Part shown: positions 1-64,000 of the stretch, in pieces | How positions within the stretch are numbered: position 1 is the stretch's first letter | Layout of the letters: the number at the start of each line of letters is the position of its first letter | Source of the DNA: Methanomassiliicoccus sp. | GTDB lineage: Archaea > Thermoplasmatota > Thermoplasmata > Methanomassiliicoccales > Methanomassiliicoccaceae | Length of the DNA: 64,000 bases | Reading direction: 5' to 3' | Assembly: GCA_018262895.1 (NCBI GenBank) | Contig: JADFDJ010000011.1 | Location: forward strand, 1-64,000 | The notes under the pieces: model-generated | The model's database searches: none | Told to the model about the DNA's origin: nothing | Seen by the model: the letters and a program-made list of their open reading frames with translations, nothing else | Translations under genes and position numbers: made by a program

Positions 1-345
1 ATAGCGGACGTGACACGGTTCGCGACTCCAGAGCAGCTGTGTGCGTACGCTGGCTTAACGCCGACGGTCTCGCAGTCTGCTTCCAGCGTTCACTACGGTG
101 GCGTGAGCAAGGAGGGCTCGAAGCACTTGCGGTGGATACTGATCGAGTCGGTGCACGTGCACCGGCGCTTCGCGCCTACCACCGCGTTATCGATCTTCAG
201 CGCTCGCATCGAGCGCAAACGAGGGAAGCAGAAAGCGACCACGGCAGCAGCGCGCAAGCTGCTGCACATCATCTACTGGATGCTGTTGCGGGGAGAAGAA
301 TATCACGGTCATGGACCTAACCTCGTGGCTAAACCTGCGGCCTAG
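1..345 (+). CDS. IS110-family transposase, C-terminal part (cut by window edge)
   Basis: The reading frame is open from base 1 and stops with TAG at 343-345. The visible 114 residues carry the typical C-terminal transposase_20 segment of IS110/IS1111 elements: a helix-hairpin-helix-like core with the motif LCAYAGLTP, then GxxxKxGSKHLRWILIE, and a basic C-terminal helix. This family is a DEDD-type recombinase acting on the circular element; the DEDD N-terminal domain lies outside the window. The C-terminal part carries the Ser-containing region used in strand exchange. Nothing in the visible part is broken, but I cannot say whether the whole gene is intact. Family assignment is confident; subgroup (IS110 or IS1111) is not decided. 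Confidence 0.88.
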   Translation: MADVTRFATPEQLCAYAGLTPTVSQSASSVHYGGVSKEGSKHLRWILIESVHVHRRFAPTTALSIFSARIERKRGKQKATTAAARKLLHIIYWMLLRGEEYHGHGPNLVAKPAA

Positions 346-370
346 ACCGCGTGAAGAGGATTGAGGCACG

Positions 371-437
371 TCGATGACATGGGACGAAGCGCCATAGTGC
401 GGCACGACCGCGGATAGAGGTATGTCCACGTCATCGA
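371..437. other. Long imperfect inverted repeat beside IS110 transposase (possible structured RNA)
   Basis: Bases 371-385 and 424-437 can pair as a stem of about 13 bp with one A-C mismatch and one bulged G (core CGATGAC with GTCATCG), closing a loop of 38 bases that itself contains short GC-rich complementary runs. It lies 26 bases after the transposase stop. IS110-family elements are known to encode a bridge RNA in a non-coding end; for the IS1111 branch this is downstream of the gene. Whether this is such an RNA is inference. I could not define the right end of the element. Confidence 0.4.
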
Positions 438-488
438 GAGGATAGGTCACGGATGAAGACGAACGGAGAAAAGATGAAGAAATAAAAA

Positions 489-526
489 GATGATAAGGGA
501 GAGGCCGGGAGGCCTCATTTTATCAT
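489..526. terminator. Nested dyad, likely bidirectional terminator
   Basis: GAGGCC and GGCCTC (501-506/511-516) form a perfect stem around GGGA, enclosed by an outer ATGATAA/TTATCAT repeat (490-496/520-526). The right arm is followed by T-rich sequence. It sits between the end of the transposase region and the stop codon of the leftward gene that ends at 533, so it could end transcription from both sides. Archaeal termination mostly needs T-runs, so function is inferred. Confidence 0.45.
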
Positions 527-532
527 AGAGGT

Positions 533-1486
533 TTACCCGCCCAGCGGAATGTTGATGATCTGTCCGCTGCCCGTATCACGGTACTGTAGGGTAAAGCCGG
601 TCGTAGGCACCACGGGGTTGTAGAACTTAGCGAGGAACTGGGTCTGCTGCCCATCTGCCAGGGACTGGGTCTTGAAGACCATCGCGGTGGTGTTGGCTTG
701 GACCCACTCGGCACCGTTGTACATGTACAGGAGGGAAGCATCTACAGTATAGCGGATGTTCCAGTTGTTAGTCACGTTCACGAGCACAGCGTAGAACGAT
801 CCGTTCGTATCAGCGTCCCACTGGCCCGTTCCTGCCTTGAAAGCTAGCGAGCCGGTCACCGGTACGTTCAGCGGACCGATGGTAATGGGAGATGAGATCG
901 CCTTTCCAGTGTCAAGGTCGAACGCCTGATAGACGAATGTGTAGTTCAGGGTGTCCTGGAACTGCACGGTGAACGTCCTGATACCGTTAGCGGAGCCATT
1001 GCTCTTGTAGCTGCCCACATCACCGTTCATGACCCAGTGCAGTGAATATATGCCACTGCGGTAGTTATTGGAGAACTCCACGGTCTTACCGGCGGAGGTC
1101 ACGACCTTCAGATCGTTAAGTGCGATTTCTTCCTGCTTAAGGACGTACATCTTGAACAGCACGTTGCCCGAATAGCCATTTATGGGGGAGCTGGTGATGT
1201 TGAACTGGTAGACTGTGTTCCAGCTATAGTTATAATCGCTCTGTCCCTTACCAGGATAGTCGATGTCAAGCGATACCTTCTGGTCGCTAACCGAGTCGAT
1301 CCAGAAGTCCACATCCAAGGTCTTGTTCGTGGAGGTAACAGCATCAGACGACGTGTCCGTATTGTTACCATTGGTGTTACTGTTGTTATTACTGGGGAAC
1401 AAGCTGTTCATATTCAGAGCCACAGCTGCCCCAGCAACAACCACTATAGCAATCACGGCAATCGCGATGATCATGTTCTTCTTCAT
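533..1486 (-). CDS. Membrane-anchored extracytoplasmic protein of unknown function
   Basis: The 317-residue product starts with a short basic stretch and one hydrophobic segment (about residues 5-24), then an Asn/Thr/Ser-rich linker (about 32-55) and a long domain rich in aromatic and beta-forming residues with many N-x-S/T sequons. This is the pattern of an archaeal secreted protein held by an uncleaved N-terminal anchor and exposed on the cell surface, probably glycosylated. I recognise no enzymatic motif; beta-sandwich folding is a guess from composition. The ATG at 1486 has GTGAG a few bases upstream and a TATA box about 50 bases upstream. It is transcribed alone and ends at the dyad at 489-526. 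Confidence 0.75.
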   Translation of the reverse strand: MKKNMIIAIAVIAIVVVAGAAVALNMNSLFPSNNNSNTNGNNTDTSSDAVTSTNKTLDVDFWIDSVSDQKVSLDIDYPGKGQSDYNYSWNTVYQFNITSSPINGYSGNVLFKMYVLKQEEIALNDLKVVTSAGKTVEFSNNYRSGIYSLHWVMNGDVGSYKSNGSANGIRTFTVQFQDTLNYTFVYQAFDLDTGKAISSPITIGPLNVPVTGSLAFKAGTGQWDADTNGSFYAVLVNVTNNWNIRYTVDASLLYMYNGAEWVQANTTAMVFKTQSLADGQQTQFLAKFYNPVVPTTGFTLQYRDTGSGQIINIPLGG

Positions 1487-1533
1487 GTTCTCACAGGTCC
1501 TAGTAATCGGTTTGACCTTTATTTAGAACAGGA

Positions 1534-1547
1534 CATATAAATATTTA
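1534..1547 (-). promoter_or_regulatory. TATA box for the exported protein gene at 533-1486
   Basis: On the minus strand the sequence reads TAAATATTTATATG, a strong archaeal TATA element, placed 48-61 bases before the ATG. Transcription would start roughly 25 bases downstream, leaving a short leader with the GTGAG ribosome site. Confidence 0.6.
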
Positions 1548-1735
1548 GGCCCCATCCACTTACGAATCGTAATATCCAGAAAGATATTTTATCTTACGCA
1601 TATCAGTATTTCTCGGCAATAGTCCGGGGAGCACGCTAGATGCCACCCCTCACAGGCCGTTAGGCAGGGAACGTTGGAATCTCCGCTAGTAATTAAGGAG
1701 ACACTAAGTTATACTCGATGACCATAGGCTGATCC

Positions 1736-2401
1736 GTGCCCCTTCCTTCATTCGACAGCGTGATGGCCTTCGTTGGCTATGCTCTGCTGGCCGTGGTCTC
1801 CTTCATCCTCATACTGGGATTGCTTATGTTGCTGGTCGCCCTCGTATCCATGCGACGGGGACGTTTCTACCTGCCCTGGCTCCTTCGCCCCGGGCTCATC
1901 ATGCTGGAGGGCATGGCGAAGACCATATGGAAGATCGGCAAGGTCGATGACAGGGAGATCAGCGCCTTCTCCATACGCATGCGCAATCAGCTCAACCGAG
2001 ACCGTTTCAGCAAGGTGCCCATGAAGGACAGGGCAGTGTTCCTGCCACAATGCCTTAGGTCAGCGGACTGCCCTTCCCACCTCACCACCGAGGGTCTGGT
2101 ATGCAAGCGATGCATGCGGTGCGACATCGGCAGGTCCATCGACGAGCTGGAGGCTCAGGGCTGCAGGGTGTTCATCGTGCCCGGCTCAACCTTCCTTACG
2201 CGGATGGTCAAGAAGTACCGTCCCCAGGCAATCATAGGCGTCGGCTGCCTGATGGAGGTCAAGGAGGGGCTGGACATGCTGGAGCGGAAGAACCTCCTGG
2301 GGATAGGGGTCGTGACCACCAAGGACGGCTGTGTGGAGACCACTCTCGATTGGAGCGCTCTCATGGAGGCAGTTACCATTAAGCCCTCGACCGATCACTA
2401 G
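1736..2401 (+). CDS. DUF116 family membrane protein
   Basis: The 221-residue product has a hydrophobic N-terminal segment (about residues 12-38) and then the DUF116 domain. Its hallmark cysteines are visible: LPQCLR at about 103-108, a CPSHL motif, then CKRCMRC near 123-129, and a C-terminal half with GVGCLMEV and KDGCVETT. The Cys arrangement is typical of a metal or Fe-S site, and DUF116 proteins occur in archaea and some bacteria without an established reaction. The start is a GTG at 1736; an upstream ATG at 1720 runs into a stop in its frame, so it is not the start. It is followed closely by the CBS/MscS pair, but a 70-base spacer makes a shared transcript uncertain. Function unknown. Confidence 0.8.
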   Translation: MPLPSFDSVMAFVGYALLAVVSFILILGLLMLLVALVSMRRGRFYLPWLLRPGLIMLEGMAKTIWKIGKVDDREISAFSIRMRNQLNRDRFSKVPMKDRAVFLPQCLRSADCPSHLTTEGLVCKRCMRCDIGRSIDELEAQGCRVFIVPGSTFLTRMVKKYRPQAIIGVGCLMEVKEGLDMLERKNLLGIGVVTTKDGCVETTLDWSALMEAVTIKPSTDH

Positions 2402-2471
2402 AGCAGGACATATTTTCCTCTGATGAGTGTCAGGGCGAATCGTTGAAGTATTTTGGCTCCAATCAAAGGTC

Positions 2472-2975
2472 ATGCGGGTGGAGGAGAAGACTTTCAGGGA
2501 CACCCTCGTCGGCGATGTTTACGAGCTAATTGTCAAGACTCCGATGACGGTTGCGAGGGATGCTAAGATATCAAAGGTAATCGATGGTATGTTGGCGAAT
2601 ACCGTTTCCCGGAAGGTCTATGTCATCGATGAGGGAGGCAAGCTCTTGGGCATGGTCAACACCGATACCATCCTCCGCCTTATAGGGTACCGCACCGGTG
2701 TCAGGGAAACAGGGGCTCTCTCTTTCTACCGTTTCCTCAGGGACATGCTCAAGGAGGACATCACCGACCTAGTGACCCCAACGCGCTCAGTTACCAGGGA
2801 CGCTAGGGTCGTGGACGCGCTGGAGATAATGATCAAGGACCATGTCAACGACCTCCCCGTTGTCGATGCCGAAGGACGCCTCATCGGGGAGCTGGTAAGC
2901 CTTGAGCTCTTCTTAAAGGGCAGGGAGCTGTTCAAAGAAGAGGCTAACAAGAACGAGTCCCCGGGATCACCATGA
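2472..2975 (+). CDS. Tandem CBS-domain protein
   Basis: The 167-residue protein contains two CBS motifs: the first around VKTPMTVARDAKISKVID...YVIDEGGKLLGMV, the second around VTPTRSVTRDARVVDALEIM...LPVVDAEGRLIGEL. CBS pairs bind adenine nucleotides and act as regulatory modules. No catalytic domain is attached. The open frame extends to a GTG at 2427, but the ATG at 2472 gives a product beginning close to the domain, and the sequence GTATTTTGG ahead of it looks like promoter sequence rather than coding. The stop overlaps the start of the mechanosensitive channel gene by four bases (ATGA), so the two are translationally coupled. This suggests the CBS protein senses nucleotide state or ionic strength for the channel; that link is inference. 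Confidence 0.82.
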   Translation: MRVEEKTFRDTLVGDVYELIVKTPMTVARDAKISKVIDGMLANTVSRKVYVIDEGGKLLGMVNTDTILRLIGYRTGVRETGALSFYRFLRDMLKEDITDLVTPTRSVTRDARVVDALEIMIKDHVNDLPVVDAEGRLIGELVSLELFLKGRELFKEEANKNESPGSP

Positions 2976-3853
2976 GCTGGTTGGACACACCGATACTCGG
3001 CACGCTCACCGCCGAGAAGCTGATAATCTTCCTGCTGGTCGTGTTCATTGGTGCGCTGATAGGAAGGATCGCGCATAACCTGATCCGTCGGACGCTCGAC
3101 GAGAGAGCAGGGCGTAGGATGTCCAAGGTCATCGCCCGTCTGGTCATGTACTTCATATTGATCGTGGCCATCAGCATTGCTTTCAGCCAGGTCCTTCAGC
3201 AAGAGCTGACCGGGCTCATCATATCACTTGGCTTCGTCGGAGTGGCCCTCGCGTTCGCCTCCCAGCAGATAATAGGTAACATGCTCTCGGGGATAATCAT
3301 CTCCTTGATCCGCCCCATCCAACTGGAGGACTGGGTGGAGGTGGGGCAGGTCCCAACGACCGGCGTTTGCCGGGTTAAGGACATAAAGCTGATGAACACC
3401 GTTCTCAGGGATGTTGAAGGGCGCATCATCGTGATCCCCAACTCCCTCATCCTTAATGGAAAAGTGGTCAACTACACTCAGGCCGGTTACGTGGCTACGC
3501 AGATAAACCTATGGGTGGACCCTAAGAGCGACATGGACTCGATCAGAAGGATCATTTTTGAAGAGGCCGACCGTGATGATCGCATCCTCCCGGGAATCAT
3601 GGAACAGGAGCAAAGAAGCATCATGCTCAAGCTGTTCCGTAGTCCCAGCATCAGGAACCTTCTGGACCCCAATGAGAACCTAAGCATGCTCAATCCTCAG
3701 GTCAACATCCTGGATCTGCACGGCAATAAGATGCGTCTCAACATCCGAATCTGGATCAGGGAGATCAATAAGCGCGATGAGATCGTGTCCGACTATATCT
3801 CCGCGGTTAGGAACCGGCTCGAGGCCGCAGGCGTAGTGATCGTTAACCCTTGA
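2972..3853 (+). CDS. mscS: MscS-type small-conductance mechanosensitive channel
   Basis: The 293-residue protein fits the short MscS plan: a hydrophobic helix at about residues 14-35, a second at about 52-72, and the pore-lining TM3 region at about 75-110 with the Gly/Ala-rich pattern GFVGVALAFASQQIIGNMLSGIII. This is followed by the beta domain (EDWVEVG...GRIIVIPNS) and the alpha/beta C-terminal domain. MscS channels open on membrane tension and release solutes during osmotic downshock. The ATG overlaps the stop of the upstream CBS gene (ATGA). Family call is secure; ion preference and gating cannot be read from sequence. Confidence 0.92.
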   Translation: MSWLDTPILGTLTAEKLIIFLLVVFIGALIGRIAHNLIRRTLDERAGRRMSKVIARLVMYFILIVAISIAFSQVLQQELTGLIISLGFVGVALAFASQQIIGNMLSGIIISLIRPIQLEDWVEVGQVPTTGVCRVKDIKLMNTVLRDVEGRIIVIPNSLILNGKVVNYTQAGYVATQINLWVDPKSDMDSIRRIIFEEADRDDRILPGIMEQEQRSIMLKLFRSPSIRNLLDPNENLSMLNPQVNILDLHGNKMRLNIRIWIREINKRDEIVSDYISAVRNRLEAAGVVIVNP

Positions 3854-3868
3854 AAGGCCGTGTAGCCA

Positions 3869-4441
3869 TTACAGTCTCCTCTGGGCCAGGGCGTCCAGCA
3901 GGGCCCTGGTCTGCTCCACCGGCCAGGGAGCCAGGGGCTTTAAGGACTGGGGGTCGACCTCGTAGAGATTGTCGAACTGGTGACGCTTGGTGCCGATGCG
4001 GGCGGGAACCTGTACCTCCAGTCCCTTTATGTGCAGCATGGACGTGGCCCTGTACCCCTTCATCTGCCCCCATTCCAGGGACTCCCTCGGCTTGTAGCTC
4101 TTGCTGAGCACCCCTTTTTCCTGGAGGAAGATTAGGCGTTGATCAGTGGCCAGCAGTAGCCCCCCTATTGAATTGGATGTGGAATCCTCATCAGACGAGT
4201 ACCCCTGATCCAGGCCTGCTCTCCACACCTGGAACACGCGCTCCCCCGGCCTCAGGCCCGCCGCTGGAAGGACCAAAGGGGAGAGGGCCCCGATAGGTTG
4301 GAAAGCAGGGGCGGGGGACGGAGACACCGTGGGCATCAGCGCCGGGACCGTACCGTCCTGAACGAATTGGTCCTTCGAAGCTCCGCAGTTTGGACAGAAG
4401 TTAACATTACTGGGTACCCAGGTCTTGCATCTCTGGCAGAT
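3869..4441 (-). CDS. Zinc-ribbon protein with C-terminal PH-like domain
   Basis: The 190-residue product opens with a zinc ribbon (CQRC then CPNCG within the first 22 residues), then a Pro/Ala-rich linker of about 50 residues. The C-terminal domain of about 120 residues has the pattern of a PH-like or GRAM-like fold (GERVFQVWRAG, LLATDQRLIFLQEKG, a final amphipathic helix). Such proteins are common in Thermoplasmata and have no assigned function; they may attach to membranes or partners. The frame is open to an ATG at 4474, but the ATG at 4441 places the zinc ribbon at the very N-terminus and has GGTGA nine bases upstream. It converges on the mscS gene with a 15-base gap. Confidence 0.7.
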   Translation of the reverse strand: MCQRCKTWVPSNVNFCPNCGASKDQFVQDGTVPALMPTVSPSPAPAFQPIGALSPLVLPAAGLRPGERVFQVWRAGLDQGYSSDEDSTSNSIGGLLLATDQRLIFLQEKGVLSKSYKPRESLEWGQMKGYRATSMLHIKGLEVQVPARIGTKRHQFDNLYEVDPQSLKPLAPWPVEQTRALLDALAQRRL

Positions 4442-4623
4442 CATGGCGATCGGTTCACCAAATCCCGGCCCCATCTTATCTTTACCGCACTGAAACCGTT
4501 ATTTCAATAACATGAGGAGGCTACCGGCGGGCTACTTGGTCTATAAGATATCAAGGGGAACATGCTCCCTCTTGGGCCGTTCTCCTCTCATAACATATTG
4601 AGATATGCGAGCCATTAAGTCGG

Positions 4624-4959
4624 ATGACCGGTTTTTATCACAGGATGGGCGACGGAGACGCACTGCATATATTGGATATCGACCATGTCTTCTCCATCCT
4701 CACTTACCTGGAGTCCCGAAGAGGGGAGAAGGTGCTCGCCTGCGAGCTCAGGGCAATAATGCCCAACTACGGGCGAATGATGACGATAGTGAGGCAACTG
4801 GAGGAGAAAGAGCTCATCAGCATCAATGTGGAGACCAGGCCACGCAAGAGCTACCTGCTGTCCCTTACCCCCCGCGGCAGGACCGTGGCCAAGAAGCTGG
4901 CGGCATTGGACGAGCTGATCCTCTCCCCTGCGGACAATGATGATGGCAGCGGCAAGTAG
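4624..4959 (+). CDS. Winged-helix transcriptional regulator (MarR/PadR-like)
   Basis: The 111-residue protein is a single winged-helix domain: HVFSILTYLESRRGEKVLACELRAIMPNYGRMMTIVRQLEEKELISIN is the helix-turn-helix, and SYLLSLTPRGRTVAKKLAALDEL the wing and last helix, as in MarR- or HxlR-like regulators. It has no ligand-binding extension, so it probably acts as a dimer on DNA. An alternative start is the ATG at 4645, which would remove seven residues. It stands alone between two leftward genes and its targets cannot be told. Confidence 0.75.
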   Translation: MTGFYHRMGDGDALHILDIDHVFSILTYLESRRGEKVLACELRAIMPNYGRMMTIVRQLEEKELISINVETRPRKSYLLSLTPRGRTVAKKLAALDELILSPADNDDGSGK

Positions 4960-5033
4960 AGAGCTTTAAAATGTGGTAGAGGGCCCGGCAGACCCATCGG
5001 AAAAGCGAAGAAGGGTGGGCCGGGCCCCACCGC

Positions 5034-6788
5034 TTACCGCTTCCGTCTCAACAGCCACACCGCGCCGCCGACGAACGCGATGACCACGGCCGCCAAGGCG
5101 CCCAGGAGGACCGGGTCCTCGGCCACTGTGCCCAAAATGTCAGTGGAAGCGCTTCCCACCGTGAAGTTGACGGTGCCCTCTATGCTGCGGCCAGATATGT
5201 CCGCGGCCCTGACGGTCACATTATGCGCTCCCTGCTCCAGTCCGGTGAGCGTAACAGAGGTCGTGTTCAGTGGAAGGTCAAGGAAGTCCTGGCCGTCCAG
5301 GGAGTACTTCAGGCTGCTGATGGCAATGGGATCTGCCACGGCGAAGTTTATTGTGACATGATTGCCGGTGTAAGCCTTGCTCTGGTCCTGGAACACTATC
5401 GTCGGCGAGCCGTTGGCGATCGTGACGGTCGCGCTCTTCGTGACCTCCCTATTGCCGGCGTTGTCCGTCGAGTAGTACTCGACGGTGTGCGAGCCGGTAG
5501 CCGACAGCCCTACGAGGCCAGTGTACGTCTTCCACGACCCGCTGTCGATGCGGTACATGGTCGAGTTGACCCCGGAAACAGGATCTGTGAAGGTGAGGTC
5601 GAAGGCGGCCGCCCCACTGTACGAGGTTCCCACCTTATCGCCGAAGAAGGATATGGTGGTTATAGGCGCTGCGGTATCCACCAACGTAGAGGTATCGGCA
5701 GCATTGCGCCGGGTCTCCAGCCCACCCTCATAATCCTTGCCCTGAGTGAAGAACTCGTACTTCCCGTCGGAGGGAGCTGTGAACGAGATGGTATTGGACA
5801 CGAAGGCCCCGGACGGCTTCAGGTCGTTGGTGTACTTCGTCCACTCCCCGGTCCCGTTGACACGGTAGTAGAGGTATACCCACTCCATGGTCATACCCAG
5901 GGGATCATTGTCCTCCACCTGGACCGTGAACGTGCGGTTTGTCTGGTACGCGGCCAGGTCTCCGGCGGACGTCACCAGGGGCACCGACTCCACAGGATCG
6001 CTGCCGACACAGCTGATGTTGTCCAGATACACGCCCTCCTTCATGCCCCCGTCCTTGACAGTTATGCCGTAGGCGGTGAAGGCATTGCTGGCGTCCCCTC
6101 CGGTGGGGGCGACGGTGCCGGACACGAACTCGAAGCCGATCCAGGTGGCGGTGTTGGGTATGCTCACCGTCACCTTGGTCCACGTCCTGGCAGTGGCCTG
6201 GGCATAGCTATCGGTCCAGGCGACCTGCTTGGTCATGGTGCTGTTGGAACCCGTATAGTAGATAACATTGAGGAAATCGTATCCCACCGATTCACCGGTT
6301 CCCGGCTGTACGGCATCCGAGCGCCCGGTGTCGGAGTAGAACCAGAAGGTCAGGGTGACGGTGCTGTAGTAGGCGAGGCCCATTGAGGACACGTACTTAC
6401 GCATGATGGCGTCCATGTTGGTGTCATATCGCAGCACAAGGTCCGCAGGGTTGGTCGTGCTCCCCAAGATATTTCCGTTCAACGGCTGGCTCCCGTCCCC
6501 GTTGGTATAGTGCGTGTTGTAACCGCTCTTGGCACAGTACGCAGCGTGCCCACCGGCGTAGTACTCATGCGTGGTACGGCACCAGGTATCAATGCTGGCG
6601 GCAGAGTTCAGATCGAACTTGTCCCACTGAACGTTCCACTCCTCGAAGGAGGGCTCCTCCACGTACTCGGTGAAGAACGTGGTGGTCTCGGGGATGTCCG
6701 ATGCCGCCGTAGGGGTCGGCACCATTGTGAGAATGACCGAAGCGCACAATAGCGCGGCTAGCACTGCTCTGATCCTGCCTGTGTTCAC
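5034..6788 (-). CDS. Large exported protein with Ig-like/OmpL47-like repeats and C-terminal membrane anchor
   Basis: The 584-residue product has a classical signal peptide (about 1-29, ending at PTAAS), a long extracellular part, and a C-terminal membrane helix followed by RRKR (about 560-584). The middle part contains a jelly-roll-like region (about 40-270), then domains with TISFTAPSDGKYEFFTQGKD and TMYRIDSGSWKTYTG...GSHTVEYYSTDNAGNREV, the typical OmpL47/Ig-like beta module of surface proteins. It is most likely a cell-envelope protein, perhaps an adhesin or S-layer-associated protein. No PGF sorting motif is seen before the anchor. A TATA box lies about 23-30 bases before the ATG, so the message is probably leaderless. 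Confidence 0.78.
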   Translation of the reverse strand: MNTGRIRAVLAALLCASVILTMVPTPTAASDIPETTTFFTEYVEEPSFEEWNVQWDKFDLNSAASIDTWCRTTHEYYAGGHAAYCAKSGYNTHYTNGDGSQPLNGNILGSTTNPADLVLRYDTNMDAIMRKYVSSMGLAYYSTVTLTFWFYSDTGRSDAVQPGTGESVGYDFLNVIYYTGSNSTMTKQVAWTDSYAQATARTWTKVTVSIPNTATWIGFEFVSGTVAPTGGDASNAFTAYGITVKDGGMKEGVYLDNISCVGSDPVESVPLVTSAGDLAAYQTNRTFTVQVEDNDPLGMTMEWVYLYYRVNGTGEWTKYTNDLKPSGAFVSNTISFTAPSDGKYEFFTQGKDYEGGLETRRNAADTSTLVDTAAPITTISFFGDKVGTSYSGAAAFDLTFTDPVSGVNSTMYRIDSGSWKTYTGLVGLSATGSHTVEYYSTDNAGNREVTKSATVTIANGSPTIVFQDQSKAYTGNHVTINFAVADPIAISSLKYSLDGQDFLDLPLNTTSVTLTGLEQGAHNVTVRAADISGRSIEGTVNFTVGSASTDILGTVAEDPVLLGALAAVVIAFVGGAVWLLRRKR

Positions 6789-6807
6789 ACTGCTCGATTT
6801 CTAATCA

Positions 6808-6826
6808 GAACTATAAATACTTTATA
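6808..6826 (-). promoter_or_regulatory. TATA region for the large exported protein
   Basis: The minus strand carries CTATAAAGTATTTATAG, a TATA-rich element with partial dyad symmetry 20-38 bases from the ATG at 6788. The spacing implies transcription starting at or next to the initiation codon. Confidence 0.6.
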
Positions 6827-7042
6827 GAGGAATTACATATAATTATTAAAATACTAGATAGTCTATTCACCTGTTCTTAAAAAACCTGAATACCTGCTCA
6901 TGTCCTTCGACCAGGCGAGCTCTTCTCTCATTCGATGGACAACCATTCCTTCGAGGACCATATGAGCTGGCATCGATCAGCTCGAGCCGTTTGCCTTGCT
7001 CCGGATAAGGTCGAGCCAAGAGGAACCTCGGTGACCCAACAT

Positions 7043-7534
7043 CTACCTTTCTCGAAGGATCTGCTCGACGAACGAACCGACCTTGGCCTGCCAGTCATCC
7101 TCAAGAGGTCCCTTCAGGTCCTTCACGAAAACCCTAATGTCCGCCACCTTCACCAGGCCCTTGGAGCTCAGTATCTCGGTCAGCACAGGAATGCTAGTGT
7201 ACCATCTCTCCTGCTCCTCGGGTGATGGCAGCTCGCCCGTCTTCTTGTTCGGCTGCGGTGCACCATGCGTCGCGAACAGGGCGTACCTCGTGCCCTCAGG
7301 TAGATCCACCTTCTTGATGAACCGGCGCATGCTGCCCAACGGTTTCCCGATCCGGGCAGGGGTACCGAATATGTACAGGTCCGCAGGGGGCAGTTCTCTG
7401 GGCCTTGCCTCCCCGTGATCATGAACCGACGCCTGATGCCCCTTAGATGTCATCAACCTCTGGATCTCTTCAGCCACCATCTTCCCGTTGCCGTACTTGG
7501 ACGCGTGAATTATCTCCACCCTCACGTACCTCAC
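7043..7534 (-). CDS. Flavodoxin-domain protein
   Basis: The 163-residue protein has the flavodoxin fold pattern: VEIIHASKYGNGKMVAEEIQ at the N-terminus as the phosphate loop (T/S-x-x-G-N-T-like, with SKYGNGK), ADLYIFGTPARIGKP as the second FMN loop, and YALFATHGAP as the third. It is likely an FMN-binding electron carrier in the cytoplasm. The canonical TGNT loop is replaced by KYGNGK, so affinity for FMN is not certain. The start ATG at 7534 could shift by a few codons. It is divergent from the FAD oxidoreductase gene 265 bases away; a shared electron-transfer role is possible but not shown. Confidence 0.78.
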   Translation of the reverse strand: MRYVRVEIIHASKYGNGKMVAEEIQRLMTSKGHQASVHDHGEARPRELPPADLYIFGTPARIGKPLGSMRRFIKKVDLPEGTRYALFATHGAPQPNKKTGELPSPEEQERWYTSIPVLTEILSSKGLVKVADIRVFVKDLKGPLEDDWQAKVGSFVEQILRER

Positions 7535-7798
7535 CGCCTGATAGTGCGATATGAGAGTGATGAAATAAGCATTTTACTACGTGAGAAAAACTGGCTCAGG
7601 AGGTTCGCGCTCTCGTAACGATTCGCTCCATACTCGATGGCCCTCGCCGAACGGCCGCCAAGGCCTTTCGAGGTCACGTTGGACCAGTTGGCCGTACCTG
7701 CTCTTATTGCGGGTCGGTCGAAATAACGGTACCCATGGCCATCAGTATTCTCGCTCCTAGTTCTGCCGGGGAGAGTAAATTGTACTTCCTCACTTTTC
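7535..7798. other. Divergent intergenic region, no gene found
   Basis: This 264-base stretch separates the leftward flavodoxin-like gene from the rightward FAD oxidoreductase gene. Short leftward frames here overlap the oxidoreductase start and have no family features. I see no clear TATA element or repeat; it should contain both promoters. Confidence 0.4.
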
Positions 7799-9109
7799 AT
7801 GTACATCATGCCATGTGAGATCATCTCCCCCTGGATCAAGGAGATGGACGACCGTCCGATAGGTGAACCCCTAGCCACAGAGGAGAGGACGGACATCATC
7901 ATCGTTGGCGGGGGGATCGCAGGGACCTCCACCGCCTATTATTTGCTGCAGGAGAGTGACCTCCATGTTACCCTGATGGAGAGGGCCAAGGTCGGTTATG
8001 GCGCATCGGGCCGGAACGGGGGTCAAGGCATCGCGTCGGTGGAGCGAAGCTTCAGGGACCTGCTGCTGTCTCGTCCGGGCGCAGATATCGCCTCCATGCT
8101 CAATGAGATCAGCTCCGGACACCAGATGGTGGAAGAGATATGTACGAATATCGGGTATCACGACGGCCTGTTCAAGGCCGCCATATGGACCGGCCTCTCC
8201 TCCGTCCTCGAGGTCCAAAAGCAGCTGGAGGAGATGCAGCTCCGATTGATGTACGGCGCTCCCGTGCATCCCTTGATGGTCGATGAGGACACGGTCCCAA
8301 AGGTGGATATCGACCCAGTGCTGGCCGACATGGTCTCGACGACGACCTCCTCCAGGCTCCAGGAGGCCCTATGTACCAGAGAAAGGTACATCGCCGCTTA
8401 CTCCGCACCGGCGTCCCTTGCCAACAGCGGGCGGCTCAGCCGGGCCATCGCCAGGCACCTCCTGGACAGGTGCCCCGGAAGGTTCGTCCTCCACGAGGAG
8501 AGCCCTGTCTCCGGCATCTCCTTCGGGGACGAGGTGAAGGTGCGATCGATGGGTAAGGAAGTATCCGCTGATGCGGCCGTGCTGTGCACCAACGGATACC
8601 CTCTCCCGGAGCTTGAATCCTCCAGCGTGCCCAAGATCTCCAATTCCCTGCGTAGGTACGTGGCGTCAATGGTCGCCCACACTTCTGAGGAGAGGACCGC
8701 TCCAGGAGCCTACACATATTTCCATGAGGAGGGGGACCCTGAGGAGGAACCGTACTTCTACCTCACCCGACGCCCCTTCCTTCTGAACGGTGATGACCTG
8801 GTGACCGTCGGCGGGCCCCAGCAGACAATATCGAAGGAGCTGGACCACGGTGCGGAGTATCCTCCGGGCATTTACGCTCGGATAGACGGCTTCCTTGCCC
8901 GCTCCTATACCCGTGCCTTTCGAGAGGAGGACAGGATGTGCTGGAACGGCCCCATGGGCTATACTCAGGACGGGATCAGGCTGGTCGGCAGGGACCCGCA
9001 GGTACCAGGACTATGGTACAACACCGCGTGCAACGGGATAGGCTTCCTTCCCTCGATAGTGGGCGGATGGAAGGTCGCAGCTGAGCTTGTGGGAGCACGA
9101 TCAAGATAG
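7799..9109 (+). CDS. FAD-dependent amine/amino-acid oxidoreductase (DAO family)
   Basis: The 436-residue protein has the Rossmann FAD motif DIIIVGGGIAGTSTAYYLLQ at about 31-50, then RNGGQGIASVERSF, the DAO substrate region, and a C-terminal G-x-x-x-x-GFLPSIVGGW stretch that closes the flavin site. The family oxidises amines, amino acids or N-methyl groups, passing electrons to oxygen or to a carrier. The pattern is close to putrescine or gamma-glutamylputrescine oxidase-type members, but the substrate cannot be fixed. In an anaerobe an acceptor other than oxygen would be expected. The start may be 7799 or the next in-frame ATG at 7808. Confidence 0.82.
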   Translation: MYIMPCEIISPWIKEMDDRPIGEPLATEERTDIIIVGGGIAGTSTAYYLLQESDLHVTLMERAKVGYGASGRNGGQGIASVERSFRDLLLSRPGADIASMLNEISSGHQMVEEICTNIGYHDGLFKAAIWTGLSSVLEVQKQLEEMQLRLMYGAPVHPLMVDEDTVPKVDIDPVLADMVSTTTSSRLQEALCTRERYIAAYSAPASLANSGRLSRAIARHLLDRCPGRFVLHEESPVSGISFGDEVKVRSMGKEVSADAAVLCTNGYPLPELESSSVPKISNSLRRYVASMVAHTSEERTAPGAYTYFHEEGDPEEEPYFYLTRRPFLLNGDDLVTVGGPQQTISKELDHGAEYPPGIYARIDGFLARSYTRAFREEDRMCWNGPMGYTQDGIRLVGRDPQVPGLWYNTACNGIGFLPSIVGGWKVAAELVGARSR

Positions 9110-9158
9110 CTGTGGTACAGGGCGGTGGGCATAGGCGGCTCCTTGGACGGTCGAGCCC

Positions 9159-10220
9159 CTAGTCCCACACCGGTTCCGAGCTCCGGGCCACATACAACGA
9201 ACCGACATCCAGGACGGAGCTGCCCGTCATTGTGGTCGAGTTCGTGCCCACGAAGACCGGCTGGCTCCAGGCTTTGAGTCCGTCAGCGGAGACCTCCGCT
9301 CGGACGTAGCCCTCGCTTCCCTTAACGGTGTAGTTGGCATATCCTCCGTTCACGGTCTCCAGGAGCTTTCCGTCCCGGCCGTAGAAGCTGATACAATCGG
9401 CATCAGGACTGACAACGGTGAAGGTGGTACCGTTAAACCTCAGATCATCGACCGAGGGGCCCTGGGTGGAATAGAACGAGCCGCGCTTTATGGCATTGAT
9501 GACGTTGGCGGTCGTCAGCATTCCGCTCAGCCTCACCTCTATCCAGCCCTTGTCGTAGGTCGCTGCTGAATGGGCATCATCGCCTGCCGTCCCCCAGACC
9601 ATCCTGCCCGTGCTCAGGATATCGTCCCAGAGGGATATCGCATCACCGCTCAGGAAACCATCGCTGTAGCCGTTGTAGATCTCCATCGCAGTGTAGTTGC
9701 GGAGCTCCTTCAGGTCCTTCAGGCTGTAGGAGAACATGAAAGTCGTGGGATGGTTTAGCACCACTATTCCGCCCTGGGAAGTGATGCTGTCTATCCTCCT
9801 CTGCTGCGGCAGGTCCTCAGAGGGTGCTGAGGATATGTTTATCCCGTTCATGTGTGGTTTATATTCTAGCCCCGATTCGGTGGAGCCCTTCCCGTACTCC
9901 TGCCCCAGCACAAGTACGCCGCTTCCCTTGATCTTCGTCACCGTGTGATGATCGCTGATGGCGATGAACTTGTAACCAAAACTTGCATACCGGGCGACGA
10001 CGTCGGACGGACCGAGCTCGCCGTCCGAGCGGGTGGAGTGGCTGTGCAGCTGTCCCTTGTACCAGGTCCCTCCGCTCGCGTATGGATTGTATTCCGGGAA
10101 CTTGACGTTGGCGCTCGACGAGGGGAACAGCGTGCCGCTCAAGGCTGACCACACGGGTACGATGGCGACCGCCATCACCACGACGATAACGACGACAAGA
10201 ACGAGCGAGCGTGCCTTCAT
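9159..10220 (-). CDS. Membrane-anchored PHP-domain metallohydrolase (CehA/McbA type)
   Basis: The 353-residue protein has an N-terminal hydrophobic segment (about 5-27), so the catalytic part is outside the membrane. The PHP metal ligands are visible: HSHSTRSDG near residue 60, ISDHH near 92, the conserved VVLNHP near 160 and TAGDDAH near 216. A C-terminal beta domain of about 120 residues follows. PHP proteins of this branch hydrolyse phosphoesters or carbamates with two or three metal ions. The substrate is unknown; an extracytoplasmic phosphoesterase is the best reading. It stands alone between convergent and codirectional neighbours. Confidence 0.82.
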   Translation of the reverse strand: MKARSLVLVVVIVVVMAVAIVPVWSALSGTLFPSSSANVKFPEYNPYASGGTWYKGQLHSHSTRSDGELGPSDVVARYASFGYKFIAISDHHTVTKIKGSGVLVLGQEYGKGSTESGLEYKPHMNGINISSAPSEDLPQQRRIDSITSQGGIVVLNHPTTFMFSYSLKDLKELRNYTAMEIYNGYSDGFLSGDAISLWDDILSTGRMVWGTAGDDAHSAATYDKGWIEVRLSGMLTTANVINAIKRGSFYSTQGPSVDDLRFNGTTFTVVSPDADCISFYGRDGKLLETVNGGYANYTVKGSEGYVRAEVSADGLKAWSQPVFVGTNSTTMTGSSVLDVGSLYVARSSEPVWD

Positions 10221-10354
10221 CTGCCTCTGCTCCTAGGCATGTCGTCGTTAATAATATTGTCCCGCGGCAGGGACGCGGGCACCGGGCGGTCCCCCGCGGA
10301 TAAAAAAAAGGCCCTAGGTGTCTGTACGATTCTTCGCGGCTGCGAGATGACCGA

Positions 10355-11011
10355 TCAGTACCCGGCAAGGATGCCATCGATGAGACGGACCTCGGCCTTT
10401 CGGAGGTGCTCTGTCACCGTGGACGTAGATAGCCCCAGGGCCCTGGCGACATCCTCCGCCCCCGCCTCCCGGGGGTAACGGTAGTACCCCATCTTCTTGG
10501 CCGTGACCAGGATCGACCTTTGCCGTTCGGTAAGGAGGGATAGATGGTCGCCTTCGGTGAACGACGTGTTATGTATGCTGATCTTGGCGCTCACTCCGAA
10601 CTCCTTCAAGAGGTCTATAGCCTTCCTGATCTGCTCATCCTCGCCTATGAAGCTATAGACCACTTTTTCGCGGGAAATTTTCATAGGCGAGGTCCAAGTC
10701 AGGTCAAGGTCGGCGTTCTTCCGGACATCATCGAATCCTTCCGGCGTCCTGACCTTCATAAGGCATGTCACTTCGTTGCCCTTCTGCTCCATGACCTCCA
10801 CGATCTTGATGTCGAACAGGTCCGTGGACGAGATATCATCCACCGTGGACCCTGGGGCCAGCTTGATCTTCAGGACCACGATCTTCAACCCTTTTTGGAG
10901 GTCCAACCGGAGCAGCTCGATCATCTCCATCTCCTCTATGTGCTCCATCAGAGGCCTCATGATCTCACTGAGCCTATGGTCGGGAACGATCTCTATCGTG
11001 ATCTTGCGCAT
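10355..11011 (-). CDS. HTH_10 (bacterio-opsin activator-like) regulator
   Basis: The 218-residue protein has an N-terminal regulatory half (about 1-145) of ACT-like alpha/beta composition, then the HTH_10 domain: LSLLTERQRSILVTAKKMGYYRYPREAGAEDVARALGLSTSTVTEHLRKAEVRLI. HTH_10 is an archaeal domain first known from the haloarchaeal Bat regulator. The gene is divergent from the MacB-like exporter operon with only 94 bases between the two starts, so it probably controls that operon and itself. The inducer is unknown. Confidence 0.85.
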   Translation of the reverse strand: MRKITIEIVPDHRLSEIMRPLMEHIEEMEMIELLRLDLQKGLKIVVLKIKLAPGSTVDDISSTDLFDIKIVEVMEQKGNEVTCLMKVRTPEGFDDVRKNADLDLTWTSPMKISREKVVYSFIGEDEQIRKAIDLLKEFGVSAKISIHNTSFTEGDHLSLLTERQRSILVTAKKMGYYRYPREAGAEDVARALGLSTSTVTEHLRKAEVRLIDGILAGY

Positions 11012-11105
11012 ACTAAGTCATCAGATGTTATTGTATAAGTACTACCGTGAATGAACGGCGCTATGTCCTTTCGTTCCAAAGTCCTCATAGTCATCAGGGA
11101 TCGAC

Positions 11106-11780
11106 ATGAGCTTCCTAAGCGTGAACGCACTTTCTAAGACCTATCGCAGCGGGGATGAGGAGACCAAGGTCCTGTCGGACCTGGCCTTATCGGTGGAGCG
11201 GGGCGAGATGGTGATGATCATGGGCCCTTCGGGCTCGGGGAAGACCACATTGCTCAACGCTATCGGCGGTATCGAACGGCCGGATGCGGGGTCGATCATC
11301 GTGGACGGTCGGGACATCACGTCTTTGGACCGCAAGGGGCTGAACGATTACCGCCGCACCGATGTAGGCTTCGTCTTCCAGTTCTACAACCTCATCCCCA
11401 CCCTCACTGCATTGGAGAACGTGATGCTGGCCATCGAAGGAAGGGGGTTCAAGAGGTCGGAGGCGAGGGAGCGGTCCATCAGGGAGCTGGAGGCCGTGGG
11501 GATAGAGGAGAAGCTCAACAGCTTCCCCCAGCAGCTGTCCGCAGGACAGCAGCAGAGGGTGGCCATCGCCCGCGCCCTGGTCAAGAAGCCCAAGCTGGTC
11601 TTGGCCGATGAGCCGACCGGGAACCTTGACGAGCTAAGCGAGGGGGTCGTGCTCGACGTCCTGACGAGAGCGTGCAAGGTGCAGGGGACGTCGTTCGTGG
11701 TGGTCTCCCATAACCTCCGTCTACGGGAACGCATGGACCGATGCTATGAATTGAGGCGTGGCAACCTGGCCGAGGCATGA
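11106..11780 (+). CDS. ABC exporter ATPase, MacB/LolD type
   Basis: The 224-residue ATPase has Walker A (GPSGSGKTT, about 40-48), the Q-loop near FVFQFYNLIP, the signature LSAGQQQRVAIARAL (LSAGQ instead of LSGGQ), Walker B VLADEPTGNLD and the H-loop VVSH. The pattern matches the MacB/LolD/FtsE group, which pairs with FtsX-type permeases. The permease gene follows 9 bases downstream. Such pairs move lipids, peptides or drugs out of the membrane by mechanotransmission. The ATG at 11106 is the first good start after the divergent promoter. Confidence 0.9.
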   Translation: MSFLSVNALSKTYRSGDEETKVLSDLALSVERGEMVMIMGPSGSGKTTLLNAIGGIERPDAGSIIVDGRDITSLDRKGLNDYRRTDVGFVFQFYNLIPTLTALENVMLAIEGRGFKRSEARERSIRELEAVGIEEKLNSFPQQLSAGQQQRVAIARALVKKPKLVLADEPTGNLDELSEGVVLDVLTRACKVQGTSFVVVSHNLRLRERMDRCYELRRGNLAEA

Positions 11781-11789
11781 GGAGGTCCC

Positions 11790-14072
11790 ATGTCCCTCAC
11801 ATTGAAGATGATGCTGCGGAGGCTGCGGGGAAGGAAGCTCAGCCTGGTACTGTCCTCGTTCATCATCGCCTGGGCGCTGGCCATGATGGCAGCAGGGCTG
11901 TTCAGCTCAGAGGTCATCGAGACCAGCGCCTCCTCCTACCTGGATGACAGCCGCATGCCCGACCTTCTGGTGTCACTTTACGAGAGGCTTACCCCCGAGG
12001 AGGTGGAAAGCTCGCTCGCATCCCTGCCCGTACAGACCTATGACCTGAGGCTGAAGGAGACGGGCCAGGTCCTGGTGAACGGAAGCTGGTCCCAGGCTAC
12101 GATCATCGGCATCTCCGATCCCGCAAGGACGGACATCAGCCGCCTTACCATCCTTGAAGGGAGGTTGTTCTCCAACCCCTCCGAAGGTGTGGTGATCGCA
12201 GGTGGAAAGGTCACCGGAGGAACGGTCCAGCTGCTCGTGAACGGCACCTCCCTGAGCGCGGAAATAACTGGCGTGGTGCGCTCCCCTGAATACCTTATGA
12301 ACGAGCTCCAGGCCGGAGCGATCATCTCTGGGTCCGGAGGGGAGACCATAGTCATGGTCCCCCTGTCCACCTTGATGTCCGCATCCGGCCATGGCGTCAA
12401 CGACATAGCCATTATGCTGGACAACGGCTCCAGGGAAAGTATCGCCTCATCCCTCACATCCCTACCCGTTTCCTCGATGACCTTCAGTGAGGACCACCCC
12501 ACGACGGTGCTCATCGAGATGGGGGCGAGCAAGATGGCGGTCATGCTGCCATCGATAAGCCTGGTGTTCGTGCTCATCGGTGGCGTCTCCATTTTCATCA
12601 CCATGTACCGCATGGTGGTGAGCGATTCCAGGAACATGGGGGTCCTGATGTCCCTGGGGATGGAGAGGTGGCGCATCGCAGCATCATACCTCGGCATGGG
12701 CGCGGTCACACTGCTGGCGGGGGGAGCGCTGGGCATCCTGCTGGGCTACGGGTTCACGGTGGCGATGGCATCCATGGCCCTGCAGATGATGGGCGGGATA
12801 CCCGTAGTGCTGCCCTTCAGTCCCACCCCCTTCCTCATCAGCATGCTCATGACCGCCCTCGTGGTGCTGGCCGCCAGCCTGCTCCCGGTGGCGTTGGTGC
12901 TGCGGCAGGACATACGGACCGCCCTGAGCTACGTTCCGAGATCGCACATCTGGGCTTGGAAGGGTCCGGGCATCTCGCTGTCGACATCCCTTGGGATCCG
13001 GAATCTCTTCCGCGACCCCAAGCGTGCGGTGGCGGTCATGATGGCGGTCGGCCTCACCGTGGGCGCTGCCGGGTCGTGGCTGGTCCTGCTCGATTCCTCT
13101 ACATCGTACATCGACGGGCAGTCCTCCTCCTACCTCTGGGACGTGTCCATATCGTTCACTTCGCTCAGGGACCAGAGCGAGGCGGTGGAACGCTTCAGCA
13201 ACGAGCAGGTGGAGAAGGCCATGCCTTACACGAAGCTGAGCGGTCTGGCCTCCTCGGATGGAAGGTCCACAGGCGTGGTGATGACCGCCTCTCCGGAGAT
13301 GGCCAGCATAAGGTCCTTCGAGGTCCGCCAAGGCTCCCTGGACTTCAGCGGAGCGGTCATAGCCAAGAAGCTGGCCGATGAACTGAAGGTCGGCCCCGGC
13401 AGCACGATTAGCCTGGCCTTCGGCGGCAGGAGCATCGATCTCATGATCACAGGAGTTGTCGATGACCTGCAGACCAATGCCGTTTACACCAGCAACCGTC
13501 AGGCCTCATCCATCATCGGGGAGGATGTCTGCCAGGGCATGTTCGTGTCCCTGAGGTCCAGCGATCAGGCGTCCAGCTATGTCTCTGCCGTGTCTAGCGA
13601 TCCCTGGGTTGCAGGGGTCCAGCCGCAACAGGATGCCGCGGGCTCGGTACGGGACCTCCTGGCCAGCGCCATCTCCCTCTTCTACGGCTTCTTCGCTCTC
13701 AACCTTCTGATAGCGCTCGCGGTAGCGACCTCGGCCGTGGTGGTCTCGACATCCGAAAGGGACCTGGAGTTCACAGCGATATCCTCCCTTGGCCTGCCGC
13801 GCTCCTTCACGGTAAGGTCTTTGCTGGTGGAGGCCGCCCTCCTAGGCTTAGTATCGTCCCTGCTGGCGGTACCGTTCGCCTACCTCCTGGCCCAGGTGTT
13901 CGCGGGCCTGATGGAGCAAGCGGTGTTCTACATCCCTGTCGCCATGACCATCGCTGCGGCCTTAAGCGTGATATTGGTAGGCTGTGCGTTCACCACGCCC
14001 TCGGCCATCTGGCCCATTCGTTGGACAAAAAAAGTTGACATGGCCAGGACGCTCAGGGAGAGGCTCCAGTAG
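11790..14072 (+). CDS. FtsX/MacB-type ABC permease with duplicated FtsX domains
   Basis: The 760-residue membrane protein has an N-terminal helix (about 20-42), a soluble MacB-like domain (about 50-245), and a first FtsX unit with helices at about 255-280, 310-335 and 350-372. A second helix-domain-helix unit follows: a helix near 410-435, a soluble domain near 440-620, and three helices at about 630-740. This duplicated plan resembles the LolC/LolE or Gram-positive antibiotic/bacitracin-type exporters. It works with the ATPase encoded just upstream. Substrate unknown. Stop TAG. Confidence 0.87.
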   Translation: MSLTLKMMLRRLRGRKLSLVLSSFIIAWALAMMAAGLFSSEVIETSASSYLDDSRMPDLLVSLYERLTPEEVESSLASLPVQTYDLRLKETGQVLVNGSWSQATIIGISDPARTDISRLTILEGRLFSNPSEGVVIAGGKVTGGTVQLLVNGTSLSAEITGVVRSPEYLMNELQAGAIISGSGGETIVMVPLSTLMSASGHGVNDIAIMLDNGSRESIASSLTSLPVSSMTFSEDHPTTVLIEMGASKMAVMLPSISLVFVLIGGVSIFITMYRMVVSDSRNMGVLMSLGMERWRIAASYLGMGAVTLLAGGALGILLGYGFTVAMASMALQMMGGIPVVLPFSPTPFLISMLMTALVVLAASLLPVALVLRQDIRTALSYVPRSHIWAWKGPGISLSTSLGIRNLFRDPKRAVAVMMAVGLTVGAAGSWLVLLDSSTSYIDGQSSSYLWDVSISFTSLRDQSEAVERFSNEQVEKAMPYTKLSGLASSDGRSTGVVMTASPEMASIRSFEVRQGSLDFSGAVIAKKLADELKVGPGSTISLAFGGRSIDLMITGVVDDLQTNAVYTSNRQASSIIGEDVCQGMFVSLRSSDQASSYVSAVSSDPWVAGVQPQQDAAGSVRDLLASAISLFYGFFALNLLIALAVATSAVVVSTSERDLEFTAISSLGLPRSFTVRSLLVEAALLGLVSSLLAVPFAYLLAQVFAGLMEQAVFYIPVAMTIAAALSVILVGCAFTTPSAIWPIRWTKKVDMARTLRERLQ

Positions 14073-14200
14073 GCCCTTACGTGCTGGACTTAGGGCTAGT
14101 TCCGCACCCCCAGGAGGCCCTTTCAGCAGATCCAGCTCTTACCCCATTTCCACCAACATCATCCCACTCGGAGCGGTCCTTGCCGTGGACAGCATGTCGT

Positions 14201-15154
14201 TCAACTGTATGACAGCAGAACTGCCATGTACAATATGTACAGGGCCACCAATCCCACGCCCTCCCATCTTCCGATCCCCTCTTGCCTGTACACGATCCCC
14301 GCCAACAATGCGCCGAAGAGGAACAAAGGAAGAATGCCCAGCATTATTTGGCCATCGGTCAATGTGAGAGGTTTTATCACCGCGCCGATGCCCAGGACGA
14401 ACACGGAATTGAACACCAATGTTCCCAGGGTGTTGCCGACCGCAATATCCGCCCTCTTCCTGTAGGCAGCAAGTATGCTTGTGGCGAACTCTGGGGTCGT
14501 GGTGCCAAAGGTCACGATGGTTATGCCTATCAAGAACTCGCTCATTCCTAATATGGTAGCCACTTCCGTTGCTGACCTGACAGCCGCATCAGTGGCAATT
14601 ATCAGAATGGCCGCACCTACTAAAATGAAGGACATGCTCTTCAAGGGGGGTTCCGTTTCCGGTCTCGCGGCCTCGAACTCCTCTACAACCGCTCGGGACG
14701 GCCGTGAACTGTACAGCGACCTTACCAGCAGCACCAGGTAGAGGACGAAGATTGCTATCATGACAGTCCCTTCGATAGCGCCAATAGCACCATCATAGGC
14801 GAACAGCAGTAGGACAAGCAGTGCAGCCAGCATGAAGAGGGCCTCTCTCCTTATCTGCTCGAACCTGACGATGATGGGAGTTAGGATGGCACAAGCCCCA
14901 ATAATATAGGTGGCATTGGAAATATTGGCTCCAATGACGTTGCCTACCGAAAGCGAGCCCACTCCTTCCAACCCTGACATCACTCCAAGGACGAACTCAG
15001 GCAGGGAGGTGCCCAAAGCGACGATTGTTAAGCCGATGACAAGCGGAGGCACGCCCAGGTAGGCCGCCATTTCCGAAGCACCCTCGATCAGCCATTGAGC
15101 ACCGAAATAGATGGCGATGATCGCGATGACAAAAATGAGTGCAGTAACAATCAT
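14201..15154 (-). CDS. Calcium/cation antiporter (CaCA family, YrbG-like)
   Basis: The 317-residue protein is almost entirely hydrophobic, with about ten membrane helices. It has the two signature alpha-repeats: IGLTIVALGTSLPEFVLG near residues 41-58 and IGITIVTFGTTTPEFATS near residues 190-208. The Glu of each G-T-S/T-x-P-E motif coordinates the cation. The family exchanges Ca2+ (or Na+, K+) for H+ or Na+ across the membrane. The exact ion pair cannot be read. Convergent with the FtsX permease gene, gap 128 bases without a recognised gene. Confidence 0.9.
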   Translation of the reverse strand: MIVTALIFVIAIIAIYFGAQWLIEGASEMAAYLGVPPLVIGLTIVALGTSLPEFVLGVMSGLEGVGSLSVGNVIGANISNATYIIGACAILTPIIVRFEQIRREALFMLAALLVLLLFAYDGAIGAIEGTVMIAIFVLYLVLLVRSLYSSRPSRAVVEEFEAARPETEPPLKSMSFILVGAAILIIATDAAVRSATEVATILGMSEFLIGITIVTFGTTTPEFATSILAAYRKRADIAVGNTLGTLVFNSVFVLGIGAVIKPLTLTDGQIMLGILPLFLFGALLAGIVYRQEGIGRWEGVGLVALYILYMAVLLSYS

Positions 15155-15230
15155 CGAGCGTAACTATCGCCAGCATAAAAAAAGACATCGTCATGAAAAG
15201 GCGAAGTTGTTCAGGTTTTTTAATAATAAG

Positions 15231-15327
15231 TGGGCCCGGTCGGATTTGAACCGACGACCATCGGGTATCTCAGGTCCCATAGGGACTCCTATGAGCCTGA
15301 CGCTCCACCGGACTAAGCTACGGGCCC
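15231..15327 (-). tRNA. tRNA with CAT anticodon, intron-containing (probably Ile2, else Met)
   Basis: Read on the minus strand: acceptor GGGCCCG paired with CGGGCCC, TA, D-arm GCTT...GAGC, an anticodon loop that becomes CTCATAA after removal of a 23-base intron, variable loop TGGTC, T-arm GTCGG-TTCAAAT-CCGAC, discriminator A. CCA is not encoded. The mature anticodon stem TCAGG/CCCGA has one A-C mismatch at 29-41. The acceptor stem resembles archaeal tRNA-Ile more than elongator tRNA-Met, so this may be the Ile2 type in which C34 is changed to agmatidine by TiaS. The choice between Ile2 and Met is inference. Confidence 0.88.
15267..15289 (-). other. tRNA intron (23 bases) at position 37/38
   Basis: The intron forms a bulge-helix-bulge: exon CTCA pairs with intron TGAG to give the 4-bp central helix, with 3-base bulges TAG and ATA on either side, and an outer intron stem GTCCC/GGGAC. 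Cutting after base two of each bulge restores a normal 7-base CTCATAA loop. Confidence 0.82.
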
Positions 15328-15454
15328 TATGAACGAGGTTAATTGGACCTTCAGATATATACTTTATTGAACCAGGGATGTGCCCTCCAGCTGTGGCCGC
15401 ATCATCATCACCGCTAAATAGTGGCCGTTCCCAGTAAGGAAGGGCAGGGTCATC

Positions 15455-15937
15455 ATGACAGAAGAGAAAGCTACCTTCGGGGCCGGTTGTTTTTGGGGCG
15501 TTCAGGCGGCGTTCGATAGTGTTGAAGGCGTCATATCCACAACCGTGGGTTATACCGGCGGGACGATGGACAATCCGACCTATCGTGACGTGTGCGGTCA
15601 TCAGACAGGCCACGCCGAGGCGGTGGAGGTGACGTTCAATCCCTCCATCGTTTCTTTCGAGAAGCTGCTGGAGGTGTTCTGGAACATGCACGATCCCACC
15701 ACCCTGAACCGCCAGGGCCCGGACGTCGGGGACCAATACCGGTCGGCCATATTCTACCACACCCCGGAGCAGCGGGAGAAGGCCGAGCGTTCCAAGTCCG
15801 AGCAGCAGGCCAGTGGCCGCTTCAGGAACCCCATAGTCACCGAGATCGTACCTGCAGGCAGGTTCTGGAGGGCCGAGGAGTACCATCAGAAGTACCTGGT
15901 CAAGCACGGTCGTGCATCATGCCACTTAAGGTGGTAG
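15455..15937 (+). CDS. msrA: Peptide methionine-S-sulfoxide reductase
   Basis: The 160-residue protein has the MsrA catalytic motif GCFWG at residues 11-15 with the active Cys, the conserved [12 protein letters not shown] and QYRSAIFYH motifs, and a Cys near the C-terminus (SCHL) that can act as the resolving residue. It reduces methionine S-sulfoxide in oxidised proteins and free methionine using thioredoxin; a thioredoxin/thioredoxin reductase pair lies 10 kb away and MsrB at 32.9 kb. Length is normal for a short MsrA. The stop is TAG. A downstream partner in the same operon is not evident. Confidence 0.95.
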
Positions 15938-16019
15938 GCAGTTTGCTTAACTGGTGAAAGGTTATCTGCCATCCTTGGATTATGTTCATACAACGGGTAG
16001 AAGAGGGACGTGAGATGAC

Positions 16020-16628
16020 ATGATCGGCGGAGAGGAGCTGGATGCATTGTGCGAACTGGCCAGGTCCAGGGGAGCATGTGGCGCCAGGACCATGGACGCT
16101 CGCGGAGTGGTCCTGGACCCCCGCGTGCGGCTGAAGTGCATGGTCCCATTGTGCGACCACTATGGAAGGAACCTCATGTGCCCTCCCAACGTTATGCCTG
16201 CAAATGAGTTCAGCGAGGTGCTGGGAAGGTACTCGCGGGCGATACTGGTGCAGTATCCCATACCTCCGCACCAGTTCACGGTTGATGATGAGGCCAGGGG
16301 GATGGAGCAGGCATACGCGGACAAGGAATATTCACAGCTTTTGCTGCATGCTGAAAGGGCGTTCATCGAGCTGATGGGGCTGCTGGAGAAGGAGGCCATG
16401 AGGTCAGGTTACCGATTCGCCACCGCTCTGTCCGGAGGAGCATGCCGCCTGTGCGATGAGTGCGTGGGTCAAGGCTCGGGGAAGAGCTGCCGCCACCCCT
16501 TCCGTTCGCGGCCGGCCATGGAGGCCATGGGGATCGATGTGTTCGAGACCGCCAAGAATGCCGGGCTGCCCTTCGAGATCCCGCCGAAGGACCGCCCGGT
16601 CCTGAACGGTCTTCTGCTGGTGGATTGA
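16020..16628 (+). CDS. DUF2284 cysteine-rich metal-binding protein
   Basis: The 202-residue protein has the DUF2284 pattern: an N-terminal Cys group (CELA...GACGAR, LKCMVPLCDHYGRNLMCPPN) and a second group ACRLCDECVGQGSGKSC near 141-158. Twelve or so cysteines suggest one or two Fe-S clusters or zinc. The family is widespread in anaerobes, often described only as predicted metal-binding, and no reaction is known. The ATG at 16020 follows a GTGAGATG purine run that could serve for ribosome binding. The gene stands alone between msrA and tRNA-Asn. Confidence 0.83.
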   Translation: MIGGEELDALCELARSRGACGARTMDARGVVLDPRVRLKCMVPLCDHYGRNLMCPPNVMPANEFSEVLGRYSRAILVQYPIPPHQFTVDDEARGMEQAYADKEYSQLLLHAERAFIELMGLLEKEAMRSGYRFATALSGGACRLCDECVGQGSGKSCRHPFRSRPAMEAMGIDVFETAKNAGLPFEIPPKDRPVLNGLLLVD

Positions 16629-16752
16629 TCCGCGGCATGGATCATAGAGATGAACCATCCATCGGTGAGAAGTGGCAGCTGAGCTACGATGGGAGAATAG
16701 CGATCGAGGTATGATGAAACTGCACAGGAGCGCAAGGGGGATAAAAGGAAGG

Positions 16753-16847
16753 CGCCGTCGAACGGGCTCGAACCGTTGACCTTGTGATGACCGTTCCCCT
16801 GTTCAGGGATTAACAGTCACACGCTCTACCAGCTGAGCTACGACGGC
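16753..16847 (-). tRNA. tRNA-Asn (GTT), intron-containing
   Basis: On the minus strand: acceptor GCCGTCG/CGACGGC, TA, D-arm GCTC...GAGC, anticodon stem TGTGA/TCACA, loop CTGTTAA after removing a 22-base intron, variable loop AGGTC, T-arm AACGG-TTCGAGC-CCGTT, discriminator G. Anticodon GTT gives Asn. CCA is not encoded (the next bases are CCT). All stems pair fully after splicing. Confidence 0.93.
16789..16810 (-). other. tRNA-Asn intron (22 bases) at position 37/38
   Basis: The exon CTGT pairs with intron ACGG (one G-U) as the 4-bp central helix; bulges TAA and TCA flank it and the intron closes with a TCCC/GGGA hairpin. Splicing between bases two and three of each bulge gives the standard CTGTTAA loop. 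Confidence 0.82.
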
Positions 16848-16891
16848 GTGTAGGCAAGGGAAGTACCAACTGATATTAATGAATTTCGCTC

Positions 16892-17200
16892 CTAGACCAA
16901 CTGCGTCTTCAGCTCCTGGACGGTCTCCTCCATCTTGGCCAGCAGTTCCTTCAGGTGCTCCATGAACGGTCTAAGCTTCTCAGTGGTGACCGCACCCTCG
17001 GGGGAGGGTTTGATCAACCCCTCCTGCTCCAGGATCCTCAGCGAGTACCGGACCTTGTGCTGAGGGAAATCAAGGAGCTCCGACAAGCGGATGATGCCTA
17101 TGGGCTCGTTCTCCATGATCGCCTTCAGCATCTGGACATGCCGTTGAAGAAGATCTATCTCGCTCTCGATCTTGCTCGTCAGAACGCTGCCGCCCTTCAT
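16892..17200 (-). CDS. Winged-helix DNA-binding protein
   Basis: This 102-residue protein has a winged-helix core: RHVQMLKAIMENEPIGIIRLSELLDFPQHKVRYSLRILEQEGLIKPSPEGAVTTEKL, followed by a C-terminal amphipathic helix with heptad-like Leu/Met spacing (about 75-102) that could dimerise. It fits a family of small archaeal predicted regulators. The frame is open to 17242, but the ATG at 17200 has a strong GGAGGG-type ribosome site at the right distance and yields a compact domain. Its target is unknown. Confidence 0.75.
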   Translation of the reverse strand: MKGGSVLTSKIESEIDLLQRHVQMLKAIMENEPIGIIRLSELLDFPQHKVRYSLRILEQEGLIKPSPEGAVTTEKLRPFMEHLKELLAKMEETVQELKTQLV

Positions 17201-17360
17201 TTTCCCCTTCCCTCCGTGTGTGCCATGATAACACTGGAACATATAATAGGGTTTTCCGGAGGGGAGGGCCCGTGCTGCGCTGATCGTTTCTACGCGGAAT
17301 CAGAACCACTTTTCAGTGCCATTGAAATAATACCTCCCAGCTCCACGTTCGGTGAGTGAA

Positions 17361-17579
17361 ATGGCGGACGCTGAGATCGTCAAATGCAAGGCCTGCGGGA
17401 GGAAGATGTCCAAGCAGCGCTCCACGGCTCCGGGAGCGCCCAAGCCCGGTTACGAATGCGCCCAGTGCCATGAGTGGGTGTGCGGTGACTGCACCGATTG
17501 GAACGCTTCGGACAACAGCAAGAAGATATGTTCCCGGTGCTCAGGAAGGACCGCCCCCCGCAAGTGTGGCTGCGATTGA
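17361..17579 (+). CDS. Small Cys-rich zinc-finger protein
   Basis: The 72-residue product has three CxxC-type pairs: CKACGRKM near the start, CAQCHEWVCGDC in the middle, CSRC and CGC near the end. The spacing suggests two zinc sites in a treble-clef or RING-like fold. No family name comes to mind. It may bind nucleic acid or protein. The start is the ATG at 17361 with GGTGA upstream; the frame is open a few codons further to a GTG at 17352. Confidence 0.65.
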   Translation: MADAEIVKCKACGRKMSKQRSTAPGAPKPGYECAQCHEWVCGDCTDWNASDNSKKICSRCSGRTAPRKCGCD

Positions 17580-17909
17580 TCACGAGATCTTCTCACTGAT
17601 AAGGGCACATCCCGATGTGCGGCCACAATAGGCCTCCGGGGGATATGGTTCGGTCACCGTCCTACGCGACGAGCATACACAAGCCCTAGCTCCGCCCATG
17701 CCTGGTAACTTTCTCGCCCCATTATCATCGGCCCTCAGGTCGGCCTCGAGGTCTATCGCCGACCACCATCCATTAGGGTCAAGATCGATGCGGATGGGCC
17801 GATGGGGCATGCAATAATATGAGAGTCGTGAGCGGACCTACCGTTCCCGATGGTCCCATCGTTCAGAACATCCGGACCCGCCTGTCCTCGCATCCCAGTA
17901 CTTTCTACC
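17580..17909. other. Intergenic stretch with one weak leftward frame
   Basis: This 330-base stretch lies between the small zinc-finger gene and the TPM-domain gene, both of which end here (convergent). A leftward frame (17580-17810, 76 codons, ATG start after a TATA-like CATATTATTGC) has GC-rich third positions in its first half but no recognisable domain; I regard it as at most a possible small gene. Otherwise I see nothing. Confidence 0.3.
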
Positions 17910-18653
17910 TCATCTCCCGGAGGCTCCCCCTCCCCCGGAACGGCCCCCGCCGAACCCTCCCCTGCCCCCGCTCAAGATGGCGATCAGGAAGAGCAGGGGC
18001 CGGAGGGCCCATCCCTTTGTGACCACCGCTAGCAGGATGTAGCCCACACCCACTAGGGCCCAATCGCCCCAGGTCAGGGGTATCCAGGATATCGGATAGG
18101 TCCTGTCCGGCGTGCGGTCCCCGGAGTACTCGGTCTCCAGTATCATGCCCATGGCGTAGGTGAGTTCGAATAGGCCGTCGCCGTAGCACCCCGCGGTCAT
18201 GTTGGGGACGAGGTACTCCTCGGCCAGCCCGTTTACCCGCACATCGGTCAGTATGCCCTCGAGCCCGTAGCCGACCTCTATCCTCCAGGACCCGTCATCG
18301 GTCGCCACAACAACGAGGACTCCGTTGTCCCTCCCCTCTTTGCCTATGCCGTTGTACTGGAAGGTGCGCAGGGCGTAGTAGTTGATGTCGTGGGGCTGGG
18401 TGGTGTTCACGACCACCACCGCCATCTCGCATGAGGAGTTCTCGTTGACGATATCGCAGAGCGCATCGATGTAGTACGTGTCGCTCTCCGTGAGCGCCCC
18501 TGCAAGGTCGGTGGTATAGTACTCCAGCTCCGGTATCCCCTCTTCCCTTTCTTTTCCAGAAGGATGCAGTATGAGGTAGGCGGCCGCTATGGTGCCACAT
18601 ATGACGATCGCCAGGACCGCTAGTCCCACCACCACCCGGACGGAGGATCGCAA
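17910..18653 (-). CDS. TPM-domain membrane protein
   Basis: The 247-residue protein has an N-terminal membrane segment (about 6-29), the TPM domain (about 45-165) with LTESDTYYIDALCDIVNENSSCEMAVVVVNTT and DNGVLVVVATDDGSWRIEVGYGLEGILTD, another one or two hydrophobic helices (about 200-235), and a Gly/Arg/Ser-rich tail. This is the usual plan of TPM_phosphatase proteins, which accompany LemA genes. The upstream lemA gene is only 6 bases away, so they form an operon. The role is not settled; proposed functions include membrane-protein quality control and phosphatase activity. The Gly-rich tail is common in the family. Confidence 0.87.
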   Translation of the reverse strand: MRSSVRVVVGLAVLAIVICGTIAAAYLILHPSGKEREEGIPELEYYTTDLAGALTESDTYYIDALCDIVNENSSCEMAVVVVNTTQPHDINYYALRTFQYNGIGKEGRDNGVLVVVATDDGSWRIEVGYGLEGILTDVRVNGLAEEYLVPNMTAGCYGDGLFELTYAMGMILETEYSGDRTPDRTYPISWIPLTWGDWALVGVGYILLAVVTKGWALRPLLFLIAILSGGRGGFGGGRSGGGGASGR

Positions 18654-18659
18654 ACCTAC

Positions 18660-19208
18660 TCACTGTCCCTGCTGGAAGTAGGAGGCCTCCTCGAAACCGA
18701 AGGTACCGGCGATCATGTTGTTGGGGAAGCTGAGCATGGCGGTGTTGTACTCGTTTACTGCGTCATTGTAGAATATTCTTGCTGCGGCGATGCGGTTCTG
18801 AGTCCCTTCCAGTTCCACAATGATGTCCCGGATGGTGTCGGTCGACTGGATGGCAGGGTACGATTCCACCACGGACATGAATGCACCCATCTGGACCATG
18901 AACTCGGTGCTGAAGTTGACCTGCTCGTTCACTGAGCGGTCGGCCATGGTGTTAAGCCACTGGGTACGGAGGGAGGTGATGTTCTCCAGCAGGCCTTGCT
19001 CGAAGTACATGGACACGTTCTCCTGCTGCATGAGCTGCGGGATGAGGTCCACCTGACGTTGTATCTCGACCTCGATGTTGCTCCACTTGTTGTTCACGTT
19101 CTGATCCTTCGAAACCAGGGAGTTGTAGGAGAGCACTATGGTGAGTAATAAGACGACGATCACCGCTAGGGCGACTATCCCGACTATGAGGCCCTTTTTT
19201 TCTACCAT
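18660..19208 (-). CDS. lemA: LemA family protein
   Basis: The 182-residue protein has an N-terminal membrane helix (about 8-26) followed by the LemA coiled helical domain: YNSLVSKDQNVNNKWSNIEVEIQRQVDLIPQL is the family signature. The C-terminal part includes ETQNRIAAARIFYNDAVNEYNTAMLSFPNNMIAG, also typical. LemA is a membrane-anchored helical protein exposed on one side of the membrane; the molecular function is unknown. Upstream of and 6 bases from the TPM gene, a pairing seen in many genomes. Confidence 0.92.
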   Translation of the reverse strand: MVEKKGLIVGIVALAVIVVLLLTIVLSYNSLVSKDQNVNNKWSNIEVEIQRQVDLIPQLMQQENVSMYFEQGLLENITSLRTQWLNTMADRSVNEQVNFSTEFMVQMGAFMSVVESYPAIQSTDTIRDIIVELEGTQNRIAAARIFYNDAVNEYNTAMLSFPNNMIAGTFGFEEASYFQQGQ

Positions 19209-19292
19209 GAGCCGAACCAGACCCTGCCGGTTAATGAACCTTAAGATGTAGAAACGAAGAATTGGTAAAAATGGAAGGGGTTTAAAGGCCTA

Positions 19293-19856
19293 TTACTGAT
19301 TGAACCAGGCCTTGGTGGATGCCATCATCAGGTACACCAGGATGAGGATCGGGATCGCTATGGAAAGGATCCCGCTGACACCCGAGGTGATCAACGAGAA
19401 CGCGCCGCTGATGATCTGCAGGACGGAGAATATCACGCCGAGCCACCATGCCCACTTCTTTCCCTTGAGGAAGCCCCAGGCGAGGATGAAGGCAACTATG
19501 GCAAAGATCAGTAGCACGACACCCAGTATCAGGAACAGCATAGGTCCGGAATCGATGAGGAACTGCGGTATCTGCTGCCCCATCTCATTCAGCTGTTCCA
19601 TGAAATCAGCCGTGTTCAAGAGAGCGGAAAGTGCGAACATGCCCAGGGCCCCGAAGAGGAGAAGTATCCCTCCCAACACCTCGAGGATGGCGAGAATGGT
19701 CACGCCTATGGGCCTTTGCCTCTGCTGCGGCATAGGGTAATAACCTCCCGGCTGCTGTTGGTACGGCTGCTGCGGGTACGGTTGCGGTTGATTCTGCCGA
19801 TCATATTGCGGTGGTTGATATGGTTGAGGTTGTCCCGGTTGTTGATCTGACGCCAT
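19293..19856 (-). CDS. Four-helix membrane protein with Pro/Gln/Tyr-rich N-terminus
   Basis: The 187-residue product has a low-complexity N-terminal tail of about 45 residues made of P, Q and Y, then four hydrophobic helices (about 50-72, 90-125 as two parts, 140-180). The motif RPIGVTILAILEVLGGILLLFGALGMF and the later GFLKGKKWAWWLGVIFSVLQI are shared with the next gene, so the two are paralogues. Tails of this kind are found on membrane proteins that recruit partners. I do not know the function. Upstream gene spacing of 64 bases suggests a common transcript, or tandem duplicates. Confidence 0.65.
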   Translation of the reverse strand: MASDQQPGQPQPYQPPQYDRQNQPQPYPQQPYQQQPGGYYPMPQQRQRPIGVTILAILEVLGGILLLFGALGMFALSALLNTADFMEQLNEMGQQIPQFLIDSGPMLFLILGVVLLIFAIVAFILAWGFLKGKKWAWWLGVIFSVLQIISGAFSLITSGVSGILSIAIPILILVYLMMASTKAWFNQ

Positions 19857-19920
19857 AAGGGATGAATGAGCGGTTCTAATAATAATTAATTTCTAAAAAA
19901 AATGGATGCGGAAGGTGTTT

Positions 19921-20322
19921 CTACCGCCCGAAGAAGGCCTTGACCTCTGGCCTCATCAGGTAGTATACGATGATGGCGTTGATGAGCAGGCTTACGATCC
20001 CGGTCAATCCACCGCCTATCAGGCCCAGGATACCGAAGATCACGCCCAGTATGCCGAAGATGAGGGCGAGGAACCATGCCCACTTCTTCCCGGTCCACAG
20101 GCCCCACGCAATGATGAGCTGGAATAGGCCGATGATTATCGTGAACCCGCCAACGATGATGCCTAGAGATGCGAAGATCCCCGTGGACGTGACCCCGATC
20201 GCTGCGACCCCTCCCAATAGGGTCATGATCCCGCCCAGAGCGTTCAATATCGCCAGAATAGTCACTCCGAGCGGTCTGGTCTTTCCCGGAGGTGTTCCAA
20301 ATGCCTGATTGGCAACGGTCAT
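19921..20322 (-). CDS. Four-helix membrane protein, paralogue of the neighbour
   Basis: This 133-residue protein is four membrane helices with short loops. It shares RPLGVTILAILNALGGI and GLWTGKKWAWFLALIFGILG with the gene at 19293-19856 but lacks the long Pro/Gln-rich tail. The repeated GKKWAW sits at the end of helix 2 or 3, on the likely cytoplasmic side. Proteins of this kind occur in tandem in archaea; function unknown. It is the first gene of the leftward pair and starts 105 bases from the rightward ABC gene. Confidence 0.65.
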   Translation of the reverse strand: MTVANQAFGTPPGKTRPLGVTILAILNALGGIMTLLGGVAAIGVTSTGIFASLGIIVGGFTIIIGLFQLIIAWGLWTGKKWAWFLALIFGILGVIFGILGLIGGGLTGIVSLLINAIIVYYLMRPEVKAFFGR

Positions 20323-20427
20323 CCAGATCGAATTATAATTTTTATTGATAATACTATCTGGCTGAATTCAGATTCCAGTGATAACCGGGCCATAGTGATT
20401 ATATAACCAACTAGAAATGGAACTTGC

Positions 20428-21147
20428 ATGCCCGCCATCCTCGTGCAGGACCTGAAAAAGAAGTATGCGGCCGTCAACGCTTTGGACGGTGTGAATTTCA
20501 CCGTCCACAAAGGGACGTTCTTCGGATGCTTCGGTCCCAACGGGGCCGGCAAGTCCACCCTTCTAAAGGTCCTCACGGGGCAGATACCGCAGACCAGTGG
20601 CAGCGCCCAGGTCCTGGGCATGGAGGTCAGGGACCACGGGGTCAGGGTGCGCGACATGGTGGGCATAGTTCCGGAGGTGGAATCGCCGCCCAGCTACCTC
20701 ACCGCCTACGAGTTCCTGTACTTCGTGGCCCAGGTCCGGAAGATAGACGATGTCGACAAACGCATCGACAGGTGGCTGAAGTTCTTCGATCTGGAAGAGA
20801 CCAAAGGTACGCTGTGCAAGGACCTCTCCAAGGGTATGCGCCAGAAGGTCATGCTCTCGGCCGCGTTCATCCATGAGCCCGAGCTCCTGTTCCTCGACGA
20901 GCCTTTCGTTAACCTTGACCCCATTTATCAGCACAAGCTCAGGGAGTACCTGCTGGAGCTGAGGGAGCAGGGTCGCACCATATTCCTGTGCTCCCACATC
21001 CTGGAGATAGCCCAGAAGCTGTGCCAGGAGATGGTGATACTCAACCGAGGAAAGGTCGTGGCCAGCGGCCGCGTGGAGGACCTGACGGTGAACGAGGACC
21101 TGGAATCGCTGTTCCTGCGCATGGTGAGCGAGGATGCATCTACTTAA
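20428..21147 (+). CDS. ABC transporter ATPase
   Basis: The 239-residue ATPase has Walker A GPNGAGKST near 37-45, signature LSKGMRQKV near 131, Walker B LLFLDEPF near 153 and the H-loop SH near 189. The LSKGM signature and short length match the CcmA/NatA-type exporter ATPases. Its reading frame overlaps the following permease gene by 14 bases, so the two proteins form one exporter. Substrate unknown. The ATG has no strong ribosome site but sits about 25-30 bases after an AT-rich TATA-like stretch, so a leaderless message is possible. Confidence 0.9.
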   Translation: MPAILVQDLKKKYAAVNALDGVNFTVHKGTFFGCFGPNGAGKSTLLKVLTGQIPQTSGSAQVLGMEVRDHGVRVRDMVGIVPEVESPPSYLTAYEFLYFVAQVRKIDDVDKRIDRWLKFFDLEETKGTLCKDLSKGMRQKVMLSAAFIHEPELLFLDEPFVNLDPIYQHKLREYLLELREQGRTIFLCSHILEIAQKLCQEMVILNRGKVVASGRVEDLTVNEDLESLFLRMVSEDAST

Positions 21148-22600
21148 GCTGATGCTGCGGGAGGAGTACCGCCTTCACGTTTCCTACTCCTCGGCCCGCA
21201 TGTTCGTGGCCATACCCGTGTTCGTCTATGCCATAGCGGTGGTCATGTCCCTTACCCTGACCAACGTCCAGAGCACCATCGGCCTGAAGGACCTCATCAC
21301 CAACCTCAACGCCGGCGTCTTCCTTTACGGTATCAGCGTGGGGACCATCGGGTTCATGGGCCGGACCTACGTGGAGCGGAGGCAGGGCAAGAACAACTAC
21401 ATCGTGGCCATGCCCGCCCTCCTCCCCATGTCCTACTCCTCGACCTTCCTGGGCATGTTCCTCAGGGACGTCCTCTTCTACCTCGCCCTCATGCTCGGGC
21501 CCGCCTTCCTGGGCCTGATCACCGCGGCCGCGATCGTTCCCTACTCGGCTGTTTCCGTGGCCTCCGTGTGCACCACCATGGTGCTCTCCTTCATGTTCGG
21601 AATATCCCTCAGCTTCGTCATCTCCGTGATCGGCTCCCGGGACCGCATCGCCTTCGCGGTGCTGGTTATTGCCTTCCTGGCACTGCTCATCGGTTTCGGC
21701 GGGCTCCACCTCTACGGGATGGAGGCCATCCTGCCCTCCATAGGCTTCCAGATGTCGCTTCCGCCGTTCGGCAACGACCTGGTGACGGCATCCTCCTTCC
21801 TCGTCCTTACGATCTGCGCCTTCGTGGGCTTCACGGCCCTGGCGGTGCTGTGCGTGGCCGAGTCCTACGAGGGGGAGGCGAAGAAGAAGGTCGCACAGAA
21901 CGTCATCCTCCCATCGTATAACAAGCGCTTCGCCTTCGCCCGCTCCTACCAGGCCATACTGGCCAAGGAGTTCGTGGACCTGAAGAGGAGCGGTACCGTA
22001 GGCAAGATGGTGTTCACCTTCATCGCCCCGCTTGCCTTCCTGAGCTTCACCACCTGGTACGTGAACAACGGCCTCAACGTCCCCGTGGGCTTCAACCTCG
22101 TGTTCTATGCCGCCATGGTCGGGTTCTTCGGAGTTATGCTGTACTCCTGGCTGACCAACATGGACGTTGTCGACTACTACGAGACCCTGCCGGTCAGCGT
22201 CCCCAAGGTCATCCGCGCGAAGCTGATGATGTACCTGTTCCTCACCACCGGCATATCCACAGCCTTCGTCCTGATGATCGCCTTCCTAAACGACGAGACC
22301 AGGCTATTGTGGCTCGCTCTGCCCGTGCTCTACGTCACCTCGGTCTACATGGTGGTCTCCATATCCCACCTCACCGGGCTGCACCCCAACTCCTTCCTGT
22401 TCAATCCCGACGTCCTGTTGAAGTTCTCCCTCGTCTCGCTCCTTCCTGATATCTGCCTCACCATACTCTCCTTCTCCGTGGACCGGGACCCGTTGGTGTC
22501 CACCGCGGCCATCATAATCGTCCTGGGGTTCCTGCTGGCGGTGACCTTCCTGCTCCTGAGGAGGCTGGACAGGAAGTGGTCGAACACAGGGTTTAATTGA
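21134..22600 (+). CDS. ABC exporter membrane permease
   Basis: The 488-residue protein has about ten to twelve membrane helices with no large soluble domain: for example about 27-48, 62-85, 105-145, 150-190, 210-235, 285-330, 355-395, 425-470. This resembles ABC-2-type permeases in plan, here in a double-length single chain (two sets of helices), so one copy may replace the usual dimer. It is translated from an ATG inside the end of the ATPase gene. Followed 22 bases later by the DolK-like gene. Confidence 0.8.
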   Translation: MHLLKLMLREEYRLHVSYSSARMFVAIPVFVYAIAVVMSLTLTNVQSTIGLKDLITNLNAGVFLYGISVGTIGFMGRTYVERRQGKNNYIVAMPALLPMSYSSTFLGMFLRDVLFYLALMLGPAFLGLITAAAIVPYSAVSVASVCTTMVLSFMFGISLSFVISVIGSRDRIAFAVLVIAFLALLIGFGGLHLYGMEAILPSIGFQMSLPPFGNDLVTASSFLVLTICAFVGFTALAVLCVAESYEGEAKKKVAQNVILPSYNKRFAFARSYQAILAKEFVDLKRSGTVGKMVFTFIAPLAFLSFTTWYVNNGLNVPVGFNLVFYAAMVGFFGVMLYSWLTNMDVVDYYETLPVSVPKVIRAKLMMYLFLTTGISTAFVLMIAFLNDETRLLWLALPVLYVTSVYMVVSISHLTGLHPNSFLFNPDVLLKFSLVSLLPDICLTILSFSVDRDPLVSTAAIIIVLGFLLAVTFLLLRRLDRKWSNTGFN

Positions 22601-22622
22601 CCGGAGGGCGTCAGAGGTAGGA

Positions 22623-23177
22623 ATGGACATCGGCTTCGTCGCCAGAAAGGCAGTTCACATTTCCGCCCCCCTGTTCCTAGTGTACTATCTCCTTCCCAAC
22701 CCCCTGTGGCCCGGCGGGATTTCGCGCGAGTCCGGCCTGCTGCTCGCCCTGGCCCTGGCGATGGCCTTCGAGCTCTCCCGCCTGGTGCTGGGGTTCCGGG
22801 TCCCGGGCATGCGGGAGTACGAGGCGGAGCAGATGTCCGCGGGGGCGTGGGCTGCCATCGCCCTAACCTTCGCCTTCATCTTCTTCCCTTCGGAGATGGC
22901 TGCGCCGGTGATAGTGGGCATGGCCCTCGTCGACCCCGTGATAAGTGTTCTGAGGAGGACCAAATGGTATCCCTGGCTGCCCTACCTGATGCATGCGGCC
23001 ATAATGATCACGGTCCTGTCCCTCCTCCTTCAGCTGGACCTGAGAGTGGCGCTGATATCGCTGGCGACGTCGGCCATGGCCATCGCTGCCGAGGGCATCA
23101 AAACAAGGTATGTGGATGACGACTTCCTCATGATAGCGCTGCCGCTCATCGGTATGGCAGCACTGATGAGCGTCTAA
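22623..23177 (+). CDS. DolK/SEC59-like polyprenol or diacylglycerol kinase-type membrane protein
   Basis: The 184-residue protein has about six membrane helices. RKAVHISAPLFLVYYLLP at the N-terminus and the conserved stretch GMALVDPVISVLRRTK are typical of the SEC59/DGK1/VTE5 superfamily of CTP-dependent lipid kinases and related CDP-lipid enzymes. The substrate might be dolichol, a lipid with relevance to N-glycan carriers, but this is inference. It lies right after the ABC exporter pair, but spacing (22 bases) is compatible with an operon. Confidence 0.65.
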   Translation: MDIGFVARKAVHISAPLFLVYYLLPNPLWPGGISRESGLLLALALAMAFELSRLVLGFRVPGMREYEAEQMSAGAWAAIALTFAFIFFPSEMAAPVIVGMALVDPVISVLRRTKWYPWLPYLMHAAIMITVLSLLLQLDLRVALISLATSAMAIAAEGIKTRYVDDDFLMIALPLIGMAALMSV

Positions 23178-23356
23178 TCCTTCTTCTGCTTGCGCCAGAC
23201 GACGGTGCCGAAGAAGCCCTTCTTGGGGTAACGGTCGTAGTGCTTGATGAAAGGCTGGTAAGGTCCCTCGCACTCCTTGAGAACCTGCTCCTCACTATCA
23301 AAGACCTTGCCGTTCCAAGCGCATTGATATTTCACATTACTAGGCTTTTTAGCCAT
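23174..23356 (-). CDS. Small protein of unknown function, basic C-terminus
   Basis: The 60-residue product has a central stretch KYQCAWNGKVFDSEEQVLKECEGPYQPFIKHYDRYPKKGFFGTVVWRKQKKD, with two cysteines and a basic end. The spacing recalls a small C2H2-like or ribbon module but no standard motif fits. The frame is open to 23419; the ATG at 23356 gives MAKK, a typical archaeal start for a small protein. It converges on the DolK-like gene with 4 bases of overlap. Unknown function. Confidence 0.5.
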   Translation of the reverse strand: MAKKPSNVKYQCAWNGKVFDSEEQVLKECEGPYQPFIKHYDRYPKKGFFGTVVWRKQKKD

Positions 23357-23476
23357 CGGGACGTGTAAATCAAACGCGGTAGATAACCTTTGAGGTCGTT
23401 CTTTTTCCCCACCGAGCACATGGTCTTAGAAAGTGGCGGTAGTCCTTTATATTCATACAAACTAATTAGGGCGTCT

Positions 23477-23974
23477 ATGAATAGAATCAAGGTTATCAAC
23501 GAGCCATCGGAACTTGTACCGATGTTGCGAGCTGTTGATACCCAGATAAAGAGAGAGGTCCTCAAGGAAGTTACTTTGGAGTGGAGGACCACCAAGGAGA
23601 TCGAGGCCAAGTTCGGGGAAGAAGGGTCGGACGCTTTGAAGTTCTTCGAAAAGATGAAGCTCGTGGAGACCCGCTGGCAATCGACGAGCGGGTCCTTCCC
23701 GGAAAAAGCCTACCACACCTATTATACCTCTTTTCACATCAACGCCTCCTGGCCCGTGTATGAGATATCTGATGTCCTTGCCGCCGCTATGATGCCGGAG
23801 GACGAGTTCGGGAAGCTCGAGAAGCAGATATTCAAGGAGGTCGGTCCCGAGGGACGCTTCGCCGGGGACATCGCTGAGAAGCTTGGCATCACATCCACCA
23901 TGCTCCGCAGCCTGGTCAAACGCTCCGTCCGCCTGGACTACCGCGGGCACCGCATTGAACGCCTCAAGGAGTGA
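23477..23974 (+). CDS. ArsR-like winged-helix protein adjoining trm56
   Basis: The 165-residue protein has two helix-turn-helix-like parts: an N-terminal one (REVLKEVTLEWRTTKEIEAKFGEEGSDALKFFEKMKLVETRWQ) and a C-terminal one (FKEVGPEGRFAGDIAEKLGITSTMLRSLVKRSVRLDYRGHRIERL). Such two-winged proteins are common in Euryarchaeota next to the tRNA methylase Trm56. The frame is open to 23390, but the ATG at 23477 gives the compact protein. The next gene starts 8 bases after the stop. Confidence 0.75.
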   Translation: MNRIKVINEPSELVPMLRAVDTQIKREVLKEVTLEWRTTKEIEAKFGEEGSDALKFFEKMKLVETRWQSTSGSFPEKAYHTYYTSFHINASWPVYEISDVLAAAMMPEDEFGKLEKQIFKEVGPEGRFAGDIAEKLGITSTMLRSLVKRSVRLDYRGHRIERLKE

Positions 23975-23982
23975 GGGCTTCG

Positions 23983-24507
23983 ATGACCGAGATCTTCGTT
24001 CTTAGGCTCGGCCATCGTCCGGAGAGGGATAAGCGGGTAACCACCCACGTGGCCCTGACCGCCCGCGCCTTCGGTGCTCAAGGGATCTACGTCTCCACCC
24101 GCGATGAGGAGCTGGAGCGGAGCGTGAGGTCAGTGGTCAAGCGCTTCGGAGGGGACTTCAGCATCATCACCGGCGTCAAGTGGAAGGAGCTGCTGCGCAA
24201 CTTCGAGGGCACGAAGGTGCACCTAACTATGTACGGCACGCACATCGACGATGCCCTTCCCCACGTTCGCAATGCCATGACCGAGAAGATGCTCATAGTG
24301 GTGGGAGCGGAGAAGGTGCCTCCCGAGGTCTACCAGGCCGCCACCTTCAACATCGGCATGGGAAACCAGCCGCACTCCGAGGTCGCCGCCCTGGCGGTCT
24401 TCCTGGACCGCCTCAAGCAGGGAGAGGGGCTGAGGACCGATTTTCAGGGCCACATGAAGGTCGTTCCCTGTGCGCGGGGGAAGAAGGTTGTCACCGATAC
24501 CGAATGA
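23983..24507 (+). CDS. trm56: tRNA (cytidine-56-2'-O)-methyltransferase
   Basis: The 174-residue protein is an archaeal SPOUT methylase. Characteristic stretches are EIFVLRLGHRPERDKRVTTHVALTARAFGAQGIYVS at the N-terminus, THLTMYGTHIDD-like VHLTMYGTHIDDALP in the middle, and MLIVVGAEKVPPEVYQAATFNIGMGNQPHSEVAALAVFLDRL, which forms the SAM-binding knot. It 2'-O-methylates C56 in the T-loop of tRNA, in place of the C/D-guided reaction used in some lineages. The ATG at 23983 has GAGGG upstream; a GTG at 23971 is an alternative. Its 3' end overlaps the HD-domain gene. Confidence 0.93.
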   Translation: MTEIFVLRLGHRPERDKRVTTHVALTARAFGAQGIYVSTRDEELERSVRSVVKRFGGDFSIITGVKWKELLRNFEGTKVHLTMYGTHIDDALPHVRNAMTEKMLIVVGAEKVPPEVYQAATFNIGMGNQPHSEVAALAVFLDRLKQGEGLRTDFQGHMKVVPCARGKKVVTDTE

Positions 24508-25087
24508 GCAGCAGTGCCTCGATATCCTCAAGGCCCAGGGGACGACCGACAGGGTTATGAAGCACGCGTGCACCGTCACCCGGCTGGCCGTGGCCATAGC
24601 CCGTAGCTGCGGGGCCGACATGGACCTCGTCCGGGCGGGTGCGCTGCTCCACGACATCGGAAGGTCGAGGACTCACGGCATCCGGCACGGTGTGGTGGGG
24701 GAGGACATCGCCCGCTCCCTGTCCCTTCCGGAACCGCTAGTTCTGATAATCCGCAAGCACGTGGGCGCAGGGATCCTGCCGGGGGAGGCAGCAGCACTGG
24801 GGCTCCCTGAACGGGATTACATTCCGTCGACGGTGGAGGAGAAGATCGTGTGCCACGCCGACAACCTGGTCGATGACGATCGCTACATAACCTCCCAGGC
24901 ATCGTACGGGGACTTCATCCGCAAGGGATTGGATGATGCTGGAATGAGAATGCTGGACATGCACAAGGAGCTGTCCCGCCTTTGCGGCCGGGACATGGAC
25001 GAGATCGTTCAGGAGCTGACGTCCAATGCTGAACATGGCCCGTGCTCGAGATACCTGGACATGAGGATAGACAAATGGACCGAGTGA
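24488..25087 (+). CDS. HD-domain phosphohydrolase
   Basis: The 199-residue protein has an HD metal site: HACTVTRLAVAIARSCG near the start supplies the first His, LLHDIGRSRTHG the HD doublet, and KHVGAG and KIVCHADNLVDDDRY the later His/Asp ligands. This matches archaeal conserved HDIG proteins of the TIGR00295 type, thought to hydrolyse nucleotides or cyclic nucleotides. The frame opens with a GTG at 24470; a TTG at 24488 with a GGGGGAAG upstream is a candidate. Either way the start lies inside the 3' end of trm56 in another frame. Substrate unknown. Confidence 0.82.
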   Translation: MSPIPNEQQCLDILKAQGTTDRVMKHACTVTRLAVAIARSCGADMDLVRAGALLHDIGRSRTHGIRHGVVGEDIARSLSLPEPLVLIIRKHVGAGILPGEAAALGLPERDYIPSTVEEKIVCHADNLVDDDRYITSQASYGDFIRKGLDDAGMRMLDMHKELSRLCGRDMDEIVQELTSNAEHGPCSRYLDMRIDKWTE

Positions 25088-25198
25088 AACGCGAAATGTC
25101 CCAGCTCTGCTCAGGTCCAGGACATCTCAATGGCATCTCTCAGTGCCAATAGCGAAAAAAGTGCGCTCCCTCATAGGAGCCTCGTCCAGAGGAAAGGC

Positions 25199-25462
25199 TC
25201 AGATCTTGGCGGCAGGCTTCTTGGTGGTGACCCTCTTGGGGAAGTACTTCAACAAGATGATATCGCCGACCGACTGGATCCATCGGAAAGGTACGTTCAC
25301 GGCCCTTGACTCTTCAACCAGCAAGGGGTTGGTCTCGCTGACGAACAAACCATCCACACGCTTGTTCTCGAGATCTATAACAAGGTTGTTGACGTTTCCC
25401 AAGAATATCCCGTTCGACGTGTAGACCTGCAATCCGATAAGTTCAGACGCTTCCTCTAGCAT
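25199..25462 (-). CDS. PRC-barrel domain protein
   Basis: The 87-residue product is a single PRC-barrel: ASELIGLQVYTSNGIFLGNVNNLVIDLENKRVDGLFVSETNP and VPFRWIQSVGDIILLKYFPK, with a short basic Lys-rich tail. PRC-barrels in archaea associate with CdvB, RNA-processing or photosynthetic proteins; here the partner is not known. A second PRC-barrel gene lies at 33397-33642. The ATG at 25462 begins right at the domain. The gene stands alone. Confidence 0.85.
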   Translation of the reverse strand: MLEEASELIGLQVYTSNGIFLGNVNNLVIDLENKRVDGLFVSETNPLLVEESRAVNVPFRWIQSVGDIILLKYFPKRVTTKKPAAKI

Positions 25463-25607
25463 GAGTCATCCCATCGTGGTATCCCCTTCCTCATTTTAAT
25501 AGCTTATGTACCCATAACGATACTGGAAGAGTGAGGATGCCCCTTTCTTTGATAACCTGACCTTGTTTTGGAAATGTATTTATGACAGAAATCATAATAC
25601 GGTTTTG

Positions 25608-25617
25608 CATTATAATT
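25608..25617 (+). promoter_or_regulatory. TATA box of the thioredoxin operon
   Basis: The sequence CATTATAATT lies about 21-30 bases ahead of the ATG at 25638 and is flanked by TGCA on both sides (TGCA-TTATAAT-TGCA), which may be incidental. A GGTGG ribosome site follows. The placement indicates a very short or absent leader. Confidence 0.6.
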
Positions 25618-25637
25618 GCATAACCGATGGTGGACAC

Positions 25638-26033
25638 ATGGATGAGCTGGACCAGATAAGGGAGAGGAAGAGGCAGGAACTGATGAGGGATGCAGAGGCG
25701 GCTTTGGATTGGCCCTCGAAGCCTGTGGAAGTCAGCGATGCCTCCTTCAACGATTTCATAAAGAGATATAATGTGGTACTCGTGGACTGCTGGGCCCCCT
25801 GGTGCGGACCGTGCCGCATGGTGGCGCCGATAATCGATGCCCTGGCCCAGGAGATGAAAGGGAGGATGGCCTTCGGCAAGCTCAACACCGACATGAACCC
25901 ACGGACCTCCATGCGCTTCCAGATCGAGGCCATACCAACGATGCTGGTGTTCAAGGAGGGGGAGATGGTCGACAGGATTGTAGGGGCCAAGCCCAAGGAT
26001 GACCTCGCCAGACGCCTGAAGGCGTTCCTGTGA
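25638..26033 (+). CDS. trxA: Thioredoxin
   Basis: The 131-residue protein has the classical active site WCGPC (about residues 54-58), preceded by VVLVDCWAPWCGPCRMVAPIIDALAQE, the cis-Pro loop IEAIPTMLVF and the closing motif VDRIVGAKP. It has an extra N-terminal stretch of about 35 residues rich in Glu/Arg, as in many archaeal thioredoxins. It reduces disulfides in the cytoplasm and likely feeds MsrA/MsrB. A frame open from 25563 suggests an upstream start, but the ATG at 25638 has the TATA box at the right distance. The reductase gene follows 70 bases downstream. Confidence 0.93.
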   Translation: MDELDQIRERKRQELMRDAEAALDWPSKPVEVSDASFNDFIKRYNVVLVDCWAPWCGPCRMVAPIIDALAQEMKGRMAFGKLNTDMNPRTSMRFQIEAIPTMLVFKEGEMVDRIVGAKPKDDLARRLKAFL

Positions 26034-26103
26034 GGAAACCTCTTCGATTTCTACATATCGGTCTGCGGAAGCACGAAGGTATTAGAACTTGTCCGGCCCT
26101 ATA

Positions 26104-27003
26104 ATGGTGGGGATGCGATTGGACGCTGATATCACCATTATCGGGCTCGGCCCAGCTGGCCTGCAGGCGGCCATCCACGCCGCGCGGAAGAAGGTCAAGG
26201 TCGTGGCGGTGGGCAAGAGCGAGAACTCCGCTCTGATGAGGGCCGAGGTCGAGAACTATCTGGGCTTGGAGTCGATTTCGGGAAAGGAAATAATTCGCGT
26301 GGGCAGGGAGCAGGCCAAAAGGTTCGGTGCCGAACTGCTGGATGAGGATGTCATCAAGCTCACCAAAGAGGGGGACGTCTTCGTGACCATAACGGACAGC
26401 GACCGTGAGATACGGTCCAAGGCGGTCATACTGGCCATGGGCATATCGCGGGCCAAGCTGAACATACCGGGAGAGAAGGAGCTGCTCGGCAAGGGCGTTA
26501 GCTACTGTGCCTCCTGCGATGCCGGCTTCTTCAAGGGGCGCCCGGTGGCGGTCATCGGTGAGGAGAGCGAGGCCGCGGAGTCCGCCATACTGTTGTCCGA
26601 GATAGCCTCCCAGGTATACTGGGTGTACCGGGAACTCAAGGCCTCCCAGCATATGCTGGACAAGGTGAGGAGGACCAAGGTGGAGATGATTCAGGGGAGA
26701 CCGGTGCGCATCATCGGAGACCCGACGGTGAGCGGCCTGGAGTTGGAGGGCGGACGGACCTTGGAGGTCAACGGCGTGTTCATAGCTCTCGGCGCCAAGG
26801 GATCGATCGAGCTGGCCCTGGACCTCGGCATCATGCCCGACCCCAGCGGGATGATCGCCGTGGATGCCGACTGCCGCACGGAGATGGAGATGGTCTACGC
26901 CTGCGGCGACGTTACCGGCAATCCCTGGCAGCTCGCCAGAGCGGTCGGCCAGGGGAGTGTTGCGGGAGAGAACGCCGCCAAGGCCGTCCTCCAGGGGAAG
27001 TGA
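26104..27003 (+). CDS. trxB: Thioredoxin-disulfide reductase (FAD/NAD(P)-binding)
   Basis: The 299-residue flavoprotein has the FAD loop IIGLGPAGLQAAIHAARK at the N-terminus, the redox pair CASC in GVSYCASCDAGFF, the NAD(P) loop PVAVIGEESEAAESA, and the flavin-closing motif VYACGDVTGNPWQLARAVGQG. The motif is CxxC with Ala-Ser rather than the usual CATC. The NAD(P) loop lacks the typical GGGxSA form, reading GEESEA, so cofactor preference is open (F420 or NADH forms are known in methanogens). The start is likely the ATG at 26104; an ATG at 26113 is possible. It follows trxA, and the next gene begins 4 bases after its stop. Confidence 0.87.
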   Translation: MVGMRLDADITIIGLGPAGLQAAIHAARKKVKVVAVGKSENSALMRAEVENYLGLESISGKEIIRVGREQAKRFGAELLDEDVIKLTKEGDVFVTITDSDREIRSKAVILAMGISRAKLNIPGEKELLGKGVSYCASCDAGFFKGRPVAVIGEESEAAESAILLSEIASQVYWVYRELKASQHMLDKVRRTKVEMIQGRPVRIIGDPTVSGLELEGGRTLEVNGVFIALGAKGSIELALDLGIMPDPSGMIAVDADCRTEMEMVYACGDVTGNPWQLARAVGQGSVAGENAAKAVLQGK

Positions 27004-27007
27004 AATC

Positions 27008-27529
27008 GTGTCCCTGGAGAACGAGCTGGTGGCCGGCATCCTGCGTGAGGAGGGGGGCTTCCGCGAGGCTCTGCGGAAGGTCCTGGAGGAGGACCTTAAG
27101 ATGAGCATCCACGAGTTCTGCTCCCAGACCGGCCTGTCGCCTTCCACCATCTACAAGATCATGCAGGACCAGAGGGAGCCGAACCTGCGGACGGTGAGGG
27201 ACATAATACGTGCCGTCCGAAGGATGGAGACCAAGCCTCACGGCAACTTCATCGCCGTGATCGCCGCCCGCCCGGTCCTCAGCAGGATCGAGGAGCGGAC
27301 CGTAAGGCTAAACAACCGCGACATCCGCGTGAAGGAGTATCCTGCCAACAGCATGGAGGATGCCATCGTGGCGGCGGTCATGGCCGAGAAGGATGGCGCG
27401 CTGGCCATCGTCTGCGCGCCCATCGTGGCGCCGACGATCCAGAAGATATTGACCATCCCGGTATCTATCGTTATACCGAGGGACAGCATCCTCCGAGCGA
27501 TAGAGGTGGCCGCTCAGAAGACCCTTTAG
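27008..27529 (+). CDS. HTH regulator with C-terminal sensor-like domain
   Basis: The 173-residue product starts at a GTG with GGGGAAG upstream. The N-terminal half has an XRE-like helix-turn-helix (KMSIHEFCSQTGLSPSTIYKIMQDQREPNLRTVRDII). The C-terminal half (about 75-173) looks like a small alpha/beta domain with AIVCAPIVAPTIQKILTIPVSIVIPRDSILRAIEVA, reminiscent of PrpR-type N-terminal sensor domains. Position directly after trxB with coupling suggests control of, or response to, redox status; that is inference. It ends in TAG and overlaps the convergent ABC gene by 4 bases. Confidence 0.72.
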   Translation: MSLENELVAGILREEGGFREALRKVLEEDLKMSIHEFCSQTGLSPSTIYKIMQDQREPNLRTVRDIIRAVRRMETKPHGNFIAVIAARPVLSRIEERTVRLNNRDIRVKEYPANSMEDAIVAAVMAEKDGALAIVCAPIVAPTIQKILTIPVSIVIPRDSILRAIEVAAQKTL

Positions 27530-28296
27530 GTGCCCTGCCTCTGCTGTTCCAGCTCGTCTAGGATCTTCTTGCGGAGGTTGATGAAGTCCGGATGGCCACG
27601 GTCGCGCGGGCGGGGTAGCGTAACTGTGTAGATCTCCTTGATCTTGCCTGGTCGGCCTGTCATGACCACGATCCTATCGGCAAGGAAAACCGCCTCATCT
27701 ACAGAATGGGTGACAAATATCACCGTTTTCTTGGTCTCCTGCCAGATGCGCAAGAGCTCCTTCTGCATAAGATTCCTTGTCTGAGCGTCCAGAGCCCCGA
27801 ATGGTTCGTCCATTAATAGGATCTCGGGATTGGATGCGAGAGCCCTGGCAATCCCTACCCGCTGCTTCATACCTCCAGAGAGCTGATTTGGATGAGATCT
27901 TTCGAAACCGGAGAGACCAACGAGGTCAATGAATCTTTTTGAAATCTCATTCTTTTTGGTCTCATCGACCCCTTGTACCTCTAGTCCAAACTCCACGTTC
28001 TTTTTTACAGAACGCCAGGGGAACAGACCGAACTCTTGGAACACCATGCCTCGATCGGATCCTGGTCCAGTTATGGGTTTACCTTTGAGTGTGAGTTCAC
28101 CAGAGGTAGCGGATTGCAAGCCTGCGATGATCCTAAGCACCGTGGTCTTCCCGCATCCGGAAGGCCCCAGAAGACAGATGAACTCCCCATCCTTGACATC
28201 AAGCGCGAAACCCGAGACTGCTATCATCTCAGTATCGTCCTTGGGAAAGGCCTTGACCAGGTTCTTTATCGAAAGGATTATTCCATTCCCATCCAT
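27526..28296 (-). CDS. NitT/TauT-type ABC importer ATPase
   Basis: The 256-residue ATPase has Walker A GPSGCGKTT, Q-loop FQEFGLFPW, signature LSGGMKQRVGIARAL, Walker B ILLMDEPFGALD and the H-loop VTHSVDEA. The overall pattern matches TauB/SsuB/NrtD, which import nitrate, sulfonates, taurine, thiamine precursors or related compounds. The gene overlaps the permease gene by 19 bases. Ligand identity cannot be read from the ATPase alone. Confidence 0.92.
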   Translation of the reverse strand: MDGNGIILSIKNLVKAFPKDDTEMIAVSGFALDVKDGEFICLLGPSGCGKTTVLRIIAGLQSATSGELTLKGKPITGPGSDRGMVFQEFGLFPWRSVKKNVEFGLEVQGVDETKKNEISKRFIDLVGLSGFERSHPNQLSGGMKQRVGIARALASNPEILLMDEPFGALDAQTRNLMQKELLRIWQETKKTVIFVTHSVDEAVFLADRIVVMTGRPGKIKEIYTVTLPRPRDRGHPDFINLRKKILDELEQQRQGT

Positions 28297-29102
28297 TTTT
28301 TCACCCGCCTTTCGATCAGGGAGCCGATCAATAAAGTAAGGATACCGAGCACAGCTACCGTGACCATTCCTGCGAACATGATATCATACCGCCCTACCGT
28401 CTGACCACCTACGATTATGGCGCCCACGCCTCCTCCTTGAGAGGCCAGCATTTCAGCGGCAACAATACACATCCAACCAACCCCTAGGCCGATTTTTACA
28501 CCTGCCATCATGTAGGGGATGGATGAAGGAAACATTACCTTGCTGAACACCTGCCATCGGTTAGCACCCTGGGTCTTTGCGGCGTCGATTATCAGAGGAT
28601 CAACGCTTCGTACACCAAAGATGACGTTGGATAAGACGGGGAAGAACACACCTATGAAGATGGTTAGTATTGGGCCCCAGAAAAAACTTGCCGCCAGCAA
28701 GAGGAATGGAACCCATGCGATAGGCGGTATGGGGCGGAGAAGTTCAATAACAGGAAAGGCTAATGCGTTTGCATACCTCGAGTATCCAAGCAAGAGGCCC
28801 AAAGGTGCTGCTAGACCGAGTGCCAACAAGAATCCTAATAAGAACCTTACGAGGCTTGCATATACGTTCGCCAACAAGGAGAGCCTCGTTGCTGGGTCCT
28901 GGGTCCATGCCTGGACAAGCGCATCCCACACTTCAAGGGGCGTTGGAAGGTAATAAAAATTTTGCCCCTGGAAATAGAGTGCTAAAATCCACCAGAAAGC
29001 GATGAAAATCGGGAGGGAAACGATCATTAAACTTGTTCTTATCAGGTTATCCTTGGTCAAATACCTTTTATGAATGACCCTCATGTCTAACAAAGATGAC
29101 AT
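28278..29102 (-). CDS. NitT/TauT-type ABC importer permease
   Basis: The 274-residue protein has six membrane helices and the EAA loop region DAAKTQGANRWQVFSKVMFPSSIPYMMAGVKIGLG near residues 170-205, which contacts the ATPase. This is the SsuC/TauC/NrtB family. The start at 29102 begins MSSLLDM; a second ATG six codons on is possible. It is 50 bases downstream of the binding-protein gene in the same operon. Confidence 0.9.
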   Translation of the reverse strand: MSSLLDMRVIHKRYLTKDNLIRTSLMIVSLPIFIAFWWILALYFQGQNFYYLPTPLEVWDALVQAWTQDPATRLSLLANVYASLVRFLLGFLLALGLAAPLGLLLGYSRYANALAFPVIELLRPIPPIAWVPFLLLAASFFWGPILTIFIGVFFPVLSNVIFGVRSVDPLIIDAAKTQGANRWQVFSKVMFPSSIPYMMAGVKIGLGVGWMCIVAAEMLASQGGGVGAIIVGGQTVGRYDIMFAGMVTVAVLGILTLLIGSLIERRVKKWMGME

Positions 29103-29152
29103 CGTTTCTTCTCCGTCAGATGGATAATAATAAAAAAAGGTTTGGAAGTGGT

Positions 29153-30274
29153 TTAGGCTTTCACCACTTCATATCCATAGCGATCCGCGATCTCGAGAAG
29201 AAGCAGATACTGGATGGATGATATGCCCGGCTCTCCTATCGTCAGGCCATCCAAGTCATCTATGCTCTCGACATCGTTATTGACGATGAGGGCCGAACCC
29301 TCAGTGTTCGCCAGAGCAACTATGGACACATCGAGCTTCTGGTTAGCTACGTTCAGAATGGTCGGGGGAGCACCAAGATAACCGACATCCATGTCATTAC
29401 CCGCGAAGCCGGTCATGACCGCACCACCGTTAGCATAACCGCTGCCAGGCATTGCGGAGGGAGCCACGGCGTTGATGCCGTAGGCGGCGAAGACACTGCG
29501 GTCGCCGAGGCCGAGGAGGCTGCCCACCTCTGCGCTCATCGCCACCACCCTGGAGAACTGGTGCAGATCACCGTTAAGGTAGCCGATCCTGACATTTGTC
29601 AGAGTTGCATCCTCAGACACTGGTGTCACCGAGATTGCCTCTGCCAGGAGCGAAGTGTCGACCAGTCCATTCACGAAGGCGTCGACATCAGGGACATCAG
29701 TGGCCTTGATGAGACCAGAGGACACATAGGCATTGGTAAAGTTCTTGAAGTAATTTGTATGCGCTTCCGTCAGGTTATACTGGATTGTCATGTGCTCGAG
29801 GGCGGAGGCCACAACAGTGGTGTTGCGGTTACTGAATGACGCCCCTAGGTTGAGCAACAAGGTATAGTTGGCCTGACCTTCTGTCGTGTTCTTGTTCGCA
29901 ACCGTCTCCACTATCCAGTTGTTGGCTTCTATATGGGCCTTAAGGACCGCCAAGGCAGCGTTCCTGTTGGAATTTATAAACGTCTGATCCATAGCAACGA
30001 CACAGCATGGATGATCTGGCCAAATATCTCCAGACCAAAGTAGGGCGTGGCCAGTTCCATTGGTTATAGAGTCAGAACAGTATGGTTCCCAGCTTACTCC
30101 ACCATCGATTTGGCCAGATTGTATGTATGCTTGCTGATTCACAGGTGCCACATCGAGATACTTAATCGTCTTGGTGGTGGTAGCGGGATTCAAAACTCCC
30201 GAAAGTGCTACACCAGCGACGACAATTATCGCAGCGATGGCGACCACGGCGGCTATGAGATAACTTTTCTTCAA
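29153..30274 (-). CDS. NitT/TauT-type binding protein with apparently permuted lobes
   Basis: The 373-residue product has a basic N-terminus and a membrane segment (about 5-29), as for a tethered archaeal binding protein. Normal SsuA/TauA-like proteins begin with the N-lobe (strand like RIGYLNGD, then DVGYLGAPP and a final helix) and continue with the C-lobe (VAP...SGQIDGGVSWEPY). Here the C-lobe motifs come first: YLDVAP 39-44, SGQIDGGVSWEPY 53-65, HPCCVV 88-93. The N-lobe motifs come last: RIGYLNGD 229-236, DVGYLGAPP 296-304, GISSIQYLLLLEIADRYGY near the C-terminus. The last strand EVVKA would lead directly into TIKYLDVAP in the normal order, so the chain looks circularly permuted. Each lobe is present once. 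The reading frame is intact. It heads the importer operon. Confidence 0.82.
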   Translation of the reverse strand: MKKSYLIAAVVAIAAIIVVAGVALSGVLNPATTTKTIKYLDVAPVNQQAYIQSGQIDGGVSWEPYCSDSITNGTGHALLWSGDIWPDHPCCVVAMDQTFINSNRNAALAVLKAHIEANNWIVETVANKNTTEGQANYTLLLNLGASFSNRNTTVVASALEHMTIQYNLTEAHTNYFKNFTNAYVSSGLIKATDVPDVDAFVNGLVDTSLLAEAISVTPVSEDATLTNVRIGYLNGDLHQFSRVVAMSAEVGSLLGLGDRSVFAAYGINAVAPSAMPGSGYANGGAVMTGFAGNDMDVGYLGAPPTILNVANQKLDVSIVALANTEGSALIVNNDVESIDDLDGLTIGEPGISSIQYLLLLEIADRYGYEVVKA

Positions 30275-30289
30275 TTGAACACCTAGGTC

Positions 30290-30592
30290 GTCAACCGAAG
30301 TTTTGTTATAAATGATTTATGTATAGTTAGGAAATAATTAACCCAAAAATACAATAGTATCTGACTTTTCTACAATTGTATCTCCATCTGGCTGCGTTTT
30401 ATTCTTATCTCAATTGATAATATGTTATCTAGAAAATAAAATAGTAAGTTCTCAAATAAAATCTTAAACACAGCGAAATATTAAATCAATATGAGAAATT
30501 ATTTGGAATAAAACGCTAGCTTCTTTGTTTTTTGGACTATTGCTGTAACAAAAAAAGCTATTACTTTAACTTATTATTACTGGCCGATACTA
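30290..30592. promoter_or_regulatory. AT-rich divergent control region
   Basis: This 303-base gap separates the leftward importer operon from the rightward wHTH gene at 30593. It is strikingly AT-rich against GC-rich surroundings. A TATA-like TTATAAATGATT lies about 30 bases before the importer start, and ACTTTAACTTATTATTAC lies before the wHTH start. Short repeats such as TACAATTGTA and ATATTAAATCAATAT occur. No gene is seen. Confidence 0.5.
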
Positions 30593-31054
30593 ATGTTCGA
30601 GCTTAACGTTGAAAGCAATACTCCCCTAACTCCCCTTACGGATGTTGACGAGATCGCCCTGCAGTTCCTCACACACATAGGTTACATACCCAAGGGCTAT
30701 AACCCCAAGACCAGCGTGGTCGATACCCAGGACAGCGTCCCCTACCGCCTGTTCATGGACTGCTTCGTGCGAAACATGAAGAGACCGTGGCTGGTGGAGG
30801 AGCTGGCCGCGCAATTGAGGACCACCAAGCCCACCATCTACCGTCACCTCAACAAGCTCAAGGCCGTGGACATACTGGAGGAGGTGGAGACGGAGCGTGA
30901 CGGGTCCTTGAAGAAGGGCTACCGCATCCGCTACGGCGACCTGCGCAAGGCGTGGAGCTTCACCGAGGCCAACGTGGAGATGGCCATGCAGAACTACCGG
31001 CAAACGGTGGACCACCTACAGAAGCTCATCGAGGAGGAGAACAAATGGCAGTGA
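30593..31054 (+). CDS. wHTH regulator, ArsR/HTH_20-like
   Basis: The 153-residue protein has a winged helix in its middle: PWLVEELAAQLRTTKPTIYRHLNKLKAVDILEEVETERDGSLKKGYRIRYGDL. The N-terminal extension (about 1-60) and a C-terminal helix (about 125-153) are likely for dimerisation. It is divergent from the NitT/TauT importer and could regulate it, or the small gene and Elp3 that follow. The message appears leaderless: the ATG lies about 25 bases after an AT-rich TATA-like element without a ribosome site. Confidence 0.78.
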   Translation: MFELNVESNTPLTPLTDVDEIALQFLTHIGYIPKGYNPKTSVVDTQDSVPYRLFMDCFVRNMKRPWLVEELAAQLRTTKPTIYRHLNKLKAVDILEEVETERDGSLKKGYRIRYGDLRKAWSFTEANVEMAMQNYRQTVDHLQKLIEEENKWQ

Positions 31055-31329
31055 AGGATATCGAGCAGATGATCACCATAGGTTCCAAGTACAAGATAAT
31101 AAGCACTGGCGCCAAGGACGAGCCGCTGATTTCGGCGGGGGAGTTCCGAGGCTATGCCGCCTTCGCCAACGAGACCGCGCTGGTCCTGAGGCTGGACGCG
31201 TCCGATGGACAGGAGGAGGGGCGCATCCGCTTCCTTCCCTACCACGCGGTCCTGTGCATCGACGTCCTGGAGCTGGCCTCCAAGGAAGTGAAGGAGAAGA
31301 AGGAAGACAACCAGGTCTACTATCGATGA
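31045..31329 (+). CDS. Small protein of unknown function between regulator and elp3
   Basis: The 94-residue product starts at an ATG inside the end of the wHTH gene with GAGGAGGAG upstream, an overlap of 10 bases, so it is translationally coupled. It has a compact alpha/beta composition: KYKIISTGAKDEPLISAGEFRGYAAFANETALVLRLD and a charged C-terminal end. The middle recalls a small beta-barrel (Sm- or PRC-like) domain. No recognised family. Placed between a regulator and elp3, it may be a conserved member of that operon. Confidence 0.6.
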   Translation: MAVKDIEQMITIGSKYKIISTGAKDEPLISAGEFRGYAAFANETALVLRLDASDGQEEGRIRFLPYHAVLCIDVLELASKEVKEKKEDNQVYYR

Positions 31330-31344
31330 TCACAGGGTGCTTCG

Positions 31345-32880
31345 TTGGGCTTTCATGAGGACCTCGTCCGGATGATCCTGGACGGGGAGATCGAGGACAA
31401 GGAGAGGCTGCAGCAGGCCAAGATCTCCCTGTGCAGGAAGTACGGTCTCCCGGGCGTGCCCCGTAACTCCGAGATACTGGCATCGGTCAGCGAGAAGGAC
31501 CGGCCTAAGGTTCAGGAGCTGCTTCGCCGCAAGCCCGTGCGCACGCTGTCGGGGGTGGCGGTGGTGGCGGTGATGACCTCCCCCGCCCCCTGCCCCCATG
31601 GCAAGTGCATCTACTGCCCCGGCGGGGTGGAGAGCGGGTCCCCGCAATCGTACACCGGCAAGGAGCCAGCGGCCCGCAGGGGGGCGTCCTTCAACTTCGA
31701 CCCATATGAGCAGGTACGGGGGCGCATCGAGCAGCTGGAGGCCATCGGTCACGGTACCGACAAGATCGACCTGATAATCATGGGCGGCACCTTCACCTCC
31801 CGCCCCCAGGACTACCAGGAGGAGTTCGTGAAACGCTGCTTTGACGCCATGAACCGCTCAGCGTCTGCGAACCTGGAGGAGGCGCAGCGCCTCAACGAGG
31901 AAGCGCCGCACCGCTGCATCGGCATGACCATCGAGACCAGACCGGACGCTCTCACGGAGCAGCAGGTGGAGATGTCCATGTCCATGGGCATGACCCGAGT
32001 GGAGATGGGCGTCCAGATACTGGACGATGACGTATTGAAGGCGGTCAACCGCGGACACGGCCTGCAGGCCGTGATCGACGGGACCCGCACGGCGAAGCGC
32101 TGCGGGCTCAAGGTGTGCTATCACTTAATGCCCGGCCTGCCCGGCTCGTCCCCCGAGAAGGACCTGGCCAGCTTTCGTCGGGCGTTCGAGGACCCGGACT
32201 TCCGTCCGGACATGCTGAAGCTGTACCCCACCCTTGTGGTCAAGGGGACCAAGCTTTTCGATATGTGGTCCAGCGGCGAGTACCGTCCGTACACCACAGA
32301 GGAGGCGGTGGAGGTCATGGCGGAGATGAAACGGCACGTGCCGCCGTGGGTGAGGATCCAGCGCATCCAGAGGGACATACCGGTGCCGCTGATCGAGGCG
32401 GGAGTGGACAAGGGGCACCTGCGGGAGCTGATAAGGGAGCGCATGAGGTCCCAGGGCCACAGGTGCCAGTGCATCCGCTGCCGGGAGGTCGGCCTCATGG
32501 GCGTTCGGAACTACGGTCCCGAGGACATATCGATCAACGAGATCCGCTACGAAGCCTCTGGCGGCCAGGAGCACTTCATCTCCCTGGACATCAAGGACCG
32601 GGACGCTCTCATCGGCTATGTGCGCCTGCGTACGGGGGACGGCCCCCTGGCCAGCATAAGGGAGCTGAAGGTGTTCGGACGCATGGCGCCCATAAGCCAG
32701 CAGGGCGAGGGATGGCAGCACCACGGCCACGGTAAGCGGCTCGTGGCCCTGGCCGAGGAGAGGGCGCGGGAGGAGGGATGCATGTCGATCAGGGTCACGA
32801 GCGGGGTAGGCGTCCGCAACTACTACCGGTCCATAGGCTACCTCGGGTGCGGAGCGTACATGGAAAAGCGATTGTTCTGA
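31345..32880 (+). CDS. elp3: Elp3: tRNA uridine-34 radical-SAM/GNAT enzyme
   Basis: The 511-residue protein has an N-terminal Elp3 region, a radical-SAM domain with the characteristic CPHGKCIYCPGG (CxxxxCxxC form, near residues 77-88), and a C-terminal GNAT acetyltransferase domain (about 385-511: FGRMAPISQQGEGWQHHGHGKRLVALAEERAREEG as the acetyl-CoA loop). Elp3 makes the cm5U-type side chain on U34 of tRNAs. Start is probably TTG at 31345 with AGGGTG upstream; an ATG at 31372 would trim nine residues. It is preceded by the small gene with 15 bases gap. The domain order and length are normal. Confidence 0.94.
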   Translation: MGFHEDLVRMILDGEIEDKERLQQAKISLCRKYGLPGVPRNSEILASVSEKDRPKVQELLRRKPVRTLSGVAVVAVMTSPAPCPHGKCIYCPGGVESGSPQSYTGKEPAARRGASFNFDPYEQVRGRIEQLEAIGHGTDKIDLIIMGGTFTSRPQDYQEEFVKRCFDAMNRSASANLEEAQRLNEEAPHRCIGMTIETRPDALTEQQVEMSMSMGMTRVEMGVQILDDDVLKAVNRGHGLQAVIDGTRTAKRCGLKVCYHLMPGLPGSSPEKDLASFRRAFEDPDFRPDMLKLYPTLVVKGTKLFDMWSSGEYRPYTTEEAVEVMAEMKRHVPPWVRIQRIQRDIPVPLIEAGVDKGHLRELIRERMRSQGHRCQCIRCREVGLMGVRNYGPEDISINEIRYEASGGQEHFISLDIKDRDALIGYVRLRTGDGPLASIRELKVFGRMAPISQQGEGWQHHGHGKRLVALAEERAREEGCMSIRVTSGVGVRNYYRSIGYLGCGAYMEKRLF

Positions 32881-32918
32881 GGGTAAAGATGAATAGGTGA
32901 AGACCCCGTACCCCCTCA

Positions 32919-33353
32919 ATGTATACGGGCTCCAGGGGAAGGATTGTAAGGTCTGTAGAGGAATGGAGGGAGAGCCTGACCGCAGATCAGTTTCGTATAC
33001 TGCGGCAGAACGGTACCGAGAGACCTTTTGTGAACCAGTATTGGAACAACCACGACATCGGGACCTACGTATGCGCTGGATGCGGAAACGAACTGTTCCT
33101 GTCCGAGAACCAGTTCGACTCCGGCACGGGTTGGCCCAGCTTCTCCTCTCCCTGCGGAGGGGGGTCGGTGGAGACCAGCCTGGAGGTGCGGTTCGGAAAG
33201 AGGCGCATCGCCGTGTCCTGCGCTTGCTGCGGGGGGCATCTCGGCCACGTGTGCGATGACAGCTCTCAGATGACCGGGTTGAGGTACTGCATCAACTCCG
33301 GCGCCATGTTATTCTTCCCAAGCAGGAAGATGAAGAAACAAAAGAGAAAGTAA
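32919..33353 (+). CDS. msrB: Peptide methionine-R-sulfoxide reductase
   Basis: The 144-residue protein has the MsrB pattern: two zinc CxxC pairs (C52/C55 and C101/C104), the catalytic site RYCINSGAM with C124, and SGTGWPSFSSP near 68-77. It reduces methionine-R-sulfoxide. HVCDD replaces the common HVFDD, adding a cysteine at 112. The C-terminus is basic. It follows elp3 by 38 bases and is probably a member of the same or a nearby transcription unit. MsrA is in a different place (15.5 kb). Confidence 0.95.
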   Translation: MYTGSRGRIVRSVEEWRESLTADQFRILRQNGTERPFVNQYWNNHDIGTYVCAGCGNELFLSENQFDSGTGWPSFSSPCGGGSVETSLEVRFGKRRIAVSCACCGGHLGHVCDDSSQMTGLRYCINSGAMLFFPSRKMKKQKRK

Positions 33354-33396
33354 GGGGTTCGGAAGGGGCCCTCAGGTCCCCTACGGGCGTTCTCTC

Positions 33397-33642
33397 TCAG
33401 GCGTTGGAGACGGACATGACCACGACGTCCCGTACCGCCCTCATCTCGCTGAACGGGAGGACCAAGCGTCCCTGGGGATCGGTCTTGTAGAGCCTGGTCT
33501 CCACCTCCTCAGCAGGTACTACCAGTACGTTCTGGATATCCCCGGACGAGGTGTTCACCAAAAAGTTCTCGATCATGCCGAGGATCTGCCCATCGTTGGT
33601 CATTACGGTCTTTCCCTTGAGCTCAGTAATGAATTTTCGCAT
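33397..33642 (-). CDS. PRC-barrel domain protein (second copy)
   Basis: The 81-residue product is a PRC-barrel: FITELKGKTVMTNDGQILGMIENFLVNTSSGDIQNVLVVP with a C-terminal VLPFSEMRAVRDVVVMS. It is divergent enough from the copy at 25199-25462 not to be a recent duplicate. It is convergent with msrB, gap 43 bases with a weak GC-rich hairpin. Function unknown. Confidence 0.83.
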   Translation of the reverse strand: MRKFITELKGKTVMTNDGQILGMIENFLVNTSSGDIQNVLVVPAEEVETRLYKTDPQGRLVLPFSEMRAVRDVVVMSVSNA

Positions 33643-34024
33643 TCAACCATCCCATGTGAGCATTGGTACGACTGGTGTATGCAATAGGTTGTCAATATAA
33701 TAATCTATCGCGCTGTGGTCGAGCATTGGCCAGCATCCCCCGTGAAAGACAGAGATCATACGGCCCGTATCCTTCGATGGTTCCCCATGGGCGTACTCAC
33801 CCACCTGCGTGCGTACCTCCGTAGAGGATCGAACGGAGGCCATGAGGCCATGTTTTCCATGAACGGGAGGAGCTGGGTTTCGGGGCATCACTGATACTGG
33901 AATAGGAATTGGGAAACAAATGTATTAATCCAGAATCGTTAATCGACGCTAAAGGGATGGTGAGAAGCTGTTAGGCCGTGAGAAATGGTCGGCCCAGGAG
34001 AACGGAAGCGCCTTCGTCAACATA
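33643..34024. other. Intergenic region before the RimK-like pair, no gene supported
   Basis: This 382-base stretch lies between the starts of the PRC-barrel gene (leftward) and the RimK-like pair (rightward). A leftward frame of 82 codons (33643-33891) has no features and covers the PRC promoter. The last 70 bases are an open extension in the frame of the next gene, without a standard start codon. Confidence 0.4.
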
Positions 34025-34573
34025 GTGGGCGACTACCGGTATATGAGCGAGGGCCACTACGGGAGCGTGGAGGCGGAGATCGCCGGTGTGAAGGTGTACC
34101 CCACCATCAAGGAGTCGCTGGACGCCTATGTGGTGCCGCTGTGCATGGAGAGGGCGAGAGCTGCGGGGATACCCGTTCCCGAGCACTACATAACCAACGA
34201 CATCTTCGAACCTCCCTGCATCGTTTACCCGATGAACCCTTTCATGAAGAGGCACAGCGTGGTCTATAAGTCAGGTCATGTTAAGCGCATCGCCAAGTCC
34301 ATGACCCGGAACTTCAAGTACGCCATGTGCGTGCAGAAGATCACGGACGACGTGGCCATCCGCGAGTACAAGTGCGTGATGGGGACCGCGACCTGCGATG
34401 CTGTGCAGGACATCGCGGGCAAGGTATGGGACCTGTTCCATCTTCCCATATGCAACATCCGGGTGATCGAGGACGGCAAGATCATGCTCAGCGCCATCAC
34501 CTCCTGCCCCCTGCATGAGCTGGGCTCCAGGGAGCTCAAGCTTCTGAGGAAGGCGAACGAATGGCAGATATAG
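34025..34573 (+). CDS. RimK-associated N-terminal domain (RLAN) as separate protein
   Basis: The 182-residue product has the pattern of the RLAN domain: VGDYRYMSEGHYGSVEAEIAGVKVYPTIKESLDAYV corresponds to the conserved SYRYxSxGYYxSLLAEARGHxVIPS block of RimK-like proteins. The rest is alpha/beta with three or four cysteines. In bacteria this domain is fused to the ATP-grasp domain in one chain of near 480 residues; here the ATP-grasp part is the next gene, overlapping by 13 bases. The first standard start is the GTG at 34025, but the frame is open upstream to 33953 and the translated sequence there (FVNIVGDYRY) would complete a beta strand expected in the family. See findings. Function unknown; likely a substrate-recognition partner for the ligase. 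Confidence 0.75.
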   Translation: MGDYRYMSEGHYGSVEAEIAGVKVYPTIKESLDAYVVPLCMERARAAGIPVPEHYITNDIFEPPCIVYPMNPFMKRHSVVYKSGHVKRIAKSMTRNFKYAMCVQKITDDVAIREYKCVMGTATCDAVQDIAGKVWDLFHLPICNIRVIEDGKIMLSAITSCPLHELGSRELKLLRKANEWQI

Positions 34574-35439
34574 CCTGTTTTGTAGAGCGCTACACCACCT
34601 CCCGGGCCGAGGAGATGACCGCACTGGTCAACTTCAAGCTGGCCGCGCACCAGCTGGGCCACCGTATGGAGTACGTGTACCGTCAGGACATCGACCGCAT
34701 CCCCTCCTTCGATGCCCTTTTCATCCGTTCCCTCACGGACCCCCTCAACGCCGCCTACGTGGCCTCCAGGATGGCGGAGCTGCACGGCATGAGGGTCATC
34801 GACGATCCCGACTCCATCATCATCTGCTGCGACAAGATCAACATGTACATGCATCTCCTCCGAGCCGGCATCAGGATCCCAGAGACGCGGTTCATCGGGA
34901 AGACGGAGCTGGACAGATGTACGATGGAAGGCCTCTTCGAGGAGCTGGGAACGCCGCTGATCCTTAAGGCGCCACACACGTCGTTCTCCATGCACGTGGA
35001 CAAGGTGGATAGCGTGCGCGCGTTCCAGGAGACCGCCAAGAAGTACTTTCGAAGAGCGGACGAGATCGTGGTGCAGCGCTTCATTCCCTCGCGTTTCGAC
35101 TGGAGGGTGACCACGCTCAACGGCCAGGTGCTCTTCGTCTGCAAGTATGTGATGCCCGGGGACTCCTGGAAGATACAGCGCAACGACAATGGGCACATCG
35201 TCTGGGCCAAGATCGAGGCCGTGGACCCGAGGTTGGCGGACCCTAAGCTGCTGGAGGTCGGCGTGAGGGCCTCCAGGGCCATCGGGAACGGCCTGTACGG
35301 CGTGGACATAAAGGAGGTCGACGGCGAGTACGTCGTCATCGAGGTGAACGATAATCCCAACATCGATGCCGGTGGCGAGGACGCCCGCAACCCCGAGGTC
35401 TACGAGCGGATAGTGCGCTATCTGGCCAGTGAGGTCTGA
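34561..35439 (+). CDS. RimK-type ATP-grasp ligase
   Basis: The 292-residue protein has the ATP-grasp plan: a pre-ATP domain (1-100) with IDDPDSIIICCDKINMYMHLLRAGIRIPET, the ATP clamp LGTPLILKAPHTSFSMHV, an acidic metal site VVIEVNDNPNIDAGGED, and GLYGVDIKEVDGE. This is the family that joins amino acids or peptides to carboxylates (RimK, LysX, MptN-like). The product could be a coenzyme tail, modified protein or peptide; the accompanying RLAN protein makes a different function from classical RimK likely. The ATG at 34561 lies within the end of the partner gene. Confidence 0.85.
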   Translation: MADIACFVERYTTSRAEEMTALVNFKLAAHQLGHRMEYVYRQDIDRIPSFDALFIRSLTDPLNAAYVASRMAELHGMRVIDDPDSIIICCDKINMYMHLLRAGIRIPETRFIGKTELDRCTMEGLFEELGTPLILKAPHTSFSMHVDKVDSVRAFQETAKKYFRRADEIVVQRFIPSRFDWRVTTLNGQVLFVCKYVMPGDSWKIQRNDNGHIVWAKIEAVDPRLADPKLLEVGVRASRAIGNGLYGVDIKEVDGEYVVIEVNDNPNIDAGGEDARNPEVYERIVRYLASEV

Positions 35440-35491
35440 CAGGGCCCTTACATCATCATTAAGTGATGCCAATCCCTAGCGATGATTGGCG

Positions 35492-36448
35492 ATGAAGCTC
35501 GTTCGCCTTGCCATCTCCATAATGTCCTCATCGACCGAGGGATCCAGGTCTCAGAGGTTCTGGCTAATAGCCCTGGGGCTCGCCCTCCTCGTGCTGTCAG
35601 CATCGGCCCTGGCCGTGTACCTGGAGAGAAGGGACTCATCAGGCGGTGCAGGGGATCCCCTGAATAAGGACCAGAGATGGGAGCTGGCCATGACCTATTC
35701 CCCAGTGCTGCGGTTCTCTGTCCATGAGAGGACCTTCCCCTCGGAGGCGGAGTACTTCATCGAGAGGTCCCATCTCACCGACCGCGTGCGGACGATCATG
35801 GTGGAGGACCCCATCAACGAAGACCTGTCCCTGGCCGGCCAGGGCACCTACCTCGATAACTACATGGGATCGGGCGATGACCTGGGGGTCATAACCGCGT
35901 ACGAGAACGATATCTCGATCGTCCAGCCCACGGTGTACGTGCGCGTCACGGAGGGGGACGGCAAGGTCGTCCTGCAGTACTGGATGTTCTACGTCTTCAA
36001 CCTCGGCACCTTCAACTCCCACGAGGGGGACTGGGAGATGGTGCAGGTGGTGCTCGACAGGGAAGACCTCTCACCCCAGAGAGCGGTCCTGAGCCAGCAC
36101 CATGGTTCCGGGCAGGCGGATTGGGTCAAGGGCGTGGAGACGGAGAACGCGACCCACCCCGTGGTTATAGTCTCGCGCGGCAGCCACGCGAACTACTTCC
36201 CCGGCAGCGACAACATCCTCGCTGGGGACAGGATAGACGGCTCCGGAGAGCGGTGGGGGCCCCAGGACTACGTCCTCGTCCCGATAGGGGAGGAGTGGAA
36301 CGGGGCCGTTCCCGGATGGCTGCTCTTCCAGGGCCACTGGGGTGAGCCGGGGGGCATATGGGGAGGCATGCTGGGCACGGAAGGGCCGCGTGGCCCCATG
36401 TACCGCGAGGACGGGGAGATGTGGGACGCCCTTTCCTGGGGCTCATGA
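35492..36448 (+). CDS. Vps62-like (DUF946) membrane-anchored protein
   Basis: The 318-residue protein has an N-terminal membrane segment (about 21-42), then a domain with RWELAMTYSPVLRFSVHERTFPSEAEYFIERSHL, LQYWMFYVFN, FNSHEGDWEMVQVVLD, SQHHGSGQADWVKG and VSRGSHANYFPG. These match the Vps62/DUF946 family, which is found in fungi, plants and bacteria and appears in archaea occasionally. The repeated W, H and G motifs suggest a metal-binding enzyme fold, function unproved. The start could be 35492 or, with an ATG at 35522, ten codons later. It converges on cdc48 with a gap of 4 bases. Confidence 0.75.
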   Translation: MKLVRLAISIMSSSTEGSRSQRFWLIALGLALLVLSASALAVYLERRDSSGGAGDPLNKDQRWELAMTYSPVLRFSVHERTFPSEAEYFIERSHLTDRVRTIMVEDPINEDLSLAGQGTYLDNYMGSGDDLGVITAYENDISIVQPTVYVRVTEGDGKVVLQYWMFYVFNLGTFNSHEGDWEMVQVVLDREDLSPQRAVLSQHHGSGQADWVKGVETENATHPVVIVSRGSHANYFPGSDNILAGDRIDGSGERWGPQDYVLVPIGEEWNGAVPGWLLFQGHWGEPGGIWGGMLGTEGPRGPMYREDGEMWDALSWGS

Positions 36449-36452
36449 GCGC

Positions 36453-39654
<3,202 letters not shown>

Positions 39655-39833
39655 GCTCCTATAGACATATTTGGCACAGAGGATCCAGAGCAGGGCGCCT
39701 GTTCTCAATATTCGCTCTCGCAGGAAAAACGGTTATAATGGCCAGCATAATCTGGAGGCGTCATGACCAGTTCACCACCCACTCCCAGCATGACAGCTCC
39801 CGACGCTGCGCCGATTGGTTCGGGGGTGCCCGC

Positions 39834-40910
39834 ATGAGCAGCGAGCTGACCGCAGTGATCCTTGCCGGAGGGGAGGGGACGCGCCTCCGCCCCCTCACCA
39901 ACACCCGGCCCAAGCCCCTGCTGCCGGTCCTGGGAAGGCCGTGCCTGGAATACGTGATCCGCGCCCTGGTCGACGCCGACGTGGGGACCGCCTACCTCAC
40001 CTGCGGCTACCGCTCCCAGGACATGGTGGACGCGCTGGGAGACGGTAGGCAGTTCGGCATCGACCTGCGGTTCGCGTTCGAGGATCGCCCCGCGGGAACG
40101 GCCGGGGCGGTGAAGCTGCTGGAGAGCAAGCTCAGCGGGACCATAGTGGTGGTCAGCGGGGACGTGCTCGCCGACGTGGACATACGCTCCCTAGTAGAAT
40201 ACCATCATCGGAAGGGGGCCCTGGCGACCATGGCCCTGACCACTGTGGAAAAGCCCGAGGAGTTCGGCATCGTGGGCCTCGACGATGACGGCCGCATCGT
40301 GCGCTTCAAGGAGAAGCCGAGGACCGATGAGGTGTTCTCCAACCTCATCAACGCGGGCATCTACGTGCTCGAGGCCAGGGTGCTCGAGGATGTTCCGCCG
40401 GGGGAGAAGTTCGACTTCTCCAAGCAGCTGTTCCCCAAGCTCCTGGAGAGGTCCGAGCGGCTGTACGGCATACCATTGACCGGCCTGTGGAAGGACATCG
40501 GCAGGCCCCGGGACCTTCTGGATGCGAACATCAGGATGGCCGCGAGGAAAGGATCGGAGATCGATGTGGAAGGGGCCCGCACGTGCGGCCCCATCGTGGC
40601 CACTCGCTTCCGTGCCTACGGTTGCCGGATCGAGGGGCCGGCCTACGTGGGCGAGGAGACATCCATCGGACGGGGAACTGATCTCGCCTGCTGCGCGATA
40701 GGGAACCGCGTGGATGTCGGAGAGGACACCATCATCACCGACTCCATGCTCATGGACGGCTGCACCGTGGGGAAAGGCTCGAGTCTCGCCGGCTGCGTGA
40801 TAGGAAAGGAATGCTGCATCGGCGATGACGTCCACCTGACAAACGTGCTCATGGGGGACAGGGTGCACCTGGACGGTCCTGCGGAAACCAGGGACAGGAC
40901 CCTGGAGTAG
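39834..40910 (+). CDS. Sugar-1-phosphate nucleotidyltransferase with left-handed beta-helix tail
   Basis: The 358-residue enzyme has the signature LAGGEGTRLRPLTNTRPKPLLPVLG at the N-terminus, then VVVSGDVLADVD and FKEKPRTDEVFSNLINAGIYV, and a C-terminal hexapeptide-repeat domain (about 245-350: VGEETSIGRGTDL, CAIGNRVDVGEDTIITDS). It fits archaeal glucose-1-phosphate thymidylyl-/mannose-1-phosphate guanylyltransferase-like enzymes (GMPP family). It makes an NDP-sugar from a sugar-1-phosphate, feeding glycan synthesis. The frame is open to 39738, but the ATG at 39834 with GGGGGTG upstream starts at the catalytic motif. It could provide the last step for the heptose pathway at 60-62 kb, but it may equally use glucose or mannose. 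Confidence 0.85.
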   Translation: MSSELTAVILAGGEGTRLRPLTNTRPKPLLPVLGRPCLEYVIRALVDADVGTAYLTCGYRSQDMVDALGDGRQFGIDLRFAFEDRPAGTAGAVKLLESKLSGTIVVVSGDVLADVDIRSLVEYHHRKGALATMALTTVEKPEEFGIVGLDDDGRIVRFKEKPRTDEVFSNLINAGIYVLEARVLEDVPPGEKFDFSKQLFPKLLERSERLYGIPLTGLWKDIGRPRDLLDANIRMAARKGSEIDVEGARTCGPIVATRFRAYGCRIEGPAYVGEETSIGRGTDLACCAIGNRVDVGEDTIITDSMLMDGCTVGKGSSLAGCVIGKECCIGDDVHLTNVLMGDRVHLDGPAETRDRTLE

Positions 40911-40948
40911 GACGACCAATTGAAATATTTGGAGCCGAATAGGCGCGC

Positions 40949-41854
40949 ATGAAGGTGGGTCTCGGCAAGCATGAGCTGCTGCTCATCGCCTCTGGCATTC
41001 TCTGGGGGACGTCGTTCGTCACCATCAAGATCGCCCTCAACAACGAGGTCGACCCCATCTTCTTCGCTCTCCTGCGGTTCCTGGTCGGTACCGCGGCCAT
41101 CATGGCCATTGTGTTCTGGATGAGGCGCTTCGATGCCAAGGTGCTTTTGTACCCCCCGATCATCTTCAACTCCTTCCTCAACGCGCTGTCATTCGCACTG
41201 CAGAACGTGGGAATGGAGTCCACCTCCGCCACCAACTCGGTGCTGCTGGTGAACACCAACATAGGCGTGGTGGCCATACTGGCCGCCATCTTCCTGGCCG
41301 AGGCCATCACCCCGCGCATCATCCTGGGCATAGCCCTCGGGCTGGTGGGGGTGCTGTTCATATCCACCGACGGGGACCTCTCCGCGATATACAGCGGGAC
41401 CTTCTGGGGCAATCTCCTGGTGCTCGCCGCGGGATGGGTCTGGGCCGTCTACATCGTCGTTCAGAAGAAGGTCCTGAACCGGAAGACCGACGTGATAATG
41501 GTCACCGCGGCCATCATGGCCAACACCACGCTGTTCCTTGTGCCCATGACCCTTCTGTTCACGACCAACTATGCCATTCCTACGACAGGGTGGATAGCGG
41601 TGGTGTACATCGGATTGGCCTGCACCTTTGGGGCCAATCTCCTGTACAACGCGGGCCTGAAGGGGGTCAAGGCCAGCATATCCTCTGTCATCCTGCTCAT
41701 GGAGGTGGTGTCAGGCATGGCGTTCGCCATGATCATCCTGGGGGAGATGCCCACCGCCATCACCGCCATGGGAGGGCTGCTGGTGCTCTTCTCCATACTG
41801 ATCATATCCCTCGCCACGGGCGGCCCCATCAAGAGAGCCAAGCCTAGCTCTTGA
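40949..41854 (+). CDS. EamA-type drug/metabolite transporter
   Basis: The 301-residue protein is two EamA repeats, ten membrane helices in total. The first repeat starts LLLIASGILWGTSFVTIKIALNNEVDPIFFALLRFLVGT and ends near 140. The second starts LLVLAAGWVWAVYIVVQKKVL and contains GLACTFGANLLYNAGLKGVKASISSVILLMEVVSGM. The family exports amino acids, drugs or nucleotide sugars. Substrate unknown. It converges on the ACT-domain gene with 11 bases of overlap. Confidence 0.88.
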   Translation: MKVGLGKHELLLIASGILWGTSFVTIKIALNNEVDPIFFALLRFLVGTAAIMAIVFWMRRFDAKVLLYPPIIFNSFLNALSFALQNVGMESTSATNSVLLVNTNIGVVAILAAIFLAEAITPRIILGIALGLVGVLFISTDGDLSAIYSGTFWGNLLVLAAGWVWAVYIVVQKKVLNRKTDVIMVTAAIMANTTLFLVPMTLLFTTNYAIPTTGWIAVVYIGLACTFGANLLYNAGLKGVKASISSVILLMEVVSGMAFAMIILGEMPTAITAMGGLLVLFSILIISLATGGPIKRAKPSS

Positions 41855-42239
41855 ACTTGCCCAGCACTTCCTTGGCCCGTTCAGGGACATCGGCGGCGAT
41901 CGCGATCTCCTCCACGTTCGAGCCCTTATTGCCTAGTATGTACAGCGATTCTATGTTCACGCCGGCCTTCGAGAGCAGCTTCGTGACCTTGGCTAGCTCC
42001 CCCGGTCGGTCGGGCAGGGCCACGATCTGTATCTCACGCTCGGCGAAATCCATCTTCGCCGCCTTCAAGGCGCTTCTGGCGCTGGCCTCGTCGTCGGTGA
42101 CCACACGGATCATCGGCCGCGAGGAGCCCAGGTCGGTCGATATGCCGCGGATGTTGACCGCGTTCTTGGAAAGCACATCGGCGATCCAGGCAACATCCCC
42201 AGGTTTGTTCTGGACATAGACCTCGAACTCATGCGTCAT
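41844..42239 (-). CDS. Double ACT-domain regulatory protein
   Basis: The 131-residue product has two ACT domains in a row: THEFEVYVQNKPGDVAWIADVLSKNAVNIRGISTD and EIQIVALPDRPGELAKVTKLLSKAGVNIESLYIL. ACT domains bind amino acids to regulate enzymes or transcription; here no enzyme is attached, so it may act with a partner or as a free sensor. Start could be the ATG at 42239 or one of two upstream in-frame ATGs (42248 or 42254). Overlaps the EamA gene at its 3' end (11 bases, convergent). Confidence 0.82.
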   Translation of the reverse strand: MTHEFEVYVQNKPGDVAWIADVLSKNAVNIRGISTDLGSSRPMIRVVTDDEASARSALKAAKMDFAEREIQIVALPDRPGELAKVTKLLSKAGVNIESLYILGNKGSNVEEIAIAADVPERAKEVLGKFKS

Positions 42240-42337
42240 TGTCCACATATTCATCGGGCCGGGCTATTATAACTATGCAATAGACCATCAAAGTCCGTTG
42301 AACTAACAGCATCCTAGTCCCAATGCGTCCGCCCCGG

Positions 42338-43345
42338 TCATCGGGAGTAATGACCTATGGCACATGCTTGGACCGCATCGTTACGGGGTACGATGCCATA
42401 GCTGGCGTACAGGCCGTTGTAGGTGAACGAGGAGTTCAGGGCTGATTCTATGGCGCTTCCGTCGGAGGAGACGATCATGTAGGTAAGCTCCCCTGTCCAC
42501 CAGGGGACATCGAGAGCAAGTACTTTCTCCAGGTCCCAGGCGAGGACCTCCTCGCTGGTGGATAGAGGCGGCGGGCCCATGTCCCCGCCCATCACCATCA
42601 CCGATCCTTTACCGATATGTATGACCCCTGCTGTCCCTAGCAGGGTTCCCCGGTCGTACTCGAAGCCGATGGACCGGCCTCCCAAGGCCTCCAGGTCTGA
42701 CAGCTCGAAAGCGTTGTCGGGGGCGACATATCGGAAACCTAAGGCGGTAGCCATCGAGCTGGACCTGCTATCCGCACCGCCGTTGTAGGACAGCCCGGTG
42801 AAGTCCAGCCTCATTGTGGCGTTGGGATTGCTTTCGTTGGACCGGGAGTACATGAACGGTACGGAACTCTCACCTATCCCTATCCAGAGCCCTCCCCTCT
42901 CCACCCAGTGCAAGGCCGGGGCGGCGAAGTAATCCGGGAGGGAGGTCGAGGGCCCGCAGATCAGTACAGCCTGGGGATCGGAGAACACCTTCGGTAGGCT
43001 GTCGGAACTGATGATGGAGGACATTGAATCAACTCCAAACGATCGCAGCTCGTTGTTCAGATGGTCGACCAGGGTGTACAGGGACACCTTGACATCGAAG
43101 TCCAAGCTCTCGGTGATCAGCACGTAGATGTCCCCGTGCCCTATCCTGTCGGTACCCAGTATCAACGCCGAATAGCTCTGGTCATGGTTCGAAGAAGGGA
43201 TGCGGTAGTCGAGGACCATCTGGCCTGAGCCAAGCTCCTCCAATGAGAGGTTTGGTCTTGAAGGCTGACCTCCGGAGAGGGCGATGCTGCTCACTGTGAG
43301 GACCGCTACCAGAGCCGTCAGCGCCAAGACAAGGTTATTCCTCAT
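42338..43345 (-). CDS. Membrane-anchored exported protein at the start of the glycan locus
   Basis: The 335-residue protein has an N-terminal membrane segment (about 5-25) and an extracellular domain (about 30-335). A central part with VLICGPSTSLPDYFAAPALHWVERGGLWIGIGES and a later GGRSIGFEYDRGTLLGTAGVIHIGKGSVMVMGGDMG is reminiscent of class-I amidotransferase-like or ThuA-like folds, but catalytic residues are not evident. The gene overlaps the GT-C gene upstream by 11 bases, so they form an operon; the protein may act on, or display, the glycan. Function unknown. Confidence 0.65.
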   Translation of the reverse strand: MRNNLVLALTALVAVLTVSSIALSGGQPSRPNLSLEELGSGQMVLDYRIPSSNHDQSYSALILGTDRIGHGDIYVLITESLDFDVKVSLYTLVDHLNNELRSFGVDSMSSIISSDSLPKVFSDPQAVLICGPSTSLPDYFAAPALHWVERGGLWIGIGESSVPFMYSRSNESNPNATMRLDFTGLSYNGGADSRSSSMATALGFRYVAPDNAFELSDLEALGGRSIGFEYDRGTLLGTAGVIHIGKGSVMVMGGDMGPPPLSTSEEVLAWDLEKVLALDVPWWTGELTYMIVSSDGSAIESALNSSFTYNGLYASYGIVPRNDAVQACAIGHYSR

Positions 43346-44774
43346 GTGGCCGCCCCCTTAGAAATGTCATCAGCCTCTTGGCCGGGTCCAGTTTCTCCGG
43401 GAGCAGAGCGAATACCAAGGCCCCGACACCTATGATCGTAGGAATGATCCGCGCCCCCTCTGCGCTCGTGACCTTTAAACCAGTATAATAATCTACGACC
43501 ACCTGGTTTATCATATCCGTTGGTACCACCCCAGTATAAACGGACAGTGGATAGAGGAACGCCATGTAGGACTGGAGGGCCAGCCAGAAGACCACGCCGA
43601 CCACCGAGAGTGCGAACACTATGTGCTCGAAGCGGTGCTGATAGACAGAACACAGCAGAAGGAACGGAAGCGCCCACAGGAGATAGTGAGCATGGGTTAC
43701 CGGCTGGAACAGCAATAGCACCACGAACACTGACATCGAGCCGAATATCATCTGTTCCTCATGCCGTTCATGGGACGACCTCAGCATGATGAACACCCGG
43801 AGCAGTATGAGGAAGAGAATAAGGAACATCAGGTAACTGGTGACCGTGTTCACAAGGGTGAACTCGTCCTGAGGAAGAGCTGATGTCTCGTTGAAGAGCA
43901 CGTTCCCAGTGCGAAGCAGCCCCCAGATATTGACGCCTCCCATGTCGTTGTTGCTCATTCGACCGTTGATAAAGACCATCAGGGAAGGGTTCAATAGAAT
44001 TGAGATGACTATGCTGGAAGCCCCTCCGATGGCGCCCGCGATGAACTTGATCGGGCTCTTGAGCCGGTCCATTAGGTCATCTCGCGTGCCGAGGTTCATG
44101 ATCACATGGCCAACAAGGTAGGCGAAGCAGAACAGGCCCAGGTAGAGCGGGTAGAGCTTGATCGATACTCCAAGGCCGACGGCCAGGCCAGCGCTCAGGT
44201 ACCTTCGGCTGTACATGGCGTAGAGGGCCAGCAGGGTTAGGAAAACGGCCAGTACATCGAAGTTACCGTAGATGGATGATACGAAGATAACGAACGGATT
44301 CAGGAACCAAAGGATGAACACCCGCCTTCCGCTACCCTCGTCCCTGATCTTCCGGACGAACCGGTACAGAAGGACCGCGCAGAGATAGTCAGCCAAGATG
44401 AGCGGGAGCTTGTAGGTGAGGTTGAAACCGGGAGAAGTGACCGTGGGCACCACCATGTTGGTGACCCGCCCCACCTCCACCATGGATGGTACGAACGTCA
44501 CCCACTGGGTTGGGTCCGAGAACCATGACAATATGATACTGAAGGGATACTCAATGAAGTTGAAAGCGGGCGGGTAGGAGTAGACCATGTGGCCATAGGG
44601 CCCCAGTCCGGCCAGCTGATCTACGATCCCTTGGTAAAAAGGGTAGGTATCATAGGTCCAGCTGGTCCATGGGGCCACAGCGATCCTGATGGCGAAACCC
44701 GCGATGATGGCCCAGAGGAGCATACGATCTGGGAAGAGAACACCCTTGATCTTGTGTACCAAGTTATCTGACAT
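43335..44774 (-). CDS. GT-C type polyprenyl-sugar-dependent glycosyltransferase (GT87/DUF2029-like)
   Basis: The 479-residue protein has about ten to twelve membrane helices. Its first extracytoplasmic loop has the acidic GT-C motif WTYDTYPFYQGIVDQ (about residues 37-51) and SYPPAFNFIEYPF, then further helices and a cytoplasmic C-terminal tail. Such GT-C enzymes use dolichol-phosphate-mannose or similar donors to extend lipid-linked or surface glycans. The GT2-like gene upstream could make the donor. It overlaps the downstream exported-protein gene by 11 bases. Confidence 0.8.
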   Translation of the reverse strand: MSDNLVHKIKGVLFPDRMLLWAIIAGFAIRIAVAPWTSWTYDTYPFYQGIVDQLAGLGPYGHMVYSYPPAFNFIEYPFSIILSWFSDPTQWVTFVPSMVEVGRVTNMVVPTVTSPGFNLTYKLPLILADYLCAVLLYRFVRKIRDEGSGRRVFILWFLNPFVIFVSSIYGNFDVLAVFLTLLALYAMYSRRYLSAGLAVGLGVSIKLYPLYLGLFCFAYLVGHVIMNLGTRDDLMDRLKSPIKFIAGAIGGASSIVISILLNPSLMVFINGRMSNNDMGGVNIWGLLRTGNVLFNETSALPQDEFTLVNTVTSYLMFLILFLILLRVFIMLRSSHERHEEQMIFGSMSVFVVLLLFQPVTHAHYLLWALPFLLLCSVYQHRFEHIVFALSVVGVVFWLALQSYMAFLYPLSVYTGVVPTDMINQVVVDYYTGLKVTSAEGARIIPTIIGVGALVFALLPEKLDPAKRLMTFLRGRPHEE

Positions 44775-44856
44775 GCTCAGCTCGCTTCCTGGCAGGCTCC
44801 TCCTCCATAATCTAGCATAGTAGATATATGAAACGGCACGCCTCGCGGAGCAAGTG

Positions 44857-45672
44857 TCAGATGGTTATGAAGACCGCGGCGACGACGATCAGCAAGAACA
44901 TACTGATCAGCATGACCTGACCAGATCTCTTGAGAATAAAAGTGTTGGCCAGGGCCGCCATCAATTTTCCCAAGATGCCGCACTGGCGAAGGATTGAGGT
45001 TATCACCAGGGGGCTTAGCTTGGAGGCGCCATCCCTGCGGTTGCCGAACTGGTATTCAACCTCCTTGATCGTGTAATCCTTCGGGACGAACTTCAGGAGG
45101 TCGAACAGGACCTTGTAGCCCTTCCTTTCGAAGGATCTCCCATGCTTCTCAATGATTTCCTGAGAGCTCTCAGTGTAGCCTCCGAACAGCCCGCTCATTA
45201 TGTCCTGAGGGTGCGGTTGCCGATGAAGTCGCAGATAAAGATGTGCCAGGGATTGGGCGGCATTGGAGGAGAGCCTTCTCGATCCTTTAAGTGCCTGCTT
45301 GTGATGCCTCTTCCCTATAACCATCCCTGCCCCTCTGGTGAGCTCCAGCATCATGTCCCTCAACACCTCTGGGGGATGCTGGAAATCAGCGTCCATGACC
45401 AGATAGTAGGGGGTTGTGGTGATGAGGATGCCGTCGACCACGCTCGCGGTGAGGCCCCTATCCTTACCATCACGCACCACGATCTTGACGTGCTGATCCT
45501 TACATGCGATATCCTCGACCGCCTGGACGGTCCCATCCTTAGAACCATCGTCCATGACAAGGATGTTCATACACGGGTAGAGCTCAGTGAGACGACCTAT
45601 CATTGGCCCTATGTTCTTTACTTCTTCGTATGTTGGGATGATGGTAGTAAAAAGCTCACTCGATGTCGACAT
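44857..45672 (-). CDS. GT2 dolichol-phosphate sugar synthase-like protein with C-terminal membrane helix
   Basis: The 271-residue protein has the GT2 fold: TIIPTYEEVKNIGPMIGRLTELYP, NILVMDDGSKDGT, and the DxD motif VMDADFQHPPE. The C-terminal part has KVLFDLLKFVPKDYTIKEVEYQFGNRRDGASKL and a final membrane helix (about 250-270). This is the dolichol-phosphate-mannose synthase (DPM1-type) pattern. It would make a lipid-linked sugar donor for the GT-C enzyme downstream. The frame is open to 45678 but the ATG at 45672 is favoured. It heads the leftward operon with a TATA-rich region before it. Confidence 0.85.
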   Translation of the reverse strand: MSTSSELFTTIIPTYEEVKNIGPMIGRLTELYPCMNILVMDDGSKDGTVQAVEDIACKDQHVKIVVRDGKDRGLTASVVDGILITTTPYYLVMDADFQHPPEVLRDMMLELTRGAGMVIGKRHHKQALKGSRRLSSNAAQSLAHLYLRLHRQPHPQDIMSGLFGGYTESSQEIIEKHGRSFERKGYKVLFDLLKFVPKDYTIKEVEYQFGNRRDGASKLSPLVITSILRQCGILGKLMAALANTFILKRSGQVMLISMFLLIVVAAVFITI

Positions 45673-45678
45673 CACCAC

Positions 45679-46133
45679 GATCTCTGCCGTCCGTAAGTCC
45701 TCTAGCGGTTGTCGTTATATATCCTTTTCGATAATATCGTCTCCGCCCATTGTCTGGAAGGGAACAAACGCTCAACTGGATGCCTACGTTCAGGTGACGG
45801 TTTAATCCTTTTTTCCGCATAGGCAACTATACTGGCCTTCAGCCTTATGGGGGATCGGATGCACAGAACGAGTGAGCTCTAAGGACTTTCATTCCCGGGG
45901 ACCGAAAGTCCTATAATTGCAACCCCATTTCCCCTCCAGATGGTCCTATCCGCCTCCCCATTATCCGCTTCCGTGCGTTCTGTTGATATCGCGCAAAGGG
46001 AGGTAAAGGTCTTTTACGCTGGGAGTAAAAAACGAACGTCCGAGGATAACGTCATGTCAGGATATGACGGGGCGACCTTCCCAAAAGGATCGATGGAAAC
46101 CCAGAGTAGCGGCATCGAGGGGAGCGGGACTCT
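45679..46133. other. Divergent intergenic region within the glycan locus
   Basis: This 455-base gap separates the leftward GT2 gene from the rightward GT4 gene. A leftward TATA-like TATATAACG lies near 45712-45720. A perfect 9-bp inverted repeat is at 45882-45912, with TATAATTG immediately after it, and a second 6-bp dyad is at 46012-46030. No gene is seen in it. Confidence 0.45.
45882..45912. repeat. Perfect 9-bp inverted repeat
   Basis: AGGACTTTC (45882-45890) and GAAAGTCCT (45904-45912) are exact inverse copies around a 13-base spacer that contains CCCGGGG. TATAATTG follows directly (45912-45919). It could be an operator overlapping the promoter for the GT4 gene 220 bases downstream, or a transcript hairpin. 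Confidence 0.7.
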
Positions 46134-47210
46134 ATGAGGGTCGCGGTCCTGTGCAGGAAGCTGGATGGAAAACCGAGGAACGGCTTCGAGAGGTATGCGC
46201 ACAACCTTGTTTCTGGACTGAAGGGGGCGGGGGTCGACCCTTTGCTGCCCAATCAGGACGCTGGCCTACCGATCATGCCATCGGGATCGTTGATATCGCC
46301 CCCATATTATGATATAATACGCCCGTTTGTGGAAATACTAAGAGGCCGGCTCAGGGCCGACGTATTCCACGCGGTGACCGATTCCCAGGCCATCATGTTC
46401 CCCTGGCTGAATGGCAAGAAGATAGTGACCATGCACCATGTGGATAAGACGCCTGCTGATTCTTTGCCCGAGGCGGTCTTCAGGGCCTTTTACGGTCTCG
46501 GTACAAAGATCGCCCTCCGACAAGCCGACAAGATCATCTGCATCTCCTCCCAGACCGAGCGGGAGGTCAGGGAAGCTTATGGGGTCTCTGATGATCGAAT
46601 AGTAACGATCCCCCAGGCCCTGGCACCCGCCTTCCGGCCACTTCCAGACTCGGTCAAGGAAGGAACCGTGGGGTACATAGGGGCTTTGAAGAAGAGGAAG
46701 AACGTGGAATTCCTGATAAGGGCCTATGCCCTCTACGACAAAAAGGAGGGTGTTCCCCCGTTGAAGCTGGTGATCTGTGGAGAGGGAACTGACCGGCCTT
46801 TCCTGGAGAACCTCTGCAGGGAGTTGGGGATATCCGACAAGGTCGAGTTCAGGGGCGAGATAAAGGAGGAGGACCTGGTGGCAACTTACAACTCGTTCTC
46901 TCTATTCGTTCTCCCAAGTCACCAAGAAGGGTTCGGTTTCCCCATCATCGAGGCACAGGCATGCGCGGTGCCAGTACTGACCGTGCAAGGGGCTTTGATA
47001 CCTGAAGAGGTTGCTACATCCACGGTGAGGTGCAACGACGAGCAGGATATGGCCGACCGGATGGCGATGATGATGTCAGATCCAGATCTAAGGGAGAGGG
47101 TCATCGCCGAAGGGCTCGCCCATGCCAAATGCTTCTCATTGGAGCATATGGCAAAGATGACAGCATCAGTCTATGAGCAATTGACAGAAAAACGATCTTT
47201 CAATCATTAG
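46134..47210 (+). CDS. GT4 glycosyltransferase
   Basis: The 358-residue enzyme has the GT-B/GT4 plan: an N-terminal Rossmann domain (RVAVLCRKLDGKPRNGFERYAHNLVSGL), the C-terminal domain motif VGYIGALKKRKNVEFLIRAYALY, LVICGEGTDRPFLENLCRELG, and the sugar-nucleotide motif LPSHQEGFGFPIIEAQACAVPVL with E of E-x7-E. Such enzymes transfer a hexose or similar from an NDP-sugar. It has a GAGGGGAGCGGG upstream of its ATG. Convergent with the GT2 gene downstream, 11-base overlap. Confidence 0.9.
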   Translation: MRVAVLCRKLDGKPRNGFERYAHNLVSGLKGAGVDPLLPNQDAGLPIMPSGSLISPPYYDIIRPFVEILRGRLRADVFHAVTDSQAIMFPWLNGKKIVTMHHVDKTPADSLPEAVFRAFYGLGTKIALRQADKIICISSQTEREVREAYGVSDDRIVTIPQALAPAFRPLPDSVKEGTVGYIGALKKRKNVEFLIRAYALYDKKEGVPPLKLVICGEGTDRPFLENLCRELGISDKVEFRGEIKEEDLVATYNSFSLFVLPSHQEGFGFPIIEAQACAVPVLTVQGALIPEEVATSTVRCNDEQDMADRMAMMMSDPDLRERVIAEGLAHAKCFSLEHMAKMTASVYEQLTEKRSFNH

Positions 47211-47997
47211 GGCCGCTTGTAGCTACCGGGTTCGCTCGGTCCACTGTTCTCAGCAATCTAGCACGGTAAAAAATGCCCAGTGTTTCCTTGAAGATGCATC
47301 TAACGGTCTTAAACCCGATCCTGCCCCCGCAGGCTCTACTGAAGTTGAGCTCGATTGGCGCCTCGACAATCTTGTACCCATCGGCCTGGACGTTAACAAG
47401 AAGGTCCAGGTCGAAGGCATAGCGTTGGGCCTCTACCTTGTTCATCTCCTTTTCCAGCACATCCTTTCTGAACAGCTTGAAGCCTGGCTGGGTGTCCGTG
47501 ACATCCAGGTTGAACATCAGTTTAATTAGCAGGTGATAGCCCCAGCTCAAGAATCTGCGCTTGATCGGGTAGTCGACCCTAGAATCAGGATGTCGCTTGG
47601 AACCGATGACCACATCGGCCTCAGTCGCCTTCAACATGTACATGAACCTCATGGCATGCTTCGGATGGATCTCCAGGTCTGCATCCATGAACACAACCAG
47701 GTTGCCGGTGGCCCGCTTCGCGCCGACCTTGAGGGCGTTCCCCTTGCCGATGTTATTTCTGTAGCTAACCGGTACAACCTCGGGATTGTAGATAGCTGCT
47801 CTCTTGATCTCCTGGATCGTATCATCCGAGCTGCCGTCATTGACCACAACCAGCTCAAAAGGTACGCCATACCTTCTTATTACGTGAAGACACTCAATAA
47901 GGTTCTTGTAGATTTTTCCCCCCTCGTTATAAGCCGGTATAACAAAAGATATGAAGTCAGAATTCCGGTCGGCGAGTCTACGCCGTTCGATCATCAA
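47200..47997 (-). CDS. GT2 glycosyltransferase, dolichyl-phosphate glucose/mannose type
   Basis: The 265-residue protein has SFVIPAYNEGGKIYKNLIECLHVI, ELVVVNDGSSDDTIQEIKRA, VVFMDADLEIHP, VIGSKRHPDSRVDYPIKRRFLSWGYHLLIKLMFNLDVTDTQPGFKLFRKDVLE and AQRYAFDLDLLVNVQADGYKI. This is the ALG5-like GT2 pattern: synthesis of a dolichol-phosphate sugar or transfer to a membrane acceptor. It has no C-terminal membrane helix. The last part overlaps the GT4 gene by 11 bases in the opposite sense. Confidence 0.88.
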   Translation of the reverse strand: MMIERRRLADRNSDFISFVIPAYNEGGKIYKNLIECLHVIRRYGVPFELVVVNDGSSDDTIQEIKRAAIYNPEVVPVSYRNNIGKGNALKVGAKRATGNLVVFMDADLEIHPKHAMRFMYMLKATEADVVIGSKRHPDSRVDYPIKRRFLSWGYHLLIKLMFNLDVTDTQPGFKLFRKDVLEKEMNKVEAQRYAFDLDLLVNVQADGYKIVEAPIELNFSRACGGRIGFKTVRCIFKETLGIFYRARLLRTVDRANPVATSGPND

Positions 47998-48347
47998 GGC
48001 GTCCGATCTCGATAACAGCTCATGAAAGTCATTATCGATATGGATCGCTGTACCTTCTGAAGTTATGCTATCCCTCCCATTTTCTATTGTTTAATGTTAT
48101 CTTCATAATCTTATGAGGTCGATGAGTAGCACCTTGATTGATCTTAGGATTTAAAGTATATCCCTTCATTGAATGATCCATAAAATTCTGGATATTTTTA
48201 GATAATGATGATTTCGAACAACGATGATGGGCCCCCATAGCCAAGATGTGGATTCTGGGAACCACCGACTCGATATAGTATAGGTTTGTTTGTATCATGA
48301 CGAGAGGGCGCTTTTTTCGCTCCTCCCGCTCGTAGAAGAGATTGAGG
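47998..48347. other. AT-rich intergenic region, no gene supported
   Basis: This 350-base stretch between the leftward GT2 gene and the leftward GT4 gene is AT-rich relative to its neighbours. A leftward frame (48068-48388) overlaps the GT4 3' end and has no features. It should contain the promoter for the GT2 gene; TATA-like sequences such as TTTAAAGTATAT are near 48150-48162. Confidence 0.4.
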
Positions 48348-49403
48348 TCACTCTTTGAGTAGCTTCTCGAACGCATCTGCACTGGCATCCCACCCGAATT
48401 TTCTCGCCCACTCCAGGCCGTTCAGCCCCATCTTGGTTCTCATCTCATCATCGCTCAGAAGGCGGGCGATGCCCTCGGCCAGGTCTTCGGGACGTGGGGA
48501 GGTCAAAAGTCCATTATAGCCATTATTTATAGAATCCCTGAGCCCAGGAACATCATAACCGACCGCAGGCGTCCCTAAGGCGTTGGCATCGGTCACGACC
48601 TGCCCCCAGCCTTCTCTGATACCAGGAACGGCAATAACCCAGGACTCCATAACATATTTGTCCCTGGTCTCCCTATCGACGTAGCCTAAAAACCGCACGT
48701 CTGGATTTGCATCTTGCAGCTCCTTTCTCAGATATCCGTCCCCTATTGCGACAAATGTTAGCTGGGGAAACTTCGCCTTTAAAATACGAAATGCCTCAAT
48801 GGCATGGTCTGGACATTTCGCCCTCTTCATCCTTCCAACAAAAATGATGGAAGGGTTCGGAGTCTTTGTCGGAAGGTCGTTCAATACGGATACGTTAAGT
48901 CCGTTAGGGATTATCGTCACGTTCTTGAACCCCAACCCCAGTAGATCTTTGCGGGTGGATTCCGAAACTGTGACGGTCCGGACCTCCCTGTAATGATTGA
49001 GCCAGTGTCGCTCGAAAAATTTATCACCCATCCATGCCACAGGATAGGGCATCTCGTGATACCAGAACTCTCTTGCTAGCTGGTGAATAAGAGCAACTAT
49101 GCGCTCTCCCCTTTTGACGAACTTTGGAGTCATAAAGGGAACGGTGTTGATCTCATCGATAATGACATCATAGCGGGCCCCCGAGGAGCGATAGAACTGG
49201 CGGGCCTTACGATAAACAGAGAACTTGGAACCGGAACGTACCACTGTAACTCCATCCATCTGTTCTTCCCTAAGTCCATTCTCGAACATGCTCGAAAAAA
49301 TTGTAACATTATGGCCCTTAGAGACCAGACGTTTCATGATCTGATGTGTATAGACCTCAGCGCCTCCAGACTGGGGGTTCTTGATGTCCCGCCAGTTGAA
49401 CAA
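48348..49403 (-). CDS. GT4 glycosyltransferase (TTG or non-standard start)
   Basis: The 351-residue protein has the GT4 pattern: FNWRDIKNPQSGGAEVYTHQIMKRLVSKGHNVTIFSS at the N-terminus, a central VTIIPNGLNV, the C-terminal IIFVGRMKRAKCPDHAIEAFRILK and VPGIREGWGQVVTDANALGTPAVGYDVPG. N-termini of such enzymes usually read like MKILLFNWRD; here the first usual start is a TTG at 49403, just after the coding sequence for EILL. A longer frame would begin at an ATA (see findings). Divergent from the GT2 gene at 49643 with 239 bases between. Confidence 0.85.
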   Translation of the reverse strand: MFNWRDIKNPQSGGAEVYTHQIMKRLVSKGHNVTIFSSMFENGLREEQMDGVTVVRSGSKFSVYRKARQFYRSSGARYDVIIDEINTVPFMTPKFVKRGERIVALIHQLAREFWYHEMPYPVAWMGDKFFERHWLNHYREVRTVTVSESTRKDLLGLGFKNVTIIPNGLNVSVLNDLPTKTPNPSIIFVGRMKRAKCPDHAIEAFRILKAKFPQLTFVAIGDGYLRKELQDANPDVRFLGYVDRETRDKYVMESWVIAVPGIREGWGQVVTDANALGTPAVGYDVPGLRDSINNGYNGLLTSPRPEDLAEGIARLLSDDEMRTKMGLNGLEWARKFGWDASADAFEKLLKE

Positions 49404-49642
49404 GAGGATCTCTATTTTGCCACCGTCGTCCCGATAACTGGTTCAATATATCTCTTTTACCCTCAGATGCAAGAGCAACAAAGTACCATCGTCGAGGCGT
49501 CCAGCCGCAGTTTTCACCTGTATTGTGGAAAGCTATTGTCGAAAACACAGGTCCCCAGTCGGGCATTCACGAACAGTAAGCGGTAATTTATGGATGAACG
49601 GCATGCAGGTCTAAAATAAGTACAGCCTCGGGAGAACGAAGG
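49404..49642. other. Divergent intergenic region between GT4 and GT2 genes
   Basis: Region of 239 bases between two divergent starts. Contains a rightward-directed purine site GGGAGAACGAAGG before the GT2 start. No clear gene; a long rightward frame (49083-49586) is the antisense of the GT4 gene and continues here, without features. Confidence 0.4.
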
Positions 49643-50638
49643 ATGGATGGGTCTGAAAAGATGAGCATATCCATAGTTATACCTACATACAACCGGAAGG
49701 AGAAACTGCTCCGTCTGATCAGGTCCCTACTGGAGAGCACCTATCCCGTAGAGCAGTCTGACATAATCGTGGTAAATGACCGGTCTTCCGATGGAACGGC
49801 CGATGCCGTCCGTAGGTCTTTCCCAGACGTCAATCTAATAAACAATGAAGAGGAGGGATTCATTTCCAGGTCCAGGAATATAGGGATCAAGGCATCCAGC
49901 GGCAAGTATGTACTCCTCATCGACGATGATAACGTTGTGGATCGCAACCTTGTTAAGGAGCTTGTCACCACCTTTGTCAATGATCATACCGGGTCCATCG
50001 GCATCGTGGCCCCCATCATGTGCTATCTCGATAAACCTGACCTCATCTGGTGTGCGGGTGTTCATCGAGACATGACCACTAGCCTGACGAAGTTCGTTGG
50101 AAGGGGAGAGATAGATGAGGGCCAGTACCTTGGCCTGTTGGACAGCGAGGATTTCCCTAACGCATTCATGATATCGAGGGAAGTGATTGAAAAGGTCGGT
50201 ATGTTCGACGAAAAGCTATTCCCCATCCACTATGAGGAGGCCGATCTAGGTGAGCGCGCTAGGCGGGCCGGTTTTAGGGTCGTGTGCAATCCGTCTGCGA
50301 AGACATGGCACGATATCGCTCTTCCAAGTAAAACGGACGACAGGACCAGAATATACCATCTGCAGAATGACATGAGGGCGTATTATTCCGGCAGAAACCG
50401 TGTATTGTTCTTCAAGAAATATGCCAGTTCTTTTCGGTTTCTTCTATTCGTGTCAATATTCAATTGGATTCTAACGGCCTATTATCTTAACATCATGTTC
50501 ACGGCAAAGAACAAGGACTGGAAGACCAGGGTCCAGTTGTCAAGGAGTTATGTAAAGGGCATATTCGACGGGCTGAGGATGGGGAAGACTGGCGGGCAGA
50601 CCGATACATCAGTAAAGACCGACCATCTGGTAAGATAA
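49643..50638 (+). CDS. GT2 glycosyltransferase
   Basis: The 331-residue protein has SIVIPTYNRKEKLLRLIRSLLES, DIIVVNDRSSDGTADAV, the metal-binding LLIDDDNVVDRN, and FDEKLFPIHYEEADLGERARRAGF, then a C-terminal region with a membrane-close stretch (about 266-285, FRFLLFVSIFNWILTAYYLN). It is a GT-A enzyme acting at the membrane, transferring a sugar to a lipid-linked acceptor (rhamnosyl-transferase-like). Start may be 49643 or ATG 49661. First gene of the rightward operon; next gene starts 31 bases later. Confidence 0.88.
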   Translation: MDGSEKMSISIVIPTYNRKEKLLRLIRSLLESTYPVEQSDIIVVNDRSSDGTADAVRRSFPDVNLINNEEEGFISRSRNIGIKASSGKYVLLIDDDNVVDRNLVKELVTTFVNDHTGSIGIVAPIMCYLDKPDLIWCAGVHRDMTTSLTKFVGRGEIDEGQYLGLLDSEDFPNAFMISREVIEKVGMFDEKLFPIHYEEADLGERARRAGFRVVCNPSAKTWHDIALPSKTDDRTRIYHLQNDMRAYYSGRNRVLFFKKYASSFRFLLFVSIFNWILTAYYLNIMFTAKNKDWKTRVQLSRSYVKGIFDGLRMGKTGGQTDTSVKTDHLVR

Positions 50639-50669
50639 GAAGCATCCTTGAGAGAACATAGCATTTATT

Positions 50670-51881
50670 ATGGCGCTCAAAGGTGATGGGCCATTCAGTT
50701 ACTTGGAAGGCGACGGAAGTGAGGCGGTGAAATTTCAGATCGTCACAAGGTATTTCTTCCCTGTGAAGGCAGGTGTGGAGACACATTGCTACGAGGTCGC
50801 CAGGAGGGTCAAGGCCATGGGTCATGATGTCACCATTTTCACTCGTGACGATGGCTTCGAGAAAGAAGGTCCTTTACCGGCCGAGGAAAAAATGGATGGG
50901 TTCAGTGTTATTCGTTCTCCATCCAATCGCAGGCTGTCAAAGCAGCTCGATATGAAGAAGCCCATCTATCTCAACAATTTTGATATCTCGCTCACCTTCT
51001 TCCTGTATATGAGGGCCTTCTTCTCCAGGCTGAGAGGAGCACGCCTCACGATATGGCTGGTCCCACATGGCGGTTATACTCCTTACTGGGAACTCTTCCC
51101 GCTCCCTCGGCGGTTGATTAAGCGCATGTATCACCGGACCCTCGGGAGGTACTTCATCAATCATCTGACCTGCGGCGTATCAGCCCTTAACAACTGGGAA
51201 AAGGACCAGCTGATAAAGGCCGGAATTAATGATAAGCTTATAACCATCAGGACGAACGGTGTAGAGGACCTTGCATATGACCTTCCTACTCAGAATCTGG
51301 GGGACCATGAACTAGCCTGGCTAAACGGGCAGAGGTATGTGCTCATGCTCTGCCGGGTATCGAGGGAGAAGAACATCGACGGTGTCGTTGAAGCTATTTC
51401 AGCGCTCCAAGAACTGCACCTGGTGATAGGTGGGTCCATCCAGGACAAGGCGTATTATGACGAACTGAAGGCCATCATCTCAGAAAAAGGTCTCGACGGC
51501 AGGGTCCATTTTGTCGGATACGTGAGCGGGGGGAAGAAGTATGCGCTGATTGATGGCGCAGAAGTGGTCGCTTTGACGTCGTTTTACGAAAGTGACTCCA
51601 TAGTTCTGAAGGAGGCCTTGGTAAGAGGTAGACCCATCATTGCGTCTGCCGTGGGACCGTTGCCATCCATCGTCACGGAGGGAGAGAACGGTTTCCTCGC
51701 TGTCCCTGAGGACGTTCATTCCATATCCTCAGCCCTTGCCAGGGTCTTGGCTTTCTCTGCCGAGGAGAGGAAGAACATGGAAGGGAAAAATAGGAAAAAA
51801 GCAATTCAATACCGGTGGGGAGAGGTGACCTCTGGGCTGATCGAGGATATAGAGCACTGTGAAGGTATGAGAAATGGTTAA
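50670..51881 (+). CDS. GT4 glycosyltransferase
   Basis: The 403-residue protein has FQIVTRYFFPVKAGVETHCYEVARRVKAMGHDVTIFTRDD as donor/acceptor domain start, the C-terminal VLMLCRVSREKNIDGVVEAISAL, VHFVGYVSGGKKYALIDGAEVVALTSFYESDSIVLKEALVRGRPIIAS and SAVGPLPSIVTEGENGFL. The E-x7-E motif reads ESDSIVLKEA, typical of GT4. The start may be ATG 50670 or a GTG at 50727 near KFQIV. It overlaps the next gene by 8 bases. Confidence 0.88.
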   Translation: MALKGDGPFSYLEGDGSEAVKFQIVTRYFFPVKAGVETHCYEVARRVKAMGHDVTIFTRDDGFEKEGPLPAEEKMDGFSVIRSPSNRRLSKQLDMKKPIYLNNFDISLTFFLYMRAFFSRLRGARLTIWLVPHGGYTPYWELFPLPRRLIKRMYHRTLGRYFINHLTCGVSALNNWEKDQLIKAGINDKLITIRTNGVEDLAYDLPTQNLGDHELAWLNGQRYVLMLCRVSREKNIDGVVEAISALQELHLVIGGSIQDKAYYDELKAIISEKGLDGRVHFVGYVSGGKKYALIDGAEVVALTSFYESDSIVLKEALVRGRPIIASAVGPLPSIVTEGENGFLAVPEDVHSISSALARVLAFSAEERKNMEGKNRKKAIQYRWGEVTSGLIEDIEHCEGMRNG

Positions 51882-54800
51882 CCTGATCGGATTCCTGAAA
51901 CAACACATCGAGCTAATCCTGTTCGCCGTTCTCTCCCTCGTCGTTCTCCTGTGGTTCGGTGGTTGGAACTATATCCACCAGATAGACTCCCTGTTCTACC
52001 TGAACCCCGAGAGGCGGTTAGAGGACGTCCTGTATTTTTGGAAGGCCGGCGAGACCTTAGGTCTGTCCATGGCCGAGTTCAGTCTCATACCGCTCTACCT
52101 GGTCCAGACCGCCCTCGTAGAAATGATGGCCCCACTCCTCGGGGCTTGGTATAGCCTGGTGGCATCCCAAGCGATCATCTATTACCTCACAGTCTTTCTG
52201 GCTTTCGCCTTCGCCAATTTGTTCCTAAAGCAGTTCTTCCGCCAAATTTTGGGCTATTCCGAGATAGGGACCAGAGAGCGTGTTCTGATCCTTATTGTCA
52301 CGCTGTTCTACGTCATCAATCCCTACACCATTTCCACCGTGTATTGGAGGTATATGACGTGGGCGCTATTCTGGGCTGCCCTCCCCCTTCTCAGCTACCT
52401 TTTCCTGAAGTACCTAGAAACTAGCAAGCTCAAGTATATTCTCGCTTCGGGGGCCGTGTTCATCACCCCACTAGCTGCCGGATTCCCACAGGTAGGCTTC
52501 GTCAACCTCATGTTGACCTATGTGCTCCTGTTCATCCTATGGTATCTTCGGACCTCGGCCAAAGGGTGGGCTCATGCCAAGAGCCTTGCCACATTCGCCA
52601 TACTCTTCTTCGCGCTCATCGCTTGGATTCTCATACCGCAATTCCTCTCCCTTTCATCCACTTCCACGTACACCTCGGCGCCTGACGTCTATAGCGATCA
52701 GGACTATCTGGACTTCTCATCGCAGTTCACCACCATGAGCAATATTGTGAGGTTGGTCGGTAATTATCTTCTTTATAATAATGTCAATTCGTTCCCCTAT
52801 TCATGGTCAGATGCCTATTTCAGCAATGGTCTGATAACGGCTGGCTTGTATGTATTCCCCATACTCGCAGCCATTGCCATGTGGTTCATTGGCAGCGAGA
52901 AAGACCGCGATAGGAAAAAAATTTTGTTCGTGGTCACTGCGGGGTATTTATTCTTGCCCCTTTTCATGAAAGGTGTTTCGGCGCCGTTGGAAAATTTAGG
53001 TGACCTGCTCTTCAACATCCACAGCACATTCTTCCGTCATCCATACGATCGTTTCATCAGTCTATTCCTGTTGCTGAACGCCTTCCTGATGCTGTACGCG
53101 CTCCGGAACATCACTCTGCATCTTCCGGACCGAAGACGTTTCATCAGCTTCAGCTTGGTGATGGTCCTCCTCATCACGGCCATAGGCTTCCCGTTCTTCA
53201 CAGGAGAGGTAGTGAACAAGCTGGATAAGGTCGACCTGGCGGGGACCAACTATTTGAACCTCGAGGATGCAATAGGCTCCGAGTTAGGAAACGATGGGAG
53301 GATCCTGGTCATCCCTTTCTCCATTTCCGGCGAGTACTCCTATAACATATCCGGTGAGCTCAACCGTCCGAACTCAAAATCGCTTGCCTATGATTTCCTG
53401 CCGCAGGCCTCCATTCTTCAGTTCACCTTGTCGCCCTATGACCGTTTCGCCTTGGGTTACATCTATGAGGTCATCAAGAACAATGATTCGGAGGCCTTCT
53501 ACAAGTTCATGTACCACTTGAATGTGAAGGCTCTTCTGGTCCAGAAGGACTACTCGACAGAGTACAACAAGAATCCCTACACCTCGATACCCGCGGAGGA
53601 CGCCATAAAGTTCGTGACCGACCTGACCTTGGAGGATGGCCTAGCTTTGCTGTACAATGACTCCAATGTAGCTATCTACAAGCTGCCCGAGGTCGATTCG
53701 TCGAACGTGGTTGGTGGGCAACCAGCACTCTTGCTTGGTTCTTACTCCGAGGTTTCCACGATCTCAATCCAGAAGCCGCTCGTGCCCCTTGCCGGCCTTT
53801 GGGGCTATGATCCCACCCTTTTCGAAGGATACTCAGACCTCTTGGTGAGCGATAGCCCGGACACCATGGACTATCTGATCAACCTGATGAGCGAAAAGCT
53901 GACCATCAGCCCATATGAGCTAGGAAGGCTGTCCTCAGAGGGCTGGGAGAAATATGCAACCATGGATGCGTTATACTCGAACAGCTCGAACATCCTCAAG
54001 ACCGGAACATCCTACAAGGACGGGGACCTCCTGGCCAGCTGGTCCTTTCAACAGATGTCGGACCTTGATGGATGGACATCACCACCTGGGTCCACGGCTG
54101 CGATTGCGCTGTCTTCAACGGTCAAACCCCATACCAGCGGCCTTATGATGACAACGACGGTCCCAACATCGGGAGTCAGCTACATAGATGGCCCTGAGGT
54201 CAATACAACCGCCAACGATATACTCTGGAGCATTAATTGGATGAAGACCCAGAACTCCGCTGGGTCCAACATAACGGTTGTAGGCTACGATTCGCAATTG
54301 GGGGATTGGAAATCGCTTAACTACTCTCTGCAAGGGATGTCTGGTACTAGTGATTGGGAGGAATATTCGTTCAAGGTCCTTATACCTGATTACATTGAGA
54401 AAGTGAAGTTGCGTGTTTATTCGGGGTCGTCCCTAGACCCAACCAAAGGGGAAGCTATCACGTGGATAGATCAACTATCCCTATACAGCATGATGAACTA
54501 CACTACTTCCCCATACATGCAGATTCCAATAGATGTGCCCGAGACAGGTAGATACTACATCCTGTATGAGACACTGGTATCCCCCAGCGGAGGACAGGTC
54601 GGAATGAATATCACAGGGGCCAACTACACGATTGAGACACAATACCCACAGCAGAAGTGGATCTGGGTGGAACAGGCGCTGTATCTTAACAAGGGAACAT
54701 ATATTGGTTTGTTGAGCAGCCTTGAAGGTACCAATTCGATCAGGACCATTTCATTGATAAACGAGACCAACTTTATCTCAGCAGGCCAACTAGTAATCGA

Positions 54801-55566
54801 AACTCTTGCCGGTAAGAATATTTTCGTCAGTAACTCTGCTACCAGCTTCTTAATGGGGAATGGTACGAGCCTCATCGACAGGTCTAGCGGGAAGCAACTT
54901 TACTTCTCCAATGATAGCAACGTGTGGACCACGCTTTCAATAGCCTCCGAGGGCGACTACCAGATGACATTGTATGGTCTCGGTGGCTTAGACTTGGCCA
55001 TCAATGGAGAACAAGTACAACTAAAGGTCGATGGAGACAGTGCCAGCTCATTATCTAATGTCCACCTTGTACCTGGGTCATACAATGTTACGATCAACGG
55101 CACCTCAGGTTCAACCTTGGTTTCCTTATGGACATATAGGGTGAACGAAGGGGATTCCCTAGAGGGTTTCCTCGATGGGGAGGGAGCTAGTGAGGTAGAA
55201 GTGGAGAGGGTCGACCCAACACACTACAGGGTAGATATCATTACGGACACACCCTTCATGTTCTGCCTTCCAGAATCTTACGATCCGCGGTGGGAGGCCA
55301 CCATATACAAGGATGGGGCGGCGGTCAGGAAATTAAGCCCAGTGGCTTTGTACGGAAGCCTGAATGGCTTCTGGATAAACGAGACCGGAGACAGCATTAT
55401 GCTCGAGATTCGCTACGGCCCTCAATCACTGCTCGAGAAAGGCCTCATCGTATCCTCGTTGGGCTTGCTATCGATCGGGGCCATTGTAGCTATAGAATTT
55501 AGATATGGCCAGGGAGCGATATGGAGGAAGGCCAGTTCGATCTTGAAAGGGTTCAGGAGGAAATGA
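51874..55566 (+). CDS. Giant membrane protein, AftD/GT-C-like (1230 residues)
   Basis: The 1230-residue product has about eleven to thirteen membrane helices in its first 460 residues, then an extracellular part of about 730 residues made of beta domains (many N-x-S/T sites), and a final membrane helix near 1200-1220 with a basic tail. The first loop reads IHQIDSLFYLNPERRLEDVLYFWKAGETLG, which resembles the beginning of the DUF3367 arabinofuranosyltransferase AftD family. This supports a GT-C enzyme using polyprenyl-linked sugars and a carbohydrate-binding-like extracellular part. Exact sugar unknown. Translationally coupled to the GT4 gene upstream (8-base overlap). Confidence 0.72.
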   Translation: MVNLIGFLKQHIELILFAVLSLVVLLWFGGWNYIHQIDSLFYLNPERRLEDVLYFWKAGETLGLSMAEFSLIPLYLVQTALVEMMAPLLGAWYSLVASQAIIYYLTVFLAFAFANLFLKQFFRQILGYSEIGTRERVLILIVTLFYVINPYTISTVYWRYMTWALFWAALPLLSYLFLKYLETSKLKYILASGAVFITPLAAGFPQVGFVNLMLTYVLLFILWYLRTSAKGWAHAKSLATFAILFFALIAWILIPQFLSLSSTSTYTSAPDVYSDQDYLDFSSQFTTMSNIVRLVGNYLLYNNVNSFPYSWSDAYFSNGLITAGLYVFPILAAIAMWFIGSEKDRDRKKILFVVTAGYLFLPLFMKGVSAPLENLGDLLFNIHSTFFRHPYDRFISLFLLLNAFLMLYALRNITLHLPDRRRFISFSLVMVLLITAIGFPFFTGEVVNKLDKVDLAGTNYLNLEDAIGSELGNDGRILVIPFSISGEYSYNISGELNRPNSKSLAYDFLPQASILQFTLSPYDRFALGYIYEVIKNNDSEAFYKFMYHLNVKALLVQKDYSTEYNKNPYTSIPAEDAIKFVTDLTLEDGLALLYNDSNVAIYKLPEVDSSNVVGGQPALLLGSYSEVSTISIQKPLVPLAGLWGYDPTLFEGYSDLLVSDSPDTMDYLINLMSEKLTISPYELGRLSSEGWEKYATMDALYSNSSNILKTGTSYKDGDLLASWSFQQMSDLDGWTSPPGSTAAIALSSTVKPHTSGLMMTTTVPTSGVSYIDGPEVNTTANDILWSINWMKTQNSAGSNITVVGYDSQLGDWKSLNYSLQGMSGTSDWEEYSFKVLIPDYIEKVKLRVYSGSSLDPTKGEAITWIDQLSLYSMMNYTTSPYMQIPIDVPETGRYYILYETLVSPSGGQVGMNITGANYTIETQYPQQKWIWVEQALYLNKGTYIGLLSSLEGTNSIRTISLINETNFISAGQLVIETLAGKNIFVSNSATSFLMGNGTSLIDRSSGKQLYFSNDSNVWTTLSIASEGDYQMTLYGLGGLDLAINGEQVQLKVDGDSASSLSNVHLVPGSYNVTINGTSGSTLVSLWTYRVNEGDSLEGFLDGEGASEVEVERVDPTHYRVDIITDTPFMFCLPESYDPRWEATIYKDGAAVRKLSPVALYGSLNGFWINETGDSIMLEIRYGPQSLLEKGLIVSSLGLLSIGAIVAIEFRYGQGAIWRKASSILKGFRRK

Positions 55567-55658
55567 TTTGCCAACTGAATTTGAACGTGCCGGGAGGGTC
55601 AACCCCTCTCTCTTAGAAGCATGCATAGAGAAAAGGCTCTGGAAAAGGACCTGATACA

Positions 55659-55979
55659 ATGGCTATTGCTTACTATGATATCATTGGAATCGCGCTCATT
55701 GTTGTGTTCCTAATATTGAGGTTCAAGTTTAACTTCGCTTCCAGGTCCATCATCGTCCTGGCCATTTTTTTTCTGGTGCTGGCCGCTATTGTCAACGGAC
55801 TTGGCAGTGCCTCCACCGCCAACGATCTGGCGATACTTGCCTTCTATTCTATGGTCGTGGGGATAGTGCTCATGGTATATGACCAGGTCCGCGCTACGAA
55901 GGGGCCGTTGATTAAAGAAGGGCGTTTAACTCATTCTTTCGCTCATATGAAAAGGCTGTTAGATCGCTTGCGGAGCTAA
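55659..55979 (+). CDS. Small three-helix membrane protein
   Basis: The 106-residue product has three membrane helices (about 6-25, 31-50, 56-80) and a basic C-terminal part. It has the size and plan of DUF2304 proteins, which sit next to glycosyltransferases in glycan loci; this match is tentative. It has AAAAGGA upstream of its ATG. It lies between the two giant membrane protein genes and may form a complex with them. Confidence 0.65.
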   Translation: MAIAYYDIIGIALIVVFLILRFKFNFASRSIIVLAIFFLVLAAIVNGLGSASTANDLAILAFYSMVVGIVLMVYDQVRATKGPLIKEGRLTHSFAHMKRLLDRLRS

Positions 55980-56081
55980 GGACGACATGAGTGTGGTATG
56001 TGGTGGTCTCTTGCATCCGATCGGATCTATAGACGAGCAAGGACCAAACGCACGTGGTTTGGGTGAAATGGTGACTAAGAT

Positions 56082-59000
56082 TTGAAGGATCCAACGGCTA
56101 GCAGGGATGGAGAATATTTGCGAGGCCTGACGGTCAAGGGGCTTATGTCCGGGGCGAATAGATGCAGATCAGAGGTATTCTTCGCGCTCGTTTTCCTGCT
56201 CTTCACCCTATTTATCTTCAGGGGGTATTTCGAACACACCAACATCCTGGGCACGGATTCTATGGGGCTGCCCTTCATCATTACTTCGAGCCATCTCAGT
56301 AATGATTTCTTTTCAACATGGATCTCTTATTCGGGATTAGGATTTCCGGATTACCCCCTGCCCATATACCAAACACTTTATCTCGCGGCCACTGCATTGG
56401 GCATATCGCCTCTAGACATCGCCAAGGCGCTCTTGATCGTAGCTTTCTGGCTCGCTGGGGTCTCAATGTTCGTCTGCGCAAAAAGGCTGACAGGGCATAA
56501 TATCCCGTCGGTCGCTGCCGCACTCGTCTTCTGCTTCAACCAGGTGCTTCTTTCTCAGGTGATAGATGGCCATTACTATTTTGTCCTCAGCTATGCTCTT
56601 TTCCCTTTCGTATTCCTGATATTCCATAGCATTCTCAAGGGTTGTAGGACTAAATACGATCCTCTGATCCCGGTTGTACTTGTCGCCTATGGTACTCTGG
56701 CCACTCCCAACATCGTCATTATTTCTATTCTGTTCCTGGGCATCTTCGCACTCTCAAAGTGGAGGTTGGAACAATTCCCCGCGAAGCGCCTGGCCATGAC
56801 CATCGCTCTTATAGTGCTGATCATGGCGTTCTTCGGACTGAGCGTCTTGCTGGCGAACAACAACCCCACTTACAATACGAGCTACCCTATCCAAGAGGCG
56901 ATGCGCTGGAGCAGCCCATCTATGATGGACTCTTTAACACTGAAGGCGAGCGAGAACTCCTTCTTCTTTGGCAATGAGACCAGCGCCTGGGTCCAGCCTG
57001 ATTCACTCACCATATTGGCGGACACCACGGCATTCATGGTCCCCATCCTTGCGTTCGCTGCGTTGCTATGGAAGGAGCACCATCGTTCCACCTTGCCCCT
57101 TGCTATCATCGCTGCGCTCTTCATTTTTCTGGCCAAGGGACCGTATGAGCCGTTATCCGTGGTGTTCGAATGGGGCTTCAACAACATACCTATTCTGGAC
57201 ACGATCAGAGTGTTCTCCCGCTTCTCGCTGCTCACTAGCTTCTGCTTTGGGCTTCTGATAGCCTACTTCATAATAGGGCTAGAGGCTCGCCTGAGCCTAC
57301 CGACCTCACAGAAGAGTCTTAGGTCCGTTCTAAGTAGGCATAGAAGGAAGGCCATCATATCGCTGGTCGTGGCCCTGGGAGCATGCCTGCTATTCCAGTC
57401 GGGAGCCGTATTAACGGGGGCGGTGGGCACGTTCGACCTGCCGAACGAATATCAGGCTCCCTTCGACTGGGTGGGAGAGCAAGATGGCGACTTCAGGATA
57501 CTGAACCTTCCATACATGGCTGACTACCATAACGCACCCTCCACCTATGGTTACCCGAACACCACAACAATAGACCCCGGTATCTATAGCATGATGTATA
57601 CAGGAAAGGACACGGTGTATGGATCATCGACCTACGACTTCTGGTCCTTCTTTGACCACATCATCGAGGTCAGGAGCTTCGGTTACAAGGAGATCCCCAG
57701 CATCCTGGGCGCTACGGCGAGCATGCGTTACATCGTCGTGCAGACGCACACATCTGCAGAGGAGCTTTCTGCCTTCATGAGCATGAACGGACTGACCGTC
57801 GCCGCTCAACTGGATGGTGGAGGGATGGTCCTTGAGAACAATAACTGGTCGCCAAGGGTATCAGCGTACAGCAACATCTCCCTGGTGACCGGGGGAAGAA
57901 ACATGCTAACATCTCTGGCAGGGATGGGCCTCTACGAGCCGGACGCGGAGGGCCTGGTTTTCCTCGACCAGCTGACGACAACGGACGCAGAGCAGCTGCT
58001 GGACATAGCTGATAGTATTTACATCTCCAATGGCGATCTTACTGAGCTCTACATGGAGCTCTCTGACTGGTCATCAGAGCAATCGGTCATGCTATCCAGC
58101 CTGGGCACTTCCCATACGACTGATGATGTCAGCAACTGGATCCAGAGTAAATGGCCGTTGAAGGCTGGCCTGACGCTCAATCCGACCCTGTTCACTACGG
58201 GTAGGTGCAGCGTCACCGTGACCATGGAGTCCGAGGGTGCGGGGTCTAGAATGTTCCTCAAACTGATGAGGGGGCCGGATGCCGGTAACCTGAGCATAAG
58301 CATCCCTGGCATGGCCGTTCAGACATATGACGCCAGCTACCCGGTTCACCAGATGGCCTGGATCGAACTACAGGTGCCCGATCAGCCCGGATCTGTGGAC
58401 ATCACCATCACGAACGAAGGTGATGGCCAGAATAACCTTGAACGATTGGTAATGGTCGCGGAAGATGAAATGGACGCCCAGATGGAAAGGGTCGATCTTC
58501 TTCTGTCCGATCACCTCGAAAAACTAGTTTACGTATACCCGGCCAGCAGCTACTTTGGCGAAGGGCGGCAGCTGATAGGAGACGAGGGGACCGGGGTGAT
58601 GACCACAGAGGCAGGAGGCCCGTTCAATATAATTATCGGCGATCTAATCGCTGGTCAGCAAAGGGCCTTGGTCCTACAGATGAACGTGACCGATCAGGCG
58701 GTGGTCACCGTCGGGGGGGTCCGCGCAAACAGCACCATATCCTCCCTTGATGGAGCGGTCTATGACCTCGGACAGCTTTCCAATGGAGATGAAATTGGTA
58801 TAACCACCAACGGAACATATGGAGTGGCGTTATTCTCGGGTGATTGGGTGGAGAACGCTCCCTCTGAAGTAGATGTGGGCTATGAACACCCTCGCAGCGA
58901 ATTATACCGGGTGAATATTGACGGTGACGGTCCGCTAGTAATCCAGGTCTCAGAGAACTTCAACTCCTGGTGGAGCGGTCGGGCGGGGGCCGAGTCGTTG

Positions 59001-59192
59001 CTCCACTTGCCGATCAATTCCGTCATCAATGGGTATCTCATTTATGACGGCAATTCGACGGTCTACATAGAGTACCAAGGAGGGGTGGCTTACACGATTA
59101 TCCTCGTTCTCCTTGTGATCATTCTCCTAGCAACGGCATCATTAATTATGTTTAAGAGGTACAAGACCTGGAACAAGGATACCAATGGTTAG
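56082..59192 (+). CDS. Giant membrane protein, GT-C/PTPS-related type (1036 residues)
   Basis: The 1036-residue protein has eleven to twelve membrane helices in its first 460 residues, an extracellular part of about 550 residues and a C-terminal membrane helix (about 1000-1022) followed by a basic tail. The region YFEHTNILGTDSMGLPFIITSSHL and the paired PLPIYQTLYLAATALGISPLDIAKAL match the pattern of PTPS-related/YfhO-like membrane GT-C proteins. It is an architectural twin of the gene at 51874 but the sequences are different. Start is a TTG at 56082 or the ATG at 56145. It overlaps the next gene by 8 bases. Confidence 0.7.
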   Translation: MKDPTASRDGEYLRGLTVKGLMSGANRCRSEVFFALVFLLFTLFIFRGYFEHTNILGTDSMGLPFIITSSHLSNDFFSTWISYSGLGFPDYPLPIYQTLYLAATALGISPLDIAKALLIVAFWLAGVSMFVCAKRLTGHNIPSVAAALVFCFNQVLLSQVIDGHYYFVLSYALFPFVFLIFHSILKGCRTKYDPLIPVVLVAYGTLATPNIVIISILFLGIFALSKWRLEQFPAKRLAMTIALIVLIMAFFGLSVLLANNNPTYNTSYPIQEAMRWSSPSMMDSLTLKASENSFFFGNETSAWVQPDSLTILADTTAFMVPILAFAALLWKEHHRSTLPLAIIAALFIFLAKGPYEPLSVVFEWGFNNIPILDTIRVFSRFSLLTSFCFGLLIAYFIIGLEARLSLPTSQKSLRSVLSRHRRKAIISLVVALGACLLFQSGAVLTGAVGTFDLPNEYQAPFDWVGEQDGDFRILNLPYMADYHNAPSTYGYPNTTTIDPGIYSMMYTGKDTVYGSSTYDFWSFFDHIIEVRSFGYKEIPSILGATASMRYIVVQTHTSAEELSAFMSMNGLTVAAQLDGGGMVLENNNWSPRVSAYSNISLVTGGRNMLTSLAGMGLYEPDAEGLVFLDQLTTTDAEQLLDIADSIYISNGDLTELYMELSDWSSEQSVMLSSLGTSHTTDDVSNWIQSKWPLKAGLTLNPTLFTTGRCSVTVTMESEGAGSRMFLKLMRGPDAGNLSISIPGMAVQTYDASYPVHQMAWIELQVPDQPGSVDITITNEGDGQNNLERLVMVAEDEMDAQMERVDLLLSDHLEKLVYVYPASSYFGEGRQLIGDEGTGVMTTEAGGPFNIIIGDLIAGQQRALVLQMNVTDQAVVTVGGVRANSTISSLDGAVYDLGQLSNGDEIGITTNGTYGVALFSGDWVENAPSEVDVGYEHPRSELYRVNIDGDGPLVIQVSENFNSWWSGRAGAESLLHLPINSVINGYLIYDGNSTVYIEYQGGVAYTIILVLLVIILLATASLIMFKRYKTWNKDTNG

Positions 59193-60102
59193 CGGGGACA
59201 TGGCGCGGAGCAAGGTGATACATGCCTCGGTCGGGGTTTGCGCGTACAACGAGGAGAGAAACATCCTCAGCTCCCTCCGCTCGCTCAAGGGGCAGAGAGA
59301 GGAGGGCTTCTCCCTGAAGGATATCATCGTCGTGTCCAGCGGCAGCACCGACCGCACCGACGCCCTGGTAACGGAGGCCAGCCTGTCCGATGAACGCGTC
59401 CGCCTCCTGCGGCAGGAGAGGAGGGAGGGCAAGAACTCCGCCGTCAATCTCTTCCTCTCGCAGGCGAAGGGGGACGTGTGCGTCCTGGTGAACGCCGACA
59501 ACACCCTGGAGCCGGACTCCCTGGCCAGGCTCCTCGCGCCCTTCAGCGATCCCACCGTGGGAATGGCCGGCGGAAGGCCGGTCCCCACCAACGACAAGGG
59601 CACGGTGTCCGGGTTCGCCGTCCACATGCTCTGGGACATGCACCACCGACTATCGCTCCTGTACCCGAAGGTAGGCGAGCTCGTGGCCTTCCGGAACCTC
59701 GGCATCACGCTGCCGACAACGATGCAGTCCGATGAGGACATAATGCGGATGGAGCTGGAGAAGAAGGGGCTGAGAACGGTTTACGTACCCGAGGCCATCG
59801 TGCACAACAAGGGTCCCACGTCCGTGCGAGACTTCCTAAAGCAGCGGACCCGAGTCAACATCGGGGAGCAGTACATGAAGCGCATCTACGACTACGACAT
59901 CCCCACATGGAACCCCAAGTGGCTGTTCCGGTCGTACATGGACTTCCTCAGGGACAACCGGGGTGATCTCCCGCGGACCATCGCGGCGATGGGCCTGGAA
60001 GCATACGCCAGGATCTACGCCGTTCTGTACGTGAAGCTGGACCGTGGTGATAAGGCGGTGTGGAGCCAGGTCAGCTCCACCAAGGACGTGGGGAAGGACT
60101 GA
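59185..60102 (+). CDS. GT2 glycosyltransferase
   Basis: The 305-residue protein has ASVGVCAYNEERNILSSLRSLK, DIIVVSSGSTDRTDALV, LVNADNTLEPDSL, GGRPVPTNDKG and SDEDIMRMELEKKGLRTVYVPEAIVHNKGP. This is a GT-A family 2 enzyme with a C-terminal region of membrane association (about 245-300). It adds a sugar to the acceptor made by the earlier enzymes. Its end is 3 bases from the end of the convergent gmhA-gmhB gene, so the two operons meet here. Confidence 0.87.
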   Translation: MVSGDMARSKVIHASVGVCAYNEERNILSSLRSLKGQREEGFSLKDIIVVSSGSTDRTDALVTEASLSDERVRLLRQERREGKNSAVNLFLSQAKGDVCVLVNADNTLEPDSLARLLAPFSDPTVGMAGGRPVPTNDKGTVSGFAVHMLWDMHHRLSLLYPKVGELVAFRNLGITLPTTMQSDEDIMRMELEKKGLRTVYVPEAIVHNKGPTSVRDFLKQRTRVNIGEQYMKRIYDYDIPTWNPKWLFRSYMDFLRDNRGDLPRTIAAMGLEAYARIYAVLYVKLDRGDKAVWSQVSSTKDVGKD

Positions 60103-60105
60103 CCC

Positions 60106-61137
60106 CTACTCCTTGAGCACAGCATCCACCGCATCATTGAAGTCGAAGCCCTTCTCCACCTTGAAGGTCCGGCAGCCAGCGGCCCTTCCCATGGCCACAT
60201 CATGGTCCCCGTTCCCGATGACAAAAGATGAGCTGAGATCTATATTAAGGTCCTTGACCGCCCTCTCCAGCATCCCCGTGGCCGGTTTGCGGCAGGAGCA
60301 ACCCTCCTCCGGGCGGTGGGGGCAGTAGTATATGGCATCCAGGCGCGCGCCGTCCGCGCTCAGGTCGGCCTTCAGCTTCTCATGGATCTCATCGAGAGTG
60401 GCCACATCGAAGTAGCCGCGCCCCACCCCTGACTGATTGGTGACCAGGACCACCAGGAATCCCGCATCGTTCAGCCTCTTGATCGAACGACCGACGCCGG
60501 GGAAAAGGTGCAGGTCCTCCGGTCGGGAGCAGTAGGGCACGTCCTTGGCGATGGTGTCATCGCGGTCAACGAATACCGCCTTGTGTCCGAACATGCCCTT
60601 CTCCACCAGGCCGCAGATGATGTGGCCAGCGCACATGTAGGCCTCTTGGATGCGAGGCGTGCTCCGCGTAGGTATGGTCAACGCGAGGTCCACCATGTCC
60701 TTGATCGTGCCACCTGGCCCTGTGAAGCCGACCGTTACGGCACCCATCTCCTTTGCCCTTTCCAGGGCCAGGACCACGTTCCTCGATGACCCGCTGGTGC
60801 TCAGGCCTACAGCCACGTCACCTTTGCGGATGCATGCCTCCAGCTGGCGAACGAACACCCTCTCGTAGCCGTAGTCGTTGCCGATGGCCGAGATTGAGGA
60901 AAGAGAGGTCAGGGCCACGCCGTCAAGGGCCGGGCGGTCCATCAGGTACCTTCCCGACAGCTCGGCGGCCAGGTGCATGGCGTCGGCCGCGCTGCCCCCG
61001 TTGCCGAAGAACACCACCTTGCCGCCCCGTCTGAAGGCGTTGATCATGGCCTGGGCAATGGCCTCTATCTGCCGGGGATCGACAGCACCTATCACGGACG
61101 CGGATTCTCGAAGCTCATTCTCGATCAGAAGGCTCAT
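60106..61137 (-). CDS. Fused phosphoheptose isomerase and heptose-bisphosphate phosphatase
   Basis: The 343-residue protein is two enzymes. Residues 1-185 are a SIS-domain GmhA: KVVFFGNGGSAADAMHLAAELSGRYL, GLSTSGSSRNVVLALERAKEMG and EAYMCAGHIICGLVE. Residues 186-343 are a GmhB-like HAD phosphatase: AVFVDRDDTIAKDVPY (DxD), VVLVTNQSGVGRG (motif II), CPHRPEEGCSCRKP zinc loop, and FVIGNGDHD (motif IV). It would turn sedoheptulose-7-phosphate into D-glycero-D-manno-heptose-7-phosphate and, after kinase action, remove the 7-phosphate. Motif IV reads GNGDHD where GDxxxD is usual. Overlaps the heptose kinase gene by 23 bases. GmhA and GmhB are usually separate. Confidence 0.88.
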   Translation of the reverse strand: MSLLIENELRESASVIGAVDPRQIEAIAQAMINAFRRGGKVVFFGNGGSAADAMHLAAELSGRYLMDRPALDGVALTSLSSISAIGNDYGYERVFVRQLEACIRKGDVAVGLSTSGSSRNVVLALERAKEMGAVTVGFTGPGGTIKDMVDLALTIPTRSTPRIQEAYMCAGHIICGLVEKGMFGHKAVFVDRDDTIAKDVPYCSRPEDLHLFPGVGRSIKRLNDAGFLVVLVTNQSGVGRGYFDVATLDEIHEKLKADLSADGARLDAIYYCPHRPEEGCSCRKPATGMLERAVKDLNIDLSSSFVIGNGDHDVAMGRAAGCRTFKVEKGFDFNDAVDAVLKE

Positions 61138-62164
61138 TGCAATATCTCCATGTCTGCAACCCGTACTTGTCGAAGTTGTAGTTCACGATCTCCACGCCCA
61201 TCTTGGCAAGCTCGTTGGCCACGGTGTGCTTGCGGTCGTACTCGCAGATGAAGAACATGAAACCTCCTCCGCCCGCTCCCGAGATCTTACCTCCCACCGC
61301 TCCGTTGGCGAGAGCGGTCTCGTATATCGTGTCCAGGCGTTCGTTGGAGATCCTCGAGGTGAAGCGCTTCTTGTACTCCCAGGACTCATTGAGCAGCTCC
61401 CCGATGAGCCGTATGTTCCCGCGCAGCAGCGCGTCCTTGGTCTCCCGCGCCAGGCGCTTGGTGTTCTCCAGTGCGTCCACCACCTGCTCGTTCCTCTCCA
61501 CGTAGCCAGCGGTCTGGCTCTGGATGATGTTGGAGGACGCACGGGTCTTCCCTGTATTGCCCAGGAGCAGCTGATAGTGAAGCTCGTTGAGGATGTCGGT
61601 CTTGACCCTCAAGGGAGTGACGATGTTCTGCGGTCCGTTGAACTCCATGAAGTTGAAGCCCCCGAACACCGCCGCGTACTGGTCCTGCTTTCCTCCCGCC
61701 AGCCCCAGCTCTTTCCTCTCCAGGACATATGCCAGGTTCGCGATGTCATATTGAGACAGGGGCTCGTTCAGCCACTCCGCCATGGCCCCGATGATGGATA
61801 CGATGACGGTCGAGGAAGAACCCAGACCGGACCCCGGAGGCGCCTCGCAGTGCAGGAACATATCGAAGCCCCGTGACACCTCGAAGTGGTTCAGCACCGC
61901 CTTTATGAGGTCGAGGTTGCCGTCATAGGTGAACATATCGCCGTTCGCACGCCACTTCTCCACCACGCCGTAGTCCAACGAGCGTATCGTTATCTCCCGA
62001 TCGTCCCGCGGGGAGATGGTGCAGTATGCGAAGCGGTCGATGGTGGAGTTGAGGACCGCCCCCCCGCGCTCGTCACAGAATGGCGGCACATCGGTACCGC
62101 CTCCAGCGAAGCTGATCCGTAGCGGAGCCTTGCTGCGTATCAGCTGCTTCCTTTCGCCCATCAA
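61115..62164 (-). CDS. hddA: GHMP kinase: D-glycero-D-manno-heptose 7-phosphate kinase
   Basis: The 349-residue protein has SKAPLRISFAGGGTDVPPFCDERGG (substrate loop of sugar GHMP kinases), the ATP loop PPGSGLGSSSTVIVSII near 120-136, and KISGAGGGGFMFF near the C-terminus. The pattern fits HddA, which phosphorylates heptose-7-phosphate at C1. Together with GmhA-GmhB downstream it supports synthesis of D,D-heptose-1-phosphate, the precursor of GDP- or ADP-heptose. A TATA-like AATAAATC lies upstream on its strand. The nucleotidyltransferase HddC/HldE is not in the adjoining sequence. Confidence 0.87.
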   Translation of the reverse strand: MMGERKQLIRSKAPLRISFAGGGTDVPPFCDERGGAVLNSTIDRFAYCTISPRDDREITIRSLDYGVVEKWRANGDMFTYDGNLDLIKAVLNHFEVSRGFDMFLHCEAPPGSGLGSSSTVIVSIIGAMAEWLNEPLSQYDIANLAYVLERKELGLAGGKQDQYAAVFGGFNFMEFNGPQNIVTPLRVKTDILNELHYQLLLGNTGKTRASSNIIQSQTAGYVERNEQVVDALENTKRLARETKDALLRGNIRLIGELLNESWEYKKRFTSRISNERLDTIYETALANGAVGGKISGAGGGGFMFFICEYDRKHTVANELAKMGVEIVNYNFDKYGLQTWRYCNEPSDRE

Positions 62165-62279
62165 AACCTGATAAAGGAGGGAGGATTTATTTGATTGCCT
62201 TGCTGGTTATCCTGTTTATAACCCTCCTTCGATACCGGGGATCGGAGGCTGAGGCACCAAAGTGACGTAATATTAAAAT

Positions 62280-62360
62280 GATGCCGTCGCAAGATGCCGT
62301 CTGGATGGATGCTAGGAGTCAGGTCGACCTGTAGGCTGTTGATTGGTAACTTCTATATTG
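62280..62360 (+). promoter_or_regulatory. Promoter region with palindrome for the binding protein gene
   Basis: A perfect 12-bp palindrome CAGGTCGACCTG at 62320-62331 precedes a TATA element TCTATATTG (62352-62360). Ahead of it GATGCCGTC occurs twice at 62280-62288 and 62293-62301 with a period of 13 bases. TATA lies 29-37 bases before the ATG at 62389, so the leader is very short. These could be operator sites for a dimeric regulator. Confidence 0.5.
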
Positions 62361-62388
62361 GAAGGGGTTGTTGTCAAGTGCGCATTCC

Positions 62389-63273
62389 ATGTCAGACCCC
62401 AACGACCTTGTAAGTCCTATGCCCAAGAACAAGAAGGGAAGGAGGACTTTGATCGCTATGGCCACGATCGTCGTTGTGGTGATCCTGGTCCTGACATTCT
62501 CCCTCAGCGGGTTCTTCAGTTCCAAGGACCAAGGGGCATTGGGGAGAATAAAGGCACAAGGTAAGATGATAATGGCTACGGACGCATCATCAATACCCTT
62601 TGAGTTCTATGATCCTGTAGAGGCCAGGTATGAGGGCTTTGACGTTGACCTTGGGAAGAGGATCATGGAGAAGGTATCCAAGGAAGTCGGCCGGTCCCTG
62701 ACGCTGGATGTGCGCGATATCCCATTCGACAGCATTCCTGGAAACTTGGATAATAATAATGTTGATATCTCTTTATCTCGATCTGTTATCACCGGACAGT
62801 GGAACGGGTCGGTCCTGTTCAGCATCCCGTACCTCACAGAAACGGAGAGCTATGGGATCATTGTGAACGGTTCTGAATCTAGCATCGCCTCTGTGCAGGA
62901 TCTCTGGAATGCATCCAGGATCGCAGTGATCGAAGGAACGACCTCTCAGCTTTGGTTGCAGGACGTAATGGTCCAAGGTGGATACTCCTCCGAAAAGGTG
63001 AGTGTCTTCCAGACCATTAACGCCTGCCTCCTGGCAATGCAGGATGGCACCTCCCAAGCTTTCATCATCGATGAGGAGACGGCTAAGGATTATGCCGAAT
63101 CATCATCCGGTGCTTTGAAACTCGCTGCGGTCATATCCGGATATCAGTTATCATATGGTTGCGCCTTCAACGTGGAATCAGTGGGCCTGAAGGAGATCGT
63201 AAATAGGGTGATTGCTAACATGATCGCTAGCGGCGAGATGAACGAGCTAAAGGAGAAATGGGGATTGGTTTGA
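62389..63273 (+). CDS. Amino-acid-type ABC substrate-binding protein (SBP_bac_3)
   Basis: The 294-residue protein has an N-terminal cytoplasmic tail with KNKKGRR, a membrane anchor (about 22-42), then two lobes in normal order: KMIMATDASSIPFEFYDPVEARYEGFDVDLGKRIMEKV (lobe I) and DLWNASRIAVIEGTTSQLWLQ (lobe II), closing with the return to lobe I and MNELKEKWGLV. It binds an amino acid or related small molecule for an ABC importer. The frame is open to 62368, but the ATG at 62389 gives an N-terminus like that of the following paralogue (MSD...). No permease is visible beside it; it may lie past the window. Confidence 0.87.
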   Translation: MSDPNDLVSPMPKNKKGRRTLIAMATIVVVVILVLTFSLSGFFSSKDQGALGRIKAQGKMIMATDASSIPFEFYDPVEARYEGFDVDLGKRIMEKVSKEVGRSLTLDVRDIPFDSIPGNLDNNNVDISLSRSVITGQWNGSVLFSIPYLTETESYGIIVNGSESSIASVQDLWNASRIAVIEGTTSQLWLQDVMVQGGYSSEKVSVFQTINACLLAMQDGTSQAFIIDEETAKDYAESSSGALKLAAVISGYQLSYGCAFNVESVGLKEIVNRVIANMIASGEMNELKEKWGLV

Positions 63274-63588
63274 TCATTCTCAAATTGACCAAACTTGACA
63301 AAATAACCACCTTCTCGCCCTGGCTTCGGAGTAGTGATTATCATCGTATGAAACAAGAGACTCTGGTTATAAGGCACCTCTTGAAGATAACATCTGGATA
63401 GGACAAATTAATATTAATCAACGAATAACGTAGCAAAGACCAGATTGACAATATTATCAGAATTGATAGTAAGATTTACGATTATTGGGTCAATTAATTC
63501 GATGAACGCCTGTGCTTTTCCATTTTTAGAAATATGCTCTAACAACCGATGTCATCTTTAATAGGGATAACAGAACATCGGAAAAAAC
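63274..63588. other. AT-rich gap between the two binding protein genes, with a 5' hairpin
   Basis: This 315-base gap is AT-rich. At its end CCGATGT (63546-63552) and ACATCGG (63575-63581) form a perfect 7-bp stem around a 22-base loop. The stem ends 7 bases before the next ATG. It could be a leader hairpin or a regulator site. TATA-like TTAATATTAATC occurs near 63408-63419. I see no gene. Confidence 0.45.
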
Positions 63589-64000
63589 ATGTCGGACTCT
63601 ACGGGCGGTACGCCCCCTTCCCCATTGAAAAAGAAAGGCGTCAACAAGATGCTGATCGCGGCAATTGTGGCTATTGTCGTGGTCGCGTTGATCGCCGCAG
63701 TTGTTTTGGGTGGTTTTTTGAATCCACCGCAAAAGTATGGCCTGGATAAGATCGAATCAGAAGGAAAGGTGATCATGTGGACCGAGGCTTCTTTCGCACC
63801 CTTCGAAGCACTCGATCCTGCAACGAACACGATCTATGGATTTGATGTGGATCTTGCCAACAGGATCGTTGAAAACATCTCAGCAGAGCTAGGCAAGAAC
63901 ATAACTCTGGAGATCTATGACAGGACCTTTGTGAACATACCTGCAGCCTTAGCCAATAACCAGGTTGATATGAGCCTCTCAGGCATGACCATTACCGATG
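63589..64000 (+). CDS. Second amino-acid-type ABC substrate-binding protein (truncated by window end)
   Basis: The open frame runs from ATG 63589 to the end of the window with no stop (137 residues visible). It has a basic tail PLKKKGVNK, an anchor (about 21-42), then KVIMWTEASFAPFEALDPATNTIYGFDVDLANRIVENI and ANNQVDMSLSGMTITD, which are the start of the SBP_bac_3 lobe I. It is a paralogue of the preceding gene and would share the same importer or have a different ligand. Partial only because the window ends. Confidence 0.85.
   Translation, partial: MSDSTGGTPPSPLKKKGVNKMLIAAIVAIVVVALIAAVVLGGFLNPPQKYGLDKIESEGKVIMWTEASFAPFEALDPATNTIYGFDVDLANRIVENISAELGKNITLEIYDRTFVNIPAALANNQVDMSLSGMTITD

Follow-up and report, generated by a model that had tools for sequence, protein, structure and literature searches.

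The window, a stretch of 64,000 nucleotides from Methanomassiliicoccus sp., harbors an ABC-transporter operon that includes the gene of a substrate-binding protein with an intact reading frame (Table 1). The genes of a BPD_transp_1 permease and an ABC ATPase follow it directly on the same strand, which is the NitT/TauT type of operon, and at almost all loci read both genes accompany that of the binding protein. Permease homologues that are 34–38% identical adjoin the related binding proteins of Archaeoglobi and Mnemosynella, and homologues of the HTH_3/PrpR_N-like regulator lie beside the transporter in other Methanomassiliicoccales and also, at 38–48% identity, in Archaeoglobi, Mnemosynella and JdFR-43. 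The region is flanked (25563–27003 and 32919–33353) by genes for thioredoxin, a thioredoxin-reductase-like protein and methionine sulfoxide reductase B; these redox genes are ordinary, the thioredoxin-reductase-like one being conserved in synteny. Another NMT1-like binding protein, of normal order and with a permease gene nearby on the same contig, is encoded at C12:6420–7052 of the same genome (G000).

Table 1. Features of the binding-protein gene and its neighbours in the window
Feature	Coordinates	Strand	Basis or remark
Circularly permuted NitT/TauT-type substrate-binding protein	29153..30274	(-)	order type A; 373 aa; TTG start
N-terminal membrane anchor, residues 1–30	30185..30274	(-)	predicted helix 3–28; no lipobox Cys
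Segment 3, residues 36–213: canonical C-terminal two thirds, first in the mature chain	29636..30169	(-)	TIGR01728, circular profile
HPCC motif, residues 88–91	30002..30013	(-)	
Linker joining the former C- and N-termini, residues ~214–225	29600..29635	(-)	rotation optimum; model
Segment 1, residues 226–312: canonical N-terminal part of lobe 1 (RIGYLNGD...DVGYLGAPP)	29339..29599	(-)	segment and circular profiles
Segment 2, residues 313–371: rest of the canonical first third, now C-terminus	29162..29338	(-)	segment and circular profiles
ABC permease (BPD_transp_1)	28278..29102	(-)	same operon
ABC ATPase (TauB/NrtD/SaoA-like)	27526..28296	(-)	same operon
HTH_3 + PrpR_N-like regulator	26864..27529	(+)	true start probably further in
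Divergent HTH_20/ArsR-like regulator	30593..31054	(+)	conserved neighbour within Methanomassiliicoccales

The preliminary description of this locus, which claimed a circular permutation, had placed three motifs at residues 39–93, ahead of three others at residues 229–360, and all six were found again in these places: YLDVAP at 39–44, SGQIDGGVSWEPY at 53–65, HPCCVV at 88–93, RIGYLNGD at 229–236, DVGYLGAPP at 296–304 and GISSIQYLLLL at 350–360. Profile searches gave the same swapped order: positions 130–222 of TIGR01728 (SsuA_fam) match residues 35–127, positions 34–119 of TIGR01729 (taurine-binding protein) match residues 280–362, and positions 148–244 of Pfam NMT1_2 match residues 28–128. In a rotation test, the mature chain was scored at every 5-residue rotation against a profile made from 39 normal-order relatives of bacteria and archaea. 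The encoded order scored 118 bits and the best rotations, starting at residues 206–226, scored 227–233 bits, with the optimum at 211–226, which coincides with the linker between the former C- and N-termini. The claimed permutation is thus borne out by independent profiles in swapped order and by a score that about doubles on rotation (118 to 232 bits), and it was also right that each part occurs once, in an intact frame, with the N-terminal anchor ahead of the permuted chain.

Orthologues that are 93–96% identical in two other genomes, and others at 41–60%, match collinearly over residues 1–370. Since this excludes chance and assembly error, the swapped order is real. The idea that it reflects an assembly rearrangement or a broken gene has practically nothing in its favor: the sole circumstance is that the assembly containing the window is a draft in 30 contigs, and no supporting evidence was found, whereas the same order recurs in those two genomes and, at the lower identities, in many independent assemblies, and the open frame, the conserved site residues and a high-confidence model speak against a broken gene. 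It is very improbable, too, that halves of different genes were joined and converged, so that the protein would not be homologous to one normal protein. Such a joining has been suggested as possible for part of TpMglB-2 (PMC4990184), and part of the present family, the Methanomicrobiales members with inserts, is strongly diverged. However, after rotation the chain aligns in a single piece to normal-order relatives, its score being doubled, most members of each order give one continuous wrap-around stretch on a circular profile, and L021–L023, which have the normal order and come from the same archaeal order, are closely similar to permuted members.

The protein is a permuted branch of the NitT/TauT family, homologous to it but of non-standard order. 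It scores 91.5 bits with PF13379 (NMT1-like; cut-off 24.7) and departs from the linear order that is canonical for type II binding proteins and characterizes that family. With TIGR01728 (aliphatic sulfonate SsuA) it reaches 72.7 bits, in two stretches, against a cut-off of 163.5; the permutation itself depresses this score. It resembles the SsuA/TauA/NMT1 proteins (PF13379/TIGR01728) in homology over all segments and in operon type, and its canonical homologue L076 resembles TauA and SsuA in fold; it is unlike them in linear order, in falling below the TIGR01728 cut-off and in its vicinal HPCC motif.

Segment 3 contains the rest of lobe 2, the WEPY and HPCC motifs and the C-terminal helices, and segment 2 ends with the first beta-alpha unit of lobe 2. 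Of the exchange of N-lobe and C-lobe proposed earlier, the swapped order therefore stands, but the cut does not lie between the lobes. At 371|36 it splits lobe 2: the first beta-alpha unit of this lobe (DGLTIGEPG...YGYEVVKA) has become the C-terminus, and the second strand of the lobe (TIKYLDVAP) has become the N-terminus of the mature chain. An AlphaFold2 model built on an alignment of 35 permuted sequences (pLDDT 94.0, pTM 0.87) has the anchor helix at residues 3–28, a complete alternation of strands and helices, and neither helix nor strand between residues 213 and 226. As a control, the relative L076, which belongs to the same archaeal order but has the normal chain order, was modelled as well (pLDDT 92.2). 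The secondary-structure orders of the two models are nearly identical after rotation, so that the permuted protein is predicted to have a rotated form of the canonical order of elements. In Foldseek searches the control had 946 PDB matches at E<=0.001, led by TauA (3.0e-19) and SsuA (1.7e-17), and the permuted model had 0 at this threshold, which is expected when a sequential aligner meets a permuted topology. Its matches to NMDA receptors and OpuAC were not significant, with rmsd near 30 A in the receptor alignments, and were discarded; OpuAC and ProX may be a known permuted pair, for which the literature searched gave no confirmation.

Read against what is known of type II binding proteins, the secondary-structure order of the models suggests that the permuted chain should still cross between the lobes twice, at about residues 80–88 and 334, in the opposite order. 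As two hinge crossings would be kept, the different hinge expected in the preliminary description is not supported. The predicted hydrophobic N-terminal helix, together with the lipobox (..GC) that Archaeoglobi, Mnemosynella and clostridial members have at the anchor position of the alignment, agrees with export and anchoring as the predicted location.

The permutation, earlier described as unusual, is no isolated case: the chain order of the window protein is conserved throughout its archaeal order and outside it, and relatives show further chain orders. A homologue is present in 95 of 101 genomes surveyed (the window's own and 100 relatives), and a scan in which each species of bacteria and archaea was represented by one genome yielded 80 named loci. 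Cut points were set by segment profiles and a doubled circular profile, and are numbered after the 373-residue protein. Type A (371|36), as in the window, occurs in most families of Methanomassiliicoccales, in Archaeoglobus, Geoglobus, Ca. Mnemosynella, JdFR-19 and JdFR-43, in Thermincola and other Bacillota (some Clostridia) and, with inserts, in Methanomicrobiales (L091, L093, L108 and others), so that a search for the same order in related archaea, as had been proposed, finds it widely. Type B (312|313) belongs to the Methanomethylophilaceae group (L028–L032, L037–L039, L059 and others), and type D (~70|80) to L223–L228, from genomes of that group, whose chains start just before H[PT]CC and end just after WEP. 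Type E (~334|335) is represented by L219 (871–1956 (+)), in which the signal is that of a TAT lipoprotein and the mature part begins with GIKTIADLKGKKIALP and ends with SGLFYRKGLTP. The canonical order (termini ~213|226) is found in most bacteria, in Asgard and other archaea, and also in L021–L023 inside Methanomassiliicoccales. Every non-canonical cut falls at a predicted loop, turn or element edge in the model of the window protein. In-frame TGAs of some relatives, considered as selenocysteine codons, proved to be natural stop codons that had been read past.

In an IQ-TREE tree of 106 proteins, with all members on one circular alignment, at least eight order changes are needed among five states, whereas shuffled labels need 51; this count of events is only indicative, because the constrained groups were chosen after the tree was seen and some of its branches are long. 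Type D apparently has two separate origins within type B, a single D group being rejected (p-AU 2.9e-5). The type A proteins of Methanomicrobiales group with canonical L097/L205/L206 (97/90), and their union with those of Archaeoglobi is rejected (p-AU 4.9e-4); it seems, then, that the family arrived at this cut on more than one occasion. Type E, nested among the normal-order proteins L205/L206 (support 100/100), is apparently a recent permutation that would make a good model for the mechanism. The clade formed by types A and B of Methanomassiliicoccales also includes canonical L021–L023, which may have returned to the normal order by way of a tandem A-A gene, the root being unsure. Rooting with E. 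coli TauA and SsuA was unstable, owing to long branches, and for that reason no direction of the order changes is claimed.

Tandem genes that survive in the family suggest a route by which the order may have changed. In-frame A-A genes (L024/L051, 709 aa) have the segment order 3-1-2-3-1-2, and in-frame B-B genes (L035 and L222, 757 aa) the order 2-3-1-2-3-1. The first copy of L024 has lost WEP and CC (SLEPY, HPGS), as expected of a copy under weaker constraint. A binding-protein gene would first have been duplicated in tandem and in frame, and its ends would then have been lost with the N-terminal anchor retained, giving the permuted order; the family would repeatedly have taken this route, with four different cut points as the outcome. 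Partial copies upstream of L047 and L055 and an N-terminal extension of L012 were considered as remnants of duplication and rejected, as they bear no resemblance to family members and appear to be unrelated or antisense frames. On balance, it seems more likely than not that the chain order is evolutionarily labile: by in-frame tandem duplication with later trimming, the termini would have moved at least eight times among five positions (four of them non-canonical), including two parallel moves to one new position and possibly, in Methanomassiliicoccales, a return to normal, with site residues and operon fixed.

The putative site residues W62, H88, C90, C91, D236, H238, G326, S327 and Q355 are largely unchanged across the cut types; their conservation suggests that they contact the ligand. 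Histidine and the vicinal cysteine pair of HPCC are nearly invariant in types A, B and D and in most canonical relatives, and the single type E protein has Asp in place of C91. As these residues stay constant, the permutations leave the site intact and shift the anchor. The position of the cut probably has little effect on binding and chiefly determines to which part of the fold the membrane anchor is attached. It is plausible that permutation chooses the face of the receptor that hangs from the membrane, and the attachment point of the tether may be under selection; a similar idea of tether orientation has been raised for TpMglB-2 (PMC4990184).

Genomic context points to coenzyme M (CoM) or a close alkanesulfonate as the most likely ligand, an assignment that we make tentatively. 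In Mnemosynella (L070:1600–7419 (+)), genes for CoM biosynthesis, namely a cysteate synthase and a sulfopyruvate decarboxylase fusion, stand beside the permuted transporter, followed by a signal-less normal-order SsuA-like gene, the permuted binding protein, the permease and the ATPase; L036, too, has a signal-less SsuA-like protein. The methyltransferase and corrinoid-activator genes that precede the operon in Clostridia and Geoglobus/Archaeoglobus, described below, likewise count in favor of CoM. The genome of the window (99.66% complete) has mcrA; in it sulfopyruvate decarboxylase alpha was not found, and cysteate synthase gave just a sub-threshold similar match, with none above the cut-off. 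The genes ssuABC for CoM are present in almost all methanogens, and rumen Methanomassiliicoccales without comADE depend on CoM from outside (PMC10658910), while in M. acetivorans a CoM-specific ssuAC transporter is raised on CoM starvation (PMC12068725). The likeness of the window transporter to these CoM-specific ssuABC systems (PMC12068725, PMC10658910) is one of proposed function. CoM synthesis was inferred in three Methanomassiliicoccales by an earlier comparative study (PMC4153887), and the need for CoM may therefore vary. A strict link between the permuted protein and mcrA was rejected, as most Archaeoglobi-like genomes with the permuted protein lack mcrA. Given these genomes, and since we know of no CoM need in Clostridia, the substrate may differ or be broader.

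Another substrate of the family (taurine, other alkanesulfonates, nitrate/bicarbonate or a thiamine precursor) is a less likely ligand. The nearest solved relatives by sequence, NrtA, TauA, CmpA and SsuA, and by structure of the canonical homologue L076, TauA and SsuA, would fit it, but genes for sulfonate oxidation, nitrate reduction or thiamine synthesis were not seen beside the transporter in the loci examined. Still less likely is a methylated or organometallic compound, with the vicinal cysteines of HPCC as soft-metal ligands, as proposed for the SAO (Sec-assisted organometallic) transporter. The binding protein is of the same superfamily as SaoX (NF040735), there is weak similarity to SaoX, SaoP and SaoA (the last being the best NCBIfam match of the window's ATPase, with 276 bits against a cut-off of 360), and the Cys-Cys pair is near-invariant. 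In Clostridia and Archaeoglobi, methyltransferases and corrinoid activators are neighbours, the transporter operon of L066, L073, L074 and L077 (Bacillota/Clostridia and Geoglobus/Archaeoglobus) lying directly behind genes for a RACo-type corrinoid activator and for MtrH-like and MtaA/CmuA-like methyltransferases. All three subunits of the window, however, stay below their cut-offs, no Sec and no SAO-type neighbour was seen among the genes examined, and the neighbours in Mnemosynella are those of CoM biosynthesis; an identity with SaoX itself is rejected at 48.2 bits against a cut-off of 300 and with no SAO operon.

We regard the protein, with considerable confidence, as a membrane-anchored, circularly permuted receptor of a SsuA/TauA-type ABC importer, whose order would have arisen by duplication and trimming, with CoM or a close alkanesulfonate as its likeliest ligand. 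Its chain runs from the anchor through the second part of lobe 2, most of the C-terminal helices of lobe 1, the linker and N-terminal lobe 1 to the first beta-alpha unit of lobe 2. It would fold as the usual two-lobed flytrap, bind the ligand in the cleft and hand it to the permease and the ATPase encoded directly downstream.

A natural permutant is already known in TpMglB-2 (Tp0684) of Treponema pallidum ('Type Ic / Cluster Bc'), a membrane-tethered protein that binds its ligand and changes conformation on binding (PMC4990184). In both proteins the chain order is a rotation of the standard fold. TpMglB-2, however, has the type I/cluster B sugar-binding fold, whereas the relatives of the 373-residue protein are TauA, SsuA and NrtA; for TpMglB-2 one cut point is described, with a permuted part that is poorly conserved and not clearly homologous, and its permutation adds a fourth hinge crossing (PMC4990184), which the model does not lead us to expect here. 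In the literature searched, which took in few subscription journals, we found no report of a permuted SsuA/TauA-type protein, nor of repeated permutation within one binding-protein family of this type. Natural circular permutation is usually an old, single event with its intermediates lost, and DNA methyltransferases are a known case of a family permuted repeatedly. As permuted binding proteins were already known, what stands out here is the number of forms and the surviving tandem genes.

Normal, permuted (four cut points) and tandem forms coexist among relatives that have a common operon type and a common, conserved set of putative site residues, and therefore the route of permutation, the cut points that are tolerated and selection on the tether become testable. 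For annotation, linear profiles split or under-score the permuted proteins and sequential structure searches miss them, so that a probable importer of CoM (or a related sulfonate) in methanogens is hard to recognise by standard searches. Two further type A proteins (L025:1–2676 (-) and L026:1169–3880 (-)) are fused to about 500 residues that resemble repeated beta-sandwich domains, and are perhaps surface-anchored.
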